A stretch of 64,000 bases of DNA from Actinomycetes bacterium (GCA_021827705.1 JAKAUQ010000004.1:1-64000); one strand, 5' to 3'; shown: positions 1 through 64,000, counted from the stretch's first letter. Notes: generated by a model from the sequence alone, not told the origin. Made by a program: numbers and translations.

Positions 1-2
1 TC

Positions 3-134
3 GCCCGCGAGGTCGCCGACTCGGTCTACTTCCTGGACGCCGGGGTCATCGAGGAGTCCGGCGACCCCCGCCAGGTCCTGAGCCACCCCCGCTCCGAGCG
101 CCTGCGCAGCTTCTTGTCCAAGGTCCTCAGCTAG
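3..134 (+). CDS. ABC transporter ATP-binding protein, C-terminal fragment
   Basis: Only the last 43 codons are in the window; the gene begins upstream of base 1. The readable tail (AREVADSVYFLDAGVIEESG, then a DPRQVL / FLSKVL ending) matches the end of polar amino acid ABC transporter ATPases of the GlnQ/HisP type: the H-loop lies just outside, and the GxIEExG segment followed by a nucleotide-binding-domain tail ending in FLSKVL is typical of that group. It would energise amino-acid uptake at the membrane. Its 3' end overlaps the stop of the convergent glycosyltransferase gene by 8 bp. The substrate cannot be told from the fragment. Confidence 0.75.
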   Translation, partial: AREVADSVYFLDAGVIEESGDPRQVLSHPRSERLRSFLSKVLS

Positions 135-1557
135 GAGGTTCCGCGCTCGCGCTCAGCGGGGCCGAGGCGCCGAGCACGTCGCTGGTTCTCCCGGCTCGGG
201 CCGGGAGCAGCGGCGCCAGGCTGCGCGCCCGCGCTGCGCCGAGCCAGCGACCCACGGTCGCCGCCGTGTCGTCGGCGATCCCGAGGGGCACGTCGGCGAC
301 GCGCCGGGGCCCGGTGCGCCAGCGCGCGAGGGTGCCGAGAACCCACACGCGGAGACCGCGGCGCCGGCCGAGCACCACCAGGGCCGGACCGAGGAGGCGC
401 ACGGCCGCGCGGGCCAGCGCGACAGCCGCGCCCGAGGCGCGCACCACCAGGCGCCCGCGGGCCCGGGGTGCCAGCTCGGGCACCGTGCGCCCCAGGCGCC
501 GCGCGAGCAGCGCCCCCTCCAGGGCGGCCCAGGCCGGCTGGGCGAGCACGACGGCCACGGCCAGCCGCGTCGTGGGGCCCAGACGCCACGGGGAGGTGCG
601 CGCGCCGTGTCGCCGGGCGAGAGGACCTAGGGACGCGCCGTAGGAGACGCGCTGGCGCCACCAGGCCGACCACGAGGGACGTGCGGGATGGGTGACGACG
701 ACATCGGCGTCGTAGCGGACCCGCCAACCCGCAGCCGTCAGCCGCCACTCCCAGTCGACGTCCTCGCCCACGCGCAACTGCGGGTCGAAGTCGGCGGCCA
801 GCTCGCGGCGCACCAGCAGGCAGGCGCTGGGCACGAAGGGCACGGGCCCGGCCGGGTCGACCAGCCCACTGCGGGGGCCGAGGTCCAAGGGGGAGTGGTC
901 GCGCTCGAAGGCGTCACGGGCACGGGGCCCCCCGGGCCCGCGCACGCGCGGGGCGACGGCGGCGACGCGGGGGTCGCCGAGGTGGGCGAGCAGCCGGCGC
1001 GCCACGGCCGCGGCGTCGCCGACGCTGACGTCGGCGTCGAGGAACCACACCACGTCCCGGGTGACGCGGCGCGCACCGTCGGCACGGGCCACCCCGGGTC
1101 CCCCGGCGCGATCGCGTCGCACCAGGTGCGCACCGGCTCGCGCCGCCAGGCGGGCGACGGTGCCAGCGTCGTGGGACCCGTCGTCGACCACCGTCACCCG
1201 CCAGCCGGAGAGCTCGCCCAGGCGACGGGCCAGGCCCGCCGCGTCGTCGCGCACGGGGATGACCACGTCGATGGTGTCGCGCGCCGCGGCGGGCGCGACC
1301 GGCCGGAAGCGCGGGACCAGCAGACCGGCCCCGATCAGGGGGTCGAGCGCCGTGAGGTCGCCGTCGCCGAGGCGCACCCGGTCGGCGTCGAGCAGGGAGC
1401 GGGTTGCCGGCGCGAGGCGCCAGAGCCGACCCGCCGCCCCGACGACCCCGGGGGCCAGGGCGACGACGTCGGGCCCCTTCGCGACACGCTGATCGCCTCG
1501 TGCGCGGGCATCGTGACCAGAGGGCTCCACCCGGGTAAGTTCTAGCGCGAGGTGCAC
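127..1557 (-). CDS. mftF: mycofactocin glycosyltransferase MftF
   Basis: Family 2 glycosyltransferase that oligoglucosylates the mycofactocin redox cofactor. After about 90 residues of a short N-terminal domain comes a GT-A fold starting at DVVIPVRDD, with a VVDDGSHD motif and a WFLDADVSV (DxD) metal/nucleotide-sugar site, then a GEDVDWEWR acceptor motif. The C-terminal third holds hydrophobic stretches suggesting membrane association. Length 476 aa fits the family. It is divergent from mftA with only 15 bp between the two starts. The GTG at 1557 is used here; an in-frame GTG at 1530 (467 aa) is an equally credible start and would leave more room for promoters. Identification rests on domain order plus the mftABCD neighbours. 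Confidence 0.85.
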   Translation of the reverse strand: MHLALELTRVEPSGHDARARGDQRVAKGPDVVALAPGVVGAAGRLWRLAPATRSLLDADRVRLGDGDLTALDPLIGAGLLVPRFRPVAPAAARDTIDVVIPVRDDAAGLARRLGELSGWRVTVVDDGSHDAGTVARLAARAGAHLVRRDRAGGPGVARADGARRVTRDVVWFLDADVSVGDAAAVARRLLAHLGDPRVAAVAPRVRGPGGPRARDAFERDHSPLDLGPRSGLVDPAGPVPFVPSACLLVRRELAADFDPQLRVGEDVDWEWRLTAAGWRVRYDADVVVTHPARPSWSAWWRQRVSYGASLGPLARRHGARTSPWRLGPTTRLAVAVVLAQPAWAALEGALLARRLGRTVPELAPRARGRLVVRASGAAVALARAAVRLLGPALVVLGRRRGLRVWVLGTLARWRTGPRRVADVPLGIADDTAATVGRWLGAARARSLAPLLPARAGRTSDVLGASAPLSASAEPPS

Positions 1558-1572
1558 GGGCGAAGGGGGACG

Positions 1573-1668
1573 ATGTCCGAGGTGGTCGTGGAACTAGACG
1601 ACGACGCCGTCGTCGACGCGGTGCTGGTCGAGGAGATCTCCATCGATGGGATCTGCGGCGTCTACTAG
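1573..1668 (+). CDS. mftA: mycofactocin precursor peptide MftA
   Basis: A 31-codon gene whose product ends in VEEISIDGICGVY. The C-terminal Val-Tyr dipeptide in the context IDGxCGVY is the hallmark of MftA: MftC decarboxylates and cross-links these two residues, and the released core becomes the redox cofactor mycofactocin. The acidic leader (ELDDDAVVDAVLVEE) fits recognition by the MftB chaperone. ATG at 1573 follows a purine-rich GAAGGGGG ribosome site. The next gene starts 3 bp after the stop. It is the first gene of the mftA-B-C-D-SDR run. Confidence 0.95.
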   Translation: MSEVVVELDDDAVVDAVLVEEISIDGICGVY

Positions 1669-1671
1669 TGC

Positions 1672-1941
1672 GTGACCCGGGCCTTTGACGCGGCCAGCCC
1701 CTGGGAGCTGGCTCCGGGCGTGGCGCTGCGCGAGGAGGACTTCGGGGCCCTGGCCTACGATCCGGCGACGCGCCGCCTCACGTTCTTGCGCAGTGCGACC
1801 CTGGCCACGCTGGTCGGGTCTCTGGGGCGCTACTCGTCGGTCGACGCCGCCCTCGACGCGCTGGCCGGCACCGGCGAGCGCCCGGCACTGGCCGCGGCCC
1901 TGGCGGCCCTGGCCCGACGCGGGGTGCTGCGTGCGCGCTGA
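1672..1941 (+). CDS. mftB: mycofactocin biosynthesis chaperone MftB
   Basis: 89-aa PqqD-like peptide-binding (RRE) protein that presents the MftA leader to the radical SAM enzyme MftC. The sequence shows the typical start (WELAPGVALREEDFGALAYD) followed by a winged-helix-like body and a C-terminal ALAALARRGVL helix. It starts with GTG 3 bp after mftA and its 3' end overlaps the mftC start by 11 bp, implying translational coupling. Assigned from fold-like sequence features and position between mftA and mftC. Confidence 0.9.
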   Translation: MTRAFDAASPWELAPGVALREEDFGALAYDPATRRLTFLRSATLATLVGSLGRYSSVDAALDALAGTGERPALAAALAALARRGVLRAR

Positions 1942-3028
1942 AGCGCCCGTCGCCGACCTGGTCGCCCGGGGCCTGCGCGCGCCGATCTGCCTGACCTGGG
2001 AGGTGACCTTCGCCTGCAACCTGGCGTGCGTGCACTGCCTGTCGGCGTCGGGGCGTCGCGATCCGCGCGAGCTCACGACCGCCGAGGCGCGTCACCTCAT
2101 CGACCAGATCGGGGACCTCGGCGTGTTCTACGTCAACGTTGGCGGCGGCGAGCCGACGCTGCGGCGCGACTTCTTCGACCTGGTCGACGCCGCAGTGTCC
2201 CGGGGCATCGGCATCCGGTTCTCGACCAACGGCTGGGGGATCACGCCCGCGGTCGCGCGCCGCCTGGCCCACTGGCCGGGCGTCGACGTCCAGGTCTCCC
2301 TCGACGGGGCCGACGCGGCCACCAACGACCGCATCCGGGGTCCGGGCAGCTACCAGGTGGCCCGGCGCGCGCTGGACCTCCTGGCCGCGGCCGGCGTCCC
2401 GACGGCGTCGGTCTCCACGGTCGTCACGCGGGCCAGCGCGTCCCAGCTCGACGCACTGGCCGCCCTGGCCCGCGGCTGGGGGGCCGGCCTGCGCCTGACC
2501 CGCCTGCGGCCCGCCGGACGCGGTCGGGCGACCTGGGAGCAGCTGCGCCTGAGCCCGGCCGACCAGCGCCAGGTGCACGCCTGGCTCGTCGCGCACCCCG
2601 AGGTGGCCACCGGTGACTCCTTCTTCCACCTGTCGGCCCTCGGGCCGGGCCTGGCGGGCCTCAACGTCTGTGGGGCGGGTCGGGTCGTCGCCCTGATCGA
2701 CCCGGTGGGCGACCTCTACGCGTGCCCCTTCGCCATCCACGAGCGCTTCCGCGCCGGCTCGCTACGCGAGCAGGGGCTCGCCGACCTGTGGCGCACCAGC
2801 CCGGTGCTGACGGCCCTGCGCACCCCGGAGGCCGCGGGCGCCTGTGCCTCCTGTGGCGCCTACGACGCCTGCCACGGGGGCTGTCGGTCCGCGAAGTTCT
2901 TCACCGGGCTCGACGAGGCGGGGCCCGATCCCGAGTGCGCCCTGGGCCTGGCGCCCGCGCCCGCGCCCGGGCGCCCGCGCGCGGGCGCTGACCACTCGCG
3001 GCCGCTGAGCGTGCGGAGCGCGCGCTGA
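1931..3028 (+). CDS. mftC: mycofactocin radical SAM maturase MftC
   Basis: 365-aa radical SAM/SPASM enzyme that decarboxylates the C-terminal Tyr of MftA and then forms the Val-Tyr cross-link. The SAM 4Fe-4S motif is CNLACVHC (Cys29, Cys33, Cys36), followed by a GGGEPTLR glycine-rich SAM-binding loop. The C-terminal SPASM region carries several cysteines (NVCGAG, YACPF, CASCGAYDACHGGC) for auxiliary clusters. GTG at 1931 is chosen because it sits inside the end of mftB, the family N-terminus is short, and no better start lies between it and the Fe-S motif. The stop overlaps the mftD ATG by one base. Confidence 0.95.
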   Translation: MRAEAPVADLVARGLRAPICLTWEVTFACNLACVHCLSASGRRDPRELTTAEARHLIDQIGDLGVFYVNVGGGEPTLRRDFFDLVDAAVSRGIGIRFSTNGWGITPAVARRLAHWPGVDVQVSLDGADAATNDRIRGPGSYQVARRALDLLAAAGVPTASVSTVVTRASASQLDALAALARGWGAGLRLTRLRPAGRGRATWEQLRLSPADQRQVHAWLVAHPEVATGDSFFHLSALGPGLAGLNVCGAGRVVALIDPVGDLYACPFAIHERFRAGSLREQGLADLWRTSPVLTALRTPEAAGACASCGAYDACHGGCRSAKFFTGLDEAGPDPECALGLAPAPAPGRPRAGADHSRPLSVRSAR

Positions 3029-4200
3029 TGGGCCCGCGGTGGTTCGAGAGCGTCGCCGAGGCCGAGCGCCGGGCGCGGCGGCGCCTGCCGCCCGACGTCT
3101 ACCGAGCGCTCGTCGCGGGCTCCCAGCGCGGGCTCACCCTGGCCGACAACCGCCGGGCCTTCGACGAGATCGGCCTGGTGCCCCGGATCCTCGACGTGCC
3201 GGCCACCCAGGACTTGGGGCGCACGCTGCTGGGGACCCCGAGCGCCCTGCCGGTCGTCCTGTCCCCGGTCGGGGTGCAGGCCGTGCACCCCGACGGTGAG
3301 GTCGCCGTCGCCCGGGCCGCCGCCGCGCGGGGGCTGATCGTCGGGCTGAGCTCCTTTGCCAGCCAGCCGGTCGAGGAGGTGGTCGCGGCCGGGGCCCCGG
3401 TCTGGTTCCAGGTCTACTGGTCGGGCTCGCGCGCCGACCTGGCCGCGCGGATCGAGCGGGCCGAGCGCGCCGGCGTGGCGGGGCTCGTCGTCACCCTCGA
3501 CTGGAGCTTCGACGTCGGGCGCGACTGGGGCAGCCCCTTCATCCCCGAGCGCCTGGACGCGCGCGCCCTGGCGCGCCTGGCGCCCGGGGTGCTGGCCCGG
3601 CCGCGCTGGGCATGGTCCTTCGCGCGCGCCGGGGGCCCGCCCACCTTGCGCGTGCCCAACATGGCTCGTCTAGGCCAGGCCGCGCCCACCTTCTTTGCCG
3701 CCTACCGCGAGTGGCAGGAGACCCCGCCGCCCACGCGCGACGACCTGGCGTGGCTGCGCGCCGCTTACCCGGGTCCCCTGCTGGTCAAGGGGGTCTACCG
3801 GGCCAGCGACGCCCGCGTCTTGGCCGACCTCGGGTTCAGCGCGGTGTCGGTGTCCAACCACGGGGGCAACAACCTCGACGGCACCCCCTCACCGCTGCGG
3901 GCGCTCGGCGAGGTCGTGGACGCGGTGGGCGAGCGCGTCGAGGTCTTCCTCGACGGCGGCGTGCGCCGGGGCAGCGACGTGGCCAAGGCCCTGGCCCTCG
4001 GGGCCCACGGCGTGCTGGTGGGGCGGGCCTACCTCTACGGGCTGGCCGCGGCCGGGACCGCCGGCGTCACCAACGTCGTGGACCTGCTGGCCAGCGGCCT
4101 GCGCGCCACGCTGCGCGGCCTCGGGCACGCCACGATCGACGAGCTGGGCCCCAGCGACCTGCGGGTGCCGGCGGGCTTTGCGGGAGTGCCCCGCCCGTGA
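3028..4200 (+). CDS. mftD: mycofactocin system FMN-dependent enzyme MftD
   Basis: 390-aa FMN-dependent alpha-hydroxy-acid dehydrogenase-family protein (lactate dehydrogenase/glycolate oxidase fold). In mycofactocin biosynthesis MftD oxidatively deaminates the cyclised valine-tyrosine product to give the redox-active alpha-keto amide. Visible features include the FMN-barrel elements LLVKGVY, VSVSNHGGNNLDG (catalytic His region), FLDGGVRRGSDVAKALALGA and VLVGRAYLYGL. The ATG overlaps the mftC stop (TGATG) and the 3' end overlaps the SDR start by 4 bp, so the genes are probably translated as a unit. Confidence 0.93.
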   Translation: MGPRWFESVAEAERRARRRLPPDVYRALVAGSQRGLTLADNRRAFDEIGLVPRILDVPATQDLGRTLLGTPSALPVVLSPVGVQAVHPDGEVAVARAAAARGLIVGLSSFASQPVEEVVAAGAPVWFQVYWSGSRADLAARIERAERAGVAGLVVTLDWSFDVGRDWGSPFIPERLDARALARLAPGVLARPRWAWSFARAGGPPTLRVPNMARLGQAAPTFFAAYREWQETPPPTRDDLAWLRAAYPGPLLVKGVYRASDARVLADLGFSAVSVSNHGGNNLDGTPSPLRALGEVVDAVGERVEVFLDGGVRRGSDVAKALALGAHGVLVGRAYLYGLAAAGTAGVTNVVDLLASGLRATLRGLGHATIDELGPSDLRVPAGFAGVPRP

Positions 4201-4979
4201 GCCGCGTCGCCATCGTCACCGGCGCCGCGCGGGGGATCGGCGCGGCCGTCGTGGACGAGCTGGTCCAGTCCGGCTACCGCGTGGTGGCCGTGGATCGCTG
4301 CCGCGACCTGCCCGGCGTGCCCTATGCCCTGGCGCGGCCCGCGGACCTCGAGGCCGTCGTCGCGCGCCACGGCGAGGCGGTGACCGGCCTGGTCGGCGAC
4401 GTGCGCAGCCGCACCGACATGGAGCTGGCCGTCGACACCGCGGTGCGGCGCTTCGGTCAGCTCGACGTGGTCGTGGGCGTCGCCGGGGTGCTGGCCGGAG
4501 GCGGTCCCGTGCACGAGGTGAGTGACGAGGCCCTCGAGGCGGTGTGGACGGTCAACGTGCTCGGCGTCCACCGGCTGATCCGCGCGGCCGTGCCGGTGCT
4601 CCAGGCCCGCGGCGCGGGCGCCCACCCGCGTATCGTCGCGGTGGCCTCCAGCGCCGCGCACCAGGCGCTGTATCACCTGGCGGCCTACTCGGCGGCCAAG
4701 CAGGCCGTCGTCGGGCTGGTGCGCGCGAGCGCCCGTGACCTGGCGCCCTACGGGATCACGGCCAACGTCGTGAGCCCCGGCTCGACGCGCACGGCGATGC
4801 TCGTGGCCTCAGCCGCCCTCTACGGCCTGAGCAGCGTGGAGGAGTTCGCGCGCCACCAGGCGCTGGGTCGCCTGCTCGAGCCCACTGAGGTGGCCGCGGC
4901 GATCGCCTGGCTGTGCTCGCCGGCCGCCTCGGGGGTCACGGGCGCCGACGTGCCCGTCGACGGAGGCTCGGTGGGCTAA
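4197..4979 (+). CDS. mycofactocin-coupled SDR family oxidoreductase
   Basis: 260-aa short-chain dehydrogenase/reductase. The N-terminus has TGAARGIG for NAD binding and the active site YSAAK with an upstream serine (VASSAAH). The stretch after the first strand (VVAVDRCRDLPGVPYALARP) is longer than in ordinary SDRs and resembles the insertion of mycofactocin-dependent SDRs, which hold NAD tightly and pass electrons to mycofactocin. The GTG start overlaps the mftD stop as GTGA. It is the likely dedicated dehydrogenase of this cluster; its alcohol or aldehyde substrate cannot be predicted. Confidence 0.85.
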   Translation: MSRVAIVTGAARGIGAAVVDELVQSGYRVVAVDRCRDLPGVPYALARPADLEAVVARHGEAVTGLVGDVRSRTDMELAVDTAVRRFGQLDVVVGVAGVLAGGGPVHEVSDEALEAVWTVNVLGVHRLIRAAVPVLQARGAGAHPRIVAVASSAAHQALYHLAAYSAAKQAVVGLVRASARDLAPYGITANVVSPGSTRTAMLVASAALYGLSSVEEFARHQALGRLLEPTEVAAAIAWLCSPAASGVTGADVPVDGGSVG

Positions 4980-4982
4980 CCT
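4977..4982 (+). promoter_or_regulatory. -10 element of homospermidine synthase gene, overlapping the SDR stop codon
   Basis: TAACCT fits the TAnnnT -10 pattern seen repeatedly in this window. Its first three bases are the TAA stop of the preceding SDR gene. A transcript would begin about 7 bp downstream and give the next gene a leader of roughly 20-25 nt. No clear -35 was seen. Confidence 0.4.
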
Positions 4983-5011
4983 CGAGACCCCCCGACGCGT
5001 TCGAAAGCGAG

Positions 5012-6472
5012 GTGCTCGTGCCCAGCCTCCCCCTGCCCGCTCGCCTGGTCGTCCTGGGCGCCGGGTCCGTTGCCCAGTGCGTCCTGCCAATGCTGCTCGA
5101 CCACTTCGGCCTCGATCCCGCGCACGTGAGCGTGCTCGAGAGCCGCGACAACCGGGACCGGCTGGCCGGAGTCCTGGCACGTGGCGTGCGCTACGAGACC
5201 GTGACCATCACGCGCGAGAACCTCGACGCCGAGCTGTCGGCGCGCCTGGGCCCCGGCGACGTCCTGATCGACCTGGCCTGGAACATCGGCCTGGCCGAGC
5301 TGCTGAGCTGGTGCCGCGCGGCGGGCGTGCGCTACGTGAACACTTCCATCGAGGTGTGGGACCCCTACGAGGACGCCAGCACGGTCCCGCCCCAGGACCG
5401 CACCCTCTACGTGCGCCACATGGCCCTGCGGCGCCAGATCGCGGGCTGGGGCGCCAATGACGGGCCCTCCGCGGTGGTCGAGCACGGGGCCAACCCCGGG
5501 CTGGTCAGCCACTTCGTCAAGCAGGCCCTGGTGGACATCGCCGCGGCGGTGGTGCGTGACGGGATCTGGCCCGAGCGCCACGACGCCCTGCGCGCGGCCC
5601 AAGACGGGGACGACTACGCCGAGATGGCCCACCTGCTCGAGGTGCGCACGATCCACATCGCCGAGCGCGACACGCAGATCAGCTCGGCCCCCAAGCGCCC
5701 CGGCGAGTTCGTCAACACCTGGTCGGTCGACGGGTTCTACGAGGAGGGCGTGGCCCCCGCCGAGATGGGCTGGGGAACCCACGAGCGCACCCTGCCGCCC
5801 CTGGCCCTGCGCCACGGCGAGGGGCCGCGCAACCAGATCTGCCTGGCGCGCATGGCCCACCAGACCCTGGTGCGCTCGGTCGTCCCCTCGGGTCCCATCG
5901 TGGGCATGGTGATCCGCCACGGCGAGGCCTTCACCATCAGCGACCACCTGACGGTGTGGCGCGACGGCGAGGCGGTCTACCGGCCCACGGTGCACTACGC
6001 CTACTGCCCCGCCGACGCCGCGTGGGCCAGCCTCGTCGAGCTCGAGGGCAACCAGTACGCGTACCCCGAGACCCAGCGCATCATGAACGACGACATCGTC
6101 GAGGGCCGCGACGAGCTGGGCGTGCTGCTGCTGGGCCACCCCTACCGGGCGTGGTGGACCGGGATGCTGACCTCGATCCAGGAGGCCCGGGCCGTGGCCC
6201 CGCACCAGAACGCCACGACGGTGCAGGTGGCCGCCTCGGTGGTGGGGGCGGTGGACTGGCTGCTGGGCCACCCCAACGCCGGCGTGCGGGTGCCCGACGA
6301 TCTGCCCTGGCGCGAGGTGCTCGAGGTCGCCGCGCCCTACCTGGGCACGCTGTGGTCCGGTCCCCTCGACTGGGATCCGGTGTCCACGCACGTCGACTGG
6401 TTCGACCGGTGGGCCGGCATCCACCTGGATGCCGCCGACCCCTGGCAGTTCGGCAACTTCCTGGTGCGCTAG
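5012..6472 (+). CDS. hss: homospermidine synthase
   Basis: 486-aa NAD-dependent enzyme of the saccharopine dehydrogenase-like family that makes homospermidine from putrescine and another polyamine. It opens with a Rossmann motif (RLVVLGAGSVAQC), then VLIDLAWNIGLAELL, YVNTSIEVWDPY and VVEHGANPGLVSHFVKQAL, all typical of bacterial homospermidine synthases, and its length fits the family. GTG at 5012 is preferred over the in-frame GTG at 5018 because GAAAGCGAG lies upstream. It follows the mycofactocin SDR by 32 bp and overlaps the convergent hydrolase stop through a shared CTAG. Confidence 0.88.
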   Translation: MLVPSLPLPARLVVLGAGSVAQCVLPMLLDHFGLDPAHVSVLESRDNRDRLAGVLARGVRYETVTITRENLDAELSARLGPGDVLIDLAWNIGLAELLSWCRAAGVRYVNTSIEVWDPYEDASTVPPQDRTLYVRHMALRRQIAGWGANDGPSAVVEHGANPGLVSHFVKQALVDIAAAVVRDGIWPERHDALRAAQDGDDYAEMAHLLEVRTIHIAERDTQISSAPKRPGEFVNTWSVDGFYEEGVAPAEMGWGTHERTLPPLALRHGEGPRNQICLARMAHQTLVRSVVPSGPIVGMVIRHGEAFTISDHLTVWRDGEAVYRPTVHYAYCPADAAWASLVELEGNQYAYPETQRIMNDDIVEGRDELGVLLLGHPYRAWWTGMLTSIQEARAVAPHQNATTVQVAASVVGAVDWLLGHPNAGVRVPDDLPWREVLEVAAPYLGTLWSGPLDWDPVSTHVDWFDRWAGIHLDAADPWQFGNFLVR

Positions 6473-7167
6473 GCGTCCTGCAGCGCCGTGGTGACGGCGT
6501 GGGCCAGCTGCGCGGGCCGCGTGAACTGGGGCCAGTGGCCCGTGGGCAGCTCCACCACGGTCAGGCGGGTCATGGCGGCCGTCTCGGCCACGAAGTCCGC
6601 GCCGCGCGCGATCAGCTCGTCGAGGTCGGCCGCGGTGAAGGTGCAGGCGATCAGGGTGGCCGCGAGGTCGTGGCGGCGCGGGTCCTCGAGAGTCACCGGA
6701 TCGCGGGCCACACCCGCGGGCTCGGGCCGGGCCAGCGCGGCCAAGCGCGCGCGCAAGTCCGCGTCGAGGTCGCGCAGGTCGTTGTCGTCGAAGATCGACC
6801 AGTCGGGCAGGGGGATGACCCCGTTGAGGACGGGCAGCTGATCGTTGATGGACTGGCCGGGGTTGGGCGCCAACGTGTCGACGTAGACGATGTGGGCGAC
6901 GCGCTCGACGCGGCGATCGGCGGCGGCGTGGGCCACGGTGCCCCCACCCGAGTGACCGACCAGGGCCACGGGCCCGCGCAGCTCGTCGATCATGGCCACG
7001 ATCGCGTCGATCTGGTCGCGCAGCCCGACGGTGCGGGCGGCCTCCACGGTTTCGAGCCCGCGGGGGGTCAGGGCCAGCGGGCGGTGCCCGGCCGCTGAGA
7101 GGGCCCGGGACACCGGCTCCCAGGACTCGGCCCCGAGCCAGAACCCCGGAATCAGGATGACGTCCAT
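6469..7167 (-). CDS. alpha/beta hydrolase family protein
   Basis: 232-aa alpha/beta hydrolase. It begins DVILIPGFWLGAESWEPV (oxyanion-hole region) and has the nucleophile elbow VALVGHSGGGTV, with Ser in GHSGG. The C-terminal VELPTGHWPQFTRP supplies the catalytic His. Such AB_hydrolase-1-like proteins are often esterases or methylketone-type hydrolases; the substrate is unknown. ATG at 7167 is chosen because TACCGT lies exactly 6 nt upstream, consistent with leaderless transcription as at other genes here. It is divergent from the sulfide module and shares that intergenic region. Confidence 0.8.
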   Translation of the reverse strand: MDVILIPGFWLGAESWEPVSRALSAAGHRPLALTPRGLETVEAARTVGLRDQIDAIVAMIDELRGPVALVGHSGGGTVAHAAADRRVERVAHIVYVDTLAPNPGQSINDQLPVLNGVIPLPDWSIFDDNDLRDLDADLRARLAALARPEPAGVARDPVTLEDPRRHDLAATLIACTFTAADLDELIARGADFVAETAAMTRLTVVELPTGHWPQFTRPAQLAHAVTTALQDA

Positions 7168-7173
7168 GCTGGC

Positions 7174-7179
7174 ACGGTA
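7174..7179 (-). promoter_or_regulatory. -10 element of the alpha/beta hydrolase gene (leaderless)
   Basis: On the minus strand TACCGT sits 6 nt before the ATG at 7167, so transcription would start at or next to the start codon. No clear -35 is visible. Confidence 0.5.
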
Positions 7180-7216
7180 GTGGTGCGGCGCCGGAACCCG
7201 CCACCGGCGCCGGTCG

Positions 7217-7245
7217 TTGCGCGTTGATACCCCAGGGGGTATACT
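7217..7245 (+). promoter_or_regulatory. promoter of the sulfide/persulfide operon
   Basis: A -35 TTGCGC (7217-7222) and -10 TATACT (7240-7245) are separated by 17 bp, the best canonical promoter in the window. The predicted start is near 7252, giving a leader of about 37 nt before the ATG at 7289. The spacer and first bases of the -10 are covered by the palindromic operator at 7227-7242, so repressor binding would block RNA polymerase. Confidence 0.75.
7227..7242 (+). promoter_or_regulatory. CsoR/CstR-type operator
   Basis: ATACCCC-AG-GGGGTAT is a perfect 7-bp inverted repeat with a 2-bp centre. This G/C-tract palindrome flanked by ATA/TAT is the characteristic operator of CsoR-family repressors (CsoR, RcnR and CstR classes). 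It overlaps the promoter spacer and -10. The only CsoR-family gene in the window is the third gene of the operon it precedes (8909-9220), which predicts autoregulation. Confidence 0.85.
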
Positions 7246-7288
7246 GACACGGGGCCCACCGGGTCGACCGGTGCAGAAGGGGATCAAC

Positions 7289-8746
7289 ATGTCGAGAGTT
7301 GTCATCTTGGGGGCGGGCATCTCGGGCCATACGGCCGCGCTGCATCTGCGGCGCCGGCTGGGTCGGGCCCACGAGGTGGTGGTCGTGTCGCCGAATTCGC
7401 GCTGGAACTGGATCCCGTCCAACATCTGGGTGGGCGTGGGCAAGATGACCGCCGAGGACGTGACCTTCGAGCTGGCGCCGATCTACCGGCGCAAGGGGAT
7501 CGACTTCCACCAGGCCCTGGCCACCGAGCTGCACCCCGAGGGCGCGGGCGCGTCCGAGCAGCCCTACGTGACCGTGCGCTACACCGATCCCGCACGGGCC
7601 GGCGAGGTCGCCACGATCGACTACGACTACCTGATCAACGCCACCGGGCCCCGGCTGAACTTCGCGGCCACGCCCGGACTGGGCCCCGAGGGCCACACGG
7701 CGTCGGTGTGCACGCCCGCCCACGCGCTGGAGGCGTCGTCCCAGCTGGCCGACGTGGTCGCGCGGTTGCGCCGCGGCGAGCACCAGCGCCTGGTGATCGG
7801 CGTGGGGCACGGCACGTGCACCTGTGAGGGCGCGGCCTTCGAGTACACGTTCAACGTCGAGCACGAGCTGCGCATGGCCGGGGTGCGCGACCGGGCCGAG
7901 GTCGTCTACCTGACCAACGAGAGCGAGCTCGGCGACTTCGGGGTGGGGGGCATGGTCTTCACCCAGAACGGCTTCGAGACCACCAGCAAGCTGTGGACCG
8001 AGTCGCTGTTCCGCGAGCGCGACGTCCACGCCGTCGTCCAGGCCCACGTCGAGCGCGTGGAGCCCGGCGTCATCCACTACGAGCAGCTCGACGGGTCCCA
8101 CAACGAGCTGCCCTTCGACTTCGCGATGCTGCTGCCGCCGTTCCGGGGCGTCGACCTGGCGGCCTTCGACCGCGCCGGCACGGACATCACCAGCGAGGTC
8201 TTCGCACCCAACGGGTTCATGCGCGTGGACGCGGACTACCGGGCCAAGCCCTACGAGGAGTGGCGCGCGGACGACTGGCCCAAGACCTACGAGTCGGCCC
8301 GCCTCGCCAACGTCTTCGCCGTGGGCATCGCCTTCGCGCCCCCGCACCCGATCTCGCGTCCGAGGACCAGTCCCGACGGGACGGTGATCACGCCGTCTCC
8401 ACCGCGCACGGGCATGCCCTCGGGCGTGATGGGCAAGACCGTGGCGCGCACCATCGTGGACCGGATCCGCCAGGGCTCGCGCACCACGGCCCGGCGAGCC
8501 TCCATGGCCGACATGGGCGCGGCCTGCGTCGCCTCCTCGGGCATGGGCCTGCACCGGGGCACCGCCGCCTCGATGACGATGTACCCGGTAGTGCCCGACT
8601 TCGAGCGCTTCCCGGCCACCGGGCGCAGCACCAAGGACACCTTCGGCGAAATCGGCTTGGCCGGCCACTGGATCAAGTACATGCTCCACGTGCTGTTCCT
8701 CTACAAGGCCAAGGCCCGCCCCTTCTGGTACCTGATCCCCGAGTGA
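7289..8746 (+). CDS. sulfide:quinone oxidoreductase-like FAD flavoprotein
   Basis: 485-aa two-dinucleotide-binding flavoprotein. GAGISGHTAAL at residues 8-18 is the FAD Rossmann loop and DYLINATGPRLNF the second FAD contact. Candidate redox cysteines are Cys141, the CTC pair Cys177/Cys179 and Cys413. The C-terminal part holds a RPRTSPDG...PSGVMG segment and a hydrophobic, basic tail (WIKYMLHVLFLYKAK) suitable for membrane attachment, as in sulfide:quinone oxidoreductases that oxidise sulfide to sulfane sulfur and reduce quinone. The operator and the downstream CstR-like, rhodanese and CoA-disulfide reductase genes support this. SQR subtype is uncertain. ATG at 7289 leads directly into the Rossmann strand. 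Confidence 0.78.
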   Translation: MSRVVILGAGISGHTAALHLRRRLGRAHEVVVVSPNSRWNWIPSNIWVGVGKMTAEDVTFELAPIYRRKGIDFHQALATELHPEGAGASEQPYVTVRYTDPARAGEVATIDYDYLINATGPRLNFAATPGLGPEGHTASVCTPAHALEASSQLADVVARLRRGEHQRLVIGVGHGTCTCEGAAFEYTFNVEHELRMAGVRDRAEVVYLTNESELGDFGVGGMVFTQNGFETTSKLWTESLFRERDVHAVVQAHVERVEPGVIHYEQLDGSHNELPFDFAMLLPPFRGVDLAAFDRAGTDITSEVFAPNGFMRVDADYRAKPYEEWRADDWPKTYESARLANVFAVGIAFAPPHPISRPRTSPDGTVITPSPPRTGMPSGVMGKTVARTIVDRIRQGSRTTARRASMADMGAACVASSGMGLHRGTAASMTMYPVVPDFERFPATGRSTKDTFGEIGLAGHWIKYMLHVLFLYKAKARPFWYLIPE

Positions 8747-8761
8747 TGCTGGAGAACTGAC

Positions 8762-8908
8762 ATGGACAACGCCACCAACGACATCGCCTCAGCACCGCTG
8801 CCCACCCCCGAGACGCTGCACCGGCGCAATCGGCTGGGCTACCAGGTGGGCCGCTTCATCGCCCTCAACGTCCGCTTCGTCACCATGATCTTCAAAGGAG
8901 ACCATTAA
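8762..8908 (+). CDS. 48-aa conserved-looking small protein of the sulfide operon
   Basis: Reading from ATG 8762 to TAA 8906-8908 gives a 48-residue protein. The first half is polar and Pro-rich (DIASAPLPTPETLHRRNRLG). The second half (GYQVGRFIALNVRFVTMIFK) is an aromatic and basic amphipathic or short membrane-associating segment ending in GDH. It has no cysteine and I recognise no family. It begins 15 bp after the SQR-like gene behind a CTGGAG site and ends directly against the GTG of the repressor, whose AAAGGAG ribosome site lies inside its last codons. The tight fit between genes argues that it is real. A membrane or SQR-associated accessory role is possible but unproven. Confidence 0.6.
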   Translation: MDNATNDIASAPLPTPETLHRRNRLGYQVGRFIALNVRFVTMIFKGDH

Positions 8909-9220
8909 GTGCCCCACCCCCCAGCCACCCCCCACCATCCCGATGCCCTCGAGCACGTCCTCCAGGACCAAGAGCAGCTCCACGCCATCGTGCGCCGCCT
9001 CAAGCGCGCGCACGGCCAGCTCGGCGCGGTCGTGCGCATGCTCGAGGAGGGTCGCAGCTGTGAGGACGTCATCACGCAGATGGCCGCGGTGAACAAGGCC
9101 ATCAACACGGCGGCCTTCACGCTGATCTCGTCGAACCTGCGCGAGTGCATCATCGACCCGGCGATGGACGCCGACGAGGTGACCCTCAAGCTCCAGAGGC
9201 TCTTCTTGTCCCTGGCCTGA
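8909..9220 (+). CDS. CsoR/CstR-family transcriptional repressor
   Basis: 103-aa all-helical metal- or sulfur-sensing repressor (DUF156 family). The core RRLKRAHGQLGAVVRMLEEG is the DNA-binding first helix region. Cys51 and Cys80 are spaced 29 residues apart, as in Mycobacterium CsoR (Cys36/Cys65). The position of the third Cu(I) ligand, His61 in CsoR, is Asn76 here, which argues against copper sensing and for the persulfide-sensing CstR branch, where the two cysteines form di- to tetrasulfide links. GTG 8909 follows AAAGGAG at 8894-8900. It probably binds the palindrome at 7227-7242 and controls its own operon. Confidence 0.88.
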   Translation: MPHPPATPHHPDALEHVLQDQEQLHAIVRRLKRAHGQLGAVVRMLEEGRSCEDVITQMAAVNKAINTAAFTLISSNLRECIIDPAMDADEVTLKLQRLFLSLA

Positions 9221-9224
9221 CCGG

Positions 9225-9280
9225 TCCCACCCCCCAGATCCCCCCCAGACCCCCCACCCCCCAGACCCCCCCTACCCCCC
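9225..9280 (+). repeat. C-tract intergenic repeat
   Basis: The 77-bp gap between the repressor and the next gene is dominated by at least five runs of six or seven cytosines separated by A, AGAT, AGA or TA, with CCCCCCAGA recurring. The opposite strand therefore has successive G-runs able to form a G-quadruplex, while the coding strand could form an i-motif. A normal ribosome site follows at about 9287 (AAGGA). The function is unknown; an early-termination or pause role is possible. Confidence 0.7.
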
Positions 9281-9297
9281 GAACCAAGGAATCCCCT

Positions 9298-10941
9298 ATG
9301 CGCGTTGTCATCATTGGAGGTGTCGCCGGCGGCATGTCGGCGGCCGCGCGGCTGCGCCGGCTCGACCACGAGGCCGAGATCGTCGTGCTCGAGCGCAGCG
9401 GGCACGTCTCCTACGCCAACTGCGGCCTGCCCTACTACGTGGGCGGCGTCATCGAGCACGAGCGCCAGCTCCTGCTGCAGACCCCCGAGTCGCTGAACCA
9501 GCGCTTCCGTATCGACGTGCGCGTGCGCTCCGAGGTCACCGCCATCGACGCGCCGTCCCGGGTGGTCACCGTGAGCGAGCGGCGCACCGGCACGACCTAC
9601 GAGCTCGGCTACGACGCCCTCATCTTGAGCCCGGGGGCCAGCCCGGTACTCCCGCCGATCCCGGGCATCGAGCGCGCCCACGTGCTGCGCACGGTCGAGG
9701 ACGTCGCGGCGATCGCCGGGGCCGTCGACCAGAAGCCCCGCCGGGCCGTCGTGATCGGTGGCGGCTTCATCGGCTTGGAGGTGGCCGAGAACCTGACGCA
9801 CCGGGGCATCCCGGTCACCCTGGTCGAGGCGACGGGCCAGGTGCTGGCGCCCCTGGATCCCGAGCTCGCCGTGCTGGTGGCCGACGAGCTGCGCCGCCAC
9901 CACGTCGACGTTCGCCTGGACGAGTCGGTGACGGCGATCACGCCCACCGCCGTCGAGTTGGCCTCGGGCGCCACCGTGGGTGCGGACCTGGTCATCGCGG
10001 CCATCGGGGTGCGCCCCGACGTGACCCTGGCCCGGGGGGCGGGCCTGGCGATCGGCGCGCGCGGCGGCGTCGTCGTCGACGAGGTCCACCGCACCAGCGA
10101 CCCCCACATCTACGCGATCGGCGACGTGGCCGAGAAGGTCGACGCCCTCGACGGCGAGGCCACCTTGGTGCCGCTGGCCAACGTGGCCAACCGCCACGGT
10201 CGCGTCGTGGCCGACCACCTCGCGGGCCGCGTGACGCGGCCGGTGCCCACGATCGGCACCGCCATCGTCAAGGTCTTCGACCTGTCGGCCGCCGTGACCG
10301 GATGGAACGAGAAGCGCCTGGTCGCCGCGGGGCGACCGGTGCGTGCCCTGCACATCCACCCCTCGCACCACGCCGGCTACTACCCGGGCGCGGAGCGCCT
10401 GTCGCTCAAGCTGCTGATGGACCCGACCGACGGGACCATCCTGGGCGCCCAGGCCGTGGGCACCGAGGGCGTGGACAAGCGCATCGACGTGATCGCCACG
10501 GCCCTGCGCGCCGGCCTGCGGGCCCCCGAGCTGGCCGACCTGGAGCTGGCCTACGCGCCGCCCTTCGGCTCGGCCAAGGACCCGGTGAACCTGCTCGGCT
10601 ACGTGGCCGAGAACATGCTGAGCGGCCTGACCGACGTGGTCCAGTGGCATGAGGTCGACGACCACCGCGACCGGGGCTACCTGCTGGTCGACGTGCGCAC
10701 GCCCGGCGAGTTCGCCCGCGGCTCGGTCCCCGGGGCGATCAACGTGCCCGTCGACGACCTGCGCGATCGCCTCGACGAGCTGGACCGGCGCGACGTGGTC
10801 GTGATCTGCCAGGTGGGCCAGCGCGGCCACGTGGCCACGCGCCTGCTGCGCCAGCGCGACTTCAACGCCAAGAACCTCTCGGGCGGCTACCAGACCTGGC
10901 ACACCTCGCCGGCGGCGCGTGACACCGCCCTGGTCGGCTGA
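9298..10941 (+). CDS. CoA-disulfide reductase / persulfide reductase with C-terminal rhodanese domain
   Basis: 547-aa fusion. Residues 1 to about 440 form a class III pyridine nucleotide-disulfide oxidoreductase: GGVAGGMSAAARLRR for FAD, active-site Cys42 in SYANCGLPYY, AVVIGGGFIGLEVAE for NAD(P)H, and IYAIGDVAE near the second FAD contact. The last 90 residues are a rhodanese domain with catalytic Cys504 in the loop CQVGQRG. CoADR-rhodanese fusions reduce CoA persulfides or polysulfides with NAD(P)H and move sulfane sulfur, a logical step after sulfide:quinone oxidoreductase. ATG 9298 directly precedes the FAD-binding strand. Confidence 0.9.
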   Translation: MRVVIIGGVAGGMSAAARLRRLDHEAEIVVLERSGHVSYANCGLPYYVGGVIEHERQLLLQTPESLNQRFRIDVRVRSEVTAIDAPSRVVTVSERRTGTTYELGYDALILSPGASPVLPPIPGIERAHVLRTVEDVAAIAGAVDQKPRRAVVIGGGFIGLEVAENLTHRGIPVTLVEATGQVLAPLDPELAVLVADELRRHHVDVRLDESVTAITPTAVELASGATVGADLVIAAIGVRPDVTLARGAGLAIGARGGVVVDEVHRTSDPHIYAIGDVAEKVDALDGEATLVPLANVANRHGRVVADHLAGRVTRPVPTIGTAIVKVFDLSAAVTGWNEKRLVAAGRPVRALHIHPSHHAGYYPGAERLSLKLLMDPTDGTILGAQAVGTEGVDKRIDVIATALRAGLRAPELADLELAYAPPFGSAKDPVNLLGYVAENMLSGLTDVVQWHEVDDHRDRGYLLVDVRTPGEFARGSVPGAINVPVDDLRDRLDELDRRDVVVICQVGQRGHVATRLLRQRDFNAKNLSGGYQTWHTSPAARDTALVG

Positions 10942-10980
10942 CCCCACGCTCTCAACACCACCGAGAAAGGAAACAACATC

Positions 10981-11151
10981 ATGTGCAGTCGAGTGAACTG
11001 CCGCAGCTGCGGCAAGCCAACCTGGAGTGGCTGTGGCAACCACGTCGAGCAGGCCCTGGCCGGCGTCGCCCACGCCGACCGCTGCCAGTGCCGCGAGACG
11101 GGCGGCGGCGGCAGCGCCAGCGGCTTCATGTCGCGCCTGCTGGGCCGCTAG
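10981..11151 (+). CDS. 56-aa Cys-rich small protein
   Basis: ATG 10981 to TAG 11149-11151, preceded by a GAAAGGAAAC ribosome site. The protein has seven cysteines: Cys2, CRSC (7/10), Cys18 within WSGCGNHVEQAL, and CQC (35/37), plus His21 and His31. This looks like a zinc- or thiol-binding miniature domain. Similar short CxxCGKxTWxGCGxHV proteins occur as hypothetical genes in actinobacteria, from memory. A Gly/Ser linker and a basic tail (FMSRLLGR) follow. It is the last gene of the sulfide operon, 39 bp after the rhodanese fusion. A sulfane-sulfur or metal carrier role is a guess from the context. Confidence 0.75.
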   Translation: MCSRVNCRSCGKPTWSGCGNHVEQALAGVAHADRCQCRETGGGGSASGFMSRLLGR

Positions 11152-11164
11152 TCGCGACCTGACC

Positions 11165-11205
11165 CCCCGCCGCGGGCCGCGACCGACACCGGGCCCGCGG
11201 CGGGG
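11165..11205 (+). terminator. terminator-like hairpin after the sulfide operon
   Basis: A perfect 13-bp GC stem (CCCCGCCGCGGGC at 11165-11177 with GCCCGCGGCGGGG at 11193-11205) encloses a 15-nt loop, 14 bp after the 56-aa gene stop. There is no U-tract, as is common in very GC-rich actinobacteria. It separates the sulfide operon from cydA. Confidence 0.65.
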
Positions 11206-11267
11206 CCCTCCGGGGCACATGGGACTTTCGTCCCGGTACCCCACCGGCGCCGTGTCGGCGGGGTGGC

Positions 11268-11273
11268 TAGGTT
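11268..11273 (+). promoter_or_regulatory. -10 element of the cydABDC operon (leaderless)
   Basis: TAGGTT lies 7 nt upstream of GTG 11281, so transcription would begin at the start codon. This decides the cydA start, because the upstream GTG at 11263 would place the -10 within the gene. No good -35 is visible. Confidence 0.5.
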
Positions 11274-11280
11274 CGCGCTC

Positions 11281-12675
11281 GTGGGTGCTCTCTTAGCGGG
11301 AGTCTCGACTCTGACGCTCGCGCGCTGGCAGTTCGCGGTCACGACCGTCTTTCACTTCCTCTTCGTCCCCCTCACCATCGGCCTCGGCCTGCTGGTGGCC
11401 ATCATGCAGACGGCGGCTCAGCGCACGAAGGACCCCGCCTGGGAGCGCGCCACGCGCTTCTTTGGGACGCTGTTCCTGGTTAACTTCGCCATCGGCGTGG
11501 TCACCGGCATTGTCCAGGAGTTCCAGTTCGGGATGGACTGGTCGCGCTACTCGGTGTTCGTGGGCAACATCTTCGGCGCCCCCCTGGCCATCGAGGGCCT
11601 GCTGGCGTTCTTCTTGGAGTCCACGTTCCTCGGGGTGTGGATCTTCGGGCGCGGCCGGGTCAGCCCGCGCATCCACCTGGCGTCGATCTGGCTGGCCAGC
11701 ATCGGCACGATACTGTCGGCCGCCTTCATCTTGGCGGCCAACGCCTGGATGCAGCACCCGGTGGGCTACCGGATCGACGCGCGCACCCACCAGGCGGTCA
11801 TGTCGAGCTTCTGGGCCGTCATGACCAACTCGACCTTCGTGCTGGAGTTCGGCCACGTCCTGTTCGCCGCCTTCTTGACCGGGTCGGCGTTCCTGCTGGG
11901 GGTCGCCGCCTGGCACCTGCACCGGGGCCACGACACGGAGGCCTTCGGGCGCGCCGCGCGCGTCGGTGTGGTGGTCGTGCTCGTCGCCTCGGTGGGCACG
12001 ATCTTCCTCGGCGACAGCCAGGGCAAGCAGCTCGAGACCCAGCAGCCCATGAAGATGGCGGCCGCCGAGGCGCTCTACACGACCCAGCACGGTGCGAGCT
12101 TCTCGCTGCTCACCATCGGCGACCTGGCGGGGAACCCGATCTTCCAGATCCGCGTGCCCCACATCTTGAGCGTGCTGGCGACCAACACGTGGAACGGGAA
12201 GGTTGACGGCATCCACCAGCTCCAGGCCGCGGCCGAGCGCCGCTACGGCGCGGGCAGCTACGTCCCGGTGATCTGGCTGCTCTACTGGACGTTCCGCATC
12301 ATGGTGGGCCTGGGCTTCGCGCTGCTGGCCCTGGGCGTGCTGGGCCTGTGGCTGTGGCGACGACGACGACTCGACACGACCGGGTGGTACCTGCGCGCGG
12401 CGACCTGGCTGCTGCTGGCGCCCTTCGTGGCCAACACGGCGGGCTGGATCTTCACCGAGGTCGGTCGCCAGCCCTGGGTCGTCTACGGCCTCCTCAAGAC
12501 CTCGCGCGCGGTCTCGGTGCTGGCGCCCGGCTACGTCGCGGCCAGCCTGATCGGCTTCACCGCGATCTACAGCGTGCTCGCCGTCGTCGAGATCGGCCTC
12601 ATGGTGCGCCTGGGCCGGGTGCCCCCGGCCCTCGAGGCGCCCGCCGCTCCCGACGAGCACGGGCTGATCTACTAG
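11281..12675 (+). CDS. cydA: cytochrome bd ubiquinol oxidase subunit I
   Basis: 464-aa integral membrane subunit carrying hemes b558, b595 and d. Near the N-terminus LARWQFAVTTVFHFLFVPLTIG contains the conserved His25 heme ligand. The quinol-site region has GDSQGKQLETQQPMKMAAAEA, and the signature GRQPWVVYG occurs in the C-terminal third. About nine hydrophobic segments are seen. The Q-loop is short, the L-lacking form found in most bacteria. Bd oxidases reduce O2 with high affinity and resist sulfide, which matters next to the sulfide operon. The start is placed at GTG 11281 from the -10 spacing; GTG 11263 is the alternative. Confidence 0.93.
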   Translation: MGALLAGVSTLTLARWQFAVTTVFHFLFVPLTIGLGLLVAIMQTAAQRTKDPAWERATRFFGTLFLVNFAIGVVTGIVQEFQFGMDWSRYSVFVGNIFGAPLAIEGLLAFFLESTFLGVWIFGRGRVSPRIHLASIWLASIGTILSAAFILAANAWMQHPVGYRIDARTHQAVMSSFWAVMTNSTFVLEFGHVLFAAFLTGSAFLLGVAAWHLHRGHDTEAFGRAARVGVVVVLVASVGTIFLGDSQGKQLETQQPMKMAAAEALYTTQHGASFSLLTIGDLAGNPIFQIRVPHILSVLATNTWNGKVDGIHQLQAAAERRYGAGSYVPVIWLLYWTFRIMVGLGFALLALGVLGLWLWRRRRLDTTGWYLRAATWLLLAPFVANTAGWIFTEVGRQPWVVYGLLKTSRAVSVLAPGYVAASLIGFTAIYSVLAVVEIGLMVRLGRVPPALEAPAAPDEHGLIY

Positions 12676-12684
12676 GAGGTGGCG

Positions 12685-13716
12685 GTGGCGGTCGTGGCAG
12701 CAGGCCCCAGCGGGCTCCAGCAGCTCTGGTTCTTCCTGATCGCCGTGCTGTGGCTGGGGTACTTCTTCTTGGAGGGCTTCGACTTCGGCGTGGGGATCCT
12801 GCTGCCCTTCGTCAGCCGCGACGACACGGACCGCCGGATCGTCGTCAACACCATCGGGCCGGTCTGGGACGGCAACGAGGTGTGGCTGATCGTCGCGGGC
12901 GGCGCGACCTTCGCGGCGTTCCCGACGTGGTACGCGACATTGTTCTCGGGCTTCTACCTGGCCCTGTTCGTGCTGCTGGCGGCGCTGATCTTCCGGGGGA
13001 TGGCCTTCGAGCTGCGCCACCGGCGCGACGACGCCCGCTGGCGGGCTCGCTGGGACCAGGCGCTGTTCTGGGGATCGGCGGTGCCGGCCTTCTTGTGGGG
13101 CGTCGCCTTCGCCGACTTCGTCCACGGCGTGCCGCTGGGCCCCCACCACGTCATGGAGGGCACGGTGCTCGACCTCGTCAAGCCCTACGCCCTGGTCGGG
13201 GGCCTGGCCACGCTGTCGCTGTTCAGCCTGCACGGCGCGGCGTACCTGGGCTTGAAGACCGAGGGCGCGCTGCGCGAGCGGGCCCGCGAGGCCGGTAAGC
13301 GCCTGGCCCCCGTGGCCCTGGTCGCCGTGGGCGCGCTGCTGACCTGGACCTACCTCAGCGCCCACGCGTGGCACCACGCGGGCCTGGTGCCGCCGCCGCT
13401 GCCCATCTTCGGGCTCGGGGCCCTCGCCGTGGTCGGCTGGCTCATCCACGAGCGCCAGGAGGGGTGGGCGTTCGTGGCCACGGCCGTGGCCGTCGTGGCC
13501 CTCTTCGCCACGCTCCTGCTCAACTTGTACCCCGACGTCCTGGTGTCGTCGCTGCGCGCGGCCAACGACCTGACCATCGCCGAGAGCGCCTCGCAGCGCT
13601 ACACGCTCGAGGTCATGAGCTGGGTGGCCCTGATCTTCACCCCGTTGGTCCTGGCCTACCAGGCGTGGTCCTACTGGGTCTTTCGCCAGCGGGTGCGGCG
13701 GCCCGACGACCACTAG
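12685..13716 (+). CDS. cydB: cytochrome bd ubiquinol oxidase subunit II
   Basis: 343-aa multi-pass membrane subunit partnering CydA. The N-terminus WFFLIAVLWLGYFFLEGFDFGVGILLPF is diagnostic of CydB, followed by VWDGNEVWLIVAGGATFAAFP. AGGAGG (12674-12679) sits 5 nt before GTG 12685, which is therefore preferred over in-frame GTGs at 12679 and 12694. It follows cydA by 9 bp and precedes cydD by 4 bp. Confidence 0.94.
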   Translation: MAVVAAGPSGLQQLWFFLIAVLWLGYFFLEGFDFGVGILLPFVSRDDTDRRIVVNTIGPVWDGNEVWLIVAGGATFAAFPTWYATLFSGFYLALFVLLAALIFRGMAFELRHRRDDARWRARWDQALFWGSAVPAFLWGVAFADFVHGVPLGPHHVMEGTVLDLVKPYALVGGLATLSLFSLHGAAYLGLKTEGALRERAREAGKRLAPVALVAVGALLTWTYLSAHAWHHAGLVPPPLPIFGLGALAVVGWLIHERQEGWAFVATAVAVVALFATLLLNLYPDVLVSSLRAANDLTIAESASQRYTLEVMSWVALIFTPLVLAYQAWSYWVFRQRVRRPDDH

Positions 13717-13720
13717 CGCG

Positions 13721-15277
13721 GTGCGCACACCCTCGGCGCTTCGCTCCCTGGCGCGCCTCGCGCCGCGGGCCCGGGTCGCTGCGGCCGTGGCGGCCGGCTG
13801 GGGCCTGGTCGAGACCGGGGCCGCGCTGGCCCAGGCCGCGACCCTCGGGCCGGCGATCGCGGCGCTGGCGACGAGCCAGCCCGTGCACCGCTCGTGGCTC
13901 GTGGCCCTGCTCGGGGCCACGGCCGTGCGCGCGCTGGCTCGGGGGGCCGCCGCCCCGGCCGCGACCGCCCTGGCGCGCCCGGTGCGCACCGAGCTGCGCG
14001 CGGCCGCCCTGGCCCAGGTGGTGCGCCAGGGCCGACCGGCCGATCCCGACGCCACCACCCAGCTGCTGACCCGGGGCGTCGACGAGGTCGAGGCCTACCT
14101 GGCCCGCGTGGTGCCCGCCCGGGCCCGGGCCGCCCTGGCCCCGCCGCTGGTCATCGCGTTCCTGCTCGTCCAGGACTGGATCAGCGGCGTGACCGTCTTG
14201 CTCACGGTGGTGCTCCTGCCGATCTTCCTGTCGCTGCTCGGTCGCGCCGCCCACGACGCGATGGCTGAGCGCTGGCACGACCAGCAGCGCCTGGCCGCGG
14301 CCTTCGGCGACGCCGTGCGCGGCATGACGACGCTCAAGTCGCTGAACCGCTCGGCGCGCGCCGTGGCGCGCCTCGACGCGATCGGCGAGCGCTTGACGGC
14401 ATCGACGATGGCGACGCTGCGCGTGGCCTTCGCCTCCTCGTTCGCCCTCGAGCTGCTCAGCTCGCTGGCCACGGCACTGGTGGCCCTGGAGCTGGGCCTG
14501 CGCCTGGTGGGCGGCACGGTGAGCCTGCGCACCGCCCTGGTCGTGCTGATCGCCACGCCCGAGGCCTACACGCCGCTGCGGCGCGCGGCCGCCAGCTACC
14601 ACGCGTCGGCCACCGGGGTGGCCGCCATCGCCGACGTCGTGGACCTGATCGGGCGGGCCCGGCCCCACGGGACGGCCCCGGCCCCCGTGGCACCCCCGCG
14701 CCTCGAGCTGGTGGGCCTGGTGGCCCGCGCCGGGGTGCCGGCACTGAGCGCGGTGGTGCCCGCGGGGGCCCTGGTGGTGCTCGACGGCCCCTCGGGGATC
14801 GGCAAGAGCTCGGTGCTGGCCGTCCTGGGTGGCCTGTCGGACCCGACGGCCGGCCAGGTGCTCGTTGACGGGACCGACCTGGCCGACCTGGCGCGCGACG
14901 GCTGGCAGGGCGCGGTGGGCTGGGTCGCCCAAGAGCCCGTGCTGGTCGGCGAGACGCTGGCCGACGCGGTGCGCCAGGGCCGAGCCCTCAGCCCCGCGAC
15001 GGTGCGGGCGGCCCTGGCGGCCCTCGGCGTGGACCTGGCGCTCGACCACCCGCTGGGCGAGGGGGCCACGCTGTCGGCGGGCCAGCGGCGCCGCGTAGCC
15101 CTGGCCGCCTGCCTGGTGGGCGATCCCGTGGTCCTGCTGCTCGACGAGCCGACGGCCCACCAGGACGCGGCGAGCGAGGCCGCGGTGTGGGCGGCTCTCG
15201 AGGGCTCACGGGCCACTCGCGTCGTGGTCAGCCACCGGCCGCGCCCGGGCGACATGGTGGTCACGGTGCGGCCGTGA
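13721..15277 (+). CDS. cydD: thiol reductant ABC exporter subunit CydD
   Basis: 518-aa fused membrane/ATPase half-transporter. The N-terminal ~310 residues are an ABC type-1 transmembrane domain. The ATPase part has Walker A GPSGIGKSS, signature LSAGQRRR (Ala in place of the usual second Gly), Walker B VVLLLDEPTAH and an H-loop His in VVVSHRP. With CydC it exports glutathione- or cysteine-type thiols, or handles heme, and is needed for assembly of cytochrome bd. It overlaps cydC by 4 bp. Confidence 0.9.
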   Translation: MRTPSALRSLARLAPRARVAAAVAAGWGLVETGAALAQAATLGPAIAALATSQPVHRSWLVALLGATAVRALARGAAAPAATALARPVRTELRAAALAQVVRQGRPADPDATTQLLTRGVDEVEAYLARVVPARARAALAPPLVIAFLLVQDWISGVTVLLTVVLLPIFLSLLGRAAHDAMAERWHDQQRLAAAFGDAVRGMTTLKSLNRSARAVARLDAIGERLTASTMATLRVAFASSFALELLSSLATALVALELGLRLVGGTVSLRTALVVLIATPEAYTPLRRAAASYHASATGVAAIADVVDLIGRARPHGTAPAPVAPPRLELVGLVARAGVPALSAVVPAGALVVLDGPSGIGKSSVLAVLGGLSDPTAGQVLVDGTDLADLARDGWQGAVGWVAQEPVLVGETLADAVRQGRALSPATVRAALAALGVDLALDHPLGEGATLSAGQRRRVALAACLVGDPVVLLLDEPTAHQDAASEAAVWAALEGSRATRVVVSHRPRPGDMVVTVRP

Positions 15278-16923
15278 GCGCGTGGCGCGCGGCGCTGCGC
15301 GCCGAGCGGCGCCGTGTGCTCGCGGCCCTCGGCGCCGGCCTGGTGGTCGGGTTGGCCGCGGTCGGCCTGGCGGCGACGGCGGGCTGGCTCATCGCCCGGG
15401 CGGCCGAGCGCCCGGTGCTGCTGACCCTGAGCGTCGCCATCGGCCTCGTGCAGCTGTTCGCCCTGGCCAAGGCGGCCGGGCGCTACCTCGAGCGCACGGC
15501 CACCCACGGGGCCACCTTGTGCATCGTGGCCCGGGTGCGCGCGCGGCTGGCGCGCGAGCTCGAGCCGCTGGTGCCGGCCGGCCTCGGCCCGCGGGGAGCC
15601 GACGTCGTCGACGCCGTGGTGCGTGACGCCGAGCGCGTCGAGGAGTCCCTCACGTCGGTCGCGTCGCCCCTGGTGGCCGCGGCGGTGGTCGCCGTCGTCA
15701 CCACCGGCGCCATCGCGCTGGTCTGCCCGGGGGCGGCCGGGGCGCTCGGTGCGGGCTTGGTGGTCCTGGCGGGGCTGGCGGTGTGGGGCGTGCGCCGCGG
15801 GAGCCGCGCCGAGGTCGACGACGACGACGCCCGCGACGCGCTGCGCGCCCTCGTCGACGCGGTGGCGCGCGACCCGGCCGCGAGCGCGCTCGGCGAGGGC
15901 GTGAGCGCCCTGAGCGCGCGCGCCCGGGTCCAAGACGAGCGCCTGGGGCGGGCCCGTCGCGCCCGGGCCCGCCAGCGCGGCGCGCTGGAGGGGGGAGCGA
16001 CCGGTCTCACGGGCCTGGTGGTCGTGGCCGTGGTCGTCGCCGAGGCCCACGGCGGCGTCACCGGACCGCGGGCCGCCGCCGTGGTGGTGGCCGTCCTGGC
16101 TGCCCTGGAGCTGCTCGAGGGCCTCGGGGGGCTGGCCAGCTGGCACGGGGTCGCCCGGGCCCAGGCCCGGCTGGGGAGCCTGGCCGGGACGCCGCCGGTG
16201 CGCGAGCCGGTCGACGAGACGACCGCGGCCGGGTCCCACGTGACGGTGCGCGACCTGGCTATCGCCTTTGACCGCCCGGTGCTGGCGCACCTGTCGATGG
16301 CGCTGGCGCCGGGGGAGCGGGTGCTCCTGCGTGGCCCGAGCGGGGCGGGCAAGACGGCCACCGCGTGGGTGCTGGCCCGCCTGCTCGACCCGGCGGGGGG
16401 CACCGTGCGCCTGGAGGGCGTCGACTACGCGCGCCTGGCTGGATCCACGGTGCGCGACTCGGTCCTGCTGGTCGAGGACGCCCCCTACGTGTTCGTCGGG
16501 TCCCTGGGGGACAACCTGCGCGTGGCCGACGCCGCGGGCAGCGACGAGCAGTTGCGCGCGGCGCTCGAGGCGGTCGGCCTGGCTCACCTGGCCGCGCGGC
16601 CCGGCGGGCTGGCCGCCCCGCTGCGCGGGGCCGAGCTGGCACTGTCGGGGGGCGAGCGGGTGCGCCTCGGCTTGGCGCGGGCCCGCCTGGCCCGGCGCGC
16701 GGTGCTGGTGCTCGACGAGCCCACCGAGGGGCTCGATGGGCTCAGCGCGGCGCGCCTGATCGCCTCGCTGGCCGACCTGGACGCGGCGGTGCTGGTGATC
16801 TCACATCGGCCGGAGGTCGCCGCGGTGGCCACGCGGATCGTCGAGGTCCCCGGGCCGCGGGGCGACCAGGAGGCCGTCGGCGAGCGAGGCGAGGTCGGAG
16901 GTGGCCAGCCCGGCGTCGCCTAG
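15274..16923 (+). CDS. cydC: thiol reductant ABC exporter subunit CydC
   Basis: 549-aa partner of CydD with the same architecture: transmembrane domain (about residues 1-310), Walker A GPSGAGKTA, signature LSGGERVR, Walker B AVLVLDEPTEG and H-loop VISHRPE. GTG 15274 overlaps the cydD stop as GTGA. The ATPase domain is essentially complete by base 16850; a hydrophilic Gly/Glu-rich tail continues to 16923 and lies antisense to the last codons of the convergent phosphatase gene, a 123-bp overlap. The tail may be an accidental extension in high-GC DNA. Confidence 0.88.
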   Translation: MSAWRAALRAERRRVLAALGAGLVVGLAAVGLAATAGWLIARAAERPVLLTLSVAIGLVQLFALAKAAGRYLERTATHGATLCIVARVRARLARELEPLVPAGLGPRGADVVDAVVRDAERVEESLTSVASPLVAAAVVAVVTTGAIALVCPGAAGALGAGLVVLAGLAVWGVRRGSRAEVDDDDARDALRALVDAVARDPAASALGEGVSALSARARVQDERLGRARRARARQRGALEGGATGLTGLVVVAVVVAEAHGGVTGPRAAAVVVAVLAALELLEGLGGLASWHGVARAQARLGSLAGTPPVREPVDETTAAGSHVTVRDLAIAFDRPVLAHLSMALAPGERVLLRGPSGAGKTATAWVLARLLDPAGGTVRLEGVDYARLAGSTVRDSVLLVEDAPYVFVGSLGDNLRVADAAGSDEQLRAALEAVGLAHLAARPGGLAAPLRGAELALSGGERVRLGLARARLARRAVLVLDEPTEGLDGLSAARLIASLADLDAAVLVISHRPEVAAVATRIVEVPGPRGDQEAVGERGEVGGGQPGVA

Positions 16924-17598
16924 CCAGGCGGCCACCCCACCACCCGCGTCCAGGTCGTCGAGGAGAGCCTCGAGCAGCGCGGCGGGGGCGTCGAGGCGCT
17001 CGGGCGGCGTGCGGGCCAGCGCCGCGGCGTAGACGGGGTCCCGGGCCAGTTCGGCGACCAGACGCGCCGTGGGCCGCTGCGAGGCCGCGTAGTCGGCCAC
17101 GATCTCGGCGCGCGCCACGCCCAGCGCGCTCAGGGCCAGGGCGATCACGACGCCGGTGCGGTCCTTGCCGAAGAAGCAGCTCACGGCGACGGGCGCTGGG
17201 GCGATCGCGGCCAGGTCGCCCAGGGCGGCCACGATGGGGGCCGGGTGCGCCAGGTACTGCCGGTAGCGCTCGAGCAGCGGGGTGGCCAGGTCACCGGCCG
17301 CGCCCTGGCCGACGGGGTGGGAGACGACGCGGCGGACCGCGCGCGTCGGTGCGGGACCGGTGGCCGCGGCCTCGGCGGGGTCGCGCAGGTCGATCAGCGC
17401 GACCGGGCCGAGGTCCCCGAGGGCCGCCGCGCCGCGGGCGTCGAGGCGGTGCAGGGCACTGGTGCGAAAGAGGCGTCCGGGCGCCACGACGCGACCGTCG
17501 CAGGTGTGGCGCCCGCCGAGGTCGCGGAAGTTGGGCGCGCCGTGGGCCCGCACCACGCCCGCCAGGGCGCCGCGACGCTCCGCCCCGTACTCGCGCAT
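16801..17598 (-). CDS. tyrosine-protein phosphatase (Y_phosphatase3-type)
   Basis: 265-aa protein tyrosine/lipid phosphatase. The N-terminal APNFRDLGG motif and the P-loop CFFGKDRTG (CX5R with GKDRTG) identify the family that includes Mycobacterium PtpB-like and other actinobacterial Y_phosphatase3 enzymes. The His that usually precedes the catalytic Cys is Ser here (VSCFFGKDRTG). ATG 17598 is supported by TACGCT exactly 6 nt upstream (leaderless). Its 3' end overlaps cydC by 123 bp on the opposite strand. The cellular target is unknown. Confidence 0.85.
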   Translation of the reverse strand: MREYGAERRGALAGVVRAHGAPNFRDLGGRHTCDGRVVAPGRLFRTSALHRLDARGAAALGDLGPVALIDLRDPAEAAATGPAPTRAVRRVVSHPVGQGAAGDLATPLLERYRQYLAHPAPIVAALGDLAAIAPAPVAVSCFFGKDRTGVVIALALSALGVARAEIVADYAASQRPTARLVAELARDPVYAAALARTPPERLDAPAALLEALLDDLDAGGGVAAWLGDAGLATSDLASLADGLLVAPRPGDLDDPRGHRGDLRPM

Positions 17599-17604
17599 CG
17601 GCGC

Positions 17605-17610
17605 AGCGTA
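17605..17610 (-). promoter_or_regulatory. -10 element of the tyrosine phosphatase gene (leaderless)
   Basis: Minus-strand TACGCT sits 6 nt before ATG 17598. The same hexamer and spacing recur at rpiB (53581-53586). Confidence 0.5.
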
Positions 17611-17670
17611 GCGGGGGCCCGGCGCGCGTGGGCTAGAACGGTGCCCACACCGAGAGCGGGAGACCACGCG

Positions 17671-19173
17671 ATGACCACCCTCGAGCGCCCCGGCAACGTG
17701 GCCTTCCGCGTCGAGCGGCGCGGGACCCAGGAGGTCCCGCGCGCCGAGCAGCACGTGCGCCCCCACGCGCTGGCCGCTTTGTGGAGCGGCTCGTCGATCA
17801 ACATCGCCTACGTGATCTACGGGGCCCTGCTGATGGGCTTCGGGTTCTCCCTCGAGCGCGCCGTGGTCCTCATCGTGCTGGGCAACGCGTCCTACGTCCT
17901 GGTCGGGCTGGCCTCCCTGCAGGGACCCACGGCGCGCACCACGACCTTCGCCATCAGTCGCGCGGCCTTCGGGGTGCGCGGGGCCCGCGCGGTCGCCCTG
18001 CTCAACTGGGTGACCCAGCTGGGCTTCGAGACGACCGCGCTGGTGCTGATCCAGGGAGCCGCGCTGACCCTGCTGGTGCGCGCCGGCTGGCACGTGGGCA
18101 CCGCGGGCCGGGTGGGCCTGGTCGTGGCCGCGGTGGCCGCCCAGTCGCTCCTGCCGATCTTCGGGCACGCCACGATGGTCCGGGTCCTGCGCTGGATGAT
18201 CGTCCCCTTCGCCGTGGTCTTCGCGCTGCTCAGCGTCGCCGTGTGGGGCCACGGGTCGGTCGTGGCGGCTGGCGGGGCCGGGGGCTGGCCCCTCGACTCG
18301 GCCGGCCTGGCCTTCGTCGTGGCCCTGTCGGGACTGGGCTGGACCGAGTGCGCCAACGACTACAGTCGCTACCTCGACCCCGGGGCCCCGGCCCGGCGGG
18401 TCGTGGGCGGGGTCCTGCTGGGCGCCGCGGTGCCCGAGACCCTCCTGATGGCGCTGGGCGCCTTCCTGTACACGCGGCTGCCCGACGCCGCGGGCTGGGC
18501 GAGCACCAACCCCTTCGACGTCCTGGTGCACCCGCACCTGGGGCCCACCTGGCTGGTGACGGCCGTGCTGGTGGTGGCCATCGTCCAGCTGCTGGCCATC
18601 GATGCGCTGGTGCTGTACTCCTCGGGGGTGTCCCTCCAGGCGGCCGGCCTGTCGCGCCCGCGGGTCCAGACCGTCATGCTCGACGCGGTGCTGGCCGGGG
18701 CCCTGACCCTGTGGGCGACCTTCCAGTCGTCCTTCTCGCTGTTCACCAAGGAGTTCGTCGGGGTCATCATCGTGTGGATCTCGCCGTGGCTCGGGGTCTT
18801 CCTGACCGACTGGGCACTGCGCCGGGGACGCTACGACGCCGCGGCCCTCCAGCGCGCCGACGCCGGCTCCCCCTACTACGGGGGGCGCCGCGGGCTGTGG
18901 CCGGCGGCCGCGGTGGCCTTCGTGGCCGGCCTGGTCGCGGCGACGGCGTGCTTCTCGAAGGCCCCGCCGCCCGTCAGCGTGCCGTGGCACTGGATGACGC
19001 CGGTCGCCAACCACTTCGGCGCCTTCTACTGCCCGGGCACGCTCGCCGCCCACTGCGGCGCGGCGGGCTGGCTGGGCGGGGCCGACCTGTCCGCGCCGGC
19101 CGGGATCCTGGTCAGTGCCGCCGTCTACGCGGCCCTGGCGCATCGTCGGATCCGCGTGGCGCGCGCGTGCTAG
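17671..19173 (+). CDS. NCS1-family cytosine/purine permease
   Basis: 500-aa transporter with about twelve hydrophobic segments. The N-terminal hydrophilic stretch is followed by ALWSGSSINIAYVIYGALLMGFGF, an NCS1 (nucleobase:cation symporter-1) pattern, and by LNWVTQLGFETTALVLIQGAA and the TECANDYSRYL loop seen in cytosine/purine/allantoin permeases. It probably imports a nucleobase or related heterocycle; some NCS1 members carry thiamine precursors or hydantoins, so the substrate is open. ATG 17671 is preferred because GGGAG lies 8 nt upstream; an in-frame GTG at 17641 is possible. The stop TAG is the start of the next promoter's -10. Confidence 0.85.
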   Translation: MTTLERPGNVAFRVERRGTQEVPRAEQHVRPHALAALWSGSSINIAYVIYGALLMGFGFSLERAVVLIVLGNASYVLVGLASLQGPTARTTTFAISRAAFGVRGARAVALLNWVTQLGFETTALVLIQGAALTLLVRAGWHVGTAGRVGLVVAAVAAQSLLPIFGHATMVRVLRWMIVPFAVVFALLSVAVWGHGSVVAAGGAGGWPLDSAGLAFVVALSGLGWTECANDYSRYLDPGAPARRVVGGVLLGAAVPETLLMALGAFLYTRLPDAAGWASTNPFDVLVHPHLGPTWLVTAVLVVAIVQLLAIDALVLYSSGVSLQAAGLSRPRVQTVMLDAVLAGALTLWATFQSSFSLFTKEFVGVIIVWISPWLGVFLTDWALRRGRYDAAALQRADAGSPYYGGRRGLWPAAAVAFVAGLVAATACFSKAPPPVSVPWHWMTPVANHFGAFYCPGTLAAHCGAAGWLGGADLSAPAGILVSAAVYAALAHRRIRVARAC

Positions 19174-19176
19174 CCT
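19171..19176 (+). promoter_or_regulatory. -10 element of the cobalamin operon
   Basis: TAGCCT, whose first three bases are the stop codon of the permease gene. The predicted start near 19183 lies just upstream of the riboswitch core. Confidence 0.5.
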
Positions 19177-19182
19177 GCACTC

Positions 19183-19300
19183 GCTGCGCACCCGCGCAGT
19201 GACGTGGCCCCAGCGAATTCCGGTGAGATCCCGGTACTGTCCCGCAACGGTAAGGCCCCTTCGAGGGGACGAGTCCGGTCGCCTGGACCCCGTCGTCGTA
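19183..19300 (+). promoter_or_regulatory. cobalamin riboswitch (aptamer)
   Basis: The aptamer core is recognisable: GCGAATTCCGGTGAGATCCC (from 19212) and GGTACTGTCCCGCAACGGTA (from 19232), nearly the textbook B12-box, followed by CCCCT-TCG-AGGGG (19256-19268) and GACGAGTCCGGTCGCCTG, the 3' strand of the core. It should bind adenosylcobalamin or a related corrinoid and repress the operon when the ligand is abundant. The genes that follow (btuFCD and cob) confirm the assignment. The 5' limit is approximate. Confidence 0.95.
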
Positions 19301-19332
19301 CTAGTCCTCGGAGGAAGGACGGTTCGGTTCGC

Positions 19333-19380
19333 TCTCCGAGCGGAGACGGGCTCTCGTCCTCCGTTTCGAACAGAGCGGAG
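19333..19380 (+). promoter_or_regulatory. riboswitch expression platform with ribosome-site sequestering hairpin
   Basis: TCTCCG-AG-CGGAGA (19333-19346) is a perfect hairpin. CTCCG (19359-19363) can pair with CGGAG (19376-19380), which is the ribosome binding site of btuF. The decamer GAGCGGAGAC occurs twice (19338-19347 and 19373-19382), so each CTCCG segment can pair with either copy, giving mutually exclusive structures. This suggests translational control. Confidence 0.6.
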
Positions 19381-19386
19381 ACATCC

Positions 19387-20301
19387 ATGCGAACACTGCG
19401 AGTGGCCCTGGCCACCGCCGTGGCCACCGTCGGCCTGGCCCTGGCCCCCAGCGTCGGTGGCGCCGCGACGCACGCGGCGTGGCCGGTGACGGTGCGGGCG
19501 GCCAATGGCGCCGTCACCATCACCCAGCGGCCCACCCGGATCATGTCCCTGTCGGCGACGGCGACCGAGATGCTCTACGCCATCGGCGCCGGCTCCCAGG
19601 TCACGGCCGTCGACAAGTACTCGAACTACCCGCCGGGCACGCCGAGGACCTCGCTGAACGGCTACGCGCTCAGCGTCGAGGCGGTCGCCCGCTACCGCCC
19701 AGACCTGATCATCGTGGCCTACGACCCGCCGTCCCTGGCCGCGCAGCTGGCCACCTTGCACATCCCGGTGATCTACGACCCGGCCGCGCCGTCCCTGGCC
19801 GTCGCCTATCACCAGTACCTCGGGCTCGGTGCGGCGACCGGTCACCTGGCCGGCGCACGCGCCGAGGTGGCGCGCCTGCGCGCCCGGGTGGCCGCCATCG
19901 TGCGCGGCGCCCCCCACGTGCCGGTGGGCACCACCTACTACTACGAGCTGGACCCGACGTACTACTCGGTCACCTCGGCGACCTTCATGGGCCAGCTGCT
20001 CTCCTTGCTCGGCCTGCGCTCGATCGCCGACGCCGGCGGCACGCACGTCAATGGGGGCTACCCCCAGCTGACCGCGGAGTTCATCTTGCAGGCCAACCCG
20101 AGCATCATCTTGCTGGCCGATCACGGCTGCTGCCAGGCGACCCCCAGCAGCGTCGCGGCGCGCCCGGGGTGGTCGGCGCTGTCGGCGGTGGCCGCGCGGC
20201 GCATCTACATCCTGCCCGACTCCATCGCCAGCCGGTGGGGGCCGCGCATCACCATCTTGCTGCAGGCGGTCGCCACCGATCTGCGGCGGGCCTTCGGCTG
20301 A
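19387..20301 (+). CDS. btuF: cobalamin ABC transporter substrate-binding protein
   Basis: 304-aa periplasmic-binding-fold protein (class III, BtuF-like). A signal peptide (MRTLRVALATAVATVGLALA with GGAA after it) is followed by two lobes linked by a long helix: PTRIMSLSATATEMLYAIGAG, YALSVEAVARYRPDLIIVAY and SVAARPGWSALSAVAARRIYILPD are typical of B12/siderophore binding proteins. No cysteine follows the signal sequence, so there is no lipobox, unusual for a Gram-positive-type binding protein. The riboswitch upstream and btuCD downstream fix the ligand class as corrinoid. Confidence 0.9.
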   Translation: MRTLRVALATAVATVGLALAPSVGGAATHAAWPVTVRAANGAVTITQRPTRIMSLSATATEMLYAIGAGSQVTAVDKYSNYPPGTPRTSLNGYALSVEAVARYRPDLIIVAYDPPSLAAQLATLHIPVIYDPAAPSLAVAYHQYLGLGAATGHLAGARAEVARLRARVAAIVRGAPHVPVGTTYYYELDPTYYSVTSATFMGQLLSLLGLRSIADAGGTHVNGGYPQLTAEFILQANPSIILLADHGCCQATPSSVAARPGWSALSAVAARRIYILPDSIASRWGPRITILLQAVATDLRRAFG

Positions 20302-20304
20302 GCC

Positions 20305-21369
20305 GTGGGACCCGGGCCGCGCCAGGGCGACGGGGCGGGACCCCCGCCGCCGGTCGCGGTCGCGCGTCCGGTGCTGGTGGCCCTCGCGGTGCTGGTCGTG
20401 GTGACCGTGGTGGCCACCGCGATCGGCCCGGCGGACCTGTCGCTCGGCACCGTCGTGCGGGTCGTGGCCGACCACGTCGGCCTCCACCTGCCCGGGCGGG
20501 TCTCGGCCATCGACCAGGCGATCGTCTGGCAGATCCGCCTGCCCCGGGTGATCCTGGGCGGCCTGGTGGGCGCCATGCTGGCCCTCGGAGGCGCCTCCTA
20601 CCAGGGGGTCTTTCGCAACCCGCTGGCCGACCCGTACCTGCTGGGGGTGGCTGCGGGCGCGGGGCTCGGTGCGACGATCGCCATCGTGTCGGCCAGCCGG
20701 GCCACCTACCTGCTGCCCATCGCGGCCTTCGCGGGCGGCGTCGTCGCGGTCTCGCTGACCTACCTGGTGGGCGTGCGCGCCAGCGGCTACGCGACCAGCG
20801 CCTCGATCATCCTGGCCGGCGTGGCCGTGGCTGCCGTGTTCACGGCCCTGCAGACCAACATCCAGCAGCAGCACGCCGCCGATCTCCAGCCCGTCTACTC
20901 GTGGATCCTGGGCAGCCTGTCGGTGGCCACGTGGTCCGACGTGCGCCTCATCGTGCCCTACGTCGCGGTGAGCACCGTCGTGCTGCTGGGCCACCGGCGC
21001 CTCCTGGACGTGCTGCGCGTGGGCGAGGAGGAGGCCACGTCCCTCGGCGTCGATCCGCGCCGCGTGCGCCTGACCGTGGTGGCGGCGGCCACCTTGGGCA
21101 CGGCGGCCGCCGTCTCGGTCAGCGGGCTCGTCGGCTTCGTCGGCATCATCGTGCCCCACGCGGTGCGCCTGACCACCAACGCCAGCTACCGCGTGGTCCT
21201 GCCGGTCTCCCTGATCAGCGGGGCCTCGTTCCTGATCCTGGCCGACCTGGGCGCGCGCATGCTCGACGCGCCCGCCGAGATCCCCCTCGGGGTGGTGACC
21301 GCGTTCATTGGCGGCCCCTTCTTCATCTTCGTGCTGCGCTCGCGGCGCTCGCGTCAGGGGACGCTGTGA
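20305..21369 (+). CDS. btuC: cobalamin ABC transporter permease
   Basis: 354-aa FecCD/BtuC-type permease with roughly ten transmembrane segments. Motifs include WQIRLPRVILGGLVGAMLALGGASYQG (early TM region), NPLADPYLLGVAAGAGLGA and a C-terminal GLVGFVGIIVPHAVRL coupling segment. GTG 20305 is 3 bp after btuF. The stop overlaps the btuD GTG. It forms the channel through which BtuF-delivered corrinoid enters. Confidence 0.93.
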   Translation: MGPGPRQGDGAGPPPPVAVARPVLVALAVLVVVTVVATAIGPADLSLGTVVRVVADHVGLHLPGRVSAIDQAIVWQIRLPRVILGGLVGAMLALGGASYQGVFRNPLADPYLLGVAAGAGLGATIAIVSASRATYLLPIAAFAGGVVAVSLTYLVGVRASGYATSASIILAGVAVAAVFTALQTNIQQQHAADLQPVYSWILGSLSVATWSDVRLIVPYVAVSTVVLLGHRRLLDVLRVGEEEATSLGVDPRRVRLTVVAAATLGTAAAVSVSGLVGFVGIIVPHAVRLTTNASYRVVLPVSLISGASFLILADLGARMLDAPAEIPLGVVTAFIGGPFFIFVLRSRRSRQGTL

Positions 21370-22166
21370 GGCAAGCCGACAGCGCCCTGGAGCTGCACGG
21401 CCTGGTCGTCTCCTACGACGGGGTGGCGGCTCTGAGCGGGATCGACTACGCGCTGGCCCCGGGGGCCTGGCTCGGCCTGATCGGGGCCAACGGGGCCGGC
21501 AAGTCGACGCTCCTGCGCGCTCTGGCGCGCCTGGTCGCCTACCAGGGCACGGTGCGGGTGACCGGCGCCGAGGTGGCGCACCTGAGCCGGCGCCGCCTGG
21601 CCCAGTTGGTGGCCTTCGTGCCCCAGGCGCCCGAGCTGCCCCGAGAGATGCGGGCGATCGACTACGTGGCCCTGGGCCGCACGCCCTACCTGGGCTACTT
21701 CGCCGTCGAGCGTCCCGCCGACCGCCACGCCGGCCACGAGCTGCTGGCGCGCCTGGGCCTGGCCGCTCTGGCCGAGCGGCCCGTCGGGGCCCTGTCGGGC
21801 GGCGAGGTTCAGCGCCTGGTGCTGGCGCGCGCGCTGGCCCAGGAGGCCCCCGTGCTGCTGCTCGACGAGCCCACCAGCGCCCTGGACCTGGGCCGCCGCG
21901 TCGAGGCCCTCGAGCTGGTCGACCAGCTGCGCGCCGAGCGCGGGCTCACCGTGGTGGCCGCCATGCACGACCTCACCTTGGCCGGGCAGTTCGCCACCGA
22001 GGTCGCCCTGCTCGACCACGGGCGGCTGGCCCGCACCGGGACGCCCGACGCGGTCCTCACCGACGCCGAGCTCGGTCACTACTTCGGGGCCTCGGTGCGG
22101 GTCCTGCGCGACGACGACGGCGACCTGGTCGTCGTGCCGCGACGGCAGCGAGGAGGTCCATCGTGA
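21366..22166 (+). CDS. btuD: cobalamin ABC transporter ATP-binding protein
   Basis: 266-aa ABC ATPase: Walker A GANGAGKST, signature LSGGEVQRL, Walker B VLLLDEPTSALD and H-loop AAMHDLTLA. The FepC/BtuD subgroup is indicated by the ALGRTPYLGYF segment. It energises BtuC. The start GTG overlaps the btuC stop by 4 bp and the end overlaps the cobO start by 4 bp. Confidence 0.93.
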   Translation: MRQADSALELHGLVVSYDGVAALSGIDYALAPGAWLGLIGANGAGKSTLLRALARLVAYQGTVRVTGAEVAHLSRRRLAQLVAFVPQAPELPREMRAIDYVALGRTPYLGYFAVERPADRHAGHELLARLGLAALAERPVGALSGGEVQRLVLARALAQEAPVLLLDEPTSALDLGRRVEALELVDQLRAERGLTVVAAMHDLTLAGQFATEVALLDHGRLARTGTPDAVLTDAELGHYFGASVRVLRDDDGDLVVVPRRQRGGPS

Positions 22167-22723
22167 ACGAGCCCCGGGGGGTCCCAGCCCGTCCCGTGCT
22201 CCACCGGGCGCGGTCGGTCGTCCTGGTCAATACCGGCGACGGCAAGGGCAAGTCGTCGGCGGCCTTCGGCGTCATGGGGCGGGCCTGGGCGCGCGGGTGG
22301 CGCGTGTGCGTCGTCCAGTTCCTCAAGAGCGGGACGTGGCACTCGGGGGAGCAGAAGCTGGCCGCGCATCTCGGGATCGAGTGGCACAGCCTGGGAGACG
22401 GCTTCACCTGGGAGTCCAGTGACCTGGACGAGTCGGCCGCCCGGGGCCGCCACGCCTGGGAGGTGGCCCGCGCGCGGCTGGCCAGCGGCGACTACCAGCT
22501 GGTGATCCTCGACGAGATCACCTACGCCATGACCTACGGCTGGATCGCGACCGACGAGGTGGTCGCCGCCCTGGCCGCCCGCCCGGCGACGACCAACGTC
22601 ATCCTCACCGGGCGCCAGGCACCCGATGCCCTGGTCGAGGCGGCCGACACGGTGACCGAGATGCGTCTGGTCAAGCACGCCTACGACCGGGGGATCCGCG
22701 CGATCAAGGGCATCGAGTTCTGA
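22163..22723 (+). CDS. cobO: cob(I)yrinic acid a,c-diamide adenosyltransferase
   Basis: 186-aa CobO/BtuR/CobA-type adenosyltransferase that attaches the 5'-deoxyadenosyl group to cobalt. The P-loop is TGDGKGKSSAAFG; VVQFLKSG and VILDEITYAMTYGW are family motifs, and the C-terminus KHAYDRGIRAIKGIEF is conserved. AGGAGG at 22151-22156 precedes GTG 22163. It is translated in overlap with btuD and cbiZ. Confidence 0.95.
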   Translation: MNEPRGVPARPVLHRARSVVLVNTGDGKGKSSAAFGVMGRAWARGWRVCVVQFLKSGTWHSGEQKLAAHLGIEWHSLGDGFTWESSDLDESAARGRHAWEVARARLASGDYQLVILDEITYAMTYGWIATDEVVAALAARPATTNVILTGRQAPDALVEAADTVTEMRLVKHAYDRGIRAIKGIEF

Positions 22724-23349
22724 TGCGCGCCGAGCTGGTGTGGCGCCTCGAGGACGGTCAGCGCTGGCCGGCGTGGGCCTGGCGCCTGGCGCCCGGGCAC
22801 CTCGTCGCCTCCAGCGCCAGCGTCGGCGGCGGCGTGGGCGAGCGAGCCTGGGTCCTCAACGCCCAGGTGCCCCGCGACTACCGGCGCACCGACCTGGCCG
22901 CGCACGGCGGGGAGATCGCCCGGTCGCTGGCGCTGGCCGGCCCCGGGGTCACCTTGCTCACCGCGGCCGAGGTCACGCGGGGATGCGCCGCGGCTGACGG
23001 TGGGGTCGTCGCCCACGTCACGGCCGGCGTCGACCTGCCGATCTGGGCGGCCAGCCCGGACCGACCCCTCGCCCCGGCCGCGGGCACCATCAACATCGTC
23101 GTGCTGGTGCGGGCCCGCCTGGCTCCCGGCGCCCTCTTGAACCTGCTGACCACGGCGACCGAGGCCAAGGCCCAGGCGCTCTGGGAGGCGGGCATCCCCG
23201 GGACCGGCACGCCGTCGGACGCCGTGGCCGTGGTGACGAGCGCGCGCGGCGCCGTGGAGGACTTTGGCGGCCCGCGCGCGGCGGTGGGCGCCCGGGTCGC
23301 CCGCGCGGTGCACCGGGCGTTGAGCGAGGCCCTGGTGGTGGCCCCGTGA
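22723..23349 (+). CDS. cbiZ: adenosylcobinamide amidohydrolase
   Basis: 208-aa CbiZ. This enzyme removes the aminopropanol tail of adenosylcobinamide (or cleaves incomplete corrinoids) to give adenosylcobyric acid, so imported corrinoids can be re-tailed. Diagnostic motifs are SSASVGGGVGERAWVLNAQV near the N-terminus, INIVVLV, then EAKAQALWEAGIPGTGTPSD. The ATG overlaps the cobO stop by one base. Coupling with btuFCD fits salvage. Confidence 0.9.
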   Translation: MRAELVWRLEDGQRWPAWAWRLAPGHLVASSASVGGGVGERAWVLNAQVPRDYRRTDLAAHGGEIARSLALAGPGVTLLTAAEVTRGCAAADGGVVAHVTAGVDLPIWAASPDRPLAPAAGTINIVVLVRARLAPGALLNLLTTATEAKAQALWEAGIPGTGTPSDAVAVVTSARGAVEDFGGPRAAVGARVARAVHRALSEALVVAP

Positions 23350-23828
23350 TCACGCTGGTGCTGGGCGGGGCGCGCTCGGGCAAGTCCGCCCTGGCCGAGG
23401 GGCTCATCCCCGCTCAAGCCGCGGCGACCTACGTGGCCACGCTCGCCGTGGGTGACGACGCGGACCTGGCCGCGCGCGTCGCGGCCCACCGGGCCCGCCG
23501 TCCGACCCCGTGGCGCACCCGGGAGTGTGGCGCCGACCTGCCGGCCCAGCTGCGCGCGCTGGCCGGGCCGGTGCTGATCGACTCGCTGGGCCCCTGGGTG
23601 GCCACGGTGGGTTCGGGGCACGCGCAGGCGCTGGTGGACGCGCTGCGCGCGCGCGCCGGTGACACGGTCGTGGTCTCCGAGGAGGTGGGCCTCGGCGTCC
23701 ACCCGGCCAGCGCCGCCGGGCGCGCGTTCCGCGACGACCTGGGGATCCTCAACCAGGCCGTGGCCGCCGCCGCCGACACCGTGGTGCTGGTCGTGGCGGG
23801 CTGCGCGCTGCGAGTGAAGGGGGCCTGA
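23346..23828 (+). CDS. cobU: adenosylcobinamide kinase / guanylyltransferase
   Basis: 160-aa bifunctional CobU, which phosphorylates adenosylcobinamide and then forms adenosylcobinamide-GDP. The P-loop GGARSGKS is at the N-terminus, TYVATLAVGDDADLAARVAAH follows, and VVVSEEVGLGVHPASAAGRAFRDDLG is the conserved second motif. It is slightly shorter than the usual ~175-185 aa. It overlaps cbiZ by 4 bp and cobS by one base. Confidence 0.93.
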   Translation: MITLVLGGARSGKSALAEGLIPAQAAATYVATLAVGDDADLAARVAAHRARRPTPWRTRECGADLPAQLRALAGPVLIDSLGPWVATVGSGHAQALVDALRARAGDTVVVSEEVGLGVHPASAAGRAFRDDLGILNQAVAAAADTVVLVVAGCALRVKGA

Positions 23829-24532
23829 TGCGCCGGGCCTTGGCCTTCCTGACGGTGCTGGGCGGCTCGGCGGCGCCGGGCCCCACGACCCTGGCCTGGT
23901 TTCCCGTCGTGGGCGCGCTCCTGGGCGCTGCCCTGGGTGCGCTGTGGCTCGGCCTCGTTCACGTGATGGCGCCGGGACTGGCCGCAGCCCTGGTGGTGGC
24001 GGCCGATCTGGCGCTCACCGGCCTCCTGCACGTCGACGGCCTGGCCGACGTCGGTGACGGCCTGATCGGCCCCCTCAGCCGCGAGCGCCGGCTGGCGGCC
24101 ATGGCCGACCCGGCCACCGGGGCCTTCGGCGTGGCCCTGGTCGTCGCGACCCTGCTGGTGCGTTGGGCGGCCCTGGCCAGCGCCCGGCCCCAGGTGCTGG
24201 TCGTGGCGGCGCTGTGGTGCGCGTCGCGCACGGCCATGGCCGCCGTGACCCGGATCATGCCCTACGCGCGCGAGACGGGCCTGGCCCGGGCCTTCCTCGG
24301 CGGCCCGCGCGGTCGCCTGATCGTGGCCCTGAGCCTCGGAACCCTCGGGGCCCTGGCCCTGGCGGCCACCGGCGGCGTCCGGGGGGTCGGGGCGCTGGTC
24401 GCCGCCGCCGCCGTGGCCGCCGGGGTTGCCGTCGTGGCCCGGCGCCGTCTGGGCGGTTTCACCGGTGACGTCCTGGGGGCTCTCGGCATCCTGGCCGAGA
24501 CCGCCGGCCTCGTGGTGTGGGCCCTGCGATGA
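23828..24532 (+). CDS. cobS: adenosylcobinamide-GDP ribazoletransferase
   Basis: 234-aa polytopic membrane protein, cobalamin synthase, joining adenosylcobinamide-GDP with alpha-ribazole or its phosphate. FPVVGALLGAALG, the metal/substrate motif GLLHVDGLADVGDGL and the GAFGVALV segment are diagnostic. The C-terminal GGFTGDVLGAL motif is intact. ATG overlaps the cobU stop. Confidence 0.95.
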   Translation: MRRALAFLTVLGGSAAPGPTTLAWFPVVGALLGAALGALWLGLVHVMAPGLAAALVVAADLALTGLLHVDGLADVGDGLIGPLSRERRLAAMADPATGAFGVALVVATLLVRWAALASARPQVLVVAALWCASRTAMAAVTRIMPYARETGLARAFLGGPRGRLIVALSLGTLGALALAATGGVRGVGALVAAAAVAAGVAVVARRRLGGFTGDVLGALGILAETAGLVVWALR

Positions 24533-25419
24533 GGCGCGCGGCCCGGGGGGCGGCCCTCGGTCTCGGGATCGACGCGATCTTCGGCGAGCCCCCCGACGCC
24601 CTGCACCCCCTGCGGGCCTACGGGGCGGTGATGGGAGCGGTCGAGCGCGTCGTCTACCGCGACGCGGTCGGCCCCGGGGCCCTCTACGCGGCTCTCGGGC
24701 TGGGCCTGGGCGCCCTGGCCGGGTGGGCCGTGCGCGCCGTGGCCCCGGCCACGGCCCTGGCGGTCGGGGGCCGCGCCCTCGACGCCGCGGCCCGCGACGT
24801 CGGCGCAGCCGTGGCGGCTGGCGACCTGTCCCGGGCGCGCGCCCTGGTCCCCGCACTGGTGGGGCGCGACCCCTCGAGCCTGGACGGGCCCGGGCTGGTG
24901 CGCGCGGCCATCGAGTCGGTCGCCGAGAACGCGGTGGACGCGATCGTGGCCCCGGCGCTGGCCGCCGTGGTCCTCGGGGCCCCCGGGGCCCTCGGGTACC
25001 GCGCGCTCAACACCCTCGACGCGATGGTCGGGCACACCAACGCGCGCTACGCGCACTTCGGGACCCCGAGCGCGCGCCTCGACGACGTGGCCAACTGGGT
25101 GCCGGCCCGCGTCACGGCGGCCCTGGTCGCCCTGGTGCGCCCCCGCTCGGCCCGTGCGGTGGCCCGCGCGGTGCGCGTCCAGGCCCCCGCCCACCCCTCG
25201 CCCAACGCCGGCGTGGCCGAGGCGGCCTTCGCCGCGGCCCTCGGCGTGCGCCTGGGCGGCCCCACGGTCTACGCCGGCGTGACCGAGGCGCGCCCGGTCC
25301 TGGGCTGTGGGCGAGTCCCCACGCTGGAGGACCTCGCGGCTGCGCGGCGGCTGTGTCGAGACGTGACGATCGCCCTCGCGGCCCTTCTGGTGGCCCTCTG
25401 GGTGGGGGGGCGCCGGTGA
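24529..25419 (+). CDS. cbiB: adenosylcobinamide-phosphate synthase
   Basis: 296-aa membrane protein (CbiB/CobD family) that joins (R)-1-amino-2-propanol phosphate to adenosylcobyric acid. Family motifs: DAIFGEPPDALHPLRAYG at the N-terminus, VGRDPSSLDGPGLVRAAIESVAENAVDAI in the centre, YRALNTLDAMVGHTNARYAHFG, and HPSPNAGVAEAAFAAALGV. ATG 24529 overlaps the cobS stop (ATGA); a GTG at 24517 is less likely. The gene is followed by cobC with a 4-bp overlap. Confidence 0.94.
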   Translation: MRRAARGAALGLGIDAIFGEPPDALHPLRAYGAVMGAVERVVYRDAVGPGALYAALGLGLGALAGWAVRAVAPATALAVGGRALDAAARDVGAAVAAGDLSRARALVPALVGRDPSSLDGPGLVRAAIESVAENAVDAIVAPALAAVVLGAPGALGYRALNTLDAMVGHTNARYAHFGTPSARLDDVANWVPARVTAALVALVRPRSARAVARAVRVQAPAHPSPNAGVAEAAFAAALGVRLGGPTVYAGVTEARPVLGCGRVPTLEDLAAARRLCRDVTIALAALLVALWVGGRR

Positions 25420-26333
25420 GCCTGGCGCCGGGACCCCACGGCGGCGACGGGGCCGCGGTGGCGCGCGCTCTCGGGGTCGCGGTCGACGAGGTGCTGGACC
25501 TGTCGATGTCGATGAACCCCGCGGCCGCCGACCCGCTGCCGATCCTCGCCGCCCACCTGGAGGCCCTGGGTCGCTACCCCGACGCGCGCGACGCGCACCG
25601 GGCCCTGGCCGGTGCCCTCGACGTGGCGCCCGAGCGCCTCCTGGTCACCAACGGGGGTGCCGAGGCGATCGCCCTGGTGGCGGCGGCCCGGGGCGGCTCG
25701 GTCGTCGAGCCGGAGTTCGCCCTGCACCCGCGGGGCACCGGTCCCCGGTGGCGCTCGAATCCCCACAACCCGACCGGTCTGCTGGCCGGGCCCGACGAGC
25801 GGGCCGACGTGTGGGACGAGGCCTTCTACCCCCTGGCGACCGGGCGCTGGACGCGCGGCGACGCCGACTGCGTGGTCGTGGGCTCGCTGACCAAGCTGCT
25901 GGCCTGTCCGGGGCTGCGCGTGGGCTACGTCCTGGCCGATCCCGACCTCATCGACGAGCTGAGACGCTCCCAGCCGGCCTGGTCCCTCAACGGCCTGGCG
26001 TGCGCCGCCCTGCCCGACCTGCTCGACACGGTCGACCTGGCCCGCAGCGCCGCCGCCGTGGCCGAGGGCCGGGCCGCCCTCAGCGCGCTGCTCGCGGCCG
26101 ACGGCTTCGCCGTGCGGCCCTCGCAGGCCAACTGGGTCCTGGTGGACCGACCGGGCCTGCGCGACGAGCTCCTTCGCGCGCGCATCGTGGTGCGCGACTG
26201 CGCCAGCTTCGGCCTGCCCGGCACCGTGCGCATCGCCGTGCCCCCGCCGCGCGGGCTCGAGCGACTGGCGCGCGCGCTCGCGCGCATCGATCCCACCGCA
26301 CCCGCATCACCCAGCACCGAGGAGGACTCGTGA
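25416..26333 (+). CDS. cobC: threonine-phosphate decarboxylase-type PLP enzyme
   Basis: 305-aa fold-type I PLP enzyme of the histidinol-phosphate aminotransferase group. Residues near the N-terminus (DLSMSMNPAAADPL) match CobC/CobD decarboxylases, and SLTKLLACPGLRVGY contains the PLP-binding lysine. WRSNPHNPTGLL is the substrate/PLP loop. In B12 synthesis the enzyme supplies aminopropanol phosphate from threonine phosphate. The product is shorter than the common ~350-aa length, but no key motif is missing. The position between cbiB and cobT supports the call. Confidence 0.88.
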   Translation: MSLAPGPHGGDGAAVARALGVAVDEVLDLSMSMNPAAADPLPILAAHLEALGRYPDARDAHRALAGALDVAPERLLVTNGGAEAIALVAAARGGSVVEPEFALHPRGTGPRWRSNPHNPTGLLAGPDERADVWDEAFYPLATGRWTRGDADCVVVGSLTKLLACPGLRVGYVLADPDLIDELRRSQPAWSLNGLACAALPDLLDTVDLARSAAAVAEGRAALSALLAADGFAVRPSQANWVLVDRPGLRDELLRARIVVRDCASFGLPGTVRIAVPPPRGLERLARALARIDPTAPASPSTEEDS

Positions 26334-27400
26334 CCGATTCACTGGAGGACCTGATCGCCCGCATTGGGGAGGTCGACGCCGCCGCGGCGGCGGCGGCCCG
26401 GGAGCGCCAAGCCCGCCTGACCAAGCCCGCCGGATCCCTGGGGCGCCTCGAGGAGCTCGGCGAGCGCCTGGCGGCCATCGCCGGGACCTGCCCACCCCCG
26501 GTGCCCACGCCGGTCGACATCGCGGTCTTCGCTGGCGACCACGGCGTGCTGGCCCAGGGCGTGACGCCCTGGCCCGCTGAGGTGACCGCCCAGATGGTGG
26601 CCAACTTCCTGGGCGGCGGGGCGGCGATCAACGTGCTGGCCCGCCAGCTGGGCGCCACCGTGCACGTCGTGGACGTCGGGGTCGCCACGCCGATCCCGGG
26701 CGACCACGGCGGCCTGGTCGAGGCCAAGGTCGCCGCGGGCACCCGGGACCTCGCCGAGGGCCCGGCCCTCAGCGTCGCCGAGGCCCGCGCCGCCCTCGAG
26801 GTGGGCATCGAGGTGGGCACCCAGGCCATCGCCGCGGGCGCGCGGCTGCTGGTCACGGGGGACATGGGCATCGGCAACACGACCGCCTCGGCCGCCCTGA
26901 TCGCCGCCCTCACCGGGGCGGACCCGGCGACCGTGACGGGCCGGGGGACGGGCATCGACGACGCGATGCTGGCCACCAAGGTCGCCGTGATCGAGCGGGC
27001 CCTGAGGCGCCTGGGCGCGCCGACCCCGCCCCTGACGCTGCTGGCCGAGGTCGGCGGCCTCGAGATCGCCGGGCTGGCCGGCTACATCCTGGCCGGTGCC
27101 GCCCACCGGGTGCCCGTCGTGCTCGACGGGGTCATCGCCGTGGCCGCCGCCCTGGTGGCCCGGGCCCTGGCGCCGTCCAGCGTCGACTACTGCATCGCCG
27201 GCCACCGCTCGGTCGAGCCCGGCGCCTCCACGGGGCTGGCCGCGCTCGGCCTCGAGCCGCTGGTCGACCTGGGGCTGCGCCTCGGGGAGGGCAGCGGGGC
27301 GGCCCTGGCCGTGCCGCTGGTGCAGGCGGCCGCGGCGCTGCTGGGTCAGATGGCGACCTTCGAGAGCGCGGGCGTCATCGAGCGGGCCGACCGCGTGTGA
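26330..27400 (+). CDS. cobT: nicotinate-nucleotide-dimethylbenzimidazole phosphoribosyltransferase
   Basis: 356-aa CobT, which makes alpha-ribazole phosphate for the lower ligand. Features: LTKPAGSLGRLEELGERLAAI, VFAGDHGVLAQGVTPWPAEVT, GGAAINVLARQ, GDMGIGNTTASAALIAAL and the C-terminal catalytic Glu region LRLGEGSGAALAVPLVQ. GGAGGACTC precedes GTG 26330, which overlaps the cobC stop. Confidence 0.96.
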   Translation: MTDSLEDLIARIGEVDAAAAAAARERQARLTKPAGSLGRLEELGERLAAIAGTCPPPVPTPVDIAVFAGDHGVLAQGVTPWPAEVTAQMVANFLGGGAAINVLARQLGATVHVVDVGVATPIPGDHGGLVEAKVAAGTRDLAEGPALSVAEARAALEVGIEVGTQAIAAGARLLVTGDMGIGNTTASAALIAALTGADPATVTGRGTGIDDAMLATKVAVIERALRRLGAPTPPLTLLAEVGGLEIAGLAGYILAGAAHRVPVVLDGVIAVAAALVARALAPSSVDYCIAGHRSVEPGASTGLAALGLEPLVDLGLRLGEGSGAALAVPLVQAAAALLGQMATFESAGVIERADRV

Positions 27401-28902
27401 GCGCCCTGCTGATCCTGGGTACCTCGTCGGGGGCGGGCAAGTCGACCCTGGTGGCCGGGCTGTGTCGCTGGCTGGCGCGCCAGGGCCGCCGCGTGGCGCC
27501 CTTCAAGGCCCAGAACATGTCGCTGAACTCCTACGTCGGGATCGACGGCGGCGAGCTGGGGCGGGCCCAGGCCCTGCAGGCCTGGGCCGCGGGCATCGAG
27601 CCCGACACGCGCATGAACCCGATCCTGCTCAAGCCCGGCTCGCCGACGCGGTCCCAGCTGGTCGTGCGCGGCCAGCCGGCCGGCGAGCTCGAGGCGCGCA
27701 GCTGGGCCCGCCGCGGCGCGCTCGCGCCGGTCGTGGCGGCCGCCTTCGCCGAGCTGCGCGAGGAGTACGACGTGGTGATCTGCGAGGGGGCGGGCAGCCC
27801 GGCCGAGATCAACCTGCGCGCCAGCGATCTGGTGAACCTGGGCTTCGCCCGGGCCCACGGGGTGCCGGCGCTGCTGGTGGCCGACATCGATCGCGGCGGC
27901 GCCTTCGCGGCCCTGACGGGGACCTTGGCCGTGCTGGAGCCCCGCGACCAGGACCTGGTGCGTGGCTTCGTGCTCAACCGGTTCCGCGGGGACCCCGCGC
28001 TGCTGGGTGACGGCCTGGAGCACCTGGCACGCCTGACGGGCCGGCCGACCCTGGGCGTCGTGCCCGAGTTGCCCGGACGCGAGCTGGACACCGAGGATCG
28101 CACCGACTGGGGGTCCTTCGGTGGCGGGGCGCCGCCGCGGGGACTCGACAGCCTGCGCGTGGGCGTCGTGATGCTGCCCTACGCCTCCAACCTCACCGAC
28201 CTGGACGCGCTGGCCCTGGAGCCCGGCGTGCGGGTGCGCCCCCTGTGGTGGCCCGCCGAGGCCGACGACTGCGACCTGGTCATCGTGCCCGGGTCGCGGG
28301 CGACCGTGGCCGACCTGACGTGGCTGCGCGCGCGCGGCTTCGACGCGGTCCTGGCGCGCCGGGCGGCGGCGGGGCGTCCGGTCCTCGGGATCTGCGCGGG
28401 CTACCAGATGCTGGGCCGCGTCATCGACGACCCGATCGAGAGTGGCGCCGGCCGGGTCGCGGGACTCGGGCTGCTCCCGGTGACCACCGCCTTCACGCCC
28501 ACCAAGGTCGTGGCGCGCACGCGGGCCGTCGTCGCGGGCGCCCCGGTCACCGGGTACCAGATCCACCACGGGCGCGTGACTCGCGAAGGCGGCGACCCGC
28601 TGCTGGCCGACGAGGGCTGCCGGTTTGGGGCGGTCGCCGGCACCACCTGGCACGGCCTCTTTGAGGCCGACGCCTGGCGCCGCTCCTACCTGGCCGGGGT
28701 CGCCGCGGCCGCCGGCCGGTCCTTCGTGGCCGACCCGACGACCGACTTCGCCGCGGCGCGCGCGGCGCGCCTCGACGCGCTGGCCGACGCCGTCGACCAG
28801 CACCTGGACACCGACGCGGTCGAGCGCCTGCTCGAGGGGTCGGGCCCCGTGCCGCGCCGCGTGCGCCTGACTCGCCAGCCCGCACCCCCGGGTGCGGCGT
28901 GA
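27397..28902 (+). CDS. cobQ: cobyric acid synthase
   Basis: 501-aa glutamine-dependent amidotransferase that amidates four corrin side chains. The N-terminal dethiobiotin-synthase-like ATPase has GTSSGAGKSTLVAG and APFKAQNMSLNSYV. The C-terminal class I glutaminase domain has the nucleophile in GICAGYQMLG and a His in GYQIHHGR. GTG 27397 overlaps cobT by 4 bp. Confidence 0.96.
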   Translation: MSALLILGTSSGAGKSTLVAGLCRWLARQGRRVAPFKAQNMSLNSYVGIDGGELGRAQALQAWAAGIEPDTRMNPILLKPGSPTRSQLVVRGQPAGELEARSWARRGALAPVVAAAFAELREEYDVVICEGAGSPAEINLRASDLVNLGFARAHGVPALLVADIDRGGAFAALTGTLAVLEPRDQDLVRGFVLNRFRGDPALLGDGLEHLARLTGRPTLGVVPELPGRELDTEDRTDWGSFGGGAPPRGLDSLRVGVVMLPYASNLTDLDALALEPGVRVRPLWWPAEADDCDLVIVPGSRATVADLTWLRARGFDAVLARRAAAGRPVLGICAGYQMLGRVIDDPIESGAGRVAGLGLLPVTTAFTPTKVVARTRAVVAGAPVTGYQIHHGRVTREGGDPLLADEGCRFGAVAGTTWHGLFEADAWRRSYLAGVAAAAGRSFVADPTTDFAAARAARLDALADAVDQHLDTDAVERLLEGSGPVPRRVRLTRQPAPPGAA

Positions 28903-30245
28903 CCCTCGTGCTCGGGCCCCGGGTGATCGTGGCCGGGACCGCCTCGGGGGTCGGCAAGACGACGGTGGCTGTCGGGCTGATGGCGGCCCTGCGCGCCGCG
29001 GGCCTGAGGGTCGGGGCGGCCAAGGTCGGACCCGACTTCATCGATCCGGGCTACCACGCCCTGGCGAGCGGGGCACCATCGCGCTCCCTCGACCTGGTGC
29101 TCTCGGGTCCCGCGGTGGTGCGCCACCAGGCCGCCGTGGCGGGGGCGGGTCGCGACCTCCTGGTGATCGAGGGCGTGATGGGCCTCTTTGACGGGGCCGG
29201 CGACCTCGGGGTCGACGGGTCGACCGCCGAGGTCAGCCGGGTGCTGGACGCCCCGGTGATCCTGGTGGTCGACGCCGCGGCCATGAGCGGATCGGTCGCG
29301 GCGCTGGTGGCCGGATTCACCCGCTTCGACCCGTCGGTGCGCGTCGCGGGCGTCATCTGCAACCGCGTGGGCGGGCCGGGCCACGCCACGCTGCTGCGCG
29401 AGGCGCTGGCCCCCCTGGGCATACCCGTCTTGGGGATGCTCGAGCGCGACGACCGGCTGACCTGGCGCGAGCGGCATCTCGGTCTGGTCCCGGTGGTCGA
29501 GGAGCCCGACGCGGTGCGCGCGGCCCTGGCGCGCCTGGCCTCCGTGGTCGCCGCCGGCGTCGACCTGGCTGGCGTTCGCGCCCTGGCGGCCAGCGCCCCC
29601 ACCTCGCCCGTGGCCCCGGTGGCAACGCCAGCCCGCGTCGGGACGGCGCGCGTGGCTCTCGCGGCAGGTCCGGCCTTCAGCTTCGTCTACCCCGAGAACC
29701 TCGAGGCCCTGGCCGCCGCGGGGGCCGAGCTGGTCCCCTTCGACCCGCTGAGCGACGACCACCTGCCCGAGGGATGCTCGGCCCTCTACGCCGGCGGGGG
29801 GTTCCCGGAGATCTTCGCCGAGCACCTCAGCGCCAACGCGCCGCTGCGCGCGCACGTCGCGTCACGCGCCGCGGCGGGACTGGTGGTGTGGGCCGAGTGC
29901 GGGGGCTACCTGTGGCTGACCGAGTCGCTCGAGGGCCAGCCGATGGCCGGGGTGCTGCCGGGACGCCACGGCGTCATGACGCCGCGGCTGCACCTGGGCT
30001 ACCGCGACGCCACCACGCGCGCGCCCAGCCCGCTCGGGCCCGCGGGCCTGGAGCTGCGCGGTCACGAGTTCCACCGCACCGAGGTCGACCCGCCGGGCAC
30101 GGGGCTCCACCTGCGCAGTCGCTTTGGTGACGGCGTGGCCGGGGAGGTGACGCCGCGGCTGCTGGCCAGCTACCTCCACCTCCACCTGGCCGCGACCCCG
30201 GAGCTGGCCGAGCACTTCGTGGCGGCCGCCGGTGCCGGGTCCTAA
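28899..30245 (+). CDS. cobB: cobyrinate a,c-diamide synthase
   Basis: 448-aa CobB/CbiA amidotransferase acting on the corrin a and c acetate groups. P-loop GTASGVGKTTVAVGL, then KVGPDFIDPGYHALASG and VMGLFDGAG; the C-terminal glutaminase domain has a Cys nucleophile in VVWAECGGYLWL and a C-terminal HEFHRTE motif. It is the last gene of the B12 operon. Its TAA overlaps the stop of the convergent korB as CTAA. No corrin-ring (cobG-M/cbi) genes are in the window. Confidence 0.95.
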   Translation: MTLVLGPRVIVAGTASGVGKTTVAVGLMAALRAAGLRVGAAKVGPDFIDPGYHALASGAPSRSLDLVLSGPAVVRHQAAVAGAGRDLLVIEGVMGLFDGAGDLGVDGSTAEVSRVLDAPVILVVDAAAMSGSVAALVAGFTRFDPSVRVAGVICNRVGGPGHATLLREALAPLGIPVLGMLERDDRLTWRERHLGLVPVVEEPDAVRAALARLASVVAAGVDLAGVRALAASAPTSPVAPVATPARVGTARVALAAGPAFSFVYPENLEALAAAGAELVPFDPLSDDHLPEGCSALYAGGGFPEIFAEHLSANAPLRAHVASRAAAGLVVWAECGGYLWLTESLEGQPMAGVLPGRHGVMTPRLHLGYRDATTRAPSPLGPAGLELRGHEFHRTEVDPPGTGLHLRSRFGDGVAGEVTPRLLASYLHLHLAATPELAEHFVAAAGAGS

Positions 30246-31297
30246 CGGAAGTCGGCCATCAGCTCGGCCAGGGCCGCACTCCCCGGGCACACCGTGTCGA
30301 AGGTGAGCCGGTTGAGGGCGCTCGGCGGGGTGTGGTTGACCTGGTGCATCGAGGGCTTGGTCTCGTCGAGGTACAGCAGGCCGGTGACCACCTCGCCGGC
30401 GCTCTGGTGCTCGCGGACGTAGGCCTCGACGGCCATGCGGTCGGTGGGGTCGTAGCCCTCGGGGACCGAGCGGAACGTGATCACTGAGCCGTCGTGCATG
30501 GTGACGCTGCGCCGGCCCCCACCGCTCAGGCGGGCACTGATCTCCTCGCGCTCGGGGATGAAGTCGGCCACGACCTCCTTGACCTCGTGCTCGCGCATGA
30601 AGCGGTAGCTCTTGGTCGACCCCTCGTGGTCGTTGAAGGTGACGCAGGGGCTGATCACATCGATCAGGGCCAGGCCGTTGTGGGCGACCGCCGCCTTCAG
30701 GATCGGGATCAGCTGCTCCTTGTCACCCGAGAACGACCGGGCCAGGAACGTGGCCCCGAGCGACAGCCCCAGCAGGATCGGGTCGATGGGGGCCACGACG
30801 TTGGTCTCGCCCTTCTTGGGCCGCGTGCCCACGTCGGCCGAGGCTGACAGCTGGCCCTTGGTCAGGCCGTAGACGCCGTTGTTCTCGATGATGTAGACCA
30901 TCTTGACCGCGCGGCGGATGGCGTGAGCCAGGTGGCCCAGCCCGATCGACAGCGAGTCGCCGTCGCCCGAGACGCCGATGTAGGTGAGCTCCCGGTTGGC
31001 CGCGGCCGCCCCGGTGGCGATCGCCGCCATGCGACCGTGGGCCGAGTTGAAGCCGTGGGCCCCGCGCACGAAGTAGGTCGGGGTCTTCGAGGAGCACCCG
31101 ATGCCGCTCAGCTTGGCGATCATGTGCGGGGGCGTGGACAGCTCCCACAGGGCGTGGGTGATGGCCGCGGTGATCGAGTCGTGGCCGCAGCCCGCGCACA
31201 GGGTCGACATGGCCCCCTCGTAGTCGCGGATGGTCAGGCCCAAGTCGTTGCGGGCCAGCGGGGCCAGCGGGATGAGTGGTTTGACGATCGAAGGCAT
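30242..31297 (-). CDS. korB: 2-oxoacid:ferredoxin oxidoreductase beta subunit
   Basis: 351-aa thiamine pyrophosphate-binding subunit. The TPP motif GDGDSLSIGLGHLAHAIRR...NNGVYGLTKGQ and the cluster-binding cysteines (STLCAGCGHDSI, SGIGCSSKTP, plus Cys in SPCVTFNDHEG) identify a KorB/PorB-type protein. With KorA it converts 2-oxoglutarate and CoA to succinyl-CoA, reducing ferredoxin. Its ATG overlaps the korA stop by one base. Confidence 0.9.
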   Translation of the reverse strand: MPSIVKPLIPLAPLARNDLGLTIRDYEGAMSTLCAGCGHDSITAAITHALWELSTPPHMIAKLSGIGCSSKTPTYFVRGAHGFNSAHGRMAAIATGAAAANRELTYIGVSGDGDSLSIGLGHLAHAIRRAVKMVYIIENNGVYGLTKGQLSASADVGTRPKKGETNVVAPIDPILLGLSLGATFLARSFSGDKEQLIPILKAAVAHNGLALIDVISPCVTFNDHEGSTKSYRFMREHEVKEVVADFIPEREEISARLSGGGRRSVTMHDGSVITFRSVPEGYDPTDRMAVEAYVREHQSAGEVVTGLLYLDETKPSMHQVNHTPPSALNRLTFDTVCPGSAALAELMADFR

Positions 31298-33135
31298 CAG
31301 TTCTCCAGTTCCTCGCGCACCGCGGTGACCACGTGCTCGGCCGACAGGGGGAAGCCCCCGTAGGCCAGGATCGGCCGCATCGACAAGATGGGCAGCCCGG
31401 TCTCGATGGAGATCATCGAGCGCAGCTGCGCGTCACGGTTCTGCTCGATGACGAACGTGTGCGGGTGGGCGCGCACGAAGTCAGCCACCGCGTCGGCGAA
31501 GGGGAACCCGCGCACGCGCAGGTAGTCGGCGGCGATCCCGGCCTGGCCGAGCAGGTCGACGGCCTCGCGCACCGCCAGGTCGCAGCTGCCCAGCGTGATC
31601 AGCCCGACCTCGGCGCCCGGACGGGTCTCGATGATGGGGGCCGGCACGTGGGCCGCGGCCGCGGCGTGCTTGCGCTTGAGCCGGTCGACGACCTCGAGGT
31701 ACTTGTCGGGGTCCTCGGTGTAGTGGCCCAGCTTGTCGTGACCGGAGCCCCGGATGAAGTAGGCGCCCTTCTCGGCCGACCCGGGCACCGTGCGCGCCGT
31801 CACGAAGTCGGCGTTGGGGTTCGAGTAGCGGAAGAACTCCTTCATCTGGGCCAGGTCCTCGTTAGAGAGCACCGGCCCCCGGTCGGGCACGAAGTTGTCG
31901 TCCCACGTGAAGGCGGGCACCACCCAGTCGTTCATCCCGATGTCCAGGTCGCTCAGCATCATGACCGGAGTCTGGAAGTGCTCGGCCAGGTCGAAGGAGC
32001 GCACCATGAACTCGAAGCACTCGGCCGGGTTGGCCGGGAAGGTCAGGATGTGGCGCGTGTCGCCGTGGCTGGCGTAGGCGCACAGCATCAGGTCGGCCTG
32101 CTGGGTGCGCGTGGGCATGCCGGTCGAGGGGCCGGTGCGCTGCACGTCGACGATGACCGCGGGGATCTCGGTGTAGTAGGCCAGGCCGAGCAGCTCGTTC
32201 ATCAGGGAGATGCCCGGGCCCGAGGTCGAGGTGAACGAGCGCGCCCCGCTCCAGCCCGCGCCCAGCACGATGCCAATGGCGGCGATCTCGTCCTCGGCCT
32301 GGATGATGGCGTAGTCGTTGACCACGGTGGGCTCGCCCCCGGGCTCGCTGGCCGGCTCGGTGTGGCGACGGTAGGTCGCGCACAGCTTGGTGAAGTTGTC
32401 CATGACCCCGGTCGCGGGGGTGATGGGGTACCACCCCGAGACGGTGGCCCCGGCCCACAGCGCGCCGAGGGCCGTCGCGGTGTTGCCGTCGATGAGGATC
32501 GAGTCGGTGGTCGCGTCCATGGGGGCGACCCGGAACGGGAGCGGGCACGCGACGTTCGCGGTGGTGTAGTCGTAACCGAGCCGGAGAGCCAGCTCGTTGG
32601 AGTCACGCAGGGCGGGGTTGCGCGAGAAGGTTTCGGCCAGTAGGCCGCGCACCAACTCCAGGTCGATGCCCAGCAGCGCCACGATCGAGCCGGCGTAGGC
32701 GATGTTCTTCATCAAGATGCGCTCGCGCGGCTTGGCGAAGGCCTCCAGGCACATCGAGGCATAGGGGGCGCCCAGGAAGGTGACGTCGTCGCGCGCCAGG
32801 TCGGCGTCGAGGGGCCACGACGAGTCGTAGAGCACGTACCCGCCTGAGCGCACGGCCTCGATGTCGTCGCGGTAGGTCTGACCGTTCATGGCAACCATCA
32901 GGTCGTACTCGGTGGCCCGAGCGGTGTGGCCCTGCGCGTTGACCCGGATCTCGTACCACGTGGGCAGGCCCTGGATGTTGGAGGGGAACAGGTTCTTGCC
33001 CGACACCGGGATGCCCATGCGGAAGATGGCCTGCATGATGAGGCCGTTGGCGCTGGCCGAGCCGGTCCCGTTGACGTTGGCCAGCTTGATCGCGAAGTCG
33101 TTGACCCGCACCTGGGGGGTGACGTCGATCGTCAT
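31297..33135 (-). CDS. korA: 2-oxoacid:ferredoxin oxidoreductase alpha subunit (gamma-alpha fusion)
   Basis: 612-aa subunit with an N-terminal gamma domain (about residues 1-190; VNGTGSASANGLIMQAIFRMG) fused to the pyrimidine-binding alpha domain (GNTATALGALWAGATVSGWYPITPATG, then a SGPGISLMNELLGLAYYTEIPAVIVDVQRTGPSTGMPT region), as in KorA of actinobacteria. ATG 33135 has CAAAGGAG upstream. The next upstream gene overlaps it by 4 bp. Together with KorB it could act as an oxidative or reversible TCA-cycle enzyme producing reduced ferredoxin. Confidence 0.9.
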   Translation of the reverse strand: MTIDVTPQVRVNDFAIKLANVNGTGSASANGLIMQAIFRMGIPVSGKNLFPSNIQGLPTWYEIRVNAQGHTARATEYDLMVAMNGQTYRDDIEAVRSGGYVLYDSSWPLDADLARDDVTFLGAPYASMCLEAFAKPRERILMKNIAYAGSIVALLGIDLELVRGLLAETFSRNPALRDSNELALRLGYDYTTANVACPLPFRVAPMDATTDSILIDGNTATALGALWAGATVSGWYPITPATGVMDNFTKLCATYRRHTEPASEPGGEPTVVNDYAIIQAEDEIAAIGIVLGAGWSGARSFTSTSGPGISLMNELLGLAYYTEIPAVIVDVQRTGPSTGMPTRTQQADLMLCAYASHGDTRHILTFPANPAECFEFMVRSFDLAEHFQTPVMMLSDLDIGMNDWVVPAFTWDDNFVPDRGPVLSNEDLAQMKEFFRYSNPNADFVTARTVPGSAEKGAYFIRGSGHDKLGHYTEDPDKYLEVVDRLKRKHAAAAAHVPAPIIETRPGAEVGLITLGSCDLAVREAVDLLGQAGIAADYLRVRGFPFADAVADFVRAHPHTFVIEQNRDAQLRSMISIETGLPILSMRPILAYGGFPLSAEHVVTAVREELEN

Positions 33136-34946
33136 CGGTCCTCTCCTTTGGCGGTGCCCACCGGGATGCGCACCACGTCGGCGCCGGCCCGCGGGGCCAG
33201 CAGGGTGAACTCCACCATGTCCCAGGCCGCGGTGGGGCAGCGCTCGGCGCACAGGCCGCAGTGGACGCACACGTTCTCGTCTTTGACCATGACCCGCCCG
33301 GTCTGGGGCAGCGGCCCCGAGACGTACAGCGACTCGTCGAGGTTCTCCGAGGGAGCGCTCAGGCGCGTGCGCAGGTCTTCCTCGGTGCCGTTGCGCGTGA
33401 TGGTCAGGCACTGGACCGGGCAGATGTCGATGCAGGCGTCGCACTCGATGCACAGGCTGGCGTTGAAGCCGGTCTGGATGTCGCAGTTGAGGCAGCGCTG
33501 GGCCTCCCGCGCGGTCTGATCGGGGTCGAAGCCGAGCTCGACTTCCAGGTCGAGGGAGCGGAACCGCGAGGCCAGGTCGAGGTGGGCCATCTGCTGGCGC
33601 TGCGAGGGGTTGTAGTCGTTGTGGTAGCGCCACTCGGCCATGCCCATCTTGGCCGAGACGAGGTTCAGGCCCGCGGGCGGGCGCTCGTCGACGGACTCGC
33701 CCCGGCAGTGGCGGTCGATGGAGATGGCCGCCTCGTGCCCGTGGGCCACGGCCCAGATGATGTTCTTGGGGCCAAAGGCAGCGTCACCCCCGAAGAAGAC
33801 GCCCGGGCGGGTGCTCTCGAAGGTCACCGGGTCCACAACCGGCAGGTCCCACTCGCCGAACTCGAGCCCGAGGTCGCGCTCGATCCAGGGGAAGGCGTTC
33901 TCTTGACCGATGGCCAAGATGACGTCGTCACAGGGCACCGTGACCGAGTCGACGACGCGTGAGTGGCGCGCTCCCTCGTCCCACTCGACGATGTCGAACT
34001 CCATGCCCACCAGGCGCCCTTCCTCGAGGACGAAGCGCGTGGGGGCGTGGTTGACCACGATGGCCACCCCCTCCTCCTCGGCGTCCTCGATCTCCCAGGG
34101 CGACGCCTTGAAGAACTCCCGGGGCCGGCGGGCCATGACGCGGATGTCCTGGCCGCCCAGGCGCCGCGAGGTGCGACAGCAGTCCATGGCGGTGTTGCCG
34201 ACCCCGATGATCAAGACGCGCGACCCGATCGCGGTGATGTGCTCGAAGGCGACCGACTCGAGCCAGTCGATGCCGATGTGGATGTGGCTCTCGCCGACCT
34301 CGTCGTGGCGGCCGGGCAGGTCGAGCTCCTTGCCCCGCGGCGCCCCCGAGCCGACGTAGACGGCGTCGAAGCCCTCGTCGAGCACGGCGCGCAGGCTCGT
34401 CACCGGGCTGTTGTAGCGAACGCTCACCCCGCCCCGGTCGAGGATCGCGCCGGTCTCGGCGTCCAGGACCTCGGCGGGCAGGCGGAAGTTGGGGATGTTC
34501 GAGCGCATCAGGCCGCCGGGGCGGTCGTAGCGCTCCAGGATGGTGATCTCGTAGCCCAGGGGCGCCAGGTCGTTGGCGACGGTGAGGGAGGAGGGCCCCG
34601 CCCCCACCAGGGCCACCCGCAGGCCGTTGGAGGTCTGCGGGATCTGGGGGAGGCGGTCGGCGATGTCACCCTTCAGGTCCGCCGTGACGCGCTTCAGGCG
34701 GCAGATGGCCACCGGGTCCCCGTCGACGCGCCCGCGTCGGCAGGCCGGCTCGCAGGGGCGGTCGCAGGTGCGGCCCAGGACTCCGGGAAAGACGTTGGAG
34801 GCCCGATTCAGCATGTAGGCGTCGTCGAAGCGACCCTGGGCGATCAGGCGGATGTACCCCGGCACGTCGGTGTGCGCCGGGCAGGCCCACTGGCAGTCCA
34901 CCACGCGGTGGAAGTAGTTCGGGTCTCGCACGTTGGTGGGTTCCAC
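33132..34946 (-). CDS. GltD-like FAD/NAD(P) oxidoreductase with two ferredoxin-type 4Fe-4S domains
   Basis: 604-aa multidomain flavoprotein. The N-terminus has cysteine motifs (CQWACPAHTDVPGY, CDRPCEPACRRG) of the glutamate-synthase small-subunit type, then an FAD Rossmann site VALVGAGPSSLTVAND and a NAD(P) site VLIIGVGNTAMDCCRT. The C-terminus has two 4Fe-4S signatures (CIECDACIDICPVQC; CVHCGLCAERCPTAAW). GTG 34946 is selected because GGAGGAG sits just before it. As first gene of the korAB operon, it probably passes electrons between KorAB ferredoxin and NAD(P)H. Confidence 0.85.
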   Translation of the reverse strand: MEPTNVRDPNYFHRVVDCQWACPAHTDVPGYIRLIAQGRFDDAYMLNRASNVFPGVLGRTCDRPCEPACRRGRVDGDPVAICRLKRVTADLKGDIADRLPQIPQTSNGLRVALVGAGPSSLTVANDLAPLGYEITILERYDRPGGLMRSNIPNFRLPAEVLDAETGAILDRGGVSVRYNSPVTSLRAVLDEGFDAVYVGSGAPRGKELDLPGRHDEVGESHIHIGIDWLESVAFEHITAIGSRVLIIGVGNTAMDCCRTSRRLGGQDIRVMARRPREFFKASPWEIEDAEEEGVAIVVNHAPTRFVLEEGRLVGMEFDIVEWDEGARHSRVVDSVTVPCDDVILAIGQENAFPWIERDLGLEFGEWDLPVVDPVTFESTRPGVFFGGDAAFGPKNIIWAVAHGHEAAISIDRHCRGESVDERPPAGLNLVSAKMGMAEWRYHNDYNPSQRQQMAHLDLASRFRSLDLEVELGFDPDQTAREAQRCLNCDIQTGFNASLCIECDACIDICPVQCLTITRNGTEEDLRTRLSAPSENLDESLYVSGPLPQTGRVMVKDENVCVHCGLCAERCPTAAWDMVEFTLLAPRAGADVVRIPVGTAKGEDR

Positions 34947-35005
34947 GCTCCTCCTTCGCCATCGCCCGAGGTCGGGCCGCGACCCGTCGTGCGCATGTGC
35001 CACTG

Positions 35006-35011
35006 ACTTTA
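35006..35011 (-). promoter_or_regulatory. -10 element of the kor operon
   Basis: Minus-strand TAAAGT. The predicted start near 35000 gives a leader of about 54 nt before GTG 34946. The rest of 34947-35149 holds the pyk promoter and no gene. Confidence 0.4.
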
Positions 35012-35122
35012 CTGCCCCCCTCTCATGCTGGTTTTCGGGTCGCCGGGCCCTCCGCGCTCGCCTAGGGCACTAAGTCACCTTCGCGCGCACCCCCGCGGCG
35101 GGGCGGTGGGCGAGGGGCCTCC

Positions 35123-35128
35123 TAGACT
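35123..35128 (+). promoter_or_regulatory. -10 element of pyk
   Basis: TAGACT, the hexamer also seen before rho and rpmE. The start would be near 35135, giving a short leader with GGAAGGAG (35138-35145). Confidence 0.5.
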
Positions 35129-35149
35129 TCGGGTGAGGGAAGGAGTGCG

Positions 35150-36565
35150 GTGCGACGCACGCGTATCGTGGCCACGCTGGGACCGCGGTCGGACACCGAC
35201 GAGGCAATCTCGGCTCTGGTGGCCGCGGGGGTCGACGTCTTCCGGCTCTCCATGGCCCACAGCGACATCCCGGCCGGTGTGGCCCGCCTGCGGCGCGTGC
35301 GCGCCCTGGCGCCGGACCTGGCCCTCATGGTCGACATCCCCGGGCCCAAGATCCGCGCCGGTTCCTTTGGCACCTCGCCCATTCCCCTGAACGTGGGCAG
35401 CGCCGTCGAGCTGGTCGAGGGTCACGGCGAGGCCTCCAGCGCGCAGCGCATCGTCGTGGAGCGTCCCGACGTCCTCAACTTGCTGCACGTCGGGGACCAC
35501 ATCCACATCGGCGACGGGGGCGTGACCCTCGAGATCCTCGAGGCGGGCCCCACCTCGCGCGCCGTGGTGGCCGCGGGGGGCACGGTGATGGGCAAGCCGG
35601 GCCTGTCGCTGCCCTCGGCGATCCTGAACGACCGCCTGCCCACGCTCGAGGATCGGGCCCGACTGGAGGCGCTGGCCGACGAGCCCTTCGAGATCCTGGC
35701 GGTCTCCTTCGTGCGCTCGGCCTTCGACGTCGTGTCGACGCGATCGGTCCTGGCCCGCGACGACGTCATGATCATGGCCAAGATCGAGACCGCCGAGGGA
35801 GTCGAGAACCTCGACGAGATCATCGCGGTCTCCGACGCCATCATGGTGGCTCGTGGTGACCTCGGGGTGCGCCTGCCGATCGAGGACGTACCCCACCTGC
35901 AAAAGCAGATCGTGCGCCACGGGATCCGCTACGCCCGCCCGGTCGTGGTGGCGACCCAGATGCTCGAGTCGATGACCCACGCGCAGGTCCCCACCCGCGC
36001 CGAGGTGACCGACGTCGCCAACGCGGTCCTCGACGGGGCCAGCGCGGTGATGCTGAGCGGCGAGACCGCCATCGGTGACGACCCGGTGAGCACGGTCGCC
36101 ACCATGGACCGGATCCTGCGGCGCGCCGAGGAGTCCTTCGACTACGCGACCTGGGGCGCGTCGCTCGGCGTCCAGCAGATCGGCGCGGGCACCCAGGCCA
36201 CGCGCATCACCGCCGCCATCACCGGCGCGGCCTGGCGCGCCGCGATGGATGAGAACGCCGTGGCCATCGTGGCCTGTACCCGCTCGGGCCTGACGGCCCG
36301 GGCCATCTCGCGGTTCCGCCCGCCGATGCCGATCGTGGCCATCACGCCGAGCGAGGCGACCGCGCGCCAGCTGCGCAGCTCGTGGGGCATTCAGGGCGTC
36401 TACCTCTCGCGGGCCACCGACATCGACGAGCTGTGCGTGGTCGCGGTCACCGAGCTCAAGATCGCGGGCCTGGCGCGGCCGGGCGACGCGATCGTCGTGA
36501 TGGCGGGCTCCGCGTCGGGCGGGGCGTCCATCACCGACACCGTGCGGATGGTGATGGTCAGCTGA
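35150..36565 (+). CDS. pyk: pyruvate kinase
   Basis: 471-aa pyruvate kinase, the last ATP-forming step of glycolysis. Motifs: RRTRIVATLGPRSD at the N-terminus, FRLSMAH, MVDIPGPKIR, the active-site region IMAKIETAEGVENLDEII with the catalytic Lys, ARGDLGV, VVATQMLESM and TDVANAVLDGASAVMLSGETA. The C-terminal regulatory domain is complete. GTG 35150 follows GGAAGGAG. It overlaps the convergent cysC by 8 bp. Confidence 0.96.
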   Translation: MRRTRIVATLGPRSDTDEAISALVAAGVDVFRLSMAHSDIPAGVARLRRVRALAPDLALMVDIPGPKIRAGSFGTSPIPLNVGSAVELVEGHGEASSAQRIVVERPDVLNLLHVGDHIHIGDGGVTLEILEAGPTSRAVVAAGGTVMGKPGLSLPSAILNDRLPTLEDRARLEALADEPFEILAVSFVRSAFDVVSTRSVLARDDVMIMAKIETAEGVENLDEIIAVSDAIMVARGDLGVRLPIEDVPHLQKQIVRHGIRYARPVVVATQMLESMTHAQVPTRAEVTDVANAVLDGASAVMLSGETAIGDDPVSTVATMDRILRRAEESFDYATWGASLGVQQIGAGTQATRITAAITGAAWRAAMDENAVAIVACTRSGLTARAISRFRPPMPIVAITPSEATARQLRSSWGIQGVYLSRATDIDELCVVAVTELKIAGLARPGDAIVVMAGSASGGASITDTVRMVMVS

Positions 36566-37127
36566 GGCCCGCCGACGCGGTGGCCAGGCCCCGCGCCACC
36601 AGGTGCGCCACGACGGCTGCGGCGGCCTCGTCGGGTCCCAGCCGGGCCGTGTCCACCCGGATCTCGGGGTGCTCGGGGGCCTCGTAGGGAGCGTCGATTC
36701 CGGTGAAGTGCGCGAGCTGGCCGGCCCGCGCGCGCTGGTAGAGGCCCTTGGGATCGCGCTGCTCGGCCACCGCCAGGGGCGCGTCGACGAAGACCTCGAC
36801 GAAGGCTCCCGGCGCGACCAGCTGGCGCGCTTCGGCGCGTCCGGCGGCGAAGGGGGAGATCGCGGCCACCAGGACCACGTGGCCGGCGCGGTAGAGAAGC
36901 CGCGTCACCTCGGCAATGCGCCGGATGCTCTCGACGCGGGCGTCGTCGTCGTAGCCGAGGTCGCGGTTCAGCCCCTGGCGCAGCTCGTCGCCGTCGAGGT
37001 GGAAGGCCGGGAGGCCCCGCGCGCGCAGCTCGGCCTCGACCCGCAGGGCCAGGGTCGACTTGCCCGCTCCCGAGAGCCCGGTGAACCACACCACGAAGGG
37101 CGCCGACTCGCTGGGGCGCGCACTCAT
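36558..37127 (-). CDS. cysC: adenylyl-sulfate kinase
   Basis: 189-aa APS kinase that turns adenosine 5'-phosphosulfate into the sulfate donor PAPS. P-loop TGLSGAGKST, HLDGDELRQGLNRDLGY, AISPFAAGRAEAR, FVEVFVDAPLAVAEQRDPKGLY and TGIDAPYEAPEHPEI are all family signatures. No ATP sulfurylase gene is adjacent. It is 22 bp downstream of a sulfotransferase gene on the same strand, so it likely supplies PAPS to that enzyme. Confidence 0.95.
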   Translation of the reverse strand: MSARPSESAPFVVWFTGLSGAGKSTLALRVEAELRARGLPAFHLDGDELRQGLNRDLGYDDDARVESIRRIAEVTRLLYRAGHVVLVAAISPFAAGRAEARQLVAPGAFVEVFVDAPLAVAEQRDPKGLYQRARAGQLAHFTGIDAPYEAPEHPEIRVDTARLGPDEAAAAVVAHLVARGLATASAGLS

Positions 37128-37149
37128 CGGCCCCGCACGCTAGCAGGGC

Positions 37150-38175
37150 TCAATGCGGGCGCCGGGCGAGGGCGCGCGCCCAGCGCACCGCGCGGGTGGC
37201 CTCCAGGGCCCGCAGCTCGGTCAAGGCGGCGTCCATCTCGCCGCGCAGCTCGGCGCTCTGCGTGCGCAAGGCAGCGTTGTCGGCCTCCAGGTCACCGACG
37301 CGGGCCTCGAGGGTGGCGACGACGGCCTCGAACTGGGTGACGATGCTGCGCTGGGCGTCGAGGAAGGCGCGGCGCTCGCTGATCAAGGCACCCTCCCAGG
37401 CGCCCGCCGGCGGCACGGCGGCCGCGAAGGCGTCGTGGCGGCCCCGCAGCGCGCTCAGGGCGCGGGCCAGGTCGTCGATCTCGCCGGGCGGCTCGCGCAG
37501 CTCGGCCTCGTCCAGGTCGGTTGAGCGCCGCAGGTCGGCGCTGATGTGAGCGGCGGCGGCGGCGAGGTCACCTCCCGAGTCGAGCTGGCCGAAGGCCTGG
37601 AGGCTGGCGGCGACCTCGCCGAGCACCCCGCGCGGGTCGGCCAGGAGGTCCTCGTAGGTGCACACGTGCACGCGCATCCCGGTGAGGTCCTCGAGCAGGG
37701 CCCGGTTGTAGGCGGACCACAGGCTCAGTCCCGTCAGGGGCGCCATGGCGTCGCGCCGGGCCATCGACCGGGCCACCTCGGCGGGCGCGCGCACGATGAG
37801 CACCACGACTACGTCGCCGAGCACCCGGCGCCACAGGGGCACCAGCAGCGCCATACGGGGGTCCTTCAGCACGAACCGATCGCCGGAGAACGTCTGGGCG
37901 ACCAGGCAGCTGGCCTCCTCAAGGAAGGGCACCAGGTCGGCGCGCGCGGACCAGCCCTCGTCGCGTCGGGGCGGGATGTCCCAGCGACCGCCGAGCAGGG
38001 CCAAGATCAGTTCGTCGAGCTCGGCGATGGACGTGACCTCGAAGTATCCCTCGGGATTGCCGGCGTCGGCCGGCATCAGGGCCTCGGCGGGTCCGGCGTC
38101 GAGCCCAAGCGCCGCCAGGGCGCCGGCCAGGGCCGAGGTGCCGGATCGGTGCATGCCCATCACGAGGACGCTCAC
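37150..38175 (-). CDS. sulfotransferase family protein with C-terminal coiled coil
   Basis: 341-aa protein. The N-terminus SVLVMGMHRSGTSALAGALAALGL is the 5'-phosphosulfate-binding P-loop-like motif of PAPS sulfotransferases. FVLKDPRM and VVVLIVRAPAEVARSMARRD form the 3'-phosphate-binding core. Residues from about 270 to 330 (FEAVVATLEARVGDLEADNAALRTQ onward) are a heptad-rich coiled coil, an unusual addition. GTG 38175 is supported by TAGGTT 6 nt upstream (leaderless). It is transcribed with cysC. The acceptor (glycan, lipid or protein) is unknown. Confidence 0.82.
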   Translation of the reverse strand: MSVLVMGMHRSGTSALAGALAALGLDAGPAEALMPADAGNPEGYFEVTSIAELDELILALLGGRWDIPPRRDEGWSARADLVPFLEEASCLVAQTFSGDRFVLKDPRMALLVPLWRRVLGDVVVVLIVRAPAEVARSMARRDAMAPLTGLSLWSAYNRALLEDLTGMRVHVCTYEDLLADPRGVLGEVAASLQAFGQLDSGGDLAAAAAHISADLRRSTDLDEAELREPPGEIDDLARALSALRGRHDAFAAAVPPAGAWEGALISERRAFLDAQRSIVTQFEAVVATLEARVGDLEADNAALRTQSAELRGEMDAALTELRALEATRAVRWARALARRPH

Positions 38176-38181
38176 CTCATG

Positions 38182-38187
38182 AACCTA
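38182..38187 (-). promoter_or_regulatory. -10 element of the sulfotransferase-cysC operon (leaderless)
   Basis: Minus-strand TAGGTT lies 6 nt before GTG 38175, the same hexamer as at cydA. Confidence 0.5.
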
Positions 38188-38283
38188 CCCGCTGGGCAGT
38201 GGGGTCGGCGGGCGTGGCTCGCGCCGACCATGACTTCGGGCCCGGGGCCACGCACCGGTACCGTGACCCGCCCGATCCCAACG

Positions 38284-38355
38284 TGCCCCCGGCAGGATTC
38301 GAACCTGCGCACATGGCTCCGGAGGCCAATGCTCTATCCCCTGAGCTACGGGGGC
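38284..38355 (-). tRNA. tRNA-Arg (anticodon CCG)
   Basis: The minus strand folds as a full cloverleaf: acceptor stem GCCCCCG/CGGGGGC with discriminator A, D-arm GCTC...GAGC, anticodon loop CTCCGGA with anticodon CCG (reads CGG) and T-arm CAGGTTCGAATCCTG. 3' CCA is not encoded. The first anticodon-stem pair is a T/T mismatch. A tRNA-Arg before lysA is a common actinobacterial arrangement. Confidence 0.95.
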
Positions 38356-38395
38356 AACGCCCGCCAGCCTACCGGAGCCTGCGGGGTGGGGTCAC

Positions 38396-38401
38396 TAGTG
38401 T
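38396..38401 (+). promoter_or_regulatory. -10 element of lysA (leaderless)
   Basis: TAGTGT lies 6 nt before ATG 38408. The region between the tRNA and lysA holds no other gene. Confidence 0.5.
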
Positions 38402-38407
38402 TCGGGG

Positions 38408-39715
38408 ATGGCCGGACCCCTGCCGCCAGCCCTGCTGCCTGATACCGCGCAGGTCGGCCAGTCCGATGTCACGGTGGGTGGGGTGTCCCTGCGCGAGCTG
38501 GCCGAGCGCTTCTCCACGCCACTGTTCGTCTACGACGAGGCGACGCTGCGTGCCCGGTGCCGCGAGGCGGCCGACGCCTTCGACGAGGGAACGGCCTACG
38601 CCTCCAAGGCGTTCTTGTGCGGGGCGATGGCTCGGCTGGCGCGCGAGGAGGGGCTGTGGCTCGACGTGGCCACCGGTGGTGAGTACGACGTCGCCCGTCG
38701 AGCCGGCGTGCCGGCCAGCCGCCTGGTCCTGCACGGCAACAACAAGTCGACCGCCGAGCTCGCGCGCGCCGTCGACGAGGGCGTCCACCGCGTGGTCGTG
38801 GACAGCCACGACGAGATCGATCGGCTCGGGACCCTCGTGGGATCCCACCGGACCCTCGACGTGCTGGTGCGCGTCACCCCGGGCGTCGAGGCGCACACCC
38901 ACGAGTTCGTGCGCACGGGCCAGGAGGACTCCAAGTTCGGCTTCTCCATCGCCTCGGGCGGGGCCCACGAGGCCGTGGCCCGCCTGCGCCAGATGCGGGG
39001 GATCCGCCTGCGCGGCCTGCACAGTCACATCGGCTCGCAGATCTTCGAGCTCGATGGCTACCGGGAGGCCTTTGCCGTGGTGTCGTCCTTCGCCGGGGAG
39101 TGGCCCGTCGAGGAGATCAGCGTGGGCGGCGGGCTCGGCGTGCCCTATGTCGAGGGGGAGAGCGCGCCCTCGCTGCGCACGTGGGCGGCCGCCGTGCGCG
39201 CCGCCGCGCAGGCCGGCGGGGTCCCGGCGACCGTCCGCCTGACGGCCGAGCCCGGACGGGCGATCGTGGCCCAGGCGGCCATCACGCTGTACCGCGTGGG
39301 GACAGTCAAGGACGTGCCCCAGCGCCGCTACGTGGCCGTCGACGGCGGCATGAGCGACAACCCGCGTCCGGTGCTCTACGGCTCGGGCTACGAGGTCTTC
39401 GACGTGGGTCGTCCCGCAGCGGCCCGAGTCCAGGCGGTGCGGGTCGTCGGCAAGCACTGCGAGAGCGGCGACGTCCTGGTCGAGCAGGGCTGGCTGCCCG
39501 CCGACACCGGCGTCGGCGACATCGTGGCCACACCCGTCACCGGCGCCTACGGCTACGCGATGGCCTCGACCTACAACCGGGTGGGACGTCCGGCGGTGGT
39601 CTTCGTCGCCGACGGGCGGGCGCGCCTGGTCCTGCGACGCGAGACGTTCGACGACCTGGCCGCCCTCGAGGTCGATCCCGCGTCGCCGCCCGACGCGGGA
39701 TCGGGCCTGGGTTAG
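38408..39715 (+). CDS. lysA: diaminopimelate decarboxylase
   Basis: 435-aa PLP-dependent alanine-racemase-fold enzyme, the last step of lysine synthesis. PLP lysine in AYASKAFL, HGNNKS, LHSHIGSQIFE, VGGGLGVPY, AEPGRAIVAQA and the C-terminal GKHCESGDVL and YGYAMAS motifs are present. ATG 38408 is set by the -10 six bases upstream. Its TAG stop forms the first bases of the hom -10. Confidence 0.96.
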   Translation: MAGPLPPALLPDTAQVGQSDVTVGGVSLRELAERFSTPLFVYDEATLRARCREAADAFDEGTAYASKAFLCGAMARLAREEGLWLDVATGGEYDVARRAGVPASRLVLHGNNKSTAELARAVDEGVHRVVVDSHDEIDRLGTLVGSHRTLDVLVRVTPGVEAHTHEFVRTGQEDSKFGFSIASGGAHEAVARLRQMRGIRLRGLHSHIGSQIFELDGYREAFAVVSSFAGEWPVEEISVGGGLGVPYVEGESAPSLRTWAAAVRAAAQAGGVPATVRLTAEPGRAIVAQAAITLYRVGTVKDVPQRRYVAVDGGMSDNPRPVLYGSGYEVFDVGRPAAARVQAVRVVGKHCESGDVLVEQGWLPADTGVGDIVATPVTGAYGYAMASTYNRVGRPAVVFVADGRARLVLRRETFDDLAALEVDPASPPDAGSGLG

Positions 39716-39718
39716 CCT
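39713..39718 (+). promoter_or_regulatory. -10 element of hom (leaderless), overlapping the lysA stop codon
   Basis: TAGCCT begins with the lysA TAG stop and ends 6 nt before ATG 39725. It suggests separate transcription of hom in addition to read-through. Confidence 0.5.
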
Positions 39719-39724
39719 GGATCG

Positions 39725-41023
39725 ATGGCGATCCCCACGGTGCGCGTCGGCGTGATCGGGGCGGGCAACGTGGGCGCGGCGCTGGTCACGCTGCTGTTGG
39801 ACCCGACACGCCGCCTGGCCCTGGAGGACGCGGCGACGGCGTCTCTGGAGCTGGTGGCCGTGGCGGTCAACGACGCCACGCGGCCGCGCCCCGGCATCCC
39901 GGCCGCGCTGGTGACCCCGGACGCCGCCGCGCTGGCCCAGCACGGCGAGATCGACGTGCTGGTCGAGGTCGCCGGCGGCCTGACGCCGGCCGGCGAGCTC
40001 ATCGAGGCGGCCCTGCGCCGGGGCGTGTCGGTGGTGACGGCCAACAAGGCTCTGATGGCCCAGAGGGGCACGGCCCTGGCCCGCCTGGCGCACGCCCACG
40101 GAGCCGACCTGTTCTACGAGGCGGCCGTCGGCGGCGCCGTGCCGATCCTGCGCGCCCTGCGGACGTCGCTGGCCGGAGAGCGGATCGAGCGCGTGATCGG
40201 GATCGTGAACGGCACGACCAACTTCATCCTCTCTCAGATGACCGACGGCGGGCTCGACTACGACGCGGCCCTGGCCGCGGCCCAGGAGCGCGGTTTCGCC
40301 GAGGCCGACCCCCGCGCCGACGTGGAGGGCTTCGACGCCGCGGCCAAGGTCCTGATCCTGGCCTCCCTGGCCTTTGGCACCGAGCTGCGCGACGAGACGA
40401 TCTCGCGCGAAGGAATCTCCGCGGTGCGCGCCTTCGACGTGGCCTTCGCGCGCAAGTCGGGGTACGTGATCAAACTCCTGGCCGTGGCCGAGCGCCACGG
40501 CGAGCACGGGCTGTCCCGCAGTGTCTACCCCGCCCTGGTCCCCGCCGACCATCCGCTGGCTGCGGTCCACGGGGCGATGAACGCGGTCTTCGTCGAGGGC
40601 ACCGTGGCCGGGCCCCTGATGTGGCTCGGCCCGGGAGCCGGAGGGGGTCCCACGGCCACGGCGGTGCTCGGCGACGTTCTCGATGCGGCGCGCAACCGCG
40701 TGGCCCAGCGCCACGACGTGCCGTTCCTGGTGGACGACACCCTCGAGCGCGTGCCGGCCGGTGAGCTGACCAGCGTCTACTACGTGAGCCTCGACGTGGT
40801 GGACCAGCCTGGCGTGCTGGCCGCGGTGGCGGGCGTCTTCGCCCGCCACCGCGTCTCGATCCAGTCCATGGAGCAGTCCGGCGTGGGCGACGAGGCCCGG
40901 CTGTCGTTCGTGACGCACCACGCGCGCGAGGCCGACATGGCCGCGACCGTCGCCGAGCTGGCGACCCTGGAAGCCGTCGACTCGATCGGGGCGCGGCTGC
41001 GAGTCATCGACGGAGGTGGGTGA
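39725..41023 (+). CDS. hom: homoserine dehydrogenase
   Basis: 432-aa NAD(P)-dependent homoserine dehydrogenase. N-terminal Rossmann [39 protein letters not shown] and [14 protein letters not shown] are catalytic-domain signatures. A C-terminal ACT domain from about residue 345 ([22 protein letters not shown]) indicates feedback control, typically by threonine. It is followed by thrC with no gap. Confidence 0.96.
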
Positions 41024-42060
41024 TGGAGGCCTGGCGCGGGCTGCTCCACGAGTACGGGACGTTCTTGAACCTCGAGGGGGTCAGCGAGATCGTGACGCTG
41101 CAGGAGGGTCACACGCCCCTGCTGCTCGCCGAGCGCCTCTCGGAGCGCGTGGGCGCGGAGGTCTGGCTGAAGTTCGAGGGCCTGAACCCCACGGGGTCGT
41201 TCAAGGACCGCGGCATGACCATGGCCATCACCAAGGCCAAGGCGCAGGGTGCCACCACGGTGGTGTGCGGCTCGACGGGCAACACCTCGGCGTCGGCGGC
41301 CGCCTACGCGGCGCGAGCCGGGATGGAGTGCGTGGTCCTGGTGCCCGAGGGCAAGATTGCCATGGGCAAGCTGGCCCAGGCCATCGTCTACGGCGCGCGC
41401 ATCTTCCAGATCCGGGGCAACTTCGACCAGGCGCTGGACCTGGCGCGCGAGTTGACCCAGCACCTGCCCATCACGATCGTCAACTCGATCAACCCCGAGC
41501 GCATCGAGGGGCAAAAGACCGGCGCCTTCGAGCTCGTCGACGCGCTGGGCGACGCACCTGACATCCTGGCCATCCCCGTGGGCAACGCCGGCAACATCAC
41601 CGCCTACTGGCGCGGGTTCGTCCAGTACCACGAGCGCGGCCGGGCGGCCACGCTGCCGCGCATGTGGGGCTTCCAGGCCGCCGGGGCCGCCCCCATCGTG
41701 CTCGGCCACCCCGTGGCCCATCCCGAGACCATCGCCACGGCGATCCGGATCGGCAACCCGGCCAGCTGGGTCCCCGCCTTGGAGGTGGTTCACGAGTCCC
41801 TGGGCGACATCCGCGCCGTGAGCGACGAGGAGATCCTCGACGCCTACCACTTCGTGGCGCGCCACGAGTCGGTGTTCTGCGAGCCGGCCTCCGCCGCATC
41901 GGTGGCCGGCATCCTCAAGTACGGCGTGCCCGCGGGATCGCGGGTCGTGTGTGTGCTGACGGGCAACGGGCTCAAGGATCCCGACACCGCGCTGGGCACC
42001 GGGGACGAGCCCCCCGTCGTCGACGCCGCCATCGACGCGCTGCTGACCGCCCTGCGATGA
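41023..42060 (+). CDS. thrC: threonine synthase
   Basis: 345-aa PLP enzyme converting O-phosphohomoserine to threonine. PLP lysine in [33 protein letters not shown] and a glycine-rich [12 protein letters not shown] phosphate loop follow. ATG 41023 is preferred over GTG 41020 because GGAGG (41012-41016) gives better spacing. The usual thrB partner does not follow; the next gene is rho. Confidence 0.96.
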
Positions 42061-42084
42061 GGCGCATCGCCGCTGCCGGGCGGC

Positions 42085-42192
42085 TAGACTGATCTCGTTA
42101 TCCGCGAACGGCCGACGTGCCGACGCACGCGTGCCCGGGTAGCCCTCGCATACTTTTCTTCCCCGCACGGTCGGGGACGAGAAAGGACCCTC
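42085..42192 (+). promoter_or_regulatory. rho promoter -10 and leader
   Basis: TAGACT (42085-42090) gives a leader of about 95 nt. The leader includes a GCACGCGTGC palindrome, a pyrimidine-rich stretch (42150-42164) and a hairpin TCCCCG-CACGGT-CGGGGA (42160-42177) directly before the GAGAAAGGA ribosome site. rho is autoregulated in other bacteria, and this leader is a candidate site for that. Confidence 0.5.
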
Positions 42193-43890
42193 ATGGCCAT
42201 GACGCCATCGCCCGAACGCTCGGACCTGGAATCGAAGTCCCGCGACGACCTGCTGGTCATCGCCAAGGTGAAGGGGGTTGACATCGGCGCTCGCGCGACC
42301 AAGACCACGCTGATCGACGCCATCATGGGTGACGCGCTGGCGCCCTCGCGCACTGTGCGCTCGCGCCGGACGGTCGCGACGCCTCCCGTGGAGGACTTCG
42401 AGGACCTGCTGAGCGAGTTCGCCTCCTCGCCGGCGACCCCCGCCTCCCCCGAGCCCTCGACCGCCGCGGCCCCGAGCGCCACGGCGCCGACGTCGTCGCC
42501 CGTGCCGAGGGTCGCCCCCTCCTCGACGCCGCCCGCGGACGCCGCGCCGACGCGCGAGCGCGCCGACGCGGACGCGGGCGCGGGCGCCGGGGTCGCGACC
42601 TCCGAGCCGGCGGCGCGGGCGCCGCGGGGGGAGCGTACGCGCGAGTTCGCCGAGGGCGGGTCGCGCAGCCGGCGCAACCGTCGCAGCCGCGGCAACCGGG
42701 AGCGCTTCCCCTCCGACGCGATGCCCGGGGCCGATCAGCCCTACCAGGGCGAGCTGCTCGACGTGGAGGGCATCGTCGACCTGCGCGACGACGGCTACGG
42801 CTTCGTGCGCACCCGGGGCTTCCACGCCTCGCCCCAGGACGTCTACGTCTCGATCAACCAGGTCCGCCGCTACGGCCTGCGCAAGGGCGACCTCGTGACC
42901 GGCGGCTTTCGGCCCGCGTCGTCCAGCGAGAAGTACCCGGCGCTGCTGCGAGTGGACACGGTGGCCGGCCTGGACCCCGAGGTGGCCAAGGCGCGCCCGC
43001 GCTTCGAGGACCTGACCCCGCTGTTCCCCGACGAGAAGCTGCGCCTGGAGAACTCCGACCCCAAGGGCGACCTCACGACGCGGATCATCGACCTGATCGC
43101 CCCCATCGGCAAGGGCCAGCGCGGGCTGATCGTCTCGCCGCCCAAGGCGGGCAAGACCACCGTCATGAAGCAGATCGCCCACGCGATCGAGGCCAACAAT
43201 CCCGAGGTGCACCTCATGGTGCTGCTGGTGGACGAGCGGCCCGAGGAGGTCACCGACATGCGGCGCAGCGTGCGCGGCGAGGTGATCTCGTCGACCTTCG
43301 ACCGGCCCGCTGACGAGCACACCCACGTGGCCGAGCTGGCCATCGAGCGGGCCAAGCGCCTGGTCGAGCAGGGCCGCGACGTCGTGATCATCCTGGACGG
43401 GATCACGCGCCTGGCCCGCGCCTACAACCTGGCCGCGCCGGCCACCGGCCGCATCATGTCGGGTGGGGTGGACTCGGGAGCCCTGTACCCGCCCAAGAAG
43501 TTCTTCGGGGCCGCCCGCAACATCGAGGAGGGCGGGTCGCTGACGATCCTGGCCTCGGCCCTGGTGGAGACGGGCTCCAAGATGGACGAGGTCATCTTCG
43601 AGGAGTTCAAGGGCACGGGCAACATGGAGCTGAAGCTGGACCGGCGGCTGGCCGAGCGCCGGCTCTACCCGGCCATCGACGTCAACGGGTCCTCGACGCG
43701 GCGCGAGGAGCTGCTGTTCGACCGCGACGCGCTGGCCCAGGTCTGGAAGCTGCGCCGGGTCCTGAACGGCCTGGCCAGTGAGGGCCGCGAGGCCGCCGGG
43801 CTCGAGTTGCTCATCGACAAGCTCAAGTCCACCCGCTCCAACGACGAGTTCCTGGCCGAGATCGGGCGCGGCCCGACACCGAACAACTGA
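42193..43890 (+). CDS. rho: transcription termination factor Rho
   Basis: 565-aa Rho hexameric RNA helicase. A SAP-like N-terminus ([25 protein letters not shown]) is followed by an Ala/Pro/Glu-rich, then Arg/Asn-rich linker (about residues 70-170), typical of high-GC actinobacteria. The cold-shock RNA-binding domain begins near [19 protein letters not shown], and the ATPase has Walker [12 protein letters not shown] and Walker [18 protein letters not shown] second in-frame ATG lies 6 bases after the first. Confidence 0.97.
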
Positions 43891-43898
43891 GCATCCGG

Positions 43899-43904
43899 TA
43901 GACT
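43899..43904 (+). promoter_or_regulatory. -10 element of rpmE
   Basis: TAGACT lies between rho and rpmE; a start near 43911 leaves a short leader containing GAAGGAG (43917-43923). Confidence 0.5.
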
Positions 43905-43927
43905 TCCTACCCGCGCGAAGGAGCCCT

Positions 43928-44155
43928 ATGAAGACCGACCTCCACCCCCGTTACGTCGAGTGCACCGTCACGTGCAGCTGCTCCAACACCTTCGTCACGC
44001 GATCGACCAAGAGCGAGCTCCACGTCGAGCTGTGCAACCAGTGCCACCCCTTCTTCACCGGCAAGCAGAAGCTGGTGGACACCGGGGGCCGCGTCGAGCG
44101 CTTCCAGCGTCGGTACGCTCAGCGGTCCGTGAAGGCGCGCGCGCCGCGCGCCTAG
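43928..44155 (+). CDS. rpmE: 50S ribosomal protein L31
   Basis: 75-aa zinc-binding (C+) form of bL31: Cys16, Cys18, Cys36 and Cys39 in TCSC and CNQC make the zinc site, and [20 protein letters not shown] is the core motif. A basic tail extends beyond it. ATG 43928 follows GAAGGAG. prfA begins directly after the stop. Confidence 0.97.
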
Positions 44156-45247
44156 GTGGCGCGAGCCGCCGTGGCGTCGCTGGACGAGACGCTCGACGCC
44201 CTGGAGGCGGAGCTGCACCTCGTCGAGGCGGCCCTGGCGGCGCCCGACGTGGCCAGTGACCGCACCCGGCTGCGGGACCTGTCGCGACGCCACAAGGACC
44301 TGGCCGCCCTCAACGCCTCGTGGGTGGCCCTGCGCGCGGCCCGGGCCGACGCGTCAGCCGCACGGGACCTGGTGAGCGCCACCGAGGGTGACGAGCGCGA
44401 GCAGTGGCGCGCCGAGGCGCGCGCCGCCGAGGAGCGGGCCGCCCGGCTGGAGACCCGCATCGAGGAGCTGCTGCTGCCGCGGGACCCCAACGAGGGCCGC
44501 AACGTCATCGTCGAGATCCGCGGGGCCGAGGGCGGGGAGGAGGCCAACCTCTTCGCGGGCGACCTGGCCCAGATGTACCGCCGCTACGCGGCGCTGCGCG
44601 GCTGGCAGCTCGAGGTCGTCGAGGAGCGCCCCTCGGACCAGGGTGGCCTGGACGAGGCGACCTACCTCCTGCGCGGGGAGGACGCCTGGGTGCGCCTGGA
44701 GCACGAGGCCGGCGTCCACCGCGTCCAGCGGGTGCCCGTCACCGAGGCCAAGGGCCGCGTGCATACCTCCTCGGCCACCGTCTCGGTGCTGCCCGAGGCC
44801 GACGAGGTCGACGTCCAGATTGACCCCAACGACTTGAAGATCGACGTCTATCGCTCCTCGGGACCCGGGGGCCAGAGCGTCAACACCACGGACTCGGCCG
44901 TGCGCATCACCCACCTGCCCACGGGCATCGTCGTGTCGATGCAGGACGAGAAGAGCCAGATCCAGAACCGCGCCAAGGCGATGGTGGTGCTGCGCGCCCG
45001 CCTGCTCCAGGCCGCCCAGGAGGCTCAGGCCAGTGAGCTCGGCGACCGCAAGCGGGCCCAGCTGGGCGGCGGGGGACGCTCCGAGAAGATCCGCACGTAC
45101 AACTTCAAGGAGAACCGGGTCACCGACCACCGGATCAACCTGACCACCTACACGCTCGACGCCGTCTTGAACGGCGACCTGGACCAGTTCGTCGACGCGC
45201 TGATGGCCGCCAAGCGGGCGCGCCAGCTGGCCGACCATGACCACTAA
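44156..45247 (+). CDS. prfA: peptide chain release factor 1
   Basis: 363-aa RF1, which terminates at UAA and UAG. The recognition tripeptide is PVT within [14 protein letters not shown] and the catalytic GGQ lies in [14 protein letters not shown]. The N-terminal coiled-coil domain and the C-terminal [17 protein letters not shown] are intact. GTG 44156 starts at the base after the rpmE stop. It overlaps prmC by 11 bp. Confidence 0.97.
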
Positions 45248-46046
45248 GCCCACTGCGGCCGACGTGGTGGCGGCGGGTGTCGAGCGGCGCGAGGCGCGCT
45301 GGCTGCTCGAGGAGTTCGGCGGTGACGCCGCCCGCCTGGCCGCGGCCGTCGAGCGGCGCCGGCGCGGCGAGCCGCTCCAGTACATCGTGGGCCACTGGCC
45401 CTTCCGCGGGCTCGACCTCGACCTGGACCGCCGCGTCCTGATCCCTCGCCCCGAGACCGAGGAGCTGGTGGGCGTGGCCCTCGACGAGCTGGCCGCGCGT
45501 CGGGTCGCCGCGCCGACGCTGCTCGACCTGGGCTGTGGGAGCGGGGCGATCGGGCTGTCCCTGGTGTCCGAGCTGGCCGCCCGGGGGGTCCGGGCCACGC
45601 TGGTCGCCCTCGACGTGTCGCCCGGGGCCCTCGCGGTGGCGCGGCGCAACGCGCGCAAGCACGCGCTGACCTCGGTGTCGTTCCTGGAGGGCTCGTGGTA
45701 CGAGGCGCTCGACGCGTCGCTGGCCGCGCGCTTCGACCTGATTGTCGCCAACCCCCCCTACGTGGGGGTGGTCGAGTACCGGGACCTCGACCCGGTGATC
45801 GCCCACGAGCCGCGCGGCGCGCTGGTGGCCGCCGATGCCCGGGGGGTCCCGGGCCTGGCCGACCTGGTCCGCGTGGTCGAGGGGGCGCCCCACTGGCTGG
45901 TGGCGGGCGGGGCGCTGGTCGTCGAGCACGGGGACCGTCACCGCGAGGCGCTGCGCCGCGTCGCTGCCGGCGCCGGCCTGCGCGACCTGGTCGACCACGA
46001 CGACCTGGCGGGCAAGCCCCGCATCCTGGTGGCGCACCGGCCGTGA
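45237..46046 (+). CDS. prmC: peptide chain release factor N(5)-glutamine methyltransferase
   Basis: 269-aa PrmC/HemK, which methylates the Gln of the release-factor GGQ motif. N-terminal helical domain, PLQYIVGHWPFRGLDL, IPRPETEEL, SAM motif LLDLGCGSGAIGLSL and catalytic NPPYV. Overlap with prfA reflects the substrate-enzyme pairing common in bacteria. Confidence 0.95.
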   Translation: MTTKPTAADVVAAGVERREARWLLEEFGGDAARLAAAVERRRRGEPLQYIVGHWPFRGLDLDLDRRVLIPRPETEELVGVALDELAARRVAAPTLLDLGCGSGAIGLSLVSELAARGVRATLVALDVSPGALAVARRNARKHALTSVSFLEGSWYEALDASLAARFDLIVANPPYVGVVEYRDLDPVIAHEPRGALVAADARGVPGLADLVRVVEGAPHWLVAGGALVVEHGDRHREALRRVAAGAGLRDLVDHDDLAGKPRILVAHRP

Positions 46047-46645
46047 GGGACCTGACGCCCGCCGAGGCCATCGCCGCCCTGGCCGCGGGCCAGGTCGTGG
46101 CCCTGCCCACCGACACCGTCTACGGCGTGGGCGCGGCCCTGGCGCACCCCGAGGCGGTCGCCCGCCTGTTCGCGCTCAAGGGCCGTCCCGCCACCGTGGC
46201 CCTGCCGGTCGTGCTGGCCGACACCGACCAGGTGGCCTCCCTCGCGGTCACCTGGACCGCGCCCGCGGCGACCCTGGCGAGTGCCTGCTGGCCCGGGGCG
46301 CTCACGATCGTGGTGCCGGCCGAACCGGCCCTGGCCGCGCTGGTCGGCGCCGGCGCCTCGGTCGGCCTGCGGGTCCCCAACGACGACACCGTGCGCGCGA
46401 TCGCGCGCGCCGTGGGCCCCCTCGCCCTGACCAGCGCCAACCCCCACGGCGCGGCGCCGGCCACCACGGCGGCCGACGTGGTGGCCGGTCTGCCCCGCGG
46501 CCTGGCCGGCGTGGTCGACGCCGGCACCCGCGACGGCGCGGTCTCCACGGTCGTCGACCTCACCGGTCCGCGCTGGCGGCTGCGCCGGGTCGGGGCGATC
46601 TCGCCGCAGCGTCTCTTCGAACTGCTGGGTCCCGGCGCCGACTGA
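46043..46645 (+). CDS. tsaC: L-threonylcarbamoyladenylate synthase
   Basis: 200-aa Sua5/YciO/YrdC-domain enzyme that makes threonylcarbamoyl-AMP for tRNA t6A. Motifs: VVALPTDTVYGVGAAL, LKGRP, CWPGALTIVVPA, GLRVPND and LALTSANPHG. It overlaps prmC by 4 bp. Its stop directly abuts the stop of the convergent enoyl-CoA hydratase gene with no intervening base. Confidence 0.94.
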   Translation: MRDLTPAEAIAALAAGQVVALPTDTVYGVGAALAHPEAVARLFALKGRPATVALPVVLADTDQVASLAVTWTAPAATLASACWPGALTIVVPAEPALAALVGAGASVGLRVPNDDTVRAIARAVGPLALTSANPHGAAPATTAADVVAGLPRGLAGVVDAGTRDGAVSTVVDLTGPRWRLRRVGAISPQRLFELLGPGAD

Positions 46646-47410
46646 TCAGCCGGCGGCGGGCGGGACCCAGGCCGCCGGCCGCTTCTCGCGGTAGGCGGCG
46701 ATCCCCTCGCGCGCGGCCTCGCTGGCGAAGCGGGCCGCCGAGACCTCGGCGGCCCGGGCGAAGGCCGTCTCGCGGTCCAGCGCGGGCAGCTCGCGCACCA
46801 GCCGCTTGGTGAGGGCCAAAGCGCCGGGCTCACCGGCCAGGAGATCCGCCACGATCGCCGCGATGGCCCCGTCGAGATCCTCGGGGTCGGCGCTCGCGGT
46901 GATCAGCCCGAGACGCGCGGCCTCGGCGGCCTCGAAGCGCCCGCCGCGCAGCATCGCGGCGCGGGCGTCGGCGGGTCGCATCTTGGGCAGGCACACGACC
47001 GCGATCATGGCCGGCACCAGGCCGAGGCGCACCTCGGTGAACCCGAAGGTCGCCCGCGAGGTGGCGACCGCCAGGTCGCAGGCGGCCGCCAGGCCCACGC
47101 CCCCGGCCACGCAGTGGCCGGCGATGCGCCCCACCACGGGCACGGCGAGGTCCTGGAGGCGGCCCAGCACCGTCGTCAGGTCACGGGGTGCCCCCCCGGG
47201 GACGGCCGCCGTGGCCAGGTCGGCGCCGGCGCTAAAGACGGAGCCGGCATTGGTCAGGACGACCACCCGGACCTCGGGGGAGGCCTCGACGACGTCGAGG
47301 GCGCCGTGGAGCTCCTCGAGCATCGGCGCGCTGAGCACGTTGCGGTGCTCGACGTCGGCCAGAGTGATGGTGAGGACCGGGCCCTGGCGCGTCGTCTCGA
47401 CGAGGCTCAC
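46646..47410 (-). CDS. enoyl-CoA hydratase/isomerase family protein
   Basis: 254-aa crotonase-fold protein. HRNVLSAPMLEELHGAL is the N-terminal core, VFSAGADLAT the first oxyanion-hole loop, and GRIAGHCVAGGVGLAAACDLAVA the second (with GGVGL). It is the last gene of the minus-strand carboxylase operon. Hydration of an unsaturated acyl-CoA made by the carboxylase is the likely reaction, as for isohexenylglutaconyl-CoA or 3-methylglutaconyl-CoA hydratase. GTG 47410 overlaps the preceding gene by 4 bp. Confidence 0.88.
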   Translation of the reverse strand: MSLVETTRQGPVLTITLADVEHRNVLSAPMLEELHGALDVVEASPEVRVVVLTNAGSVFSAGADLATAAVPGGAPRDLTTVLGRLQDLAVPVVGRIAGHCVAGGVGLAAACDLAVATSRATFGFTEVRLGLVPAMIAVVCLPKMRPADARAAMLRGGRFEAAEAARLGLITASADPEDLDGAIAAIVADLLAGEPGALALTKRLVRELPALDRETAFARAAEVSAARFASEAAREGIAAYREKRPAAWVPPAAG

Positions 47411-48207
47411 GAGCCCTGTCCCGGTGCGGGAGGCAGGGTCGGGCCGCCCGCGAAGGCCTGGGCCCGCACGAGCCAGTGGCGCGCGAGCTCGCCCGCCCGC
47501 AGCGCGGTGTCCTCCACGTGTCGGCGTTGGGTCACCACCAGGCACAGGTCCTCAGCGGGCCCCTCGACCCAGTCGTCGGCGTCCTCGGGCCCGAGCGTCC
47601 AGGTCGCTCCCGAGGGCGCGCCCAGGCGGAGGCCGACGCGACCCGGCGGGGGTGTCTCGGCGCGCACGTGGTAGGACCACGCGCGGGTGGCCAGGCCGAG
47701 GCGCGCCACGTGGACCAGCCGGTCGGTGGGCTCGAGCGGTCGGTCCAGGGCGACGCTGACGTCGTGGCCGTGGGCCCAGGTCTCCATGAGCCGCGCGCGC
47801 GCGAAGGACACCGCCGACATCGCGGGCCCGTACCAGGGGACGCGGCGCCCGGGCTCGACCTGGGCCAGCGCCGTGGCCAGGTCCTCGCGAGCCGCGGCCC
47901 AGCGAGCCAGCAGGCGCCCGGGGTCCTCGCCACGCGCCAGCGTCGCCGCATCCAGCTCGCGGGACGTGGCGGCGTGGGCCAGCACCTCGCGCTGGGCGAG
48001 GAAGGCCGACTCGTCGTGGAGGGCCTGGGCGGCGGCAGCGTCGAAGTAGGCCAGGTGGGCGATCTGGTCGTGCACGTCCCAGCCGGCGGCCGGTGTGGCC
48101 CGTCCCCAGTCGGTGTGGGCGGGCGGGCCAACCAGGGCGGCCACCGCGGCCTGCTCGTCGGCCAGGTCGGCGCGCAACTGCTCCCACTCGCTCACGGGGC
48201 CCATCAT
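47407..48207 (-). CDS. TIGR03084-type maleylpyruvate isomerase-like (DinB-fold) protein
   Basis: 266-aa protein. The N-terminal four-helix bundle has WDVHDQIAHLAYFDAAAAQAL, the MDMPI_N/DinB-like metal-binding pattern, and METWAHGHDVS supplies further His ligands. I recognise it as the TIGR03084 family of actinobacteria, a family without a proven reaction. It is flanked by AtuA-like and crotonase genes, with ATGA and GTGA overlaps. A mycothiol-dependent or acyl-CoA related role is possible. ATG 48207 overlaps the upstream gene's stop. Confidence 0.8.
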   Translation of the reverse strand: MMGPVSEWEQLRADLADEQAAVAALVGPPAHTDWGRATPAAGWDVHDQIAHLAYFDAAAAQALHDESAFLAQREVLAHAATSRELDAATLARGEDPGRLLARWAAAREDLATALAQVEPGRRVPWYGPAMSAVSFARARLMETWAHGHDVSVALDRPLEPTDRLVHVARLGLATRAWSYHVRAETPPPGRVGLRLGAPSGATWTLGPEDADDWVEGPAEDLCLVVTQRRHVEDTALRAGELARHWLVRAQAFAGGPTLPPAPGQGS

Positions 48208-49964
48208 GTCAGCAGGCGCGCCGGGACGTCGACGACGCGGCTGCGCAGCCACTCGCCGAGGCCCTTGGCCTGCCGGTCCTGGCGGCTCGAGGACGAGACG
48301 CCCTCCTCGAGCAGGCCCTCGATCACGAAGTTGAGCGCGCGCAGGTTGGCCAGGCGGTAGCGCGTGACGCGGTGGCGCGCCACCTCGGGCAAGAGCTGGG
48401 TGAGCCGCTCGACGGTGAGGAACCCGTCGAGCCACGCCCAGGCGTCGGGGGAGCGGGCGAACACGCCCAGGTTGGCGTCGCCGCCCTTGTCGCCCGAGCG
48501 TGCGCCGACGACCCGGCCCAGAGGCACGCGCCCGCAGCGCTCGGGCGACAAGGGCGGGCTCGGGTGGTCGTCGGGCTCTCCGAGAGGGGCCCGCGCCTCG
48601 GGGGCCAGCGCGGCCACGACGGCGCGCGCGCCGTCGAGCATCGTCACGAGTTGGGGGACCAGGTCCGCGCGCACCAGGGCGGGCCGGTAGATTCCGACGG
48701 GCTCGGCGGCCCCGGGGGCGCGCCCGGGGAAGAAGAATCCCGGGATGGTGGCCAGCGCCAGGCCGATGGCGGCGTCGGCCAGCGCGCGTCCCACCTTGGC
48801 CTCGTCGCGGTCGCGCAGCGTGATGCGCCACAGCGCGACCGCCTCCTCGTTGGTCGCCGGGTCATCCTTGGCGGTGCGGGCCAGGTGCGTCGTGACCCGG
48901 TCAAACTCCCGGGGACCGTACGGGGAGGCGTGCCAGAAGGCCGACTCCACCAGGGTCGCCTTGGCCTCGACGTCGAGGCCCGTCAAGGCGACCTCCAGGT
49001 CCTGGCGATAGCCGCCCAGCTCGGTGCAGGCCACCTTCAAGGTGGGCGGCGGCGGCTCGCCGCGCACGCCCGAGACCCGGACCCGGTCCCGTCCCAGTGC
49101 GCGCAGCTCGACGGTGTCGAAACGGGCCACCACGTCGGGTCCCAGGTAGCGCGGGCTGTCGATCTCGTAGAGCAGCTGGGAGGTGACCGTGCCCACCGAC
49201 ACCTCGCCGCCGGTCCCGTCGTGCTTGCCGATCACGCTGGAGCCGTCCTGGGCGACCTCGGCCCACGGGAAGCCCACGTGCTCGAGGCCCGGGACCTCGC
49301 CGAAGAAGGAGTAGTTGCCGCCGGTGGCCTGGGCGCCGCACTCCAGGATGTGGCCGGCCACGACCGCGCCGGCCAGGGCGTCGTAGTCGTCGCGGCCCCA
49401 GCCGTGGTGCCAGGCGGCCGGCCCGCAGGTCAGCGCGGCGTCGGTGACGCGTCCGGTCACCACGACGTCGGCACCGCGGGCCAGGGCCTCGACGATCCCG
49501 AAGGCGCCCAGGTACGCGTTGGCCGTCAGGGTCCCCGCACAGCCCAGGGGCGTGCCGTCGCGCGCGTCGCGCACCGGCGTGCCCGAGGCGGCGAGATCGT
49601 CGAGCCGGTCCACCAGGTCGTCGCCGCTGACGTAGGCGATGCGCGGTGCCAGGCCGAGGCGGGCGGCCAGGGCTGCCAGGTCCTCGGCCAGGCGGTCGGG
49701 ATCCAGGCCCCCGGCGTTGGTGACGACCCGGATGCCCCGGTCCAGGCAGGTGCCCAGGACCTGCTCCATCTGGGTGAGGAAGGTGGGGGCGTAGCCGCGG
49801 CCGGGTGCCTTGGCCCGCCGGCGGGCCAGGATGAGCATGGTCAGCTCGGCCAGCCAGTCACCGGTGAGGACGTCGATGGGACCGTCCTCGACCATCTCGC
49901 GCGCGGCGCTCAGCCGATCGCCGTAGAAGCCCGAGCAGTTGGCGATGCGGATCGGCGCGCCCAT
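48204..49964 (-). CDS. acyclic terpene utilization AtuA family protein (DUF1446)
   Basis: 586-aa protein beginning IRIANCSGFYGDRLSAAREM, with GDWLAELTMLILARRR, VVTNAGGLDP and TGRVTDAALTCGP, all hallmarks of the AtuA/DUF1446 family. A C-terminal section (GARSGDKGGDANLGVFAR onward) forms the second domain that is a separate protein in some species. AtuA is needed for citronellol/geraniol breakdown in Pseudomonas, but its chemistry is not established. The gene abuts the carboxylase alpha gene with no gap. Confidence 0.88.
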   Translation of the reverse strand: MGAPIRIANCSGFYGDRLSAAREMVEDGPIDVLTGDWLAELTMLILARRRAKAPGRGYAPTFLTQMEQVLGTCLDRGIRVVTNAGGLDPDRLAEDLAALAARLGLAPRIAYVSGDDLVDRLDDLAASGTPVRDARDGTPLGCAGTLTANAYLGAFGIVEALARGADVVVTGRVTDAALTCGPAAWHHGWGRDDYDALAGAVVAGHILECGAQATGGNYSFFGEVPGLEHVGFPWAEVAQDGSSVIGKHDGTGGEVSVGTVTSQLLYEIDSPRYLGPDVVARFDTVELRALGRDRVRVSGVRGEPPPPTLKVACTELGGYRQDLEVALTGLDVEAKATLVESAFWHASPYGPREFDRVTTHLARTAKDDPATNEEAVALWRITLRDRDEAKVGRALADAAIGLALATIPGFFFPGRAPGAAEPVGIYRPALVRADLVPQLVTMLDGARAVVAALAPEARAPLGEPDDHPSPPLSPERCGRVPLGRVVGARSGDKGGDANLGVFARSPDAWAWLDGFLTVERLTQLLPEVARHRVTRYRLANLRALNFVIEGLLEEGVSSSSRQDRQAKGLGEWLRSRVVDVPARLLT

Positions 49965-51905
49965 TCACGCCTCGTCGTCGGTCGCCTCGGGCTCGAGGTC
50001 GAGCAGCACGGCCCCGGTGGCCACCTGGTCGCCGGGGCGCACCACGACCTCGGTGACTACGCCCGCGTAGGGCGCCGTCACCGGATGCTCCATCTTCATG
50101 GCCTCCAGGACCACCAGGATCGCGCCGGCCTCGACGTGGGCGCCGGCCTCGACGCGCACCTCGTGGACGACGCCGGGCATGGGGGCGTCGAGGGACCCGG
50201 CGTGGATCGGGGCGGCCCCGTCGTCGGTGGCGAACAGCGGGATCTCCACCAGGGTCAGGGTGCCCCGGGGCACCTGGACGTGGTAGCGCGAGCCGGCCAC
50301 GGTCACCGGCACCACCGCGCGCACGCCCCCCACCTCGAGGTCGATGCCGTCGGGCCGCCACGCGTGGACCCGCGCTGGCCCCGCGCTCGTGCGCACCGAG
50401 CCGTCCCTCGCGTAGCGGTAGGTCACCGTCAGGGTCGCCTCACCGGCGCTGAACACAACGCGCTGGTCGGGCAGCCGCGCGTTGCGCCACCCGCTGGGCA
50501 GGCCGCCCAGGACGGGCGCCTCCCGGCGGTGGCGCTCGGCGCGCCACAACGCGGCGGCCACCGCCGCGCGCGCGACCTCCTCATCCGAGACGACCAGCGC
50601 CCGCGGGGGGTCGTGGCGCTCGATGAAGTCGGTGGTGGTGTCGCCGGCGGCGAAGGCCGCCGAGCGCAGCGTGTTGACCAGGAAGTCGCGATTCGTGACG
50701 ACCCCGCCCAGGTGCAGGCGCTCCAGGGCCCGGGCCAGCGCCGTGGTGGCCTCCTCACGCGTAGGCGCGTGGGAGATCACCTTGGCCAGCAGCGAGTCGA
50801 AGGCCACCGAGACGTACGACCCGGCCTCCACGCCCGACTCCCAGCGCACCGGCGGCGTGGCGGCCGGGGTGAAGGCCTCGACGCGCCCGGTGGCGGGCAG
50901 GAATCCGGTCGTCGGGTCCTCGGCGCACAGTCGGGCCTCGATGGCCCAGCCGCCCGGCGCCACCGCGGGCACGGCGACGTCGCGCTCGGCGGCGATGGCC
51001 AGCTGGGCCGCCACGAGGTCGTAGCCCGTGACCTCCTCGGTGACCGGGTGCTCGACCTGCAGGCGGGTGTTGACCTCCAGGAAGTAGAACGCGCCGCTGG
51101 CCGAGTCCAGGAGGAACTCGATGGTGCCCGCCGAGCGGTAGCCGATGGCCGAAGCCAGGCGCTCGGCCGCCGCGGCCAGCGCCTGGCGCACCTCGGGGCT
51201 CACCGCCGGCGAGGGCGTCTCCTCGATGAGCTTCTGGTGGCGCCGCTGGATGGAGCACTCGCGCTCGCCGAGGATGTGGACCGTGCCGTGGTGGTCGACC
51301 AGGATCTGGACCTCGACGTGGCGCGGCGCGGGCAGGTGCCGCTCGAGGAAGACGTGGCCGTCCCCGAAGGCGGCGGACGCCTCGCGCTGGGCCACAGCCA
51401 GGGCCGCGGCGAGGTCCTCGGCGCGCTCGACGACTCGCATGCCCTTGCCGCCCCCGCCCGCGGCGGCCTTGACGAGCAGGGGGTAGCCGACGGCGTCGGC
51501 CTGCTCGGGGTCGTCACTCCAGGGCAGCACCGGGACGCCGAGCTGGTGGGCCAGCTCCTTGGCGCGGACCTTGTCGCCCATGGCGTCGATGGCCTCGGGG
51601 GGTGGCCCGATCCAGGTCAGCCCGGCCGCAATGACCTGGCGCGCGAAGGTCGCGCTCTCGGACAAGAAGCCGTAGCCGGGGTGCACGGCGTCGGCGCCGG
51701 CGCGCCGGGCGGCCTCCACGAGCGCGGGCCCGTCCAGGTAGGTGGAGGTCAGGCGCAGCGCCAGGTCGGCGTCGCCCACGTAGGGGGCCTCGGCGTCGGC
51801 GTCGACGTACACGGCGATCCCGGTCAGGCCGAGGCGCCGCACCGTGCGCAGGACTCGTCGGGCGATCTCACCGCGATTGGCCACCAGGACCCGGGTCACG
51901 CTCAC
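49965..51905 (-). CDS. acyl-CoA carboxylase alpha subunit (biotin carboxylase + BCCP)
   Basis: 646-aa protein with a biotin carboxylase domain (residues ~1-450: RVLVANRGEIARRVLRT, ATP-grasp AAAGGGGKGMR, FLEVNTRLQVEHPVTEE) and a C-terminal biotinyl domain with EAMKMEHPV containing the biotinylated Lys. It belongs to the propionyl-, methylcrotonyl- or geranyl-CoA carboxylase alpha group. Its partner beta subunit precedes it with a 4-bp overlap. Confidence 0.92.
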   Translation of the reverse strand: MSVTRVLVANRGEIARRVLRTVRRLGLTGIAVYVDADAEAPYVGDADLALRLTSTYLDGPALVEAARRAGADAVHPGYGFLSESATFARQVIAAGLTWIGPPPEAIDAMGDKVRAKELAHQLGVPVLPWSDDPEQADAVGYPLLVKAAAGGGGKGMRVVERAEDLAAALAVAQREASAAFGDGHVFLERHLPAPRHVEVQILVDHHGTVHILGERECSIQRRHQKLIEETPSPAVSPEVRQALAAAAERLASAIGYRSAGTIEFLLDSASGAFYFLEVNTRLQVEHPVTEEVTGYDLVAAQLAIAAERDVAVPAVAPGGWAIEARLCAEDPTTGFLPATGRVEAFTPAATPPVRWESGVEAGSYVSVAFDSLLAKVISHAPTREEATTALARALERLHLGGVVTNRDFLVNTLRSAAFAAGDTTTDFIERHDPPRALVVSDEEVARAAVAAALWRAERHRREAPVLGGLPSGWRNARLPDQRVVFSAGEATLTVTYRYARDGSVRTSAGPARVHAWRPDGIDLEVGGVRAVVPVTVAGSRYHVQVPRGTLTLVEIPLFATDDGAAPIHAGSLDAPMPGVVHEVRVEAGAHVEAGAILVVLEAMKMEHPVTAPYAGVVTEVVVRPGDQVATGAVLLDLEPEATDDEA

Positions 51906-53539
51906 AGCCGGAAAACCCCGTAGGTCGAGGACCCCTCGATGGGGCGCGAGCGCACCACCGAGAGGCACAGGCCGAGCACGGTTCGCGTGTCGCGCGGATC
52001 GATGATGCCGTCGTCGCTGATGGCCCCGGTCGCGGCCAGGGCCAAGGAGCCCTCTTCCTGGGTCGCCTCCACCTGGGCCACGATGCGCGCGTCCTCGGCC
52101 TCGTCGAAGGGCTCGCCCCGCCGCGCGGCGCGCGCGCGGCGCACCTGGCTCATCACGCCGGCGATCTGGCGCGGCCCCATCACCGCGATCTTGGCCGTCG
52201 GCCACAGGAACGTGAAGCGGTTGCCGAAGGCGCGCCCCGACATCCCGTAGGTGCCCGCACCGTAGGATGCGCCCACGATCACCGTCAGGTGGGGGACCGT
52301 GGAGTTGGCCACGGCGTTGAGCATCTGGGAGCCCTTCTTGATGATGCCCGCCGCCTCGGCCTCGCGGCCCACCATGTAGCCCGTGACGTTCTGGAGGAAC
52401 ACCAAGGGGACGTCGACCTGGTTGCACAGCTGGATGAACTGCGCGGCCTTCTCGGCGGCCTGCGGGTGGATCACCCCGTTGTTGCCCAGGATCCCGACGG
52501 GGTAGCCGTGGATGGAGGCCCAGCCACACACCATGGTGGGCCCGTAGCGGGCCTTGAACTCCTCGAAGCGCGAGCCGTCCACGACGCGCGCGATGATCTC
52601 GCGCACGTCGACTGCCTGGCGCAGGTCGCGGCTGATCAGCCCCAGCAGCTCCTCGGGATCCCCGAGGGGCGGCTCGGCCACAAAGGAGGGGTCGGGGCCG
52701 GCCTTGCGCCAGTTGAGGTGGCTGACCACCTCGCGGCAGCGGCGCAGGGCGTCGAGCTCGTCCTCGGCGAAGTAGTCGCCCAGCCCCGAGACGGTCGCGT
52801 GCAGCTCGGCCCCGCCCAGGGTCTCGTCGTCGGTCTCCTCGCCGGTGGCCATCTTGACGAGGGGCGGGCCCGCCAGGAACACCTTGGAGTGGTCCCGCAC
52901 GACGATGTTGTAGTCCGACAGGCCGGGCTGGTAGGCACCCCCGGCCGTCGAGGAGCCGAAGACCACGCTGACGGTGGGCACGCGCAGCTTGGACAGCTCG
53001 ATCAGGTCGTAGAAGAAGCGCCCGGACTCGGCGAAGTGCGCGGTGTTCATCGCGCCGCCCCCGCCCTCGCCGACGCGCAGGTCGGCACCCGCGGACTCCA
53101 CAAAGCTCACGTAGGGGATCCGGTTGTCCCGTGCGATCTCCAGGGCCCGCATCCACTTCTTGGCCGCGTAGGCCGTCAGGGCCCCGCCGAGCACCGAGGG
53201 GTCGTTGGCCATGATGACGCACTCGGTCCCCGCGATCACGCCGATCCCCACCACCATGCCGCCGCCGATGGTGTAGTCCGAGCCGTACCCGGCCAGCGCC
53301 GAGATCTCCAGGAACGGGCTGTCGGGATCGAGGACGGCGGCCACGCGCTCGCGCACCGGCAGCTTGCCCTGGGCGCGCAGCCGCGCGTGGGCCGCGTCGC
53401 CGCCGCCGGTGGCCGCGGCGTCGAGCAGGTCGTCGATGACGGCGATCTGCTCGAGCGCGTCACGCCGGTTGCGCAGGTACGACTCGCTGGCCACGTCCAG
53501 GCGCGACACGATCGGGGCGGCCAGGGGCGCTTGCGGCAC
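51902..53539 (-). CDS. acyl-CoA carboxylase beta subunit (carboxyltransferase)
   Basis: 545-aa carboxyltransferase with both halves: N-terminal GGALTAYAAKKWMRALEIA and ESAGADLR, C-terminal GYMVGREAEAAGIIKKGSQM and the glycine-rich VGASYGAGTYGMSGRAF. The sequence resembles methylcrotonyl-/geranyl-CoA carboxylases more than acetyl- or propionyl-CoA carboxylases by its length, EEGS and AMNTAHFAESGRFFYD motifs; the substrate remains inferred. GTG 53539 is supported by TAGTAT exactly 6 nt upstream. It is first in the operon. Confidence 0.9.
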   Translation of the reverse strand: MPQAPLAAPIVSRLDVASESYLRNRRDALEQIAVIDDLLDAAATGGGDAAHARLRAQGKLPVRERVAAVLDPDSPFLEISALAGYGSDYTIGGGMVVGIGVIAGTECVIMANDPSVLGGALTAYAAKKWMRALEIARDNRIPYVSFVESAGADLRVGEGGGGAMNTAHFAESGRFFYDLIELSKLRVPTVSVVFGSSTAGGAYQPGLSDYNIVVRDHSKVFLAGPPLVKMATGEETDDETLGGAELHATVSGLGDYFAEDELDALRRCREVVSHLNWRKAGPDPSFVAEPPLGDPEELLGLISRDLRQAVDVREIIARVVDGSRFEEFKARYGPTMVCGWASIHGYPVGILGNNGVIHPQAAEKAAQFIQLCNQVDVPLVFLQNVTGYMVGREAEAAGIIKKGSQMLNAVANSTVPHLTVIVGASYGAGTYGMSGRAFGNRFTFLWPTAKIAVMGPRQIAGVMSQVRRARAARRGEPFDEAEDARIVAQVEATQEEGSLALAATGAISDDGIIDPRDTRTVLGLCLSVVRSRPIEGSSTYGVFRL

Positions 53540-53545
53540 GTGCCG

Positions 53546-53551
53546 ATACTA
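53546..53551 (-). promoter_or_regulatory. -10 element of the acyl-CoA carboxylase operon (leaderless)
   Basis: Minus-strand TAGTAT ends 6 nt before GTG 53539. It is divergent from the rpiB promoter 30 bp away. Confidence 0.5.
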
Positions 53552-53580
53552 GGGCGGGCCGCGCGCGCCAAGGCGGGGGA

Positions 53581-53586
53581 TACGCT
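53581..53586 (+). promoter_or_regulatory. -10 element of the rpiB-glyA-wecA-atp operon (leaderless)
   Basis: TACGCT ends 6 nt before ATG 53593. No other obvious promoter was found up to the atp genes, so this may drive the long run. Confidence 0.5.
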
Positions 53587-53592
53587 ACAGGC

Positions 53593-54069
53593 ATGCGCGT
53601 CGCAGTGGGGTCGGATCACGCCGGATTCGCCCTGAAGTCCCACCTGGCGTCCCAGCTGGCGACCTGGGGCCACGAGGTCGTCGACCTCGGGACCGACGGG
53701 CCCGAGGTGTCGGTCGACTATCCGGACTACGCGGCCGCCGTGGGCCGGGCGGTCGCCGGGGGCACGGCCGACCTGGGCGTGGCGGTGTGCGGCTCGGGCA
53801 TCGGCGTAGCGATCGCGGCCAACAAGGTGCCTGGCGTGCGCGCGGCCACCATCCACGACGTCACCTCCGCGCACCTGGCGCGTGAGCACAACCACGCCAA
53901 CGTCGCGTGCTTCGGGGCGCGCCTGGTGGGAACGGCGGTCGCCGAGGAGGCGCTGCGCGCCTGGCTCGAGGCCACCCCGGGAGGCGGGCGCCACGAGCGC
54001 CGCGTCAGCCAGATCGCGTCCCTGGAGGGGACCTCGACGGGAGAGGAGCGCCGTGGCGTCACCCTTTGA
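53593..54069 (+). CDS. rpiB: ribose-5-phosphate isomerase B
   Basis: 158-aa RpiB/LacAB-family isomerase interconverting ribose 5-phosphate and ribulose 5-phosphate. [16 protein letters not shown] at the N-terminus, VDYPDYA, and the active-site [20 protein letters not shown] are diagnostic. [17 protein letters not shown] follows. ATG 53593 is set by the -10. Its end overlaps the glyA start by 17 bp. Confidence 0.94.
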
Positions 54070-55336
54070 TGCGTGGATCCGAGACGAGGAGGTCGTGACG
54101 CTGCTCGCCCAGGAGTGGGCGCGCCAGACCTCGACGCTGCAGCTGATCGCCAGCGAGAACTTCGCCTCCCCCTCGGTGCTGGCGGCCGGTGGGTCGATCC
54201 TCACCAACAAGTACGCCGAGGGCTACCCGGGGCGGCGCTACTACGGCGGCAACGCCGTCGTCGACGAGGTGGAGGATCTGGCGCGCCGGCGCGTGACCGC
54301 GCTGTTCGGCGCCGACCACGCCAACGTCCAGCCCCACAGCGGCGCCAACGCCAACGTCGCGGTCTACCAGGCTCTGCTCGAGCCCGGCGACACCATCTTG
54401 GCCATGCGCCTCGACCAGGGTGGTCACCTGACGCACGGGTCGCCGGCCTCGATCACGTCGAAGTACTGGCACTTCGTCTCTTACGGGGTGACGCCTCGCA
54501 ACGACGACCCCGACCACCCCGGTGAGGTCATCGACTTCGACAACGTCCGCGACCTGGCCCTGGCGCACCGCCCGCGCCTCATTGTGGCCGGCGCGACGGC
54601 CTACGCCCGCCGGATCGACCCGGTCCCGTTCCGCGAGATCGCCGACGAGGTCGGCGCTCTGGTGATGTTCGATGCCGCCCACGTGGCGGGCCTGATCGCC
54701 GGCGGTGCGCACCCCAACCCGGTGCCCTACGCCGACGTCGTCGCCTTCACCACGCACAAGACGCTGCGGGGTCCCCGCGGGGGCGCGATCGTGTCGCGCG
54801 AGGAGTGGGCCAAGCGCATCGACTCGGCGGTCTTCCCGGGCCAGCAGGGAGGTCCGCTGGAGCACGCCATCGCGGCCAAGGCGGTGGCCTTCCGCGAGGC
54901 TGCCCAGCCGTCCTTTTCCCAGTACGCCGCCCAGATCGTGGCCAACGCCCAGGCCTTCGGGGCGGCCCTGGTGGGCCAGGGCTTTCGCCTGGTCTCGGGT
55001 GGCACGGAGAACCACCTCTTGCTGGTGGACCTGCGCGACTTTGACGTGGACCTGACGGGCAAGGAGGCCCAGGAGGCCCTGGACCGCGCGGGCATCACCA
55101 CCAACCGCAACACCATCCCCGACGACCCGCGCAGCCCCTTTGTCACCTCCGGCCTGCGCGTGGGCACGGCGGCCCAGACCACCGCGGGGATGCGCGAGGC
55201 CGAGTTCGGGCAGATCGCCGGGCTGATGGCGCGGGCCCTGCGGGGCCGCGGCGACGAGGCCGTGCTGGCCCAGGTGCGCGGCGAGGTGGCCGACCTGTGC
55301 GCCGCGTTCAACCCGTACGCGTCGTTCACGAGCTAG
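54053..55336 (+). CDS. glyA: serine hydroxymethyltransferase
   Basis: 427-aa PLP enzyme converting serine and tetrahydrofolate to glycine and methylene-THF. [50 protein letters not shown], and the PLP lysine in [12 protein letters not shown] are present. A GAGAGGAG site (54041-54048) precedes GTG 54053, which lies inside the end of rpiB. Confidence 0.96.
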
Positions 55337-55339
55337 GCC

Positions 55340-56485
55340 GTGCGCAGCCTCCCGGCGTACGCGTTCATCGCGCTGGTGGGGGCCCTGATCACGATGGTGA
55401 GCACCGGGCCGGCGCGGGCCATCGCCGAGCGCATCGGCTACACCGCTCAGCCCGACGAGCGAAAGGTCCACCAGAAGGTCACCCCCTACGGCGGGGGTGC
55501 GGCGATGATGGTCGGGATCTGCGTGGCGCTGGTCGTCTCGGTCACGGTGCCCACGCTGCGCATGGTCGCGACGTCGTCCCACGAGTTGCTCGGCGTGCTC
55601 ATCGCCGCGGGCGTGATCTTCGTGGTGGGCGTGATCGACGACTTCCGCGAGATGAGCGCGCCGGCCAAGGTGGCGGGCCAGTTCCTCGCGGCCTCGGTGC
55701 TCTACTTCAGCGGCTCGACGATGTACCAGTTCAAGCTGCCCTTCGCCGGCCTGGTGGTGCTGGGTCCCTCGATCCTTCCCGTCATCACGGCGGTGTGGGT
55801 CTTCGCGATCGCCAACGCGATCAACCTCATTGACGGCCTCGACGGGCTGGCCGCGGGCATCGTCGCGATCGCGTCGGCCACGCTGTGCGTGTACGGCCTG
55901 CGCCTCGAGGACCTCGGGCTGCTGCCGGTGACCAACATTGGGCCGCTGGTGGCCGCCGTCACCTTCGGGGTGTGCGTGGGATTCCTGCGCGACAACTTCT
56001 ACCCGGCTCGGCTGTTCATGGGCGACGCCGGCTCCCTGCTGCTCGGACTCCTCATGTCGGCCTCCACGATGGTCATCGGCGGGCGCACGCCCCCGGCCAG
56101 CGGCCTGACGTTCTTCTTCTTCGCGCCCCTGCTGATCCCGGTGTTCATCTTGGGGGTGCCACTGCTGGACGCGTCGTGGGCCTTCGTGCGCCGCACGGCC
56201 TCCGGGCAGGGGTTCCACACGCCCGACAAGAACCACATCCACCACCGTCTGATGCGCCTGGGCCACGGGCACCGCCGGACCGTCATCATCTTGTGGCTGT
56301 GGACGGCCCTGCTGTGCGGCTTCGTGCTCTTCCCGCTCTTCGAGCCGCGGGTCAACGAGGCCATCCCCTTCGGGGTGGCCGGCCTGCTCGTCGCCCTCCT
56401 GACGTGGTTCCACCCCCGGCGCGGGCGGACGGCCGGTGAGTCCGAGCCCGACGCGGCGCCGGCCCCCTCGAGCGCACGGCGGTGA
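55340..56485 (+). CDS. wecA: undecaprenyl-phosphate GlcNAc-1-phosphate transferase family protein
   Basis: 381-aa polytopic membrane glycosyl-1-phosphate transferase (MraY/WecA/TagO superfamily). PDERKVHQKVTPYGGG, VGVIDDFREMSA (DD motif), NAINLIDGLDGLAAG and the HxxHH-like KNHIHHRLMRLGHGH motif are seen, with about ten membrane segments. In actinobacteria it starts arabinogalactan linker or wall-polymer synthesis. GTG 55340 is 3 bp after glyA, in the conserved place before the atp genes. Confidence 0.9.
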   Translation: MRSLPAYAFIALVGALITMVSTGPARAIAERIGYTAQPDERKVHQKVTPYGGGAAMMVGICVALVVSVTVPTLRMVATSSHELLGVLIAAGVIFVVGVIDDFREMSAPAKVAGQFLAASVLYFSGSTMYQFKLPFAGLVVLGPSILPVITAVWVFAIANAINLIDGLDGLAAGIVAIASATLCVYGLRLEDLGLLPVTNIGPLVAAVTFGVCVGFLRDNFYPARLFMGDAGSLLLGLLMSASTMVIGGRTPPASGLTFFFFAPLLIPVFILGVPLLDASWAFVRRTASGQGFHTPDKNHIHHRLMRLGHGHRRTVIILWLWTALLCGFVLFPLFEPRVNEAIPFGVAGLLVALLTWFHPRRGRTAGESEPDAAPAPSSARR

Positions 56486-56748
56486 GCGCAGCCGGCGACG
56501 ACCCCGGTGACCAGGAGGCGGGCCAGCCCCCCGGTGACGCTCCGAGCCCGGAGAGCCCCATGCTGGGCCTCGGGGCGTTCGCGGCGCTCGGCTCGACCAT
56601 CGCGGTCATCGAGGCGGTCGGGGTCGTCGGGGGGATCTGGGTGGACCACGTGCTCTCGTCATCTCCGTGGGGCCTGCTGATCGGGATAGTGTTAGCAACG
56701 GTCACTGCCGTGGTGAGCGTCATGAAGCAAGTCCGGCGTTTCCTCTAA
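56482..56748 (+). CDS. AtpZ/AtpI-family membrane protein
   Basis: 88-aa protein. After a hydrophilic Pro/Gly/Glu-rich start come two membrane helices (AAFAALGSTIAVIEAVGVVGGIWVDHV and GLLIGIVLATVTAVVSVM), the AtpZ/AtpI two-helix pattern including GxWxD. It may assist c-ring assembly or Mg2+/Ca2+ supply to ATP synthase, but its function is not certain. It overlaps wecA by 4 bp. Confidence 0.75.
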   Translation: MSAAGDDPGDQEAGQPPGDAPSPESPMLGLGAFAALGSTIAVIEAVGVVGGIWVDHVLSSSPWGLLIGIVLATVTAVVSVMKQVRRFL

Positions 56749-56760
56749 GACTTGACTACC

Positions 56761-57168
56761 GTGCTTGAAAATCTCCCCACGTCCACCCTGGCGCGCCTGC
56801 TGCGTCGCACCACGCTCTCGGCCGTCCTGGTGGGAGCGGGCGGCACGATCGTGGCCCTGGCCATCGCGCCACCCCTCGCCGCGGTGGGCGTCGTCCTCGG
56901 CGTCGTGCTGGCGCTGGCCAACCTGCGGCTCCTGGACCGCCAAGCCGCCCGCGTCGAGCTCAGCGGCGAGCAGCGGCGTCGGGCGGTGCGCCGCCAGATC
57001 GGCGGGCGCACGGCCGGGCGGCTCGCCGTGGTCACGGCGATCGTCCTGGCGTCCCTCTGGCTGAGCGTCCCTCTGGGACTAGGTATTGTGTCAGGACTTG
57101 TGCTGTACCAGGTGGTGTTCGTGCTCAACGTCCTGCGGGTCGTGGCGCGCCAGGGAGGACCGGAGTGA
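56761..57168 (+). CDS. ATP synthase subunit I-like membrane protein
   Basis: 135-aa protein with four hydrophobic segments separated by a basic loop (EQRRRAVRRQIGGRTAGRL), as in AtpI/subunit I-like proteins placed before atpB in actinobacteria. GTG 56761 is chosen; an in-frame TTG at 56752 would add three residues. It overlaps the atpB start by 4 bp. Assignment is based mainly on position and hydropathy. Confidence 0.7.
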   Translation: MLENLPTSTLARLLRRTTLSAVLVGAGGTIVALAIAPPLAAVGVVLGVVLALANLRLLDRQAARVELSGEQRRRAVRRQIGGRTAGRLAVVTAIVLASLWLSVPLGLGIVSGLVLYQVVFVLNVLRVVARQGGPE

Positions 57169-57947
57169 AGCTGCTGACCGCCGCGAAGGCGATCCACGTT
57201 GGCGTGCACCCCACCGTGCACGTCCTGGGGCTGACCATCGACGTGGACATCGTGACCTCGACGGTCCTGGCAGCCGTGATCCTCCTGGCCTTGGGCTTCC
57301 GGATGCGCGCCCGCGCCACCGACGGCGTGCCGGGCAAGCTGCAGCTGTTCTGGGAGGTCGTGGTCGAGCAGGTCAGCGAGCTGGCCGACTCCGCCGTGGG
57401 GCCCGAGGGACGCCGCTTCGTCCCCATCGGCGTCACCCTCGGCCTGTTCATCCTGATCGCCAACTGGATCGGGTTCATCCCGTCGGCTCTGCAGCCCGGC
57501 GTGTCCTCGGATATCCTGCCGGCGCCCACGGGCGACGTCAACCTCCCCCTGGCCATGGCGCTGCTGGTGATCGTGTGGGTCCACATCGAGTCGCTGCGCG
57601 CGCGCGGCCTGCGGGGCTACCTGCGCCACTACGTCAAGCCCTACGCGGCGCTGGCCCCCATCAACGTGATCGAGGAGATCACCAAGCCCATCACGCTCAC
57701 CTTCCGTCTCTTCGGCAACATCTTCTCGGGCGGCCTGATGGTCCTGGTGATGACCACCCTGCTGCCGATCTACGTGGTGCCCTTCGGCGAGGTGATCTGG
57801 AAGCCCTTCGACCTGTTCATCGGGGCGATCCAGGCATTCATCTTCATGCTGCTGACGATCCTGTACTTCGGCATGGCCATGAGCCACGAGGACGCGGAGG
57901 CGCATGCGCCGGTCGCTCCCGAGGCGCCGGTGCCGTCCACTCTCTAG
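57165..57947 (+). CDS. atpB: ATP synthase F0 subunit a
   Basis: 260-aa polytopic membrane subunit forming the proton half-channels. The essential Arg is in the LTFRLFGNIFSGGLMV helix; IANWIGFIPSAL and the NVIEEITKPITL segment precede it, and C-terminal FIFMLLTILYF completes the channel. ATG/GTG-type start at 57165 overlaps the subunit I-like gene. Confidence 0.97.
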   Translation: MKLLTAAKAIHVGVHPTVHVLGLTIDVDIVTSTVLAAVILLALGFRMRARATDGVPGKLQLFWEVVVEQVSELADSAVGPEGRRFVPIGVTLGLFILIANWIGFIPSALQPGVSSDILPAPTGDVNLPLAMALLVIVWVHIESLRARGLRGYLRHYVKPYAALAPINVIEEITKPITLTFRLFGNIFSGGLMVLVMTTLLPIYVVPFGEVIWKPFDLFIGAIQAFIFMLLTILYFGMAMSHEDAEAHAPVAPEAPVPSTL

Positions 57948-57969
57948 GTAACCCAGGAGGAAAAAAACC

Positions 57970-58236
57970 ATGGCAAACCCATCAGACATCGGGGCGGCGG
58001 TCCGCACCGCCGGGGCGCTCGTCGGGGGCGGCCTGGCGTTGGGGGGCGGCGCGATCGGTGCTGCCGTCGGTGACGGCCTGGCCGGCAGCCAGACGATCGC
58101 CGCCATCGCCCGCCAGCCCGAGATCGAGAACAAGGCGCGCCAGTACTTCTTCTTGACGGTGGGCCTGGTGGAGGCCATGTACTTCATCAACCTGCTGTTC
58201 ATGGTGGTGTTCGTCTACGTCTTCAAGAAGCAGTAG
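57970..58236 (+). CDS. atpE: ATP synthase F0 subunit c
   Basis: 88-aa two-helix proteolipid. Helix 1 carries the [18 protein letters not shown] glycine motif, the loop has ARQPE, and Glu68 in [10 protein letters not shown] is the proton carrier. The residues after Glu (Ala-Met) lack the Ser/Thr of Na+-type c subunits, so a proton ring is expected. An AGGAGG site lies at 57955-57960, ten nt before the ATG. A strong hairpin follows the gene. Confidence 0.97.
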
Positions 58237-58257
58237 GTGCCCGAGGTCCGCAGGCGC

Positions 58258-58281
58258 GCGGCGACCCCGAGGGGTCGCCGC
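58258..58281 (+). other. strong hairpin between atpE and atpF
   Basis: GCGGCGACCCC-GA-GGGGTCGCCGC is a perfect inverted repeat of 11 bp (10 bp with a CGAG tetraloop in RNA), located 21 bp after atpE and 23 bp before atpF, with no U-tract. It could stabilise upstream mRNA or partly attenuate transcription so that c subunits are made in excess. Confidence 0.8.
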
Positions 58282-58304
58282 GAGCGAAGAGAAGGGTCGA
58301 ATCG

Positions 58305-58826
58305 ATGATCGGTGAATCCGTCTTCCTCCTGCCCAACGGCACGTTCTTCGTCGAGCTGCTGGTGGTGGTGGTCATCTTGGTGCTCGTCGCCAAGTACATC
58401 CTCCCGCCCCTCAACCGGGCCATGGAGTCGCGCCAAGCCAAGATCCGCGCCTCTTTGGAGGCCGCCGAGCAGGCGCGCGCGGAGGCCGCCGCCGCCGACG
58501 ACGAGCGCTCCCGCGTGCTGTCCCAGGCTCGGGACCAGGCTCGCGAGATCGTCGCGTCAGCCCAGTCGATGGCCGAGCAGGTGCGCTCGGAGGCGGGCGG
58601 CCGTGGTCAGGCCGAGTTCGAGCGCATCGTCGAGCAGGCGCACGAGGAGGTGGCGATGGCTCGCCAGCGGGCCATCGAGGACGCCTCGAGCCGCATCGGA
58701 CAGATCGTCTACGACCTGGTGACCAAGATCATCGGTCGTGAGGTCGACCAGAGCACCCACGAGGACCTGATCCGCGAGGCCGTTGCCGCCCTGACGGCCG
58801 AGGCCCAGCGGGGAACGGGTCACTGA
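58305..58826 (+). CDS. atpF: ATP synthase F0 subunit b
   Basis: 173-aa peripheral-stalk subunit. One N-terminal membrane helix (FVELLVVVVILVLVAKYIL) is followed by a long charged coiled coil (RAEAAAADDERSRVLSQARDQ onward). Here b and delta are separate genes, unlike the fused b-delta gene of mycobacteria. GAAGGGTCGAATC precedes ATG 58305. Confidence 0.94.
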   Translation: MIGESVFLLPNGTFFVELLVVVVILVLVAKYILPPLNRAMESRQAKIRASLEAAEQARAEAAAADDERSRVLSQARDQAREIVASAQSMAEQVRSEAGGRGQAEFERIVEQAHEEVAMARQRAIEDASSRIGQIVYDLVTKIIGREVDQSTHEDLIREAVAALTAEAQRGTGH

Positions 58827-58828
58827 CC

Positions 58829-59737
58829 ATGCTGCCAGCACTCGAAGGCTACGCCGCCGCCCTCCTGGGTTCCTTGGACGAGGCGAGCCTGGCCACGGTG
58901 GTCGCGGATCTGGAGGCCGTCGAGGAGACGGTCCTGGGCCGGGGCGACCTGCGCGCGGTGCTGGCCGACACGTCGCTGTCGGGCCCGGTGCGCGCCGCGG
59001 TGCTGGCGGACCTCCTGGGCTCCAAGGTCGATGCCGTCACGGTGCGCCTGCTGCTCTTCGCCGCTCGTGTTGCTCCGGCCCAAGAGGTCGCGCGCTCGTT
59101 TGCCGAGCTCGCGCTAGTGGCCCTGCGTCTGAGCGAGGTCGGTGCGGCGACCCCCGGCAGCCTCGGGCTGCTCGAGGCACGCCGCCGCGTGGGCGGCTTC
59201 GCCGACGCCGTGCTCGAGGACATGGCCACCGCGGAGTTCGCCACCGTGGAAGGCGAGCTGTTCGGATGGGCGCGCACCATCGAGGGCAGCGACGACCTGC
59301 GTCGCCTCCTGACCGATCGCGACTCCCCGGTGGCCGACCGGGTCGCGGTCACCGAGACGCTGCTCGGTCCGCACGCCGCGCCCACCACGCTGCGCGTGGC
59401 TCGCTACGTCGTGATCGGCGGGCGACCCCGCGACGTCGTGGGCACCTTGGACTTCCTCGTCGACCACGTCGCGCGCGCTCGCGACTGGCGGGTCGCCCGG
59501 GTACACAGCGCCCGCAGCCTGGCCGCCTCGGTGCGCGACGCGCTGTCGACCTCGCTGACCACGCTGACCGGCCACACGGTCGAGCTGCAGGTGGCCGTCG
59601 AGCCCGACCTGCTCGGCGGCGTGCTGGTCGAGGTCGGGGACCTGCGCCTCGACGCGACTATGCGGGGACGCCTGGAGTCCCTGCGCGACTCGGTGGCCTC
59701 GGGCCACTTCCACTCCTCATACGCGCCCAACGACTAG
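58829..59737 (+). CDS. atpH: ATP synthase F1 subunit delta with duplicated N-terminal domain
   Basis: 302-aa OSCP/delta subunit, well above the usual ~180 aa. The C-terminal part (HTVELQVAVEPDLLGGVLVEVGDLRLDATMRGRL) is the standard stalk-binding end. The helical N-domain appears twice: residues 40-87 and 156-203 align without gaps, sharing DLR, L, D, R, AV, LLG, T, R and V (14 of 48 identical by hand count). The extra copy probably enlarges the peripheral stalk cap. It begins 2 bp after atpF. Confidence 0.9.
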   Translation: MLPALEGYAAALLGSLDEASLATVVADLEAVEETVLGRGDLRAVLADTSLSGPVRAAVLADLLGSKVDAVTVRLLLFAARVAPAQEVARSFAELALVALRLSEVGAATPGSLGLLEARRRVGGFADAVLEDMATAEFATVEGELFGWARTIEGSDDLRRLLTDRDSPVADRVAVTETLLGPHAAPTTLRVARYVVIGGRPRDVVGTLDFLVDHVARARDWRVARVHSARSLAASVRDALSTSLTTLTGHTVELQVAVEPDLLGGVLVEVGDLRLDATMRGRLESLRDSVASGHFHSSYAPND

Positions 59738-59753
59738 TTAGAAGGATTCTGGG

Positions 59754-61280
59754 ATGACTGAGCTCACCATCACCGCCGAAGAGATCACCGAGGCACTCCA
59801 GCGCCACGTGGCCGACTTCAACCCGGCCGTGGCCGCCGAGCAGGTCGGGCGCGTCGTCGAGGTCGGCGACGGCATCGCGCGCGTCTCGGGGCTGCCCTCG
59901 GCCAAGGTCAACGAGCTGCTCGAGTTCCAAGACGGGACGCTCGGCCTGGCCATGAACCTCGACGAGGAGACCATCGGGGCCGTGGTCCTGGGCTCGGTCG
60001 ACGCCATCGAGGAGGAGCAGGTGGTGCGTGCCACTCACCGCATCTTGTCGATGCCGGTCGGCGACGCGCTGCTGGGCCGCGTGGTCAGCGCCCTCGGCGA
60101 GCCCATCGACGGCAAGGGTCCCCTGGTCAACCCGGAGTTCCGGCGCATGGAGATCCAGGCCCCCGGCATCATCGGGCGCCAGCCCGTGAGCGAGCCCCTG
60201 CAGACCGGCATCAAGGCCATCGACGCGATGACCCCCATCGGGCGCGGCCAGCGCGAGCTCATCATCGGCGACCGCAAGACGGGCAAGACGACCGTCGCGA
60301 TCGACACGATCCTGAACCAGAAGGGTCAGGGCGTCAAGTGCATCTACGTGGCGGTGGGCCAGAAGAACTCGTCGGTCGCCCAGACCGTGCAGACGCTGAG
60401 CGATCGCGGGGCCCTGGAGTACACCGTCGTGGTGGTGGCCTCGGCCGGAGACCCGGCACCCTTCAAGTACCTAGCGCCCTACGCCGGCTGCGCCATCGGC
60501 CAGCACTGGATGGAGAACGGCGAGCACGGGCTGGTCGTCTACGACGACCTGTCCAAGCAGGCCGAGGCCTACCGCCAGATCTCGCTCCTGCTGCGGCGCC
60601 CACCGGGACGCGAGGCGTACCCGGGCGACGTCTTCTACCTGCACAGCCGGCTCCTGGAGCGGGCGGCCAAGCTCTCCAGTGAGCGCGGCGGCGGATCCCT
60701 GACGGCGCTGCCCATCATCGAGACCAAGGCCGGCGACATCTCGGCCTACATCCCCACCAACGTGATCTCCATCACCGACGGCCAGGTCTTCTTGGAGGCC
60801 GACCTGTTCTACTCGGGCGTGCGTCCGGCCATCAACGTGGGCAACTCGGTGTCGCGCGTGGGCGGGGCCGCCCAGATCAAGGCGATGAAGGCCGTGGCCG
60901 GCACGCTGAAGATCGACCTGGCCCAGTTCCGCGACCTGGAGTCCTTCGCGACCTTCGGCTCCGAGCTCGACAAGTCCTCCCAGGCCCAGCTCGACCGTGG
61001 CTACCGCCTGACCGAGCTGCTCAAGCAGGGCCTGAACGCGCCCGTGCCGGTCGAGGAGCAGGTGATGGTCATCTACGCGGGCACCCGCGGCTGGGTGGAC
61101 TCGATCCCGGTCACCGACGTGCACCGCTTCGAGTTCGAGCTGCTGACCATGCTGCGCGCCAAGCACGCGGACCTGCTCGAGCAGATCCGCACCACGGGGG
61201 CCCTCGGGGACACCGACGCGATCGACGCGATCATGCGCGGCTTCGTCGACACCTTCGCCGTGAGCAGCGAGCAGGGGTAG
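59754..61280 (+). CDS. atpA: ATP synthase F1 subunit alpha
   Basis: 508-aa non-catalytic nucleotide-binding subunit. [16 protein letters not shown] in the beta-barrel, [15 protein letters not shown] as P-loop, and the C-terminal alpha signature ([17 protein letters not shown]) are present. AGAAGGATT precedes the ATG. Confidence 0.98.
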
Positions 61281-61283
61281 GCC

Positions 61284-63618
<2,335 letters not shown>

Positions 63619-63620
63619 CG

Positions 63621-64000
63621 GTGGCATCCCTGGTCGTCGAGCTGGTCACGCCCGAGGCGGTCCTCTTCTCCGGGGACGCGCAGGCGCTCATGCTGCGCTC
63701 CACCGAAGGAGAGTTCACGGTCCTGCCCGAGCACGCCGAGACCATCGGGGACATCGTCGCGGGCGTCGTCACCGTCGCGACCGAGGGCGGGGCGCTGGCC
63801 TTCGCGGTCCACGGCGGCTTCTTCGAGGTGGTCACCTCGGGGACCGAGCGCGACACGCGCGCGACGCTGCTGGCCGGAGTCGCCGAGCGCACCGTGGACA
63901 TCGACGTGCCCCGTGCCCAGGCCGCCAAGGAGCGGCGCGAGGCGGACGCCGCGGCCGCGCGCAGCGCCGACGATCACGCCAGCCTCGCGCTGGCCACCGA
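63621..64000 (+). CDS. atpC: ATP synthase F1 subunit epsilon (truncated by window end)
   Basis: First 126 codons of the epsilon subunit, starting GTG 63621 two bases after the atpD stop. LVVELVTPEAVLFSGDAQAL, TEGEFTVLPEHAETIGDIVAG and VHGGFFEV form the beta-sandwich; the C-terminal helical domain begins at ERTVDIDVPRAQAAKERR and is cut by the window edge. Confidence 0.95.
   Translation, partial: MASLVVELVTPEAVLFSGDAQALMLRSTEGEFTVLPEHAETIGDIVAGVVTVATEGGALAFAVHGGFFEVVTSGTERDTRATLLAGVAERTVDIDVPRAQAAKERREADAAAARSADDHASLALAT

What the first reader, a model, noticed from the sequence alone, without database searches (positions are those of the whole stretch)
7217..11151. A compact CstR-controlled sulfide/persulfide operon with two orphan small proteins
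Seen: promoter overlapped by a perfect ATACCCC-AG-GGGGTAT operator, then SQR-like flavoprotein, 48-aa protein, CsoR/CstR repressor, CoADR-rhodanese fusion, 56-aa Cys-rich protein and a terminator-like hairpin. Known: CstR represses sulfide-oxidation genes (sqr, persulfide dioxygenase, rhodanese) in Staphylococcus. Inferred: this is an autoregulated sulfide detoxification or sulfide-respiring unit in which reduction by CoADR-Rhd replaces a persulfide dioxygenase. The two small genes have no assigned role and are part of the unit.
Basis: partly seen in the sequence, partly recalled or inferred. Interest (0 to 1): 0.75.

Follow-up and report, generated by a model that had tools for sequence, protein, structure and literature searches.

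The report
Persulfide-controlled sulfide operon, two microproteins
An actinobacterium (family Acidimicrobiaceae by its nearest named relatives) has a sulfide-handling operon under a repressor of the persulfide-sensing type, and two tiny, unnamed proteins in it turn out to be conserved parts of sulfide handling across Actinobacteria rather than stray reading frames.

Summary
At 7227-7242 a perfect ATACCCC-AG-GGGGTAT operator precedes sqr (7289-8746), sp48 (8762-8908), a CsoR-family repressor (8909-9220), CoADR-rhodanese (9298-10941) and sp56 (10981-11151); cydAB follows. The repressor keeps both CstR cysteines and lacks the Cu-binding His (Asn/Ser/Gly in 24 homologues). The operator fits the tested sulfane-sulfur operator of Streptomyces ScCsoR (ATACCn6GGTAT). 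The genome holds five such sites (control 0); besides sqr they precede a rhodanese, a YgaP-like protein, redoxin-DsbD and glmU. So a CstR-type persulfide regulon is well supported; effector and binding are untested.

The small genes are real. sp48 follows sqr in 80 of 80 named loci, with or without the repressor, so it belongs to SQR. sp56 (C2, C7, C10, C18, H21, C35 invariant) occurs in 36 of 296 sampled Actinomycetota genomes, has its own operator in several, and sits beside CsoR-type regulators, rhodaneses or dioxygenase-like genes. Both show purifying selection and match no Pfam/NCBIfam family.

"CoADR replaces the dioxygenase" is only partly supported: relatives carry both, and a distant ETHE1-like protein remains here. 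The circuit is a known kind; the new parts are the combination and the two protein families.

The parts
7227..7242 (.). CsoR/CstR-family operator ATACCCCAGGGGGTAT overlapping a TATACT -10-like element (7240-7245)
   Evidence: same type of site within 150 nt upstream of SQR in 48 of 79 homologous loci, about 0.013 expected per locus; matches the ScCsoR motif ATACCn6GGTAT (PMC7533328)
7289..8746 (+). SQR: sulfide:quinone oxidoreductase, 485 aa, C141/C179/C413
   Evidence: PF07992; phmmer best hit A. ferrooxidans SQR, E 6e-36, redox Cys aligned; AF2 model matches SQR structures first, TM 0.83 by target; C141, C179, C413 invariant in 39 homologues
8762..8908 (+). sp48: 48-aa SQR-linked small protein, cationic amphipathic C-terminal helix predicted
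   Evidence: directly behind SQR in 80/80 named loci; pN/pS 0.46 against above 1 in the other frames; helix at residues about 25-44, low pLDDT; amphipathicity; no Pfam/NCBIfam match
8909..9220 (+). CstR-type CsoR-family repressor (GTG start), C51 and C80, Asn76 in place of the CsoR His
   Evidence: PF02583; PDB hits include 7mq1, alignment to CsoR 4adz; 24-sequence alignment; only CsoR-family gene found in the genome
9298..10941 (+). CoA-disulfide/CoA-persulfide reductase fused to rhodanese, C42 and C504
   Evidence: 3icr E 4e-171, 8a56 CoAPR E 4e-160, both Cys aligned with 8a56; PF07992, PF02852, PF00581
10981..11151 (+). sp56: 56-aa Cys/His-rich small protein (C2, C7, C10, C18, H21, C35)
   Evidence: no family
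11166..11204 (+). G+C-rich hairpin behind sp56, without T-run
11263..12675 (+). cydA, cytochrome bd subunit I (start codon uncertain)
   Evidence: PF01654; neighbour of the unit in several relatives
12679..13716 (+). cydB, cytochrome bd subunit II
   Evidence: PF02322, TIGR00203 above cut-off

Best explanation
An autoregulated persulfide-stress operon. A CstR-type repressor holds the promoter at 7227-7242; when H2S is oxidised, sulfane sulfur (persulfide or polysulfide) bridges C51 and C80 of the repressor and releases it (inferred from CstR and ScCsoR). SQR then oxidises H2S at the membrane and passes electrons to the quinone pool and on to the adjacent cytochrome bd oxidase (inferred). sp48 is a dedicated small partner of SQR, most likely a membrane-surface anchor or subunit built on a cationic amphipathic helix (linkage shown, role inferred). 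CoADR-rhodanese takes sulfane sulfur from CoA persulfide and reduces it with NAD(P)H, protecting the CoA pool (inferred from E. faecalis CoAPR). sp56 is a small Cys/His protein of the same regulon, probably a Zn-bound or persulfide-carrying sulfur acceptor (regulon membership supported, chemistry inferred). The same operator also precedes a rhodanese, a YgaP-like membrane protein, a redoxin-DsbD pair and glmU elsewhere in the genome.
For: CstR signature: C51 and C80 conserved, His replaced in all 24 homologues, Asn aligned with SpCstR Asn. Operator fits the tested ScCsoR site. Five genomic ATACCN6GGTAT sites, control 0, before this operon, rhodanese, YgaP-TM, redoxin-DsbD_TM and glmU. In the genus, 14 genomes with a close CstR hold 51 TACCCN4GGGTA sites (reversed control 25); 11 without one hold 8 (control 16). 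sp48 behind SQR in 80/80 loci. sp56 with its own operator in genus members L209, L220, L228 and in 11 of 29 phylum-wide loci, upstream or over the start codon; on plasmids of Rhodococcus, Arthrobacter and Curtobacterium it is flanked by a CsoR-type regulator and PDO-like MBL, rhodanese, TauE or MMPL genes. Purifying selection on both.
Against: No binding, transcription or enzyme data. CoADR reduces what SQR makes, so the two together could cycle sulfur at the cost of NAD(P)H. glmU as a target is unexpected. The sp48 model is of low confidence, and the sp56 model has no structural match. 31 of 79 SQR loci show no site of the searched form within 150 nt. The hairpin before cydA may separate cydAB from the operon.
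Confidence: 0.78

Rival explanations
1. The repressor is a metal (Cu, Ni or Co) or formaldehyde sensor of the CsoR/RcnR/FrmR family and the neighbours are incidental.
For: PF02583 also covers metal sensors; NCBIfam scores RicR 47, FrmR 38 and RcnR 34 bits, all far below their cut-offs. GC-tract operators are shared by CsoR proteins.
Against: The Cu-ligand His is Asn, Ser or Gly in all 24 homologues; the operator-flanking genes are mostly sulfur or thiol genes; no metal efflux gene was recognised at the sites examined.
Confidence: 0.06
2. Energy-conserving sulfide oxidation, or a sulfur-shuttled bypass: SQR feeds quinone and cytochrome bd while CoADR returns sulfur to H2S with NAD(P)H, so H2S carries electrons from NAD(P)H to the quinone pool.
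For: SQR, CoADR-Rhd and cydAB are adjacent here and in several relatives; SQR-sp48-cydAB without CoADR exists in L083 and L085.
Against: Repressor control and thioredoxin, redoxin and rhodanese co-targets point to stress defence; Sox or Dsr clusters were not looked for genome-wide.
Confidence: 0.15
3. sp48 and sp56 are chance ORFs in GC-rich DNA.
For: Small size, no Pfam or NCBIfam match.
Against: Conserved across Actinomycetota in sequence and place; pN/pS 0.46 and 0.26 against above 1 in the other frames.
Confidence: 0.01

Closest known systems
Streptomyces coelicolor ScCsoR circuit (PMC7533328)
   Same: Actinobacterial CsoR-family sulfane-sulfur repressor; 16-bp ATACCn6GGTAT operator; rhodanese among the targets
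   Different: Targets there are a type III persulfide dioxygenase, rhodanese and sulfite transporter; no SQR and no CoADR-Rhd named; sp48 and sp56 not mentioned in the passages read
Enterococcus faecalis cst-like operon with CstR and CoAPR (PMC9405070; structure 8a56)
   Same: CstR controls a CoADR-rhodanese with the two catalytic Cys (C42 and C508 there; C42 and C504 here)
   Different: RhdA and RhdB there; here SQR, sp48, sp56 and adjacent cydAB
Staphylococcus aureus cst operon (from general knowledge) and Bacillus licheniformis yrkD cluster (PMC9918477)
   Same: CsoR-family repressor controlling sqr and sulfurtransferases
   Different: Those contain a persulfide dioxygenase; none in this operon
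YjlC-YjlD of Bacillus subtilis (model 9a63, rank 36)
   Same: By recall, YjlD is a type II NADH dehydrogenase of the SQR superfamily with a partner YjlC: a precedent for a partner protein of such an enzyme
   Different: sp48 was not compared with YjlC; the analogy is functional only

Membership tests
CstR (persulfide-sensing CsoR family) | CsoR/RcnR fold domain | tested here: met
   PF02583 76.2 bits against cut-off 22.8
CstR (persulfide-sensing CsoR family) | two conserved Cys with the intervening Cu-ligand His absent | tested here: met
   C51 invariant, C80 in at least 90%, position 76 N/S/G in 24 homologues (alignment)
CstR (persulfide-sensing CsoR family) | GC-tract palindromic operator before sulfur genes | tested here: met
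CstR (persulfide-sensing CsoR family) | release from DNA by persulfide or polysulfide, not by Cu(I) | not testable with these tools
   needs purified protein
SQR | SQR fold and redox-active Cys | tested here: met
   subtype not assigned (NCBIfam SQR_III selenoprotein model 56 bits against cut-off 525)
SQR | sulfide:quinone activity | not testable with these tools
   needs enzyme assay
CoA-persulfide / NADH persulfide reductase (CoADR-Rhd) | CoADR and rhodanese domains, each with its catalytic Cys | tested here: met
CoA-persulfide / NADH persulfide reductase (CoADR-Rhd) | preference for CoASSH and NAD(P)H | not testable with these tools
   needs kinetics
S. aureus-type cst operon | persulfide dioxygenase in the operon | tested here: not met
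   no MBL-fold gene among the genes of 7217-13716; genome lacks the PDO-rhodanese fusion but has an ETHE1-like MBL protein elsewhere

The most novel reading that the evidence does not exclude
Two unrecognised actinobacterial protein families: sp48, an obligate small subunit or membrane anchor of a widespread actinobacterial SQR, and sp56, a Cys/His-rich small protein that acts as a dedicated sulfane-sulfur carrier or Zn-thiolate acceptor of the CstR/CsoR regulon and is often left unannotated.
Probability: 0.45. Interest if true: 0.7.

Novelty: new variant of a known kind. Interest (0 to 1): 0.55.

Why it matters
SQR is generally treated as an enzyme of one kind of polypeptide; a small protein encoded behind it in every one of 80 loci, Mycobacterium included, suggests a missing partner. 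sp56 gives a testable new component of bacterial persulfide homeostasis and a marker for the regulon. Both are short enough to be left out of routine annotation: most of the 40 plasmid records listed show no feature under the sp56 match, although the plasmid gene table used is itself incomplete.

Tried and rejected
Standard promoter and terminator scans found nothing. Phylum-wide HMM search with the genus-only sp48 profile found only the own copy; this is at least in part a sensitivity limit, since inspection behind SQR found sp48 in all 80 named loci. A read-through SQR-sp48 fusion (TGA read as W) for AF2 gave a good SQR fold but placed sp48 with low confidence, so no contact is claimed. Fold search with sp56 gave no match with E below 6. 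sp48 has no tblastn match on plasmids. 'sp48 belongs to the CstR unit' was rejected: it follows SQR without CstR (L083, L085, L091). The TusA site in the own genome (TACCCGTATGGGTA, L162) is kept only as a weak candidate because it does not fit ATACCN6GGTAT. Literature searches found no description of either small protein, but only open-licence papers are held and small proteins are hard to search for by name.

Full report
WHAT IS THERE. The window belongs to a 1.78-Mb, 97%-complete genome whose closest named SQR relatives are mostly Acidimicrobiaceae or unclassified actinobacterial MAGs.

ENZYMES. SQR finds A. ferrooxidans SQR first in the PDB (E 6e-36); the AF2 model matches SQR structures ahead of type II NADH dehydrogenases and flavocytochrome c; C141, C179 and C413 are invariant in 39 homologues. 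It scores far below the one NCBIfam SQR model it meets, so no subtype is assigned. CoADR-Rhd matches B. anthracis CoADR-RHD (4e-171) and E. faecalis CoA-persulfide reductase (4e-160), with both catalytic cysteines (C42, C504) aligned. In E. faecalis CstR controls that enzyme, which reduces CoASSH (PMC9405070).

REPRESSOR AND REGULON. The repressor is the only CsoR-family gene found in the genome. Its two Cys are conserved, while the position of the CsoR His is Asn, Ser or Gly in all 24 homologues aligned. The operator fits the motif ATACCn6GGTAT of S. coelicolor ScCsoR, which was shown to sense sulfane sulfur (PMC7533328). The genome has five such sites and none of the reversed control: before this operon, a 108-aa rhodanese, a YgaP-like TM protein, a redoxin-DsbD_TM pair, and glmU. 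The glmU site recurs in relative G002 (L222), and genes of the redoxin type follow the site in L217 and, by eye, L230. A looser site lies near a TusA gene. In relatives such sites precede SQR, CstR, rhodanese, YgaP-TM, thioredoxin, MMPL, PIG-L and sp56 alone. Genomes with a close CstR carry 51 loose sites in 14 genomes (reversed control 25); those without carry 8 in 11 (control 16) (my tally; some of these genomes are incomplete). Binding and effector are not shown for this protein.

SP48. Among 80 named loci fetched by SQR similarity alone, sp48 lies directly behind SQR in all: 69 by tblastn within 250 nt, the other 11 by reading the translations. These span Acidimicrobiaceae, Mycobacterium, Mycolicibacter, Propionibacteriaceae, Cellulomonas, Cryobacterium and Boudabousia. 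The 80 are the best of at least 582 confirmed SQR relatives, so more distant ones were not examined. sp48 is present where no CstR is nearby and where cydAB follows at once (L083, L085). P14, R22, Q28, R31 and F32 are invariant in 39 sequences. All 39 are net cationic with an amphipathic C-terminal helix, though the excess over shuffles is modest for single sequences. A membrane-surface anchor or SQR subunit is the likeliest role (inference). AF2 gives the helix at low confidence and no reliable contact.

SP56. It was found in 36 of 296 sampled Actinomycetota genomes. C2, C7, C10, G17, C18, G19, H21 and C35 are invariant in 41 sequences. In the genus it follows CoADR or stands alone under its own operator (L209, L220, L228); 11 of 29 phylum-wide loci have a site within 150 nt upstream or over the start codon (5 upstream, 6 more over the start codon; about 0.02 expected per locus). 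Plasmid homologues (63 records, all of actinobacterial genera) lie, in the four regions read, with a CsoR-type regulator and PDO-like MBL, rhodanese, TauE, DsrE, MMPL or DUF2892 genes. A Zn-thiolate or persulfide carrier is inferred.

SELECTION. pN/pS is 0.46 (sp48) and 0.26 (sp56 core) over 78 pairs each; other frames exceed 1. For some pairs synonymous change is saturated, and sp48 of the window against L089 and L129 gives ratios near 1, so the figures are averages over related sequences.

PDO QUESTION. This genome, G002, G020 and G021 show no PDO-rhodanese fusion, while most relatives do, CstR-bearing ones included. A 238-aa MBL protein (G000:C28), conserved in nearly all members of the genus and closest in the PDB to MBL proteins of the persulfide-dioxygenase/ETHE1 group, remains; no operator of the searched form lies by it. 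So replacement of oxidation by reduction is possible here but not shown.

VERDICT. A CstR-type persulfide regulon in a new combination (SQR, CoADR-Rhd, neighbouring cytochrome bd, no PDO in the operon), with two conserved but unnamed microproteins: a new variant of a known kind.

Noticed in passing
L160 / G000:C13:69630-69645; L222: An operator about 50-70 bp before glmU in this genome and in relative G002; with PIG-L (MshB-like) genes under the same operator in other relatives, a link to mycothiol or UDP-GlcNAc supply is conceivable.
   Followed up: partly
L053, L055, L056, L063, L064, L070: In other actinobacterial orders the operator overlaps the ATG of sp56 (GGGTATG), as if it sat at the start of a leaderless transcript.
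   Followed up: no
L035, L036, L038, L039, L040, L121, L124, L138, L139: Relatives carry two or three CstR paralogues within about 20 kb, in a sulfur island with MMPL transporters, PIG-L, thioredoxin, VKOR and sp56.
   Followed up: partly
L094:2200-2598, L110:9939-10328: An extra gene encoding a lipoprotein-like rhodanese is inserted between CstR and CoADR in some relatives.
   Followed up: partly
window 4976-6472; L078-L082, L084, L152: A saccharopine-dehydrogenase-like gene lies upstream of SQR here and in the closest relatives; no functional link is evident.
   Followed up: no
L078:11810-12586: A methyltransferase gene sits between sp56 and cydA in relatives (also L033, L084, L089 by size of ORF); in the window it is missing and cydA follows sp56 after about 110 nt.
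   Followed up: partly
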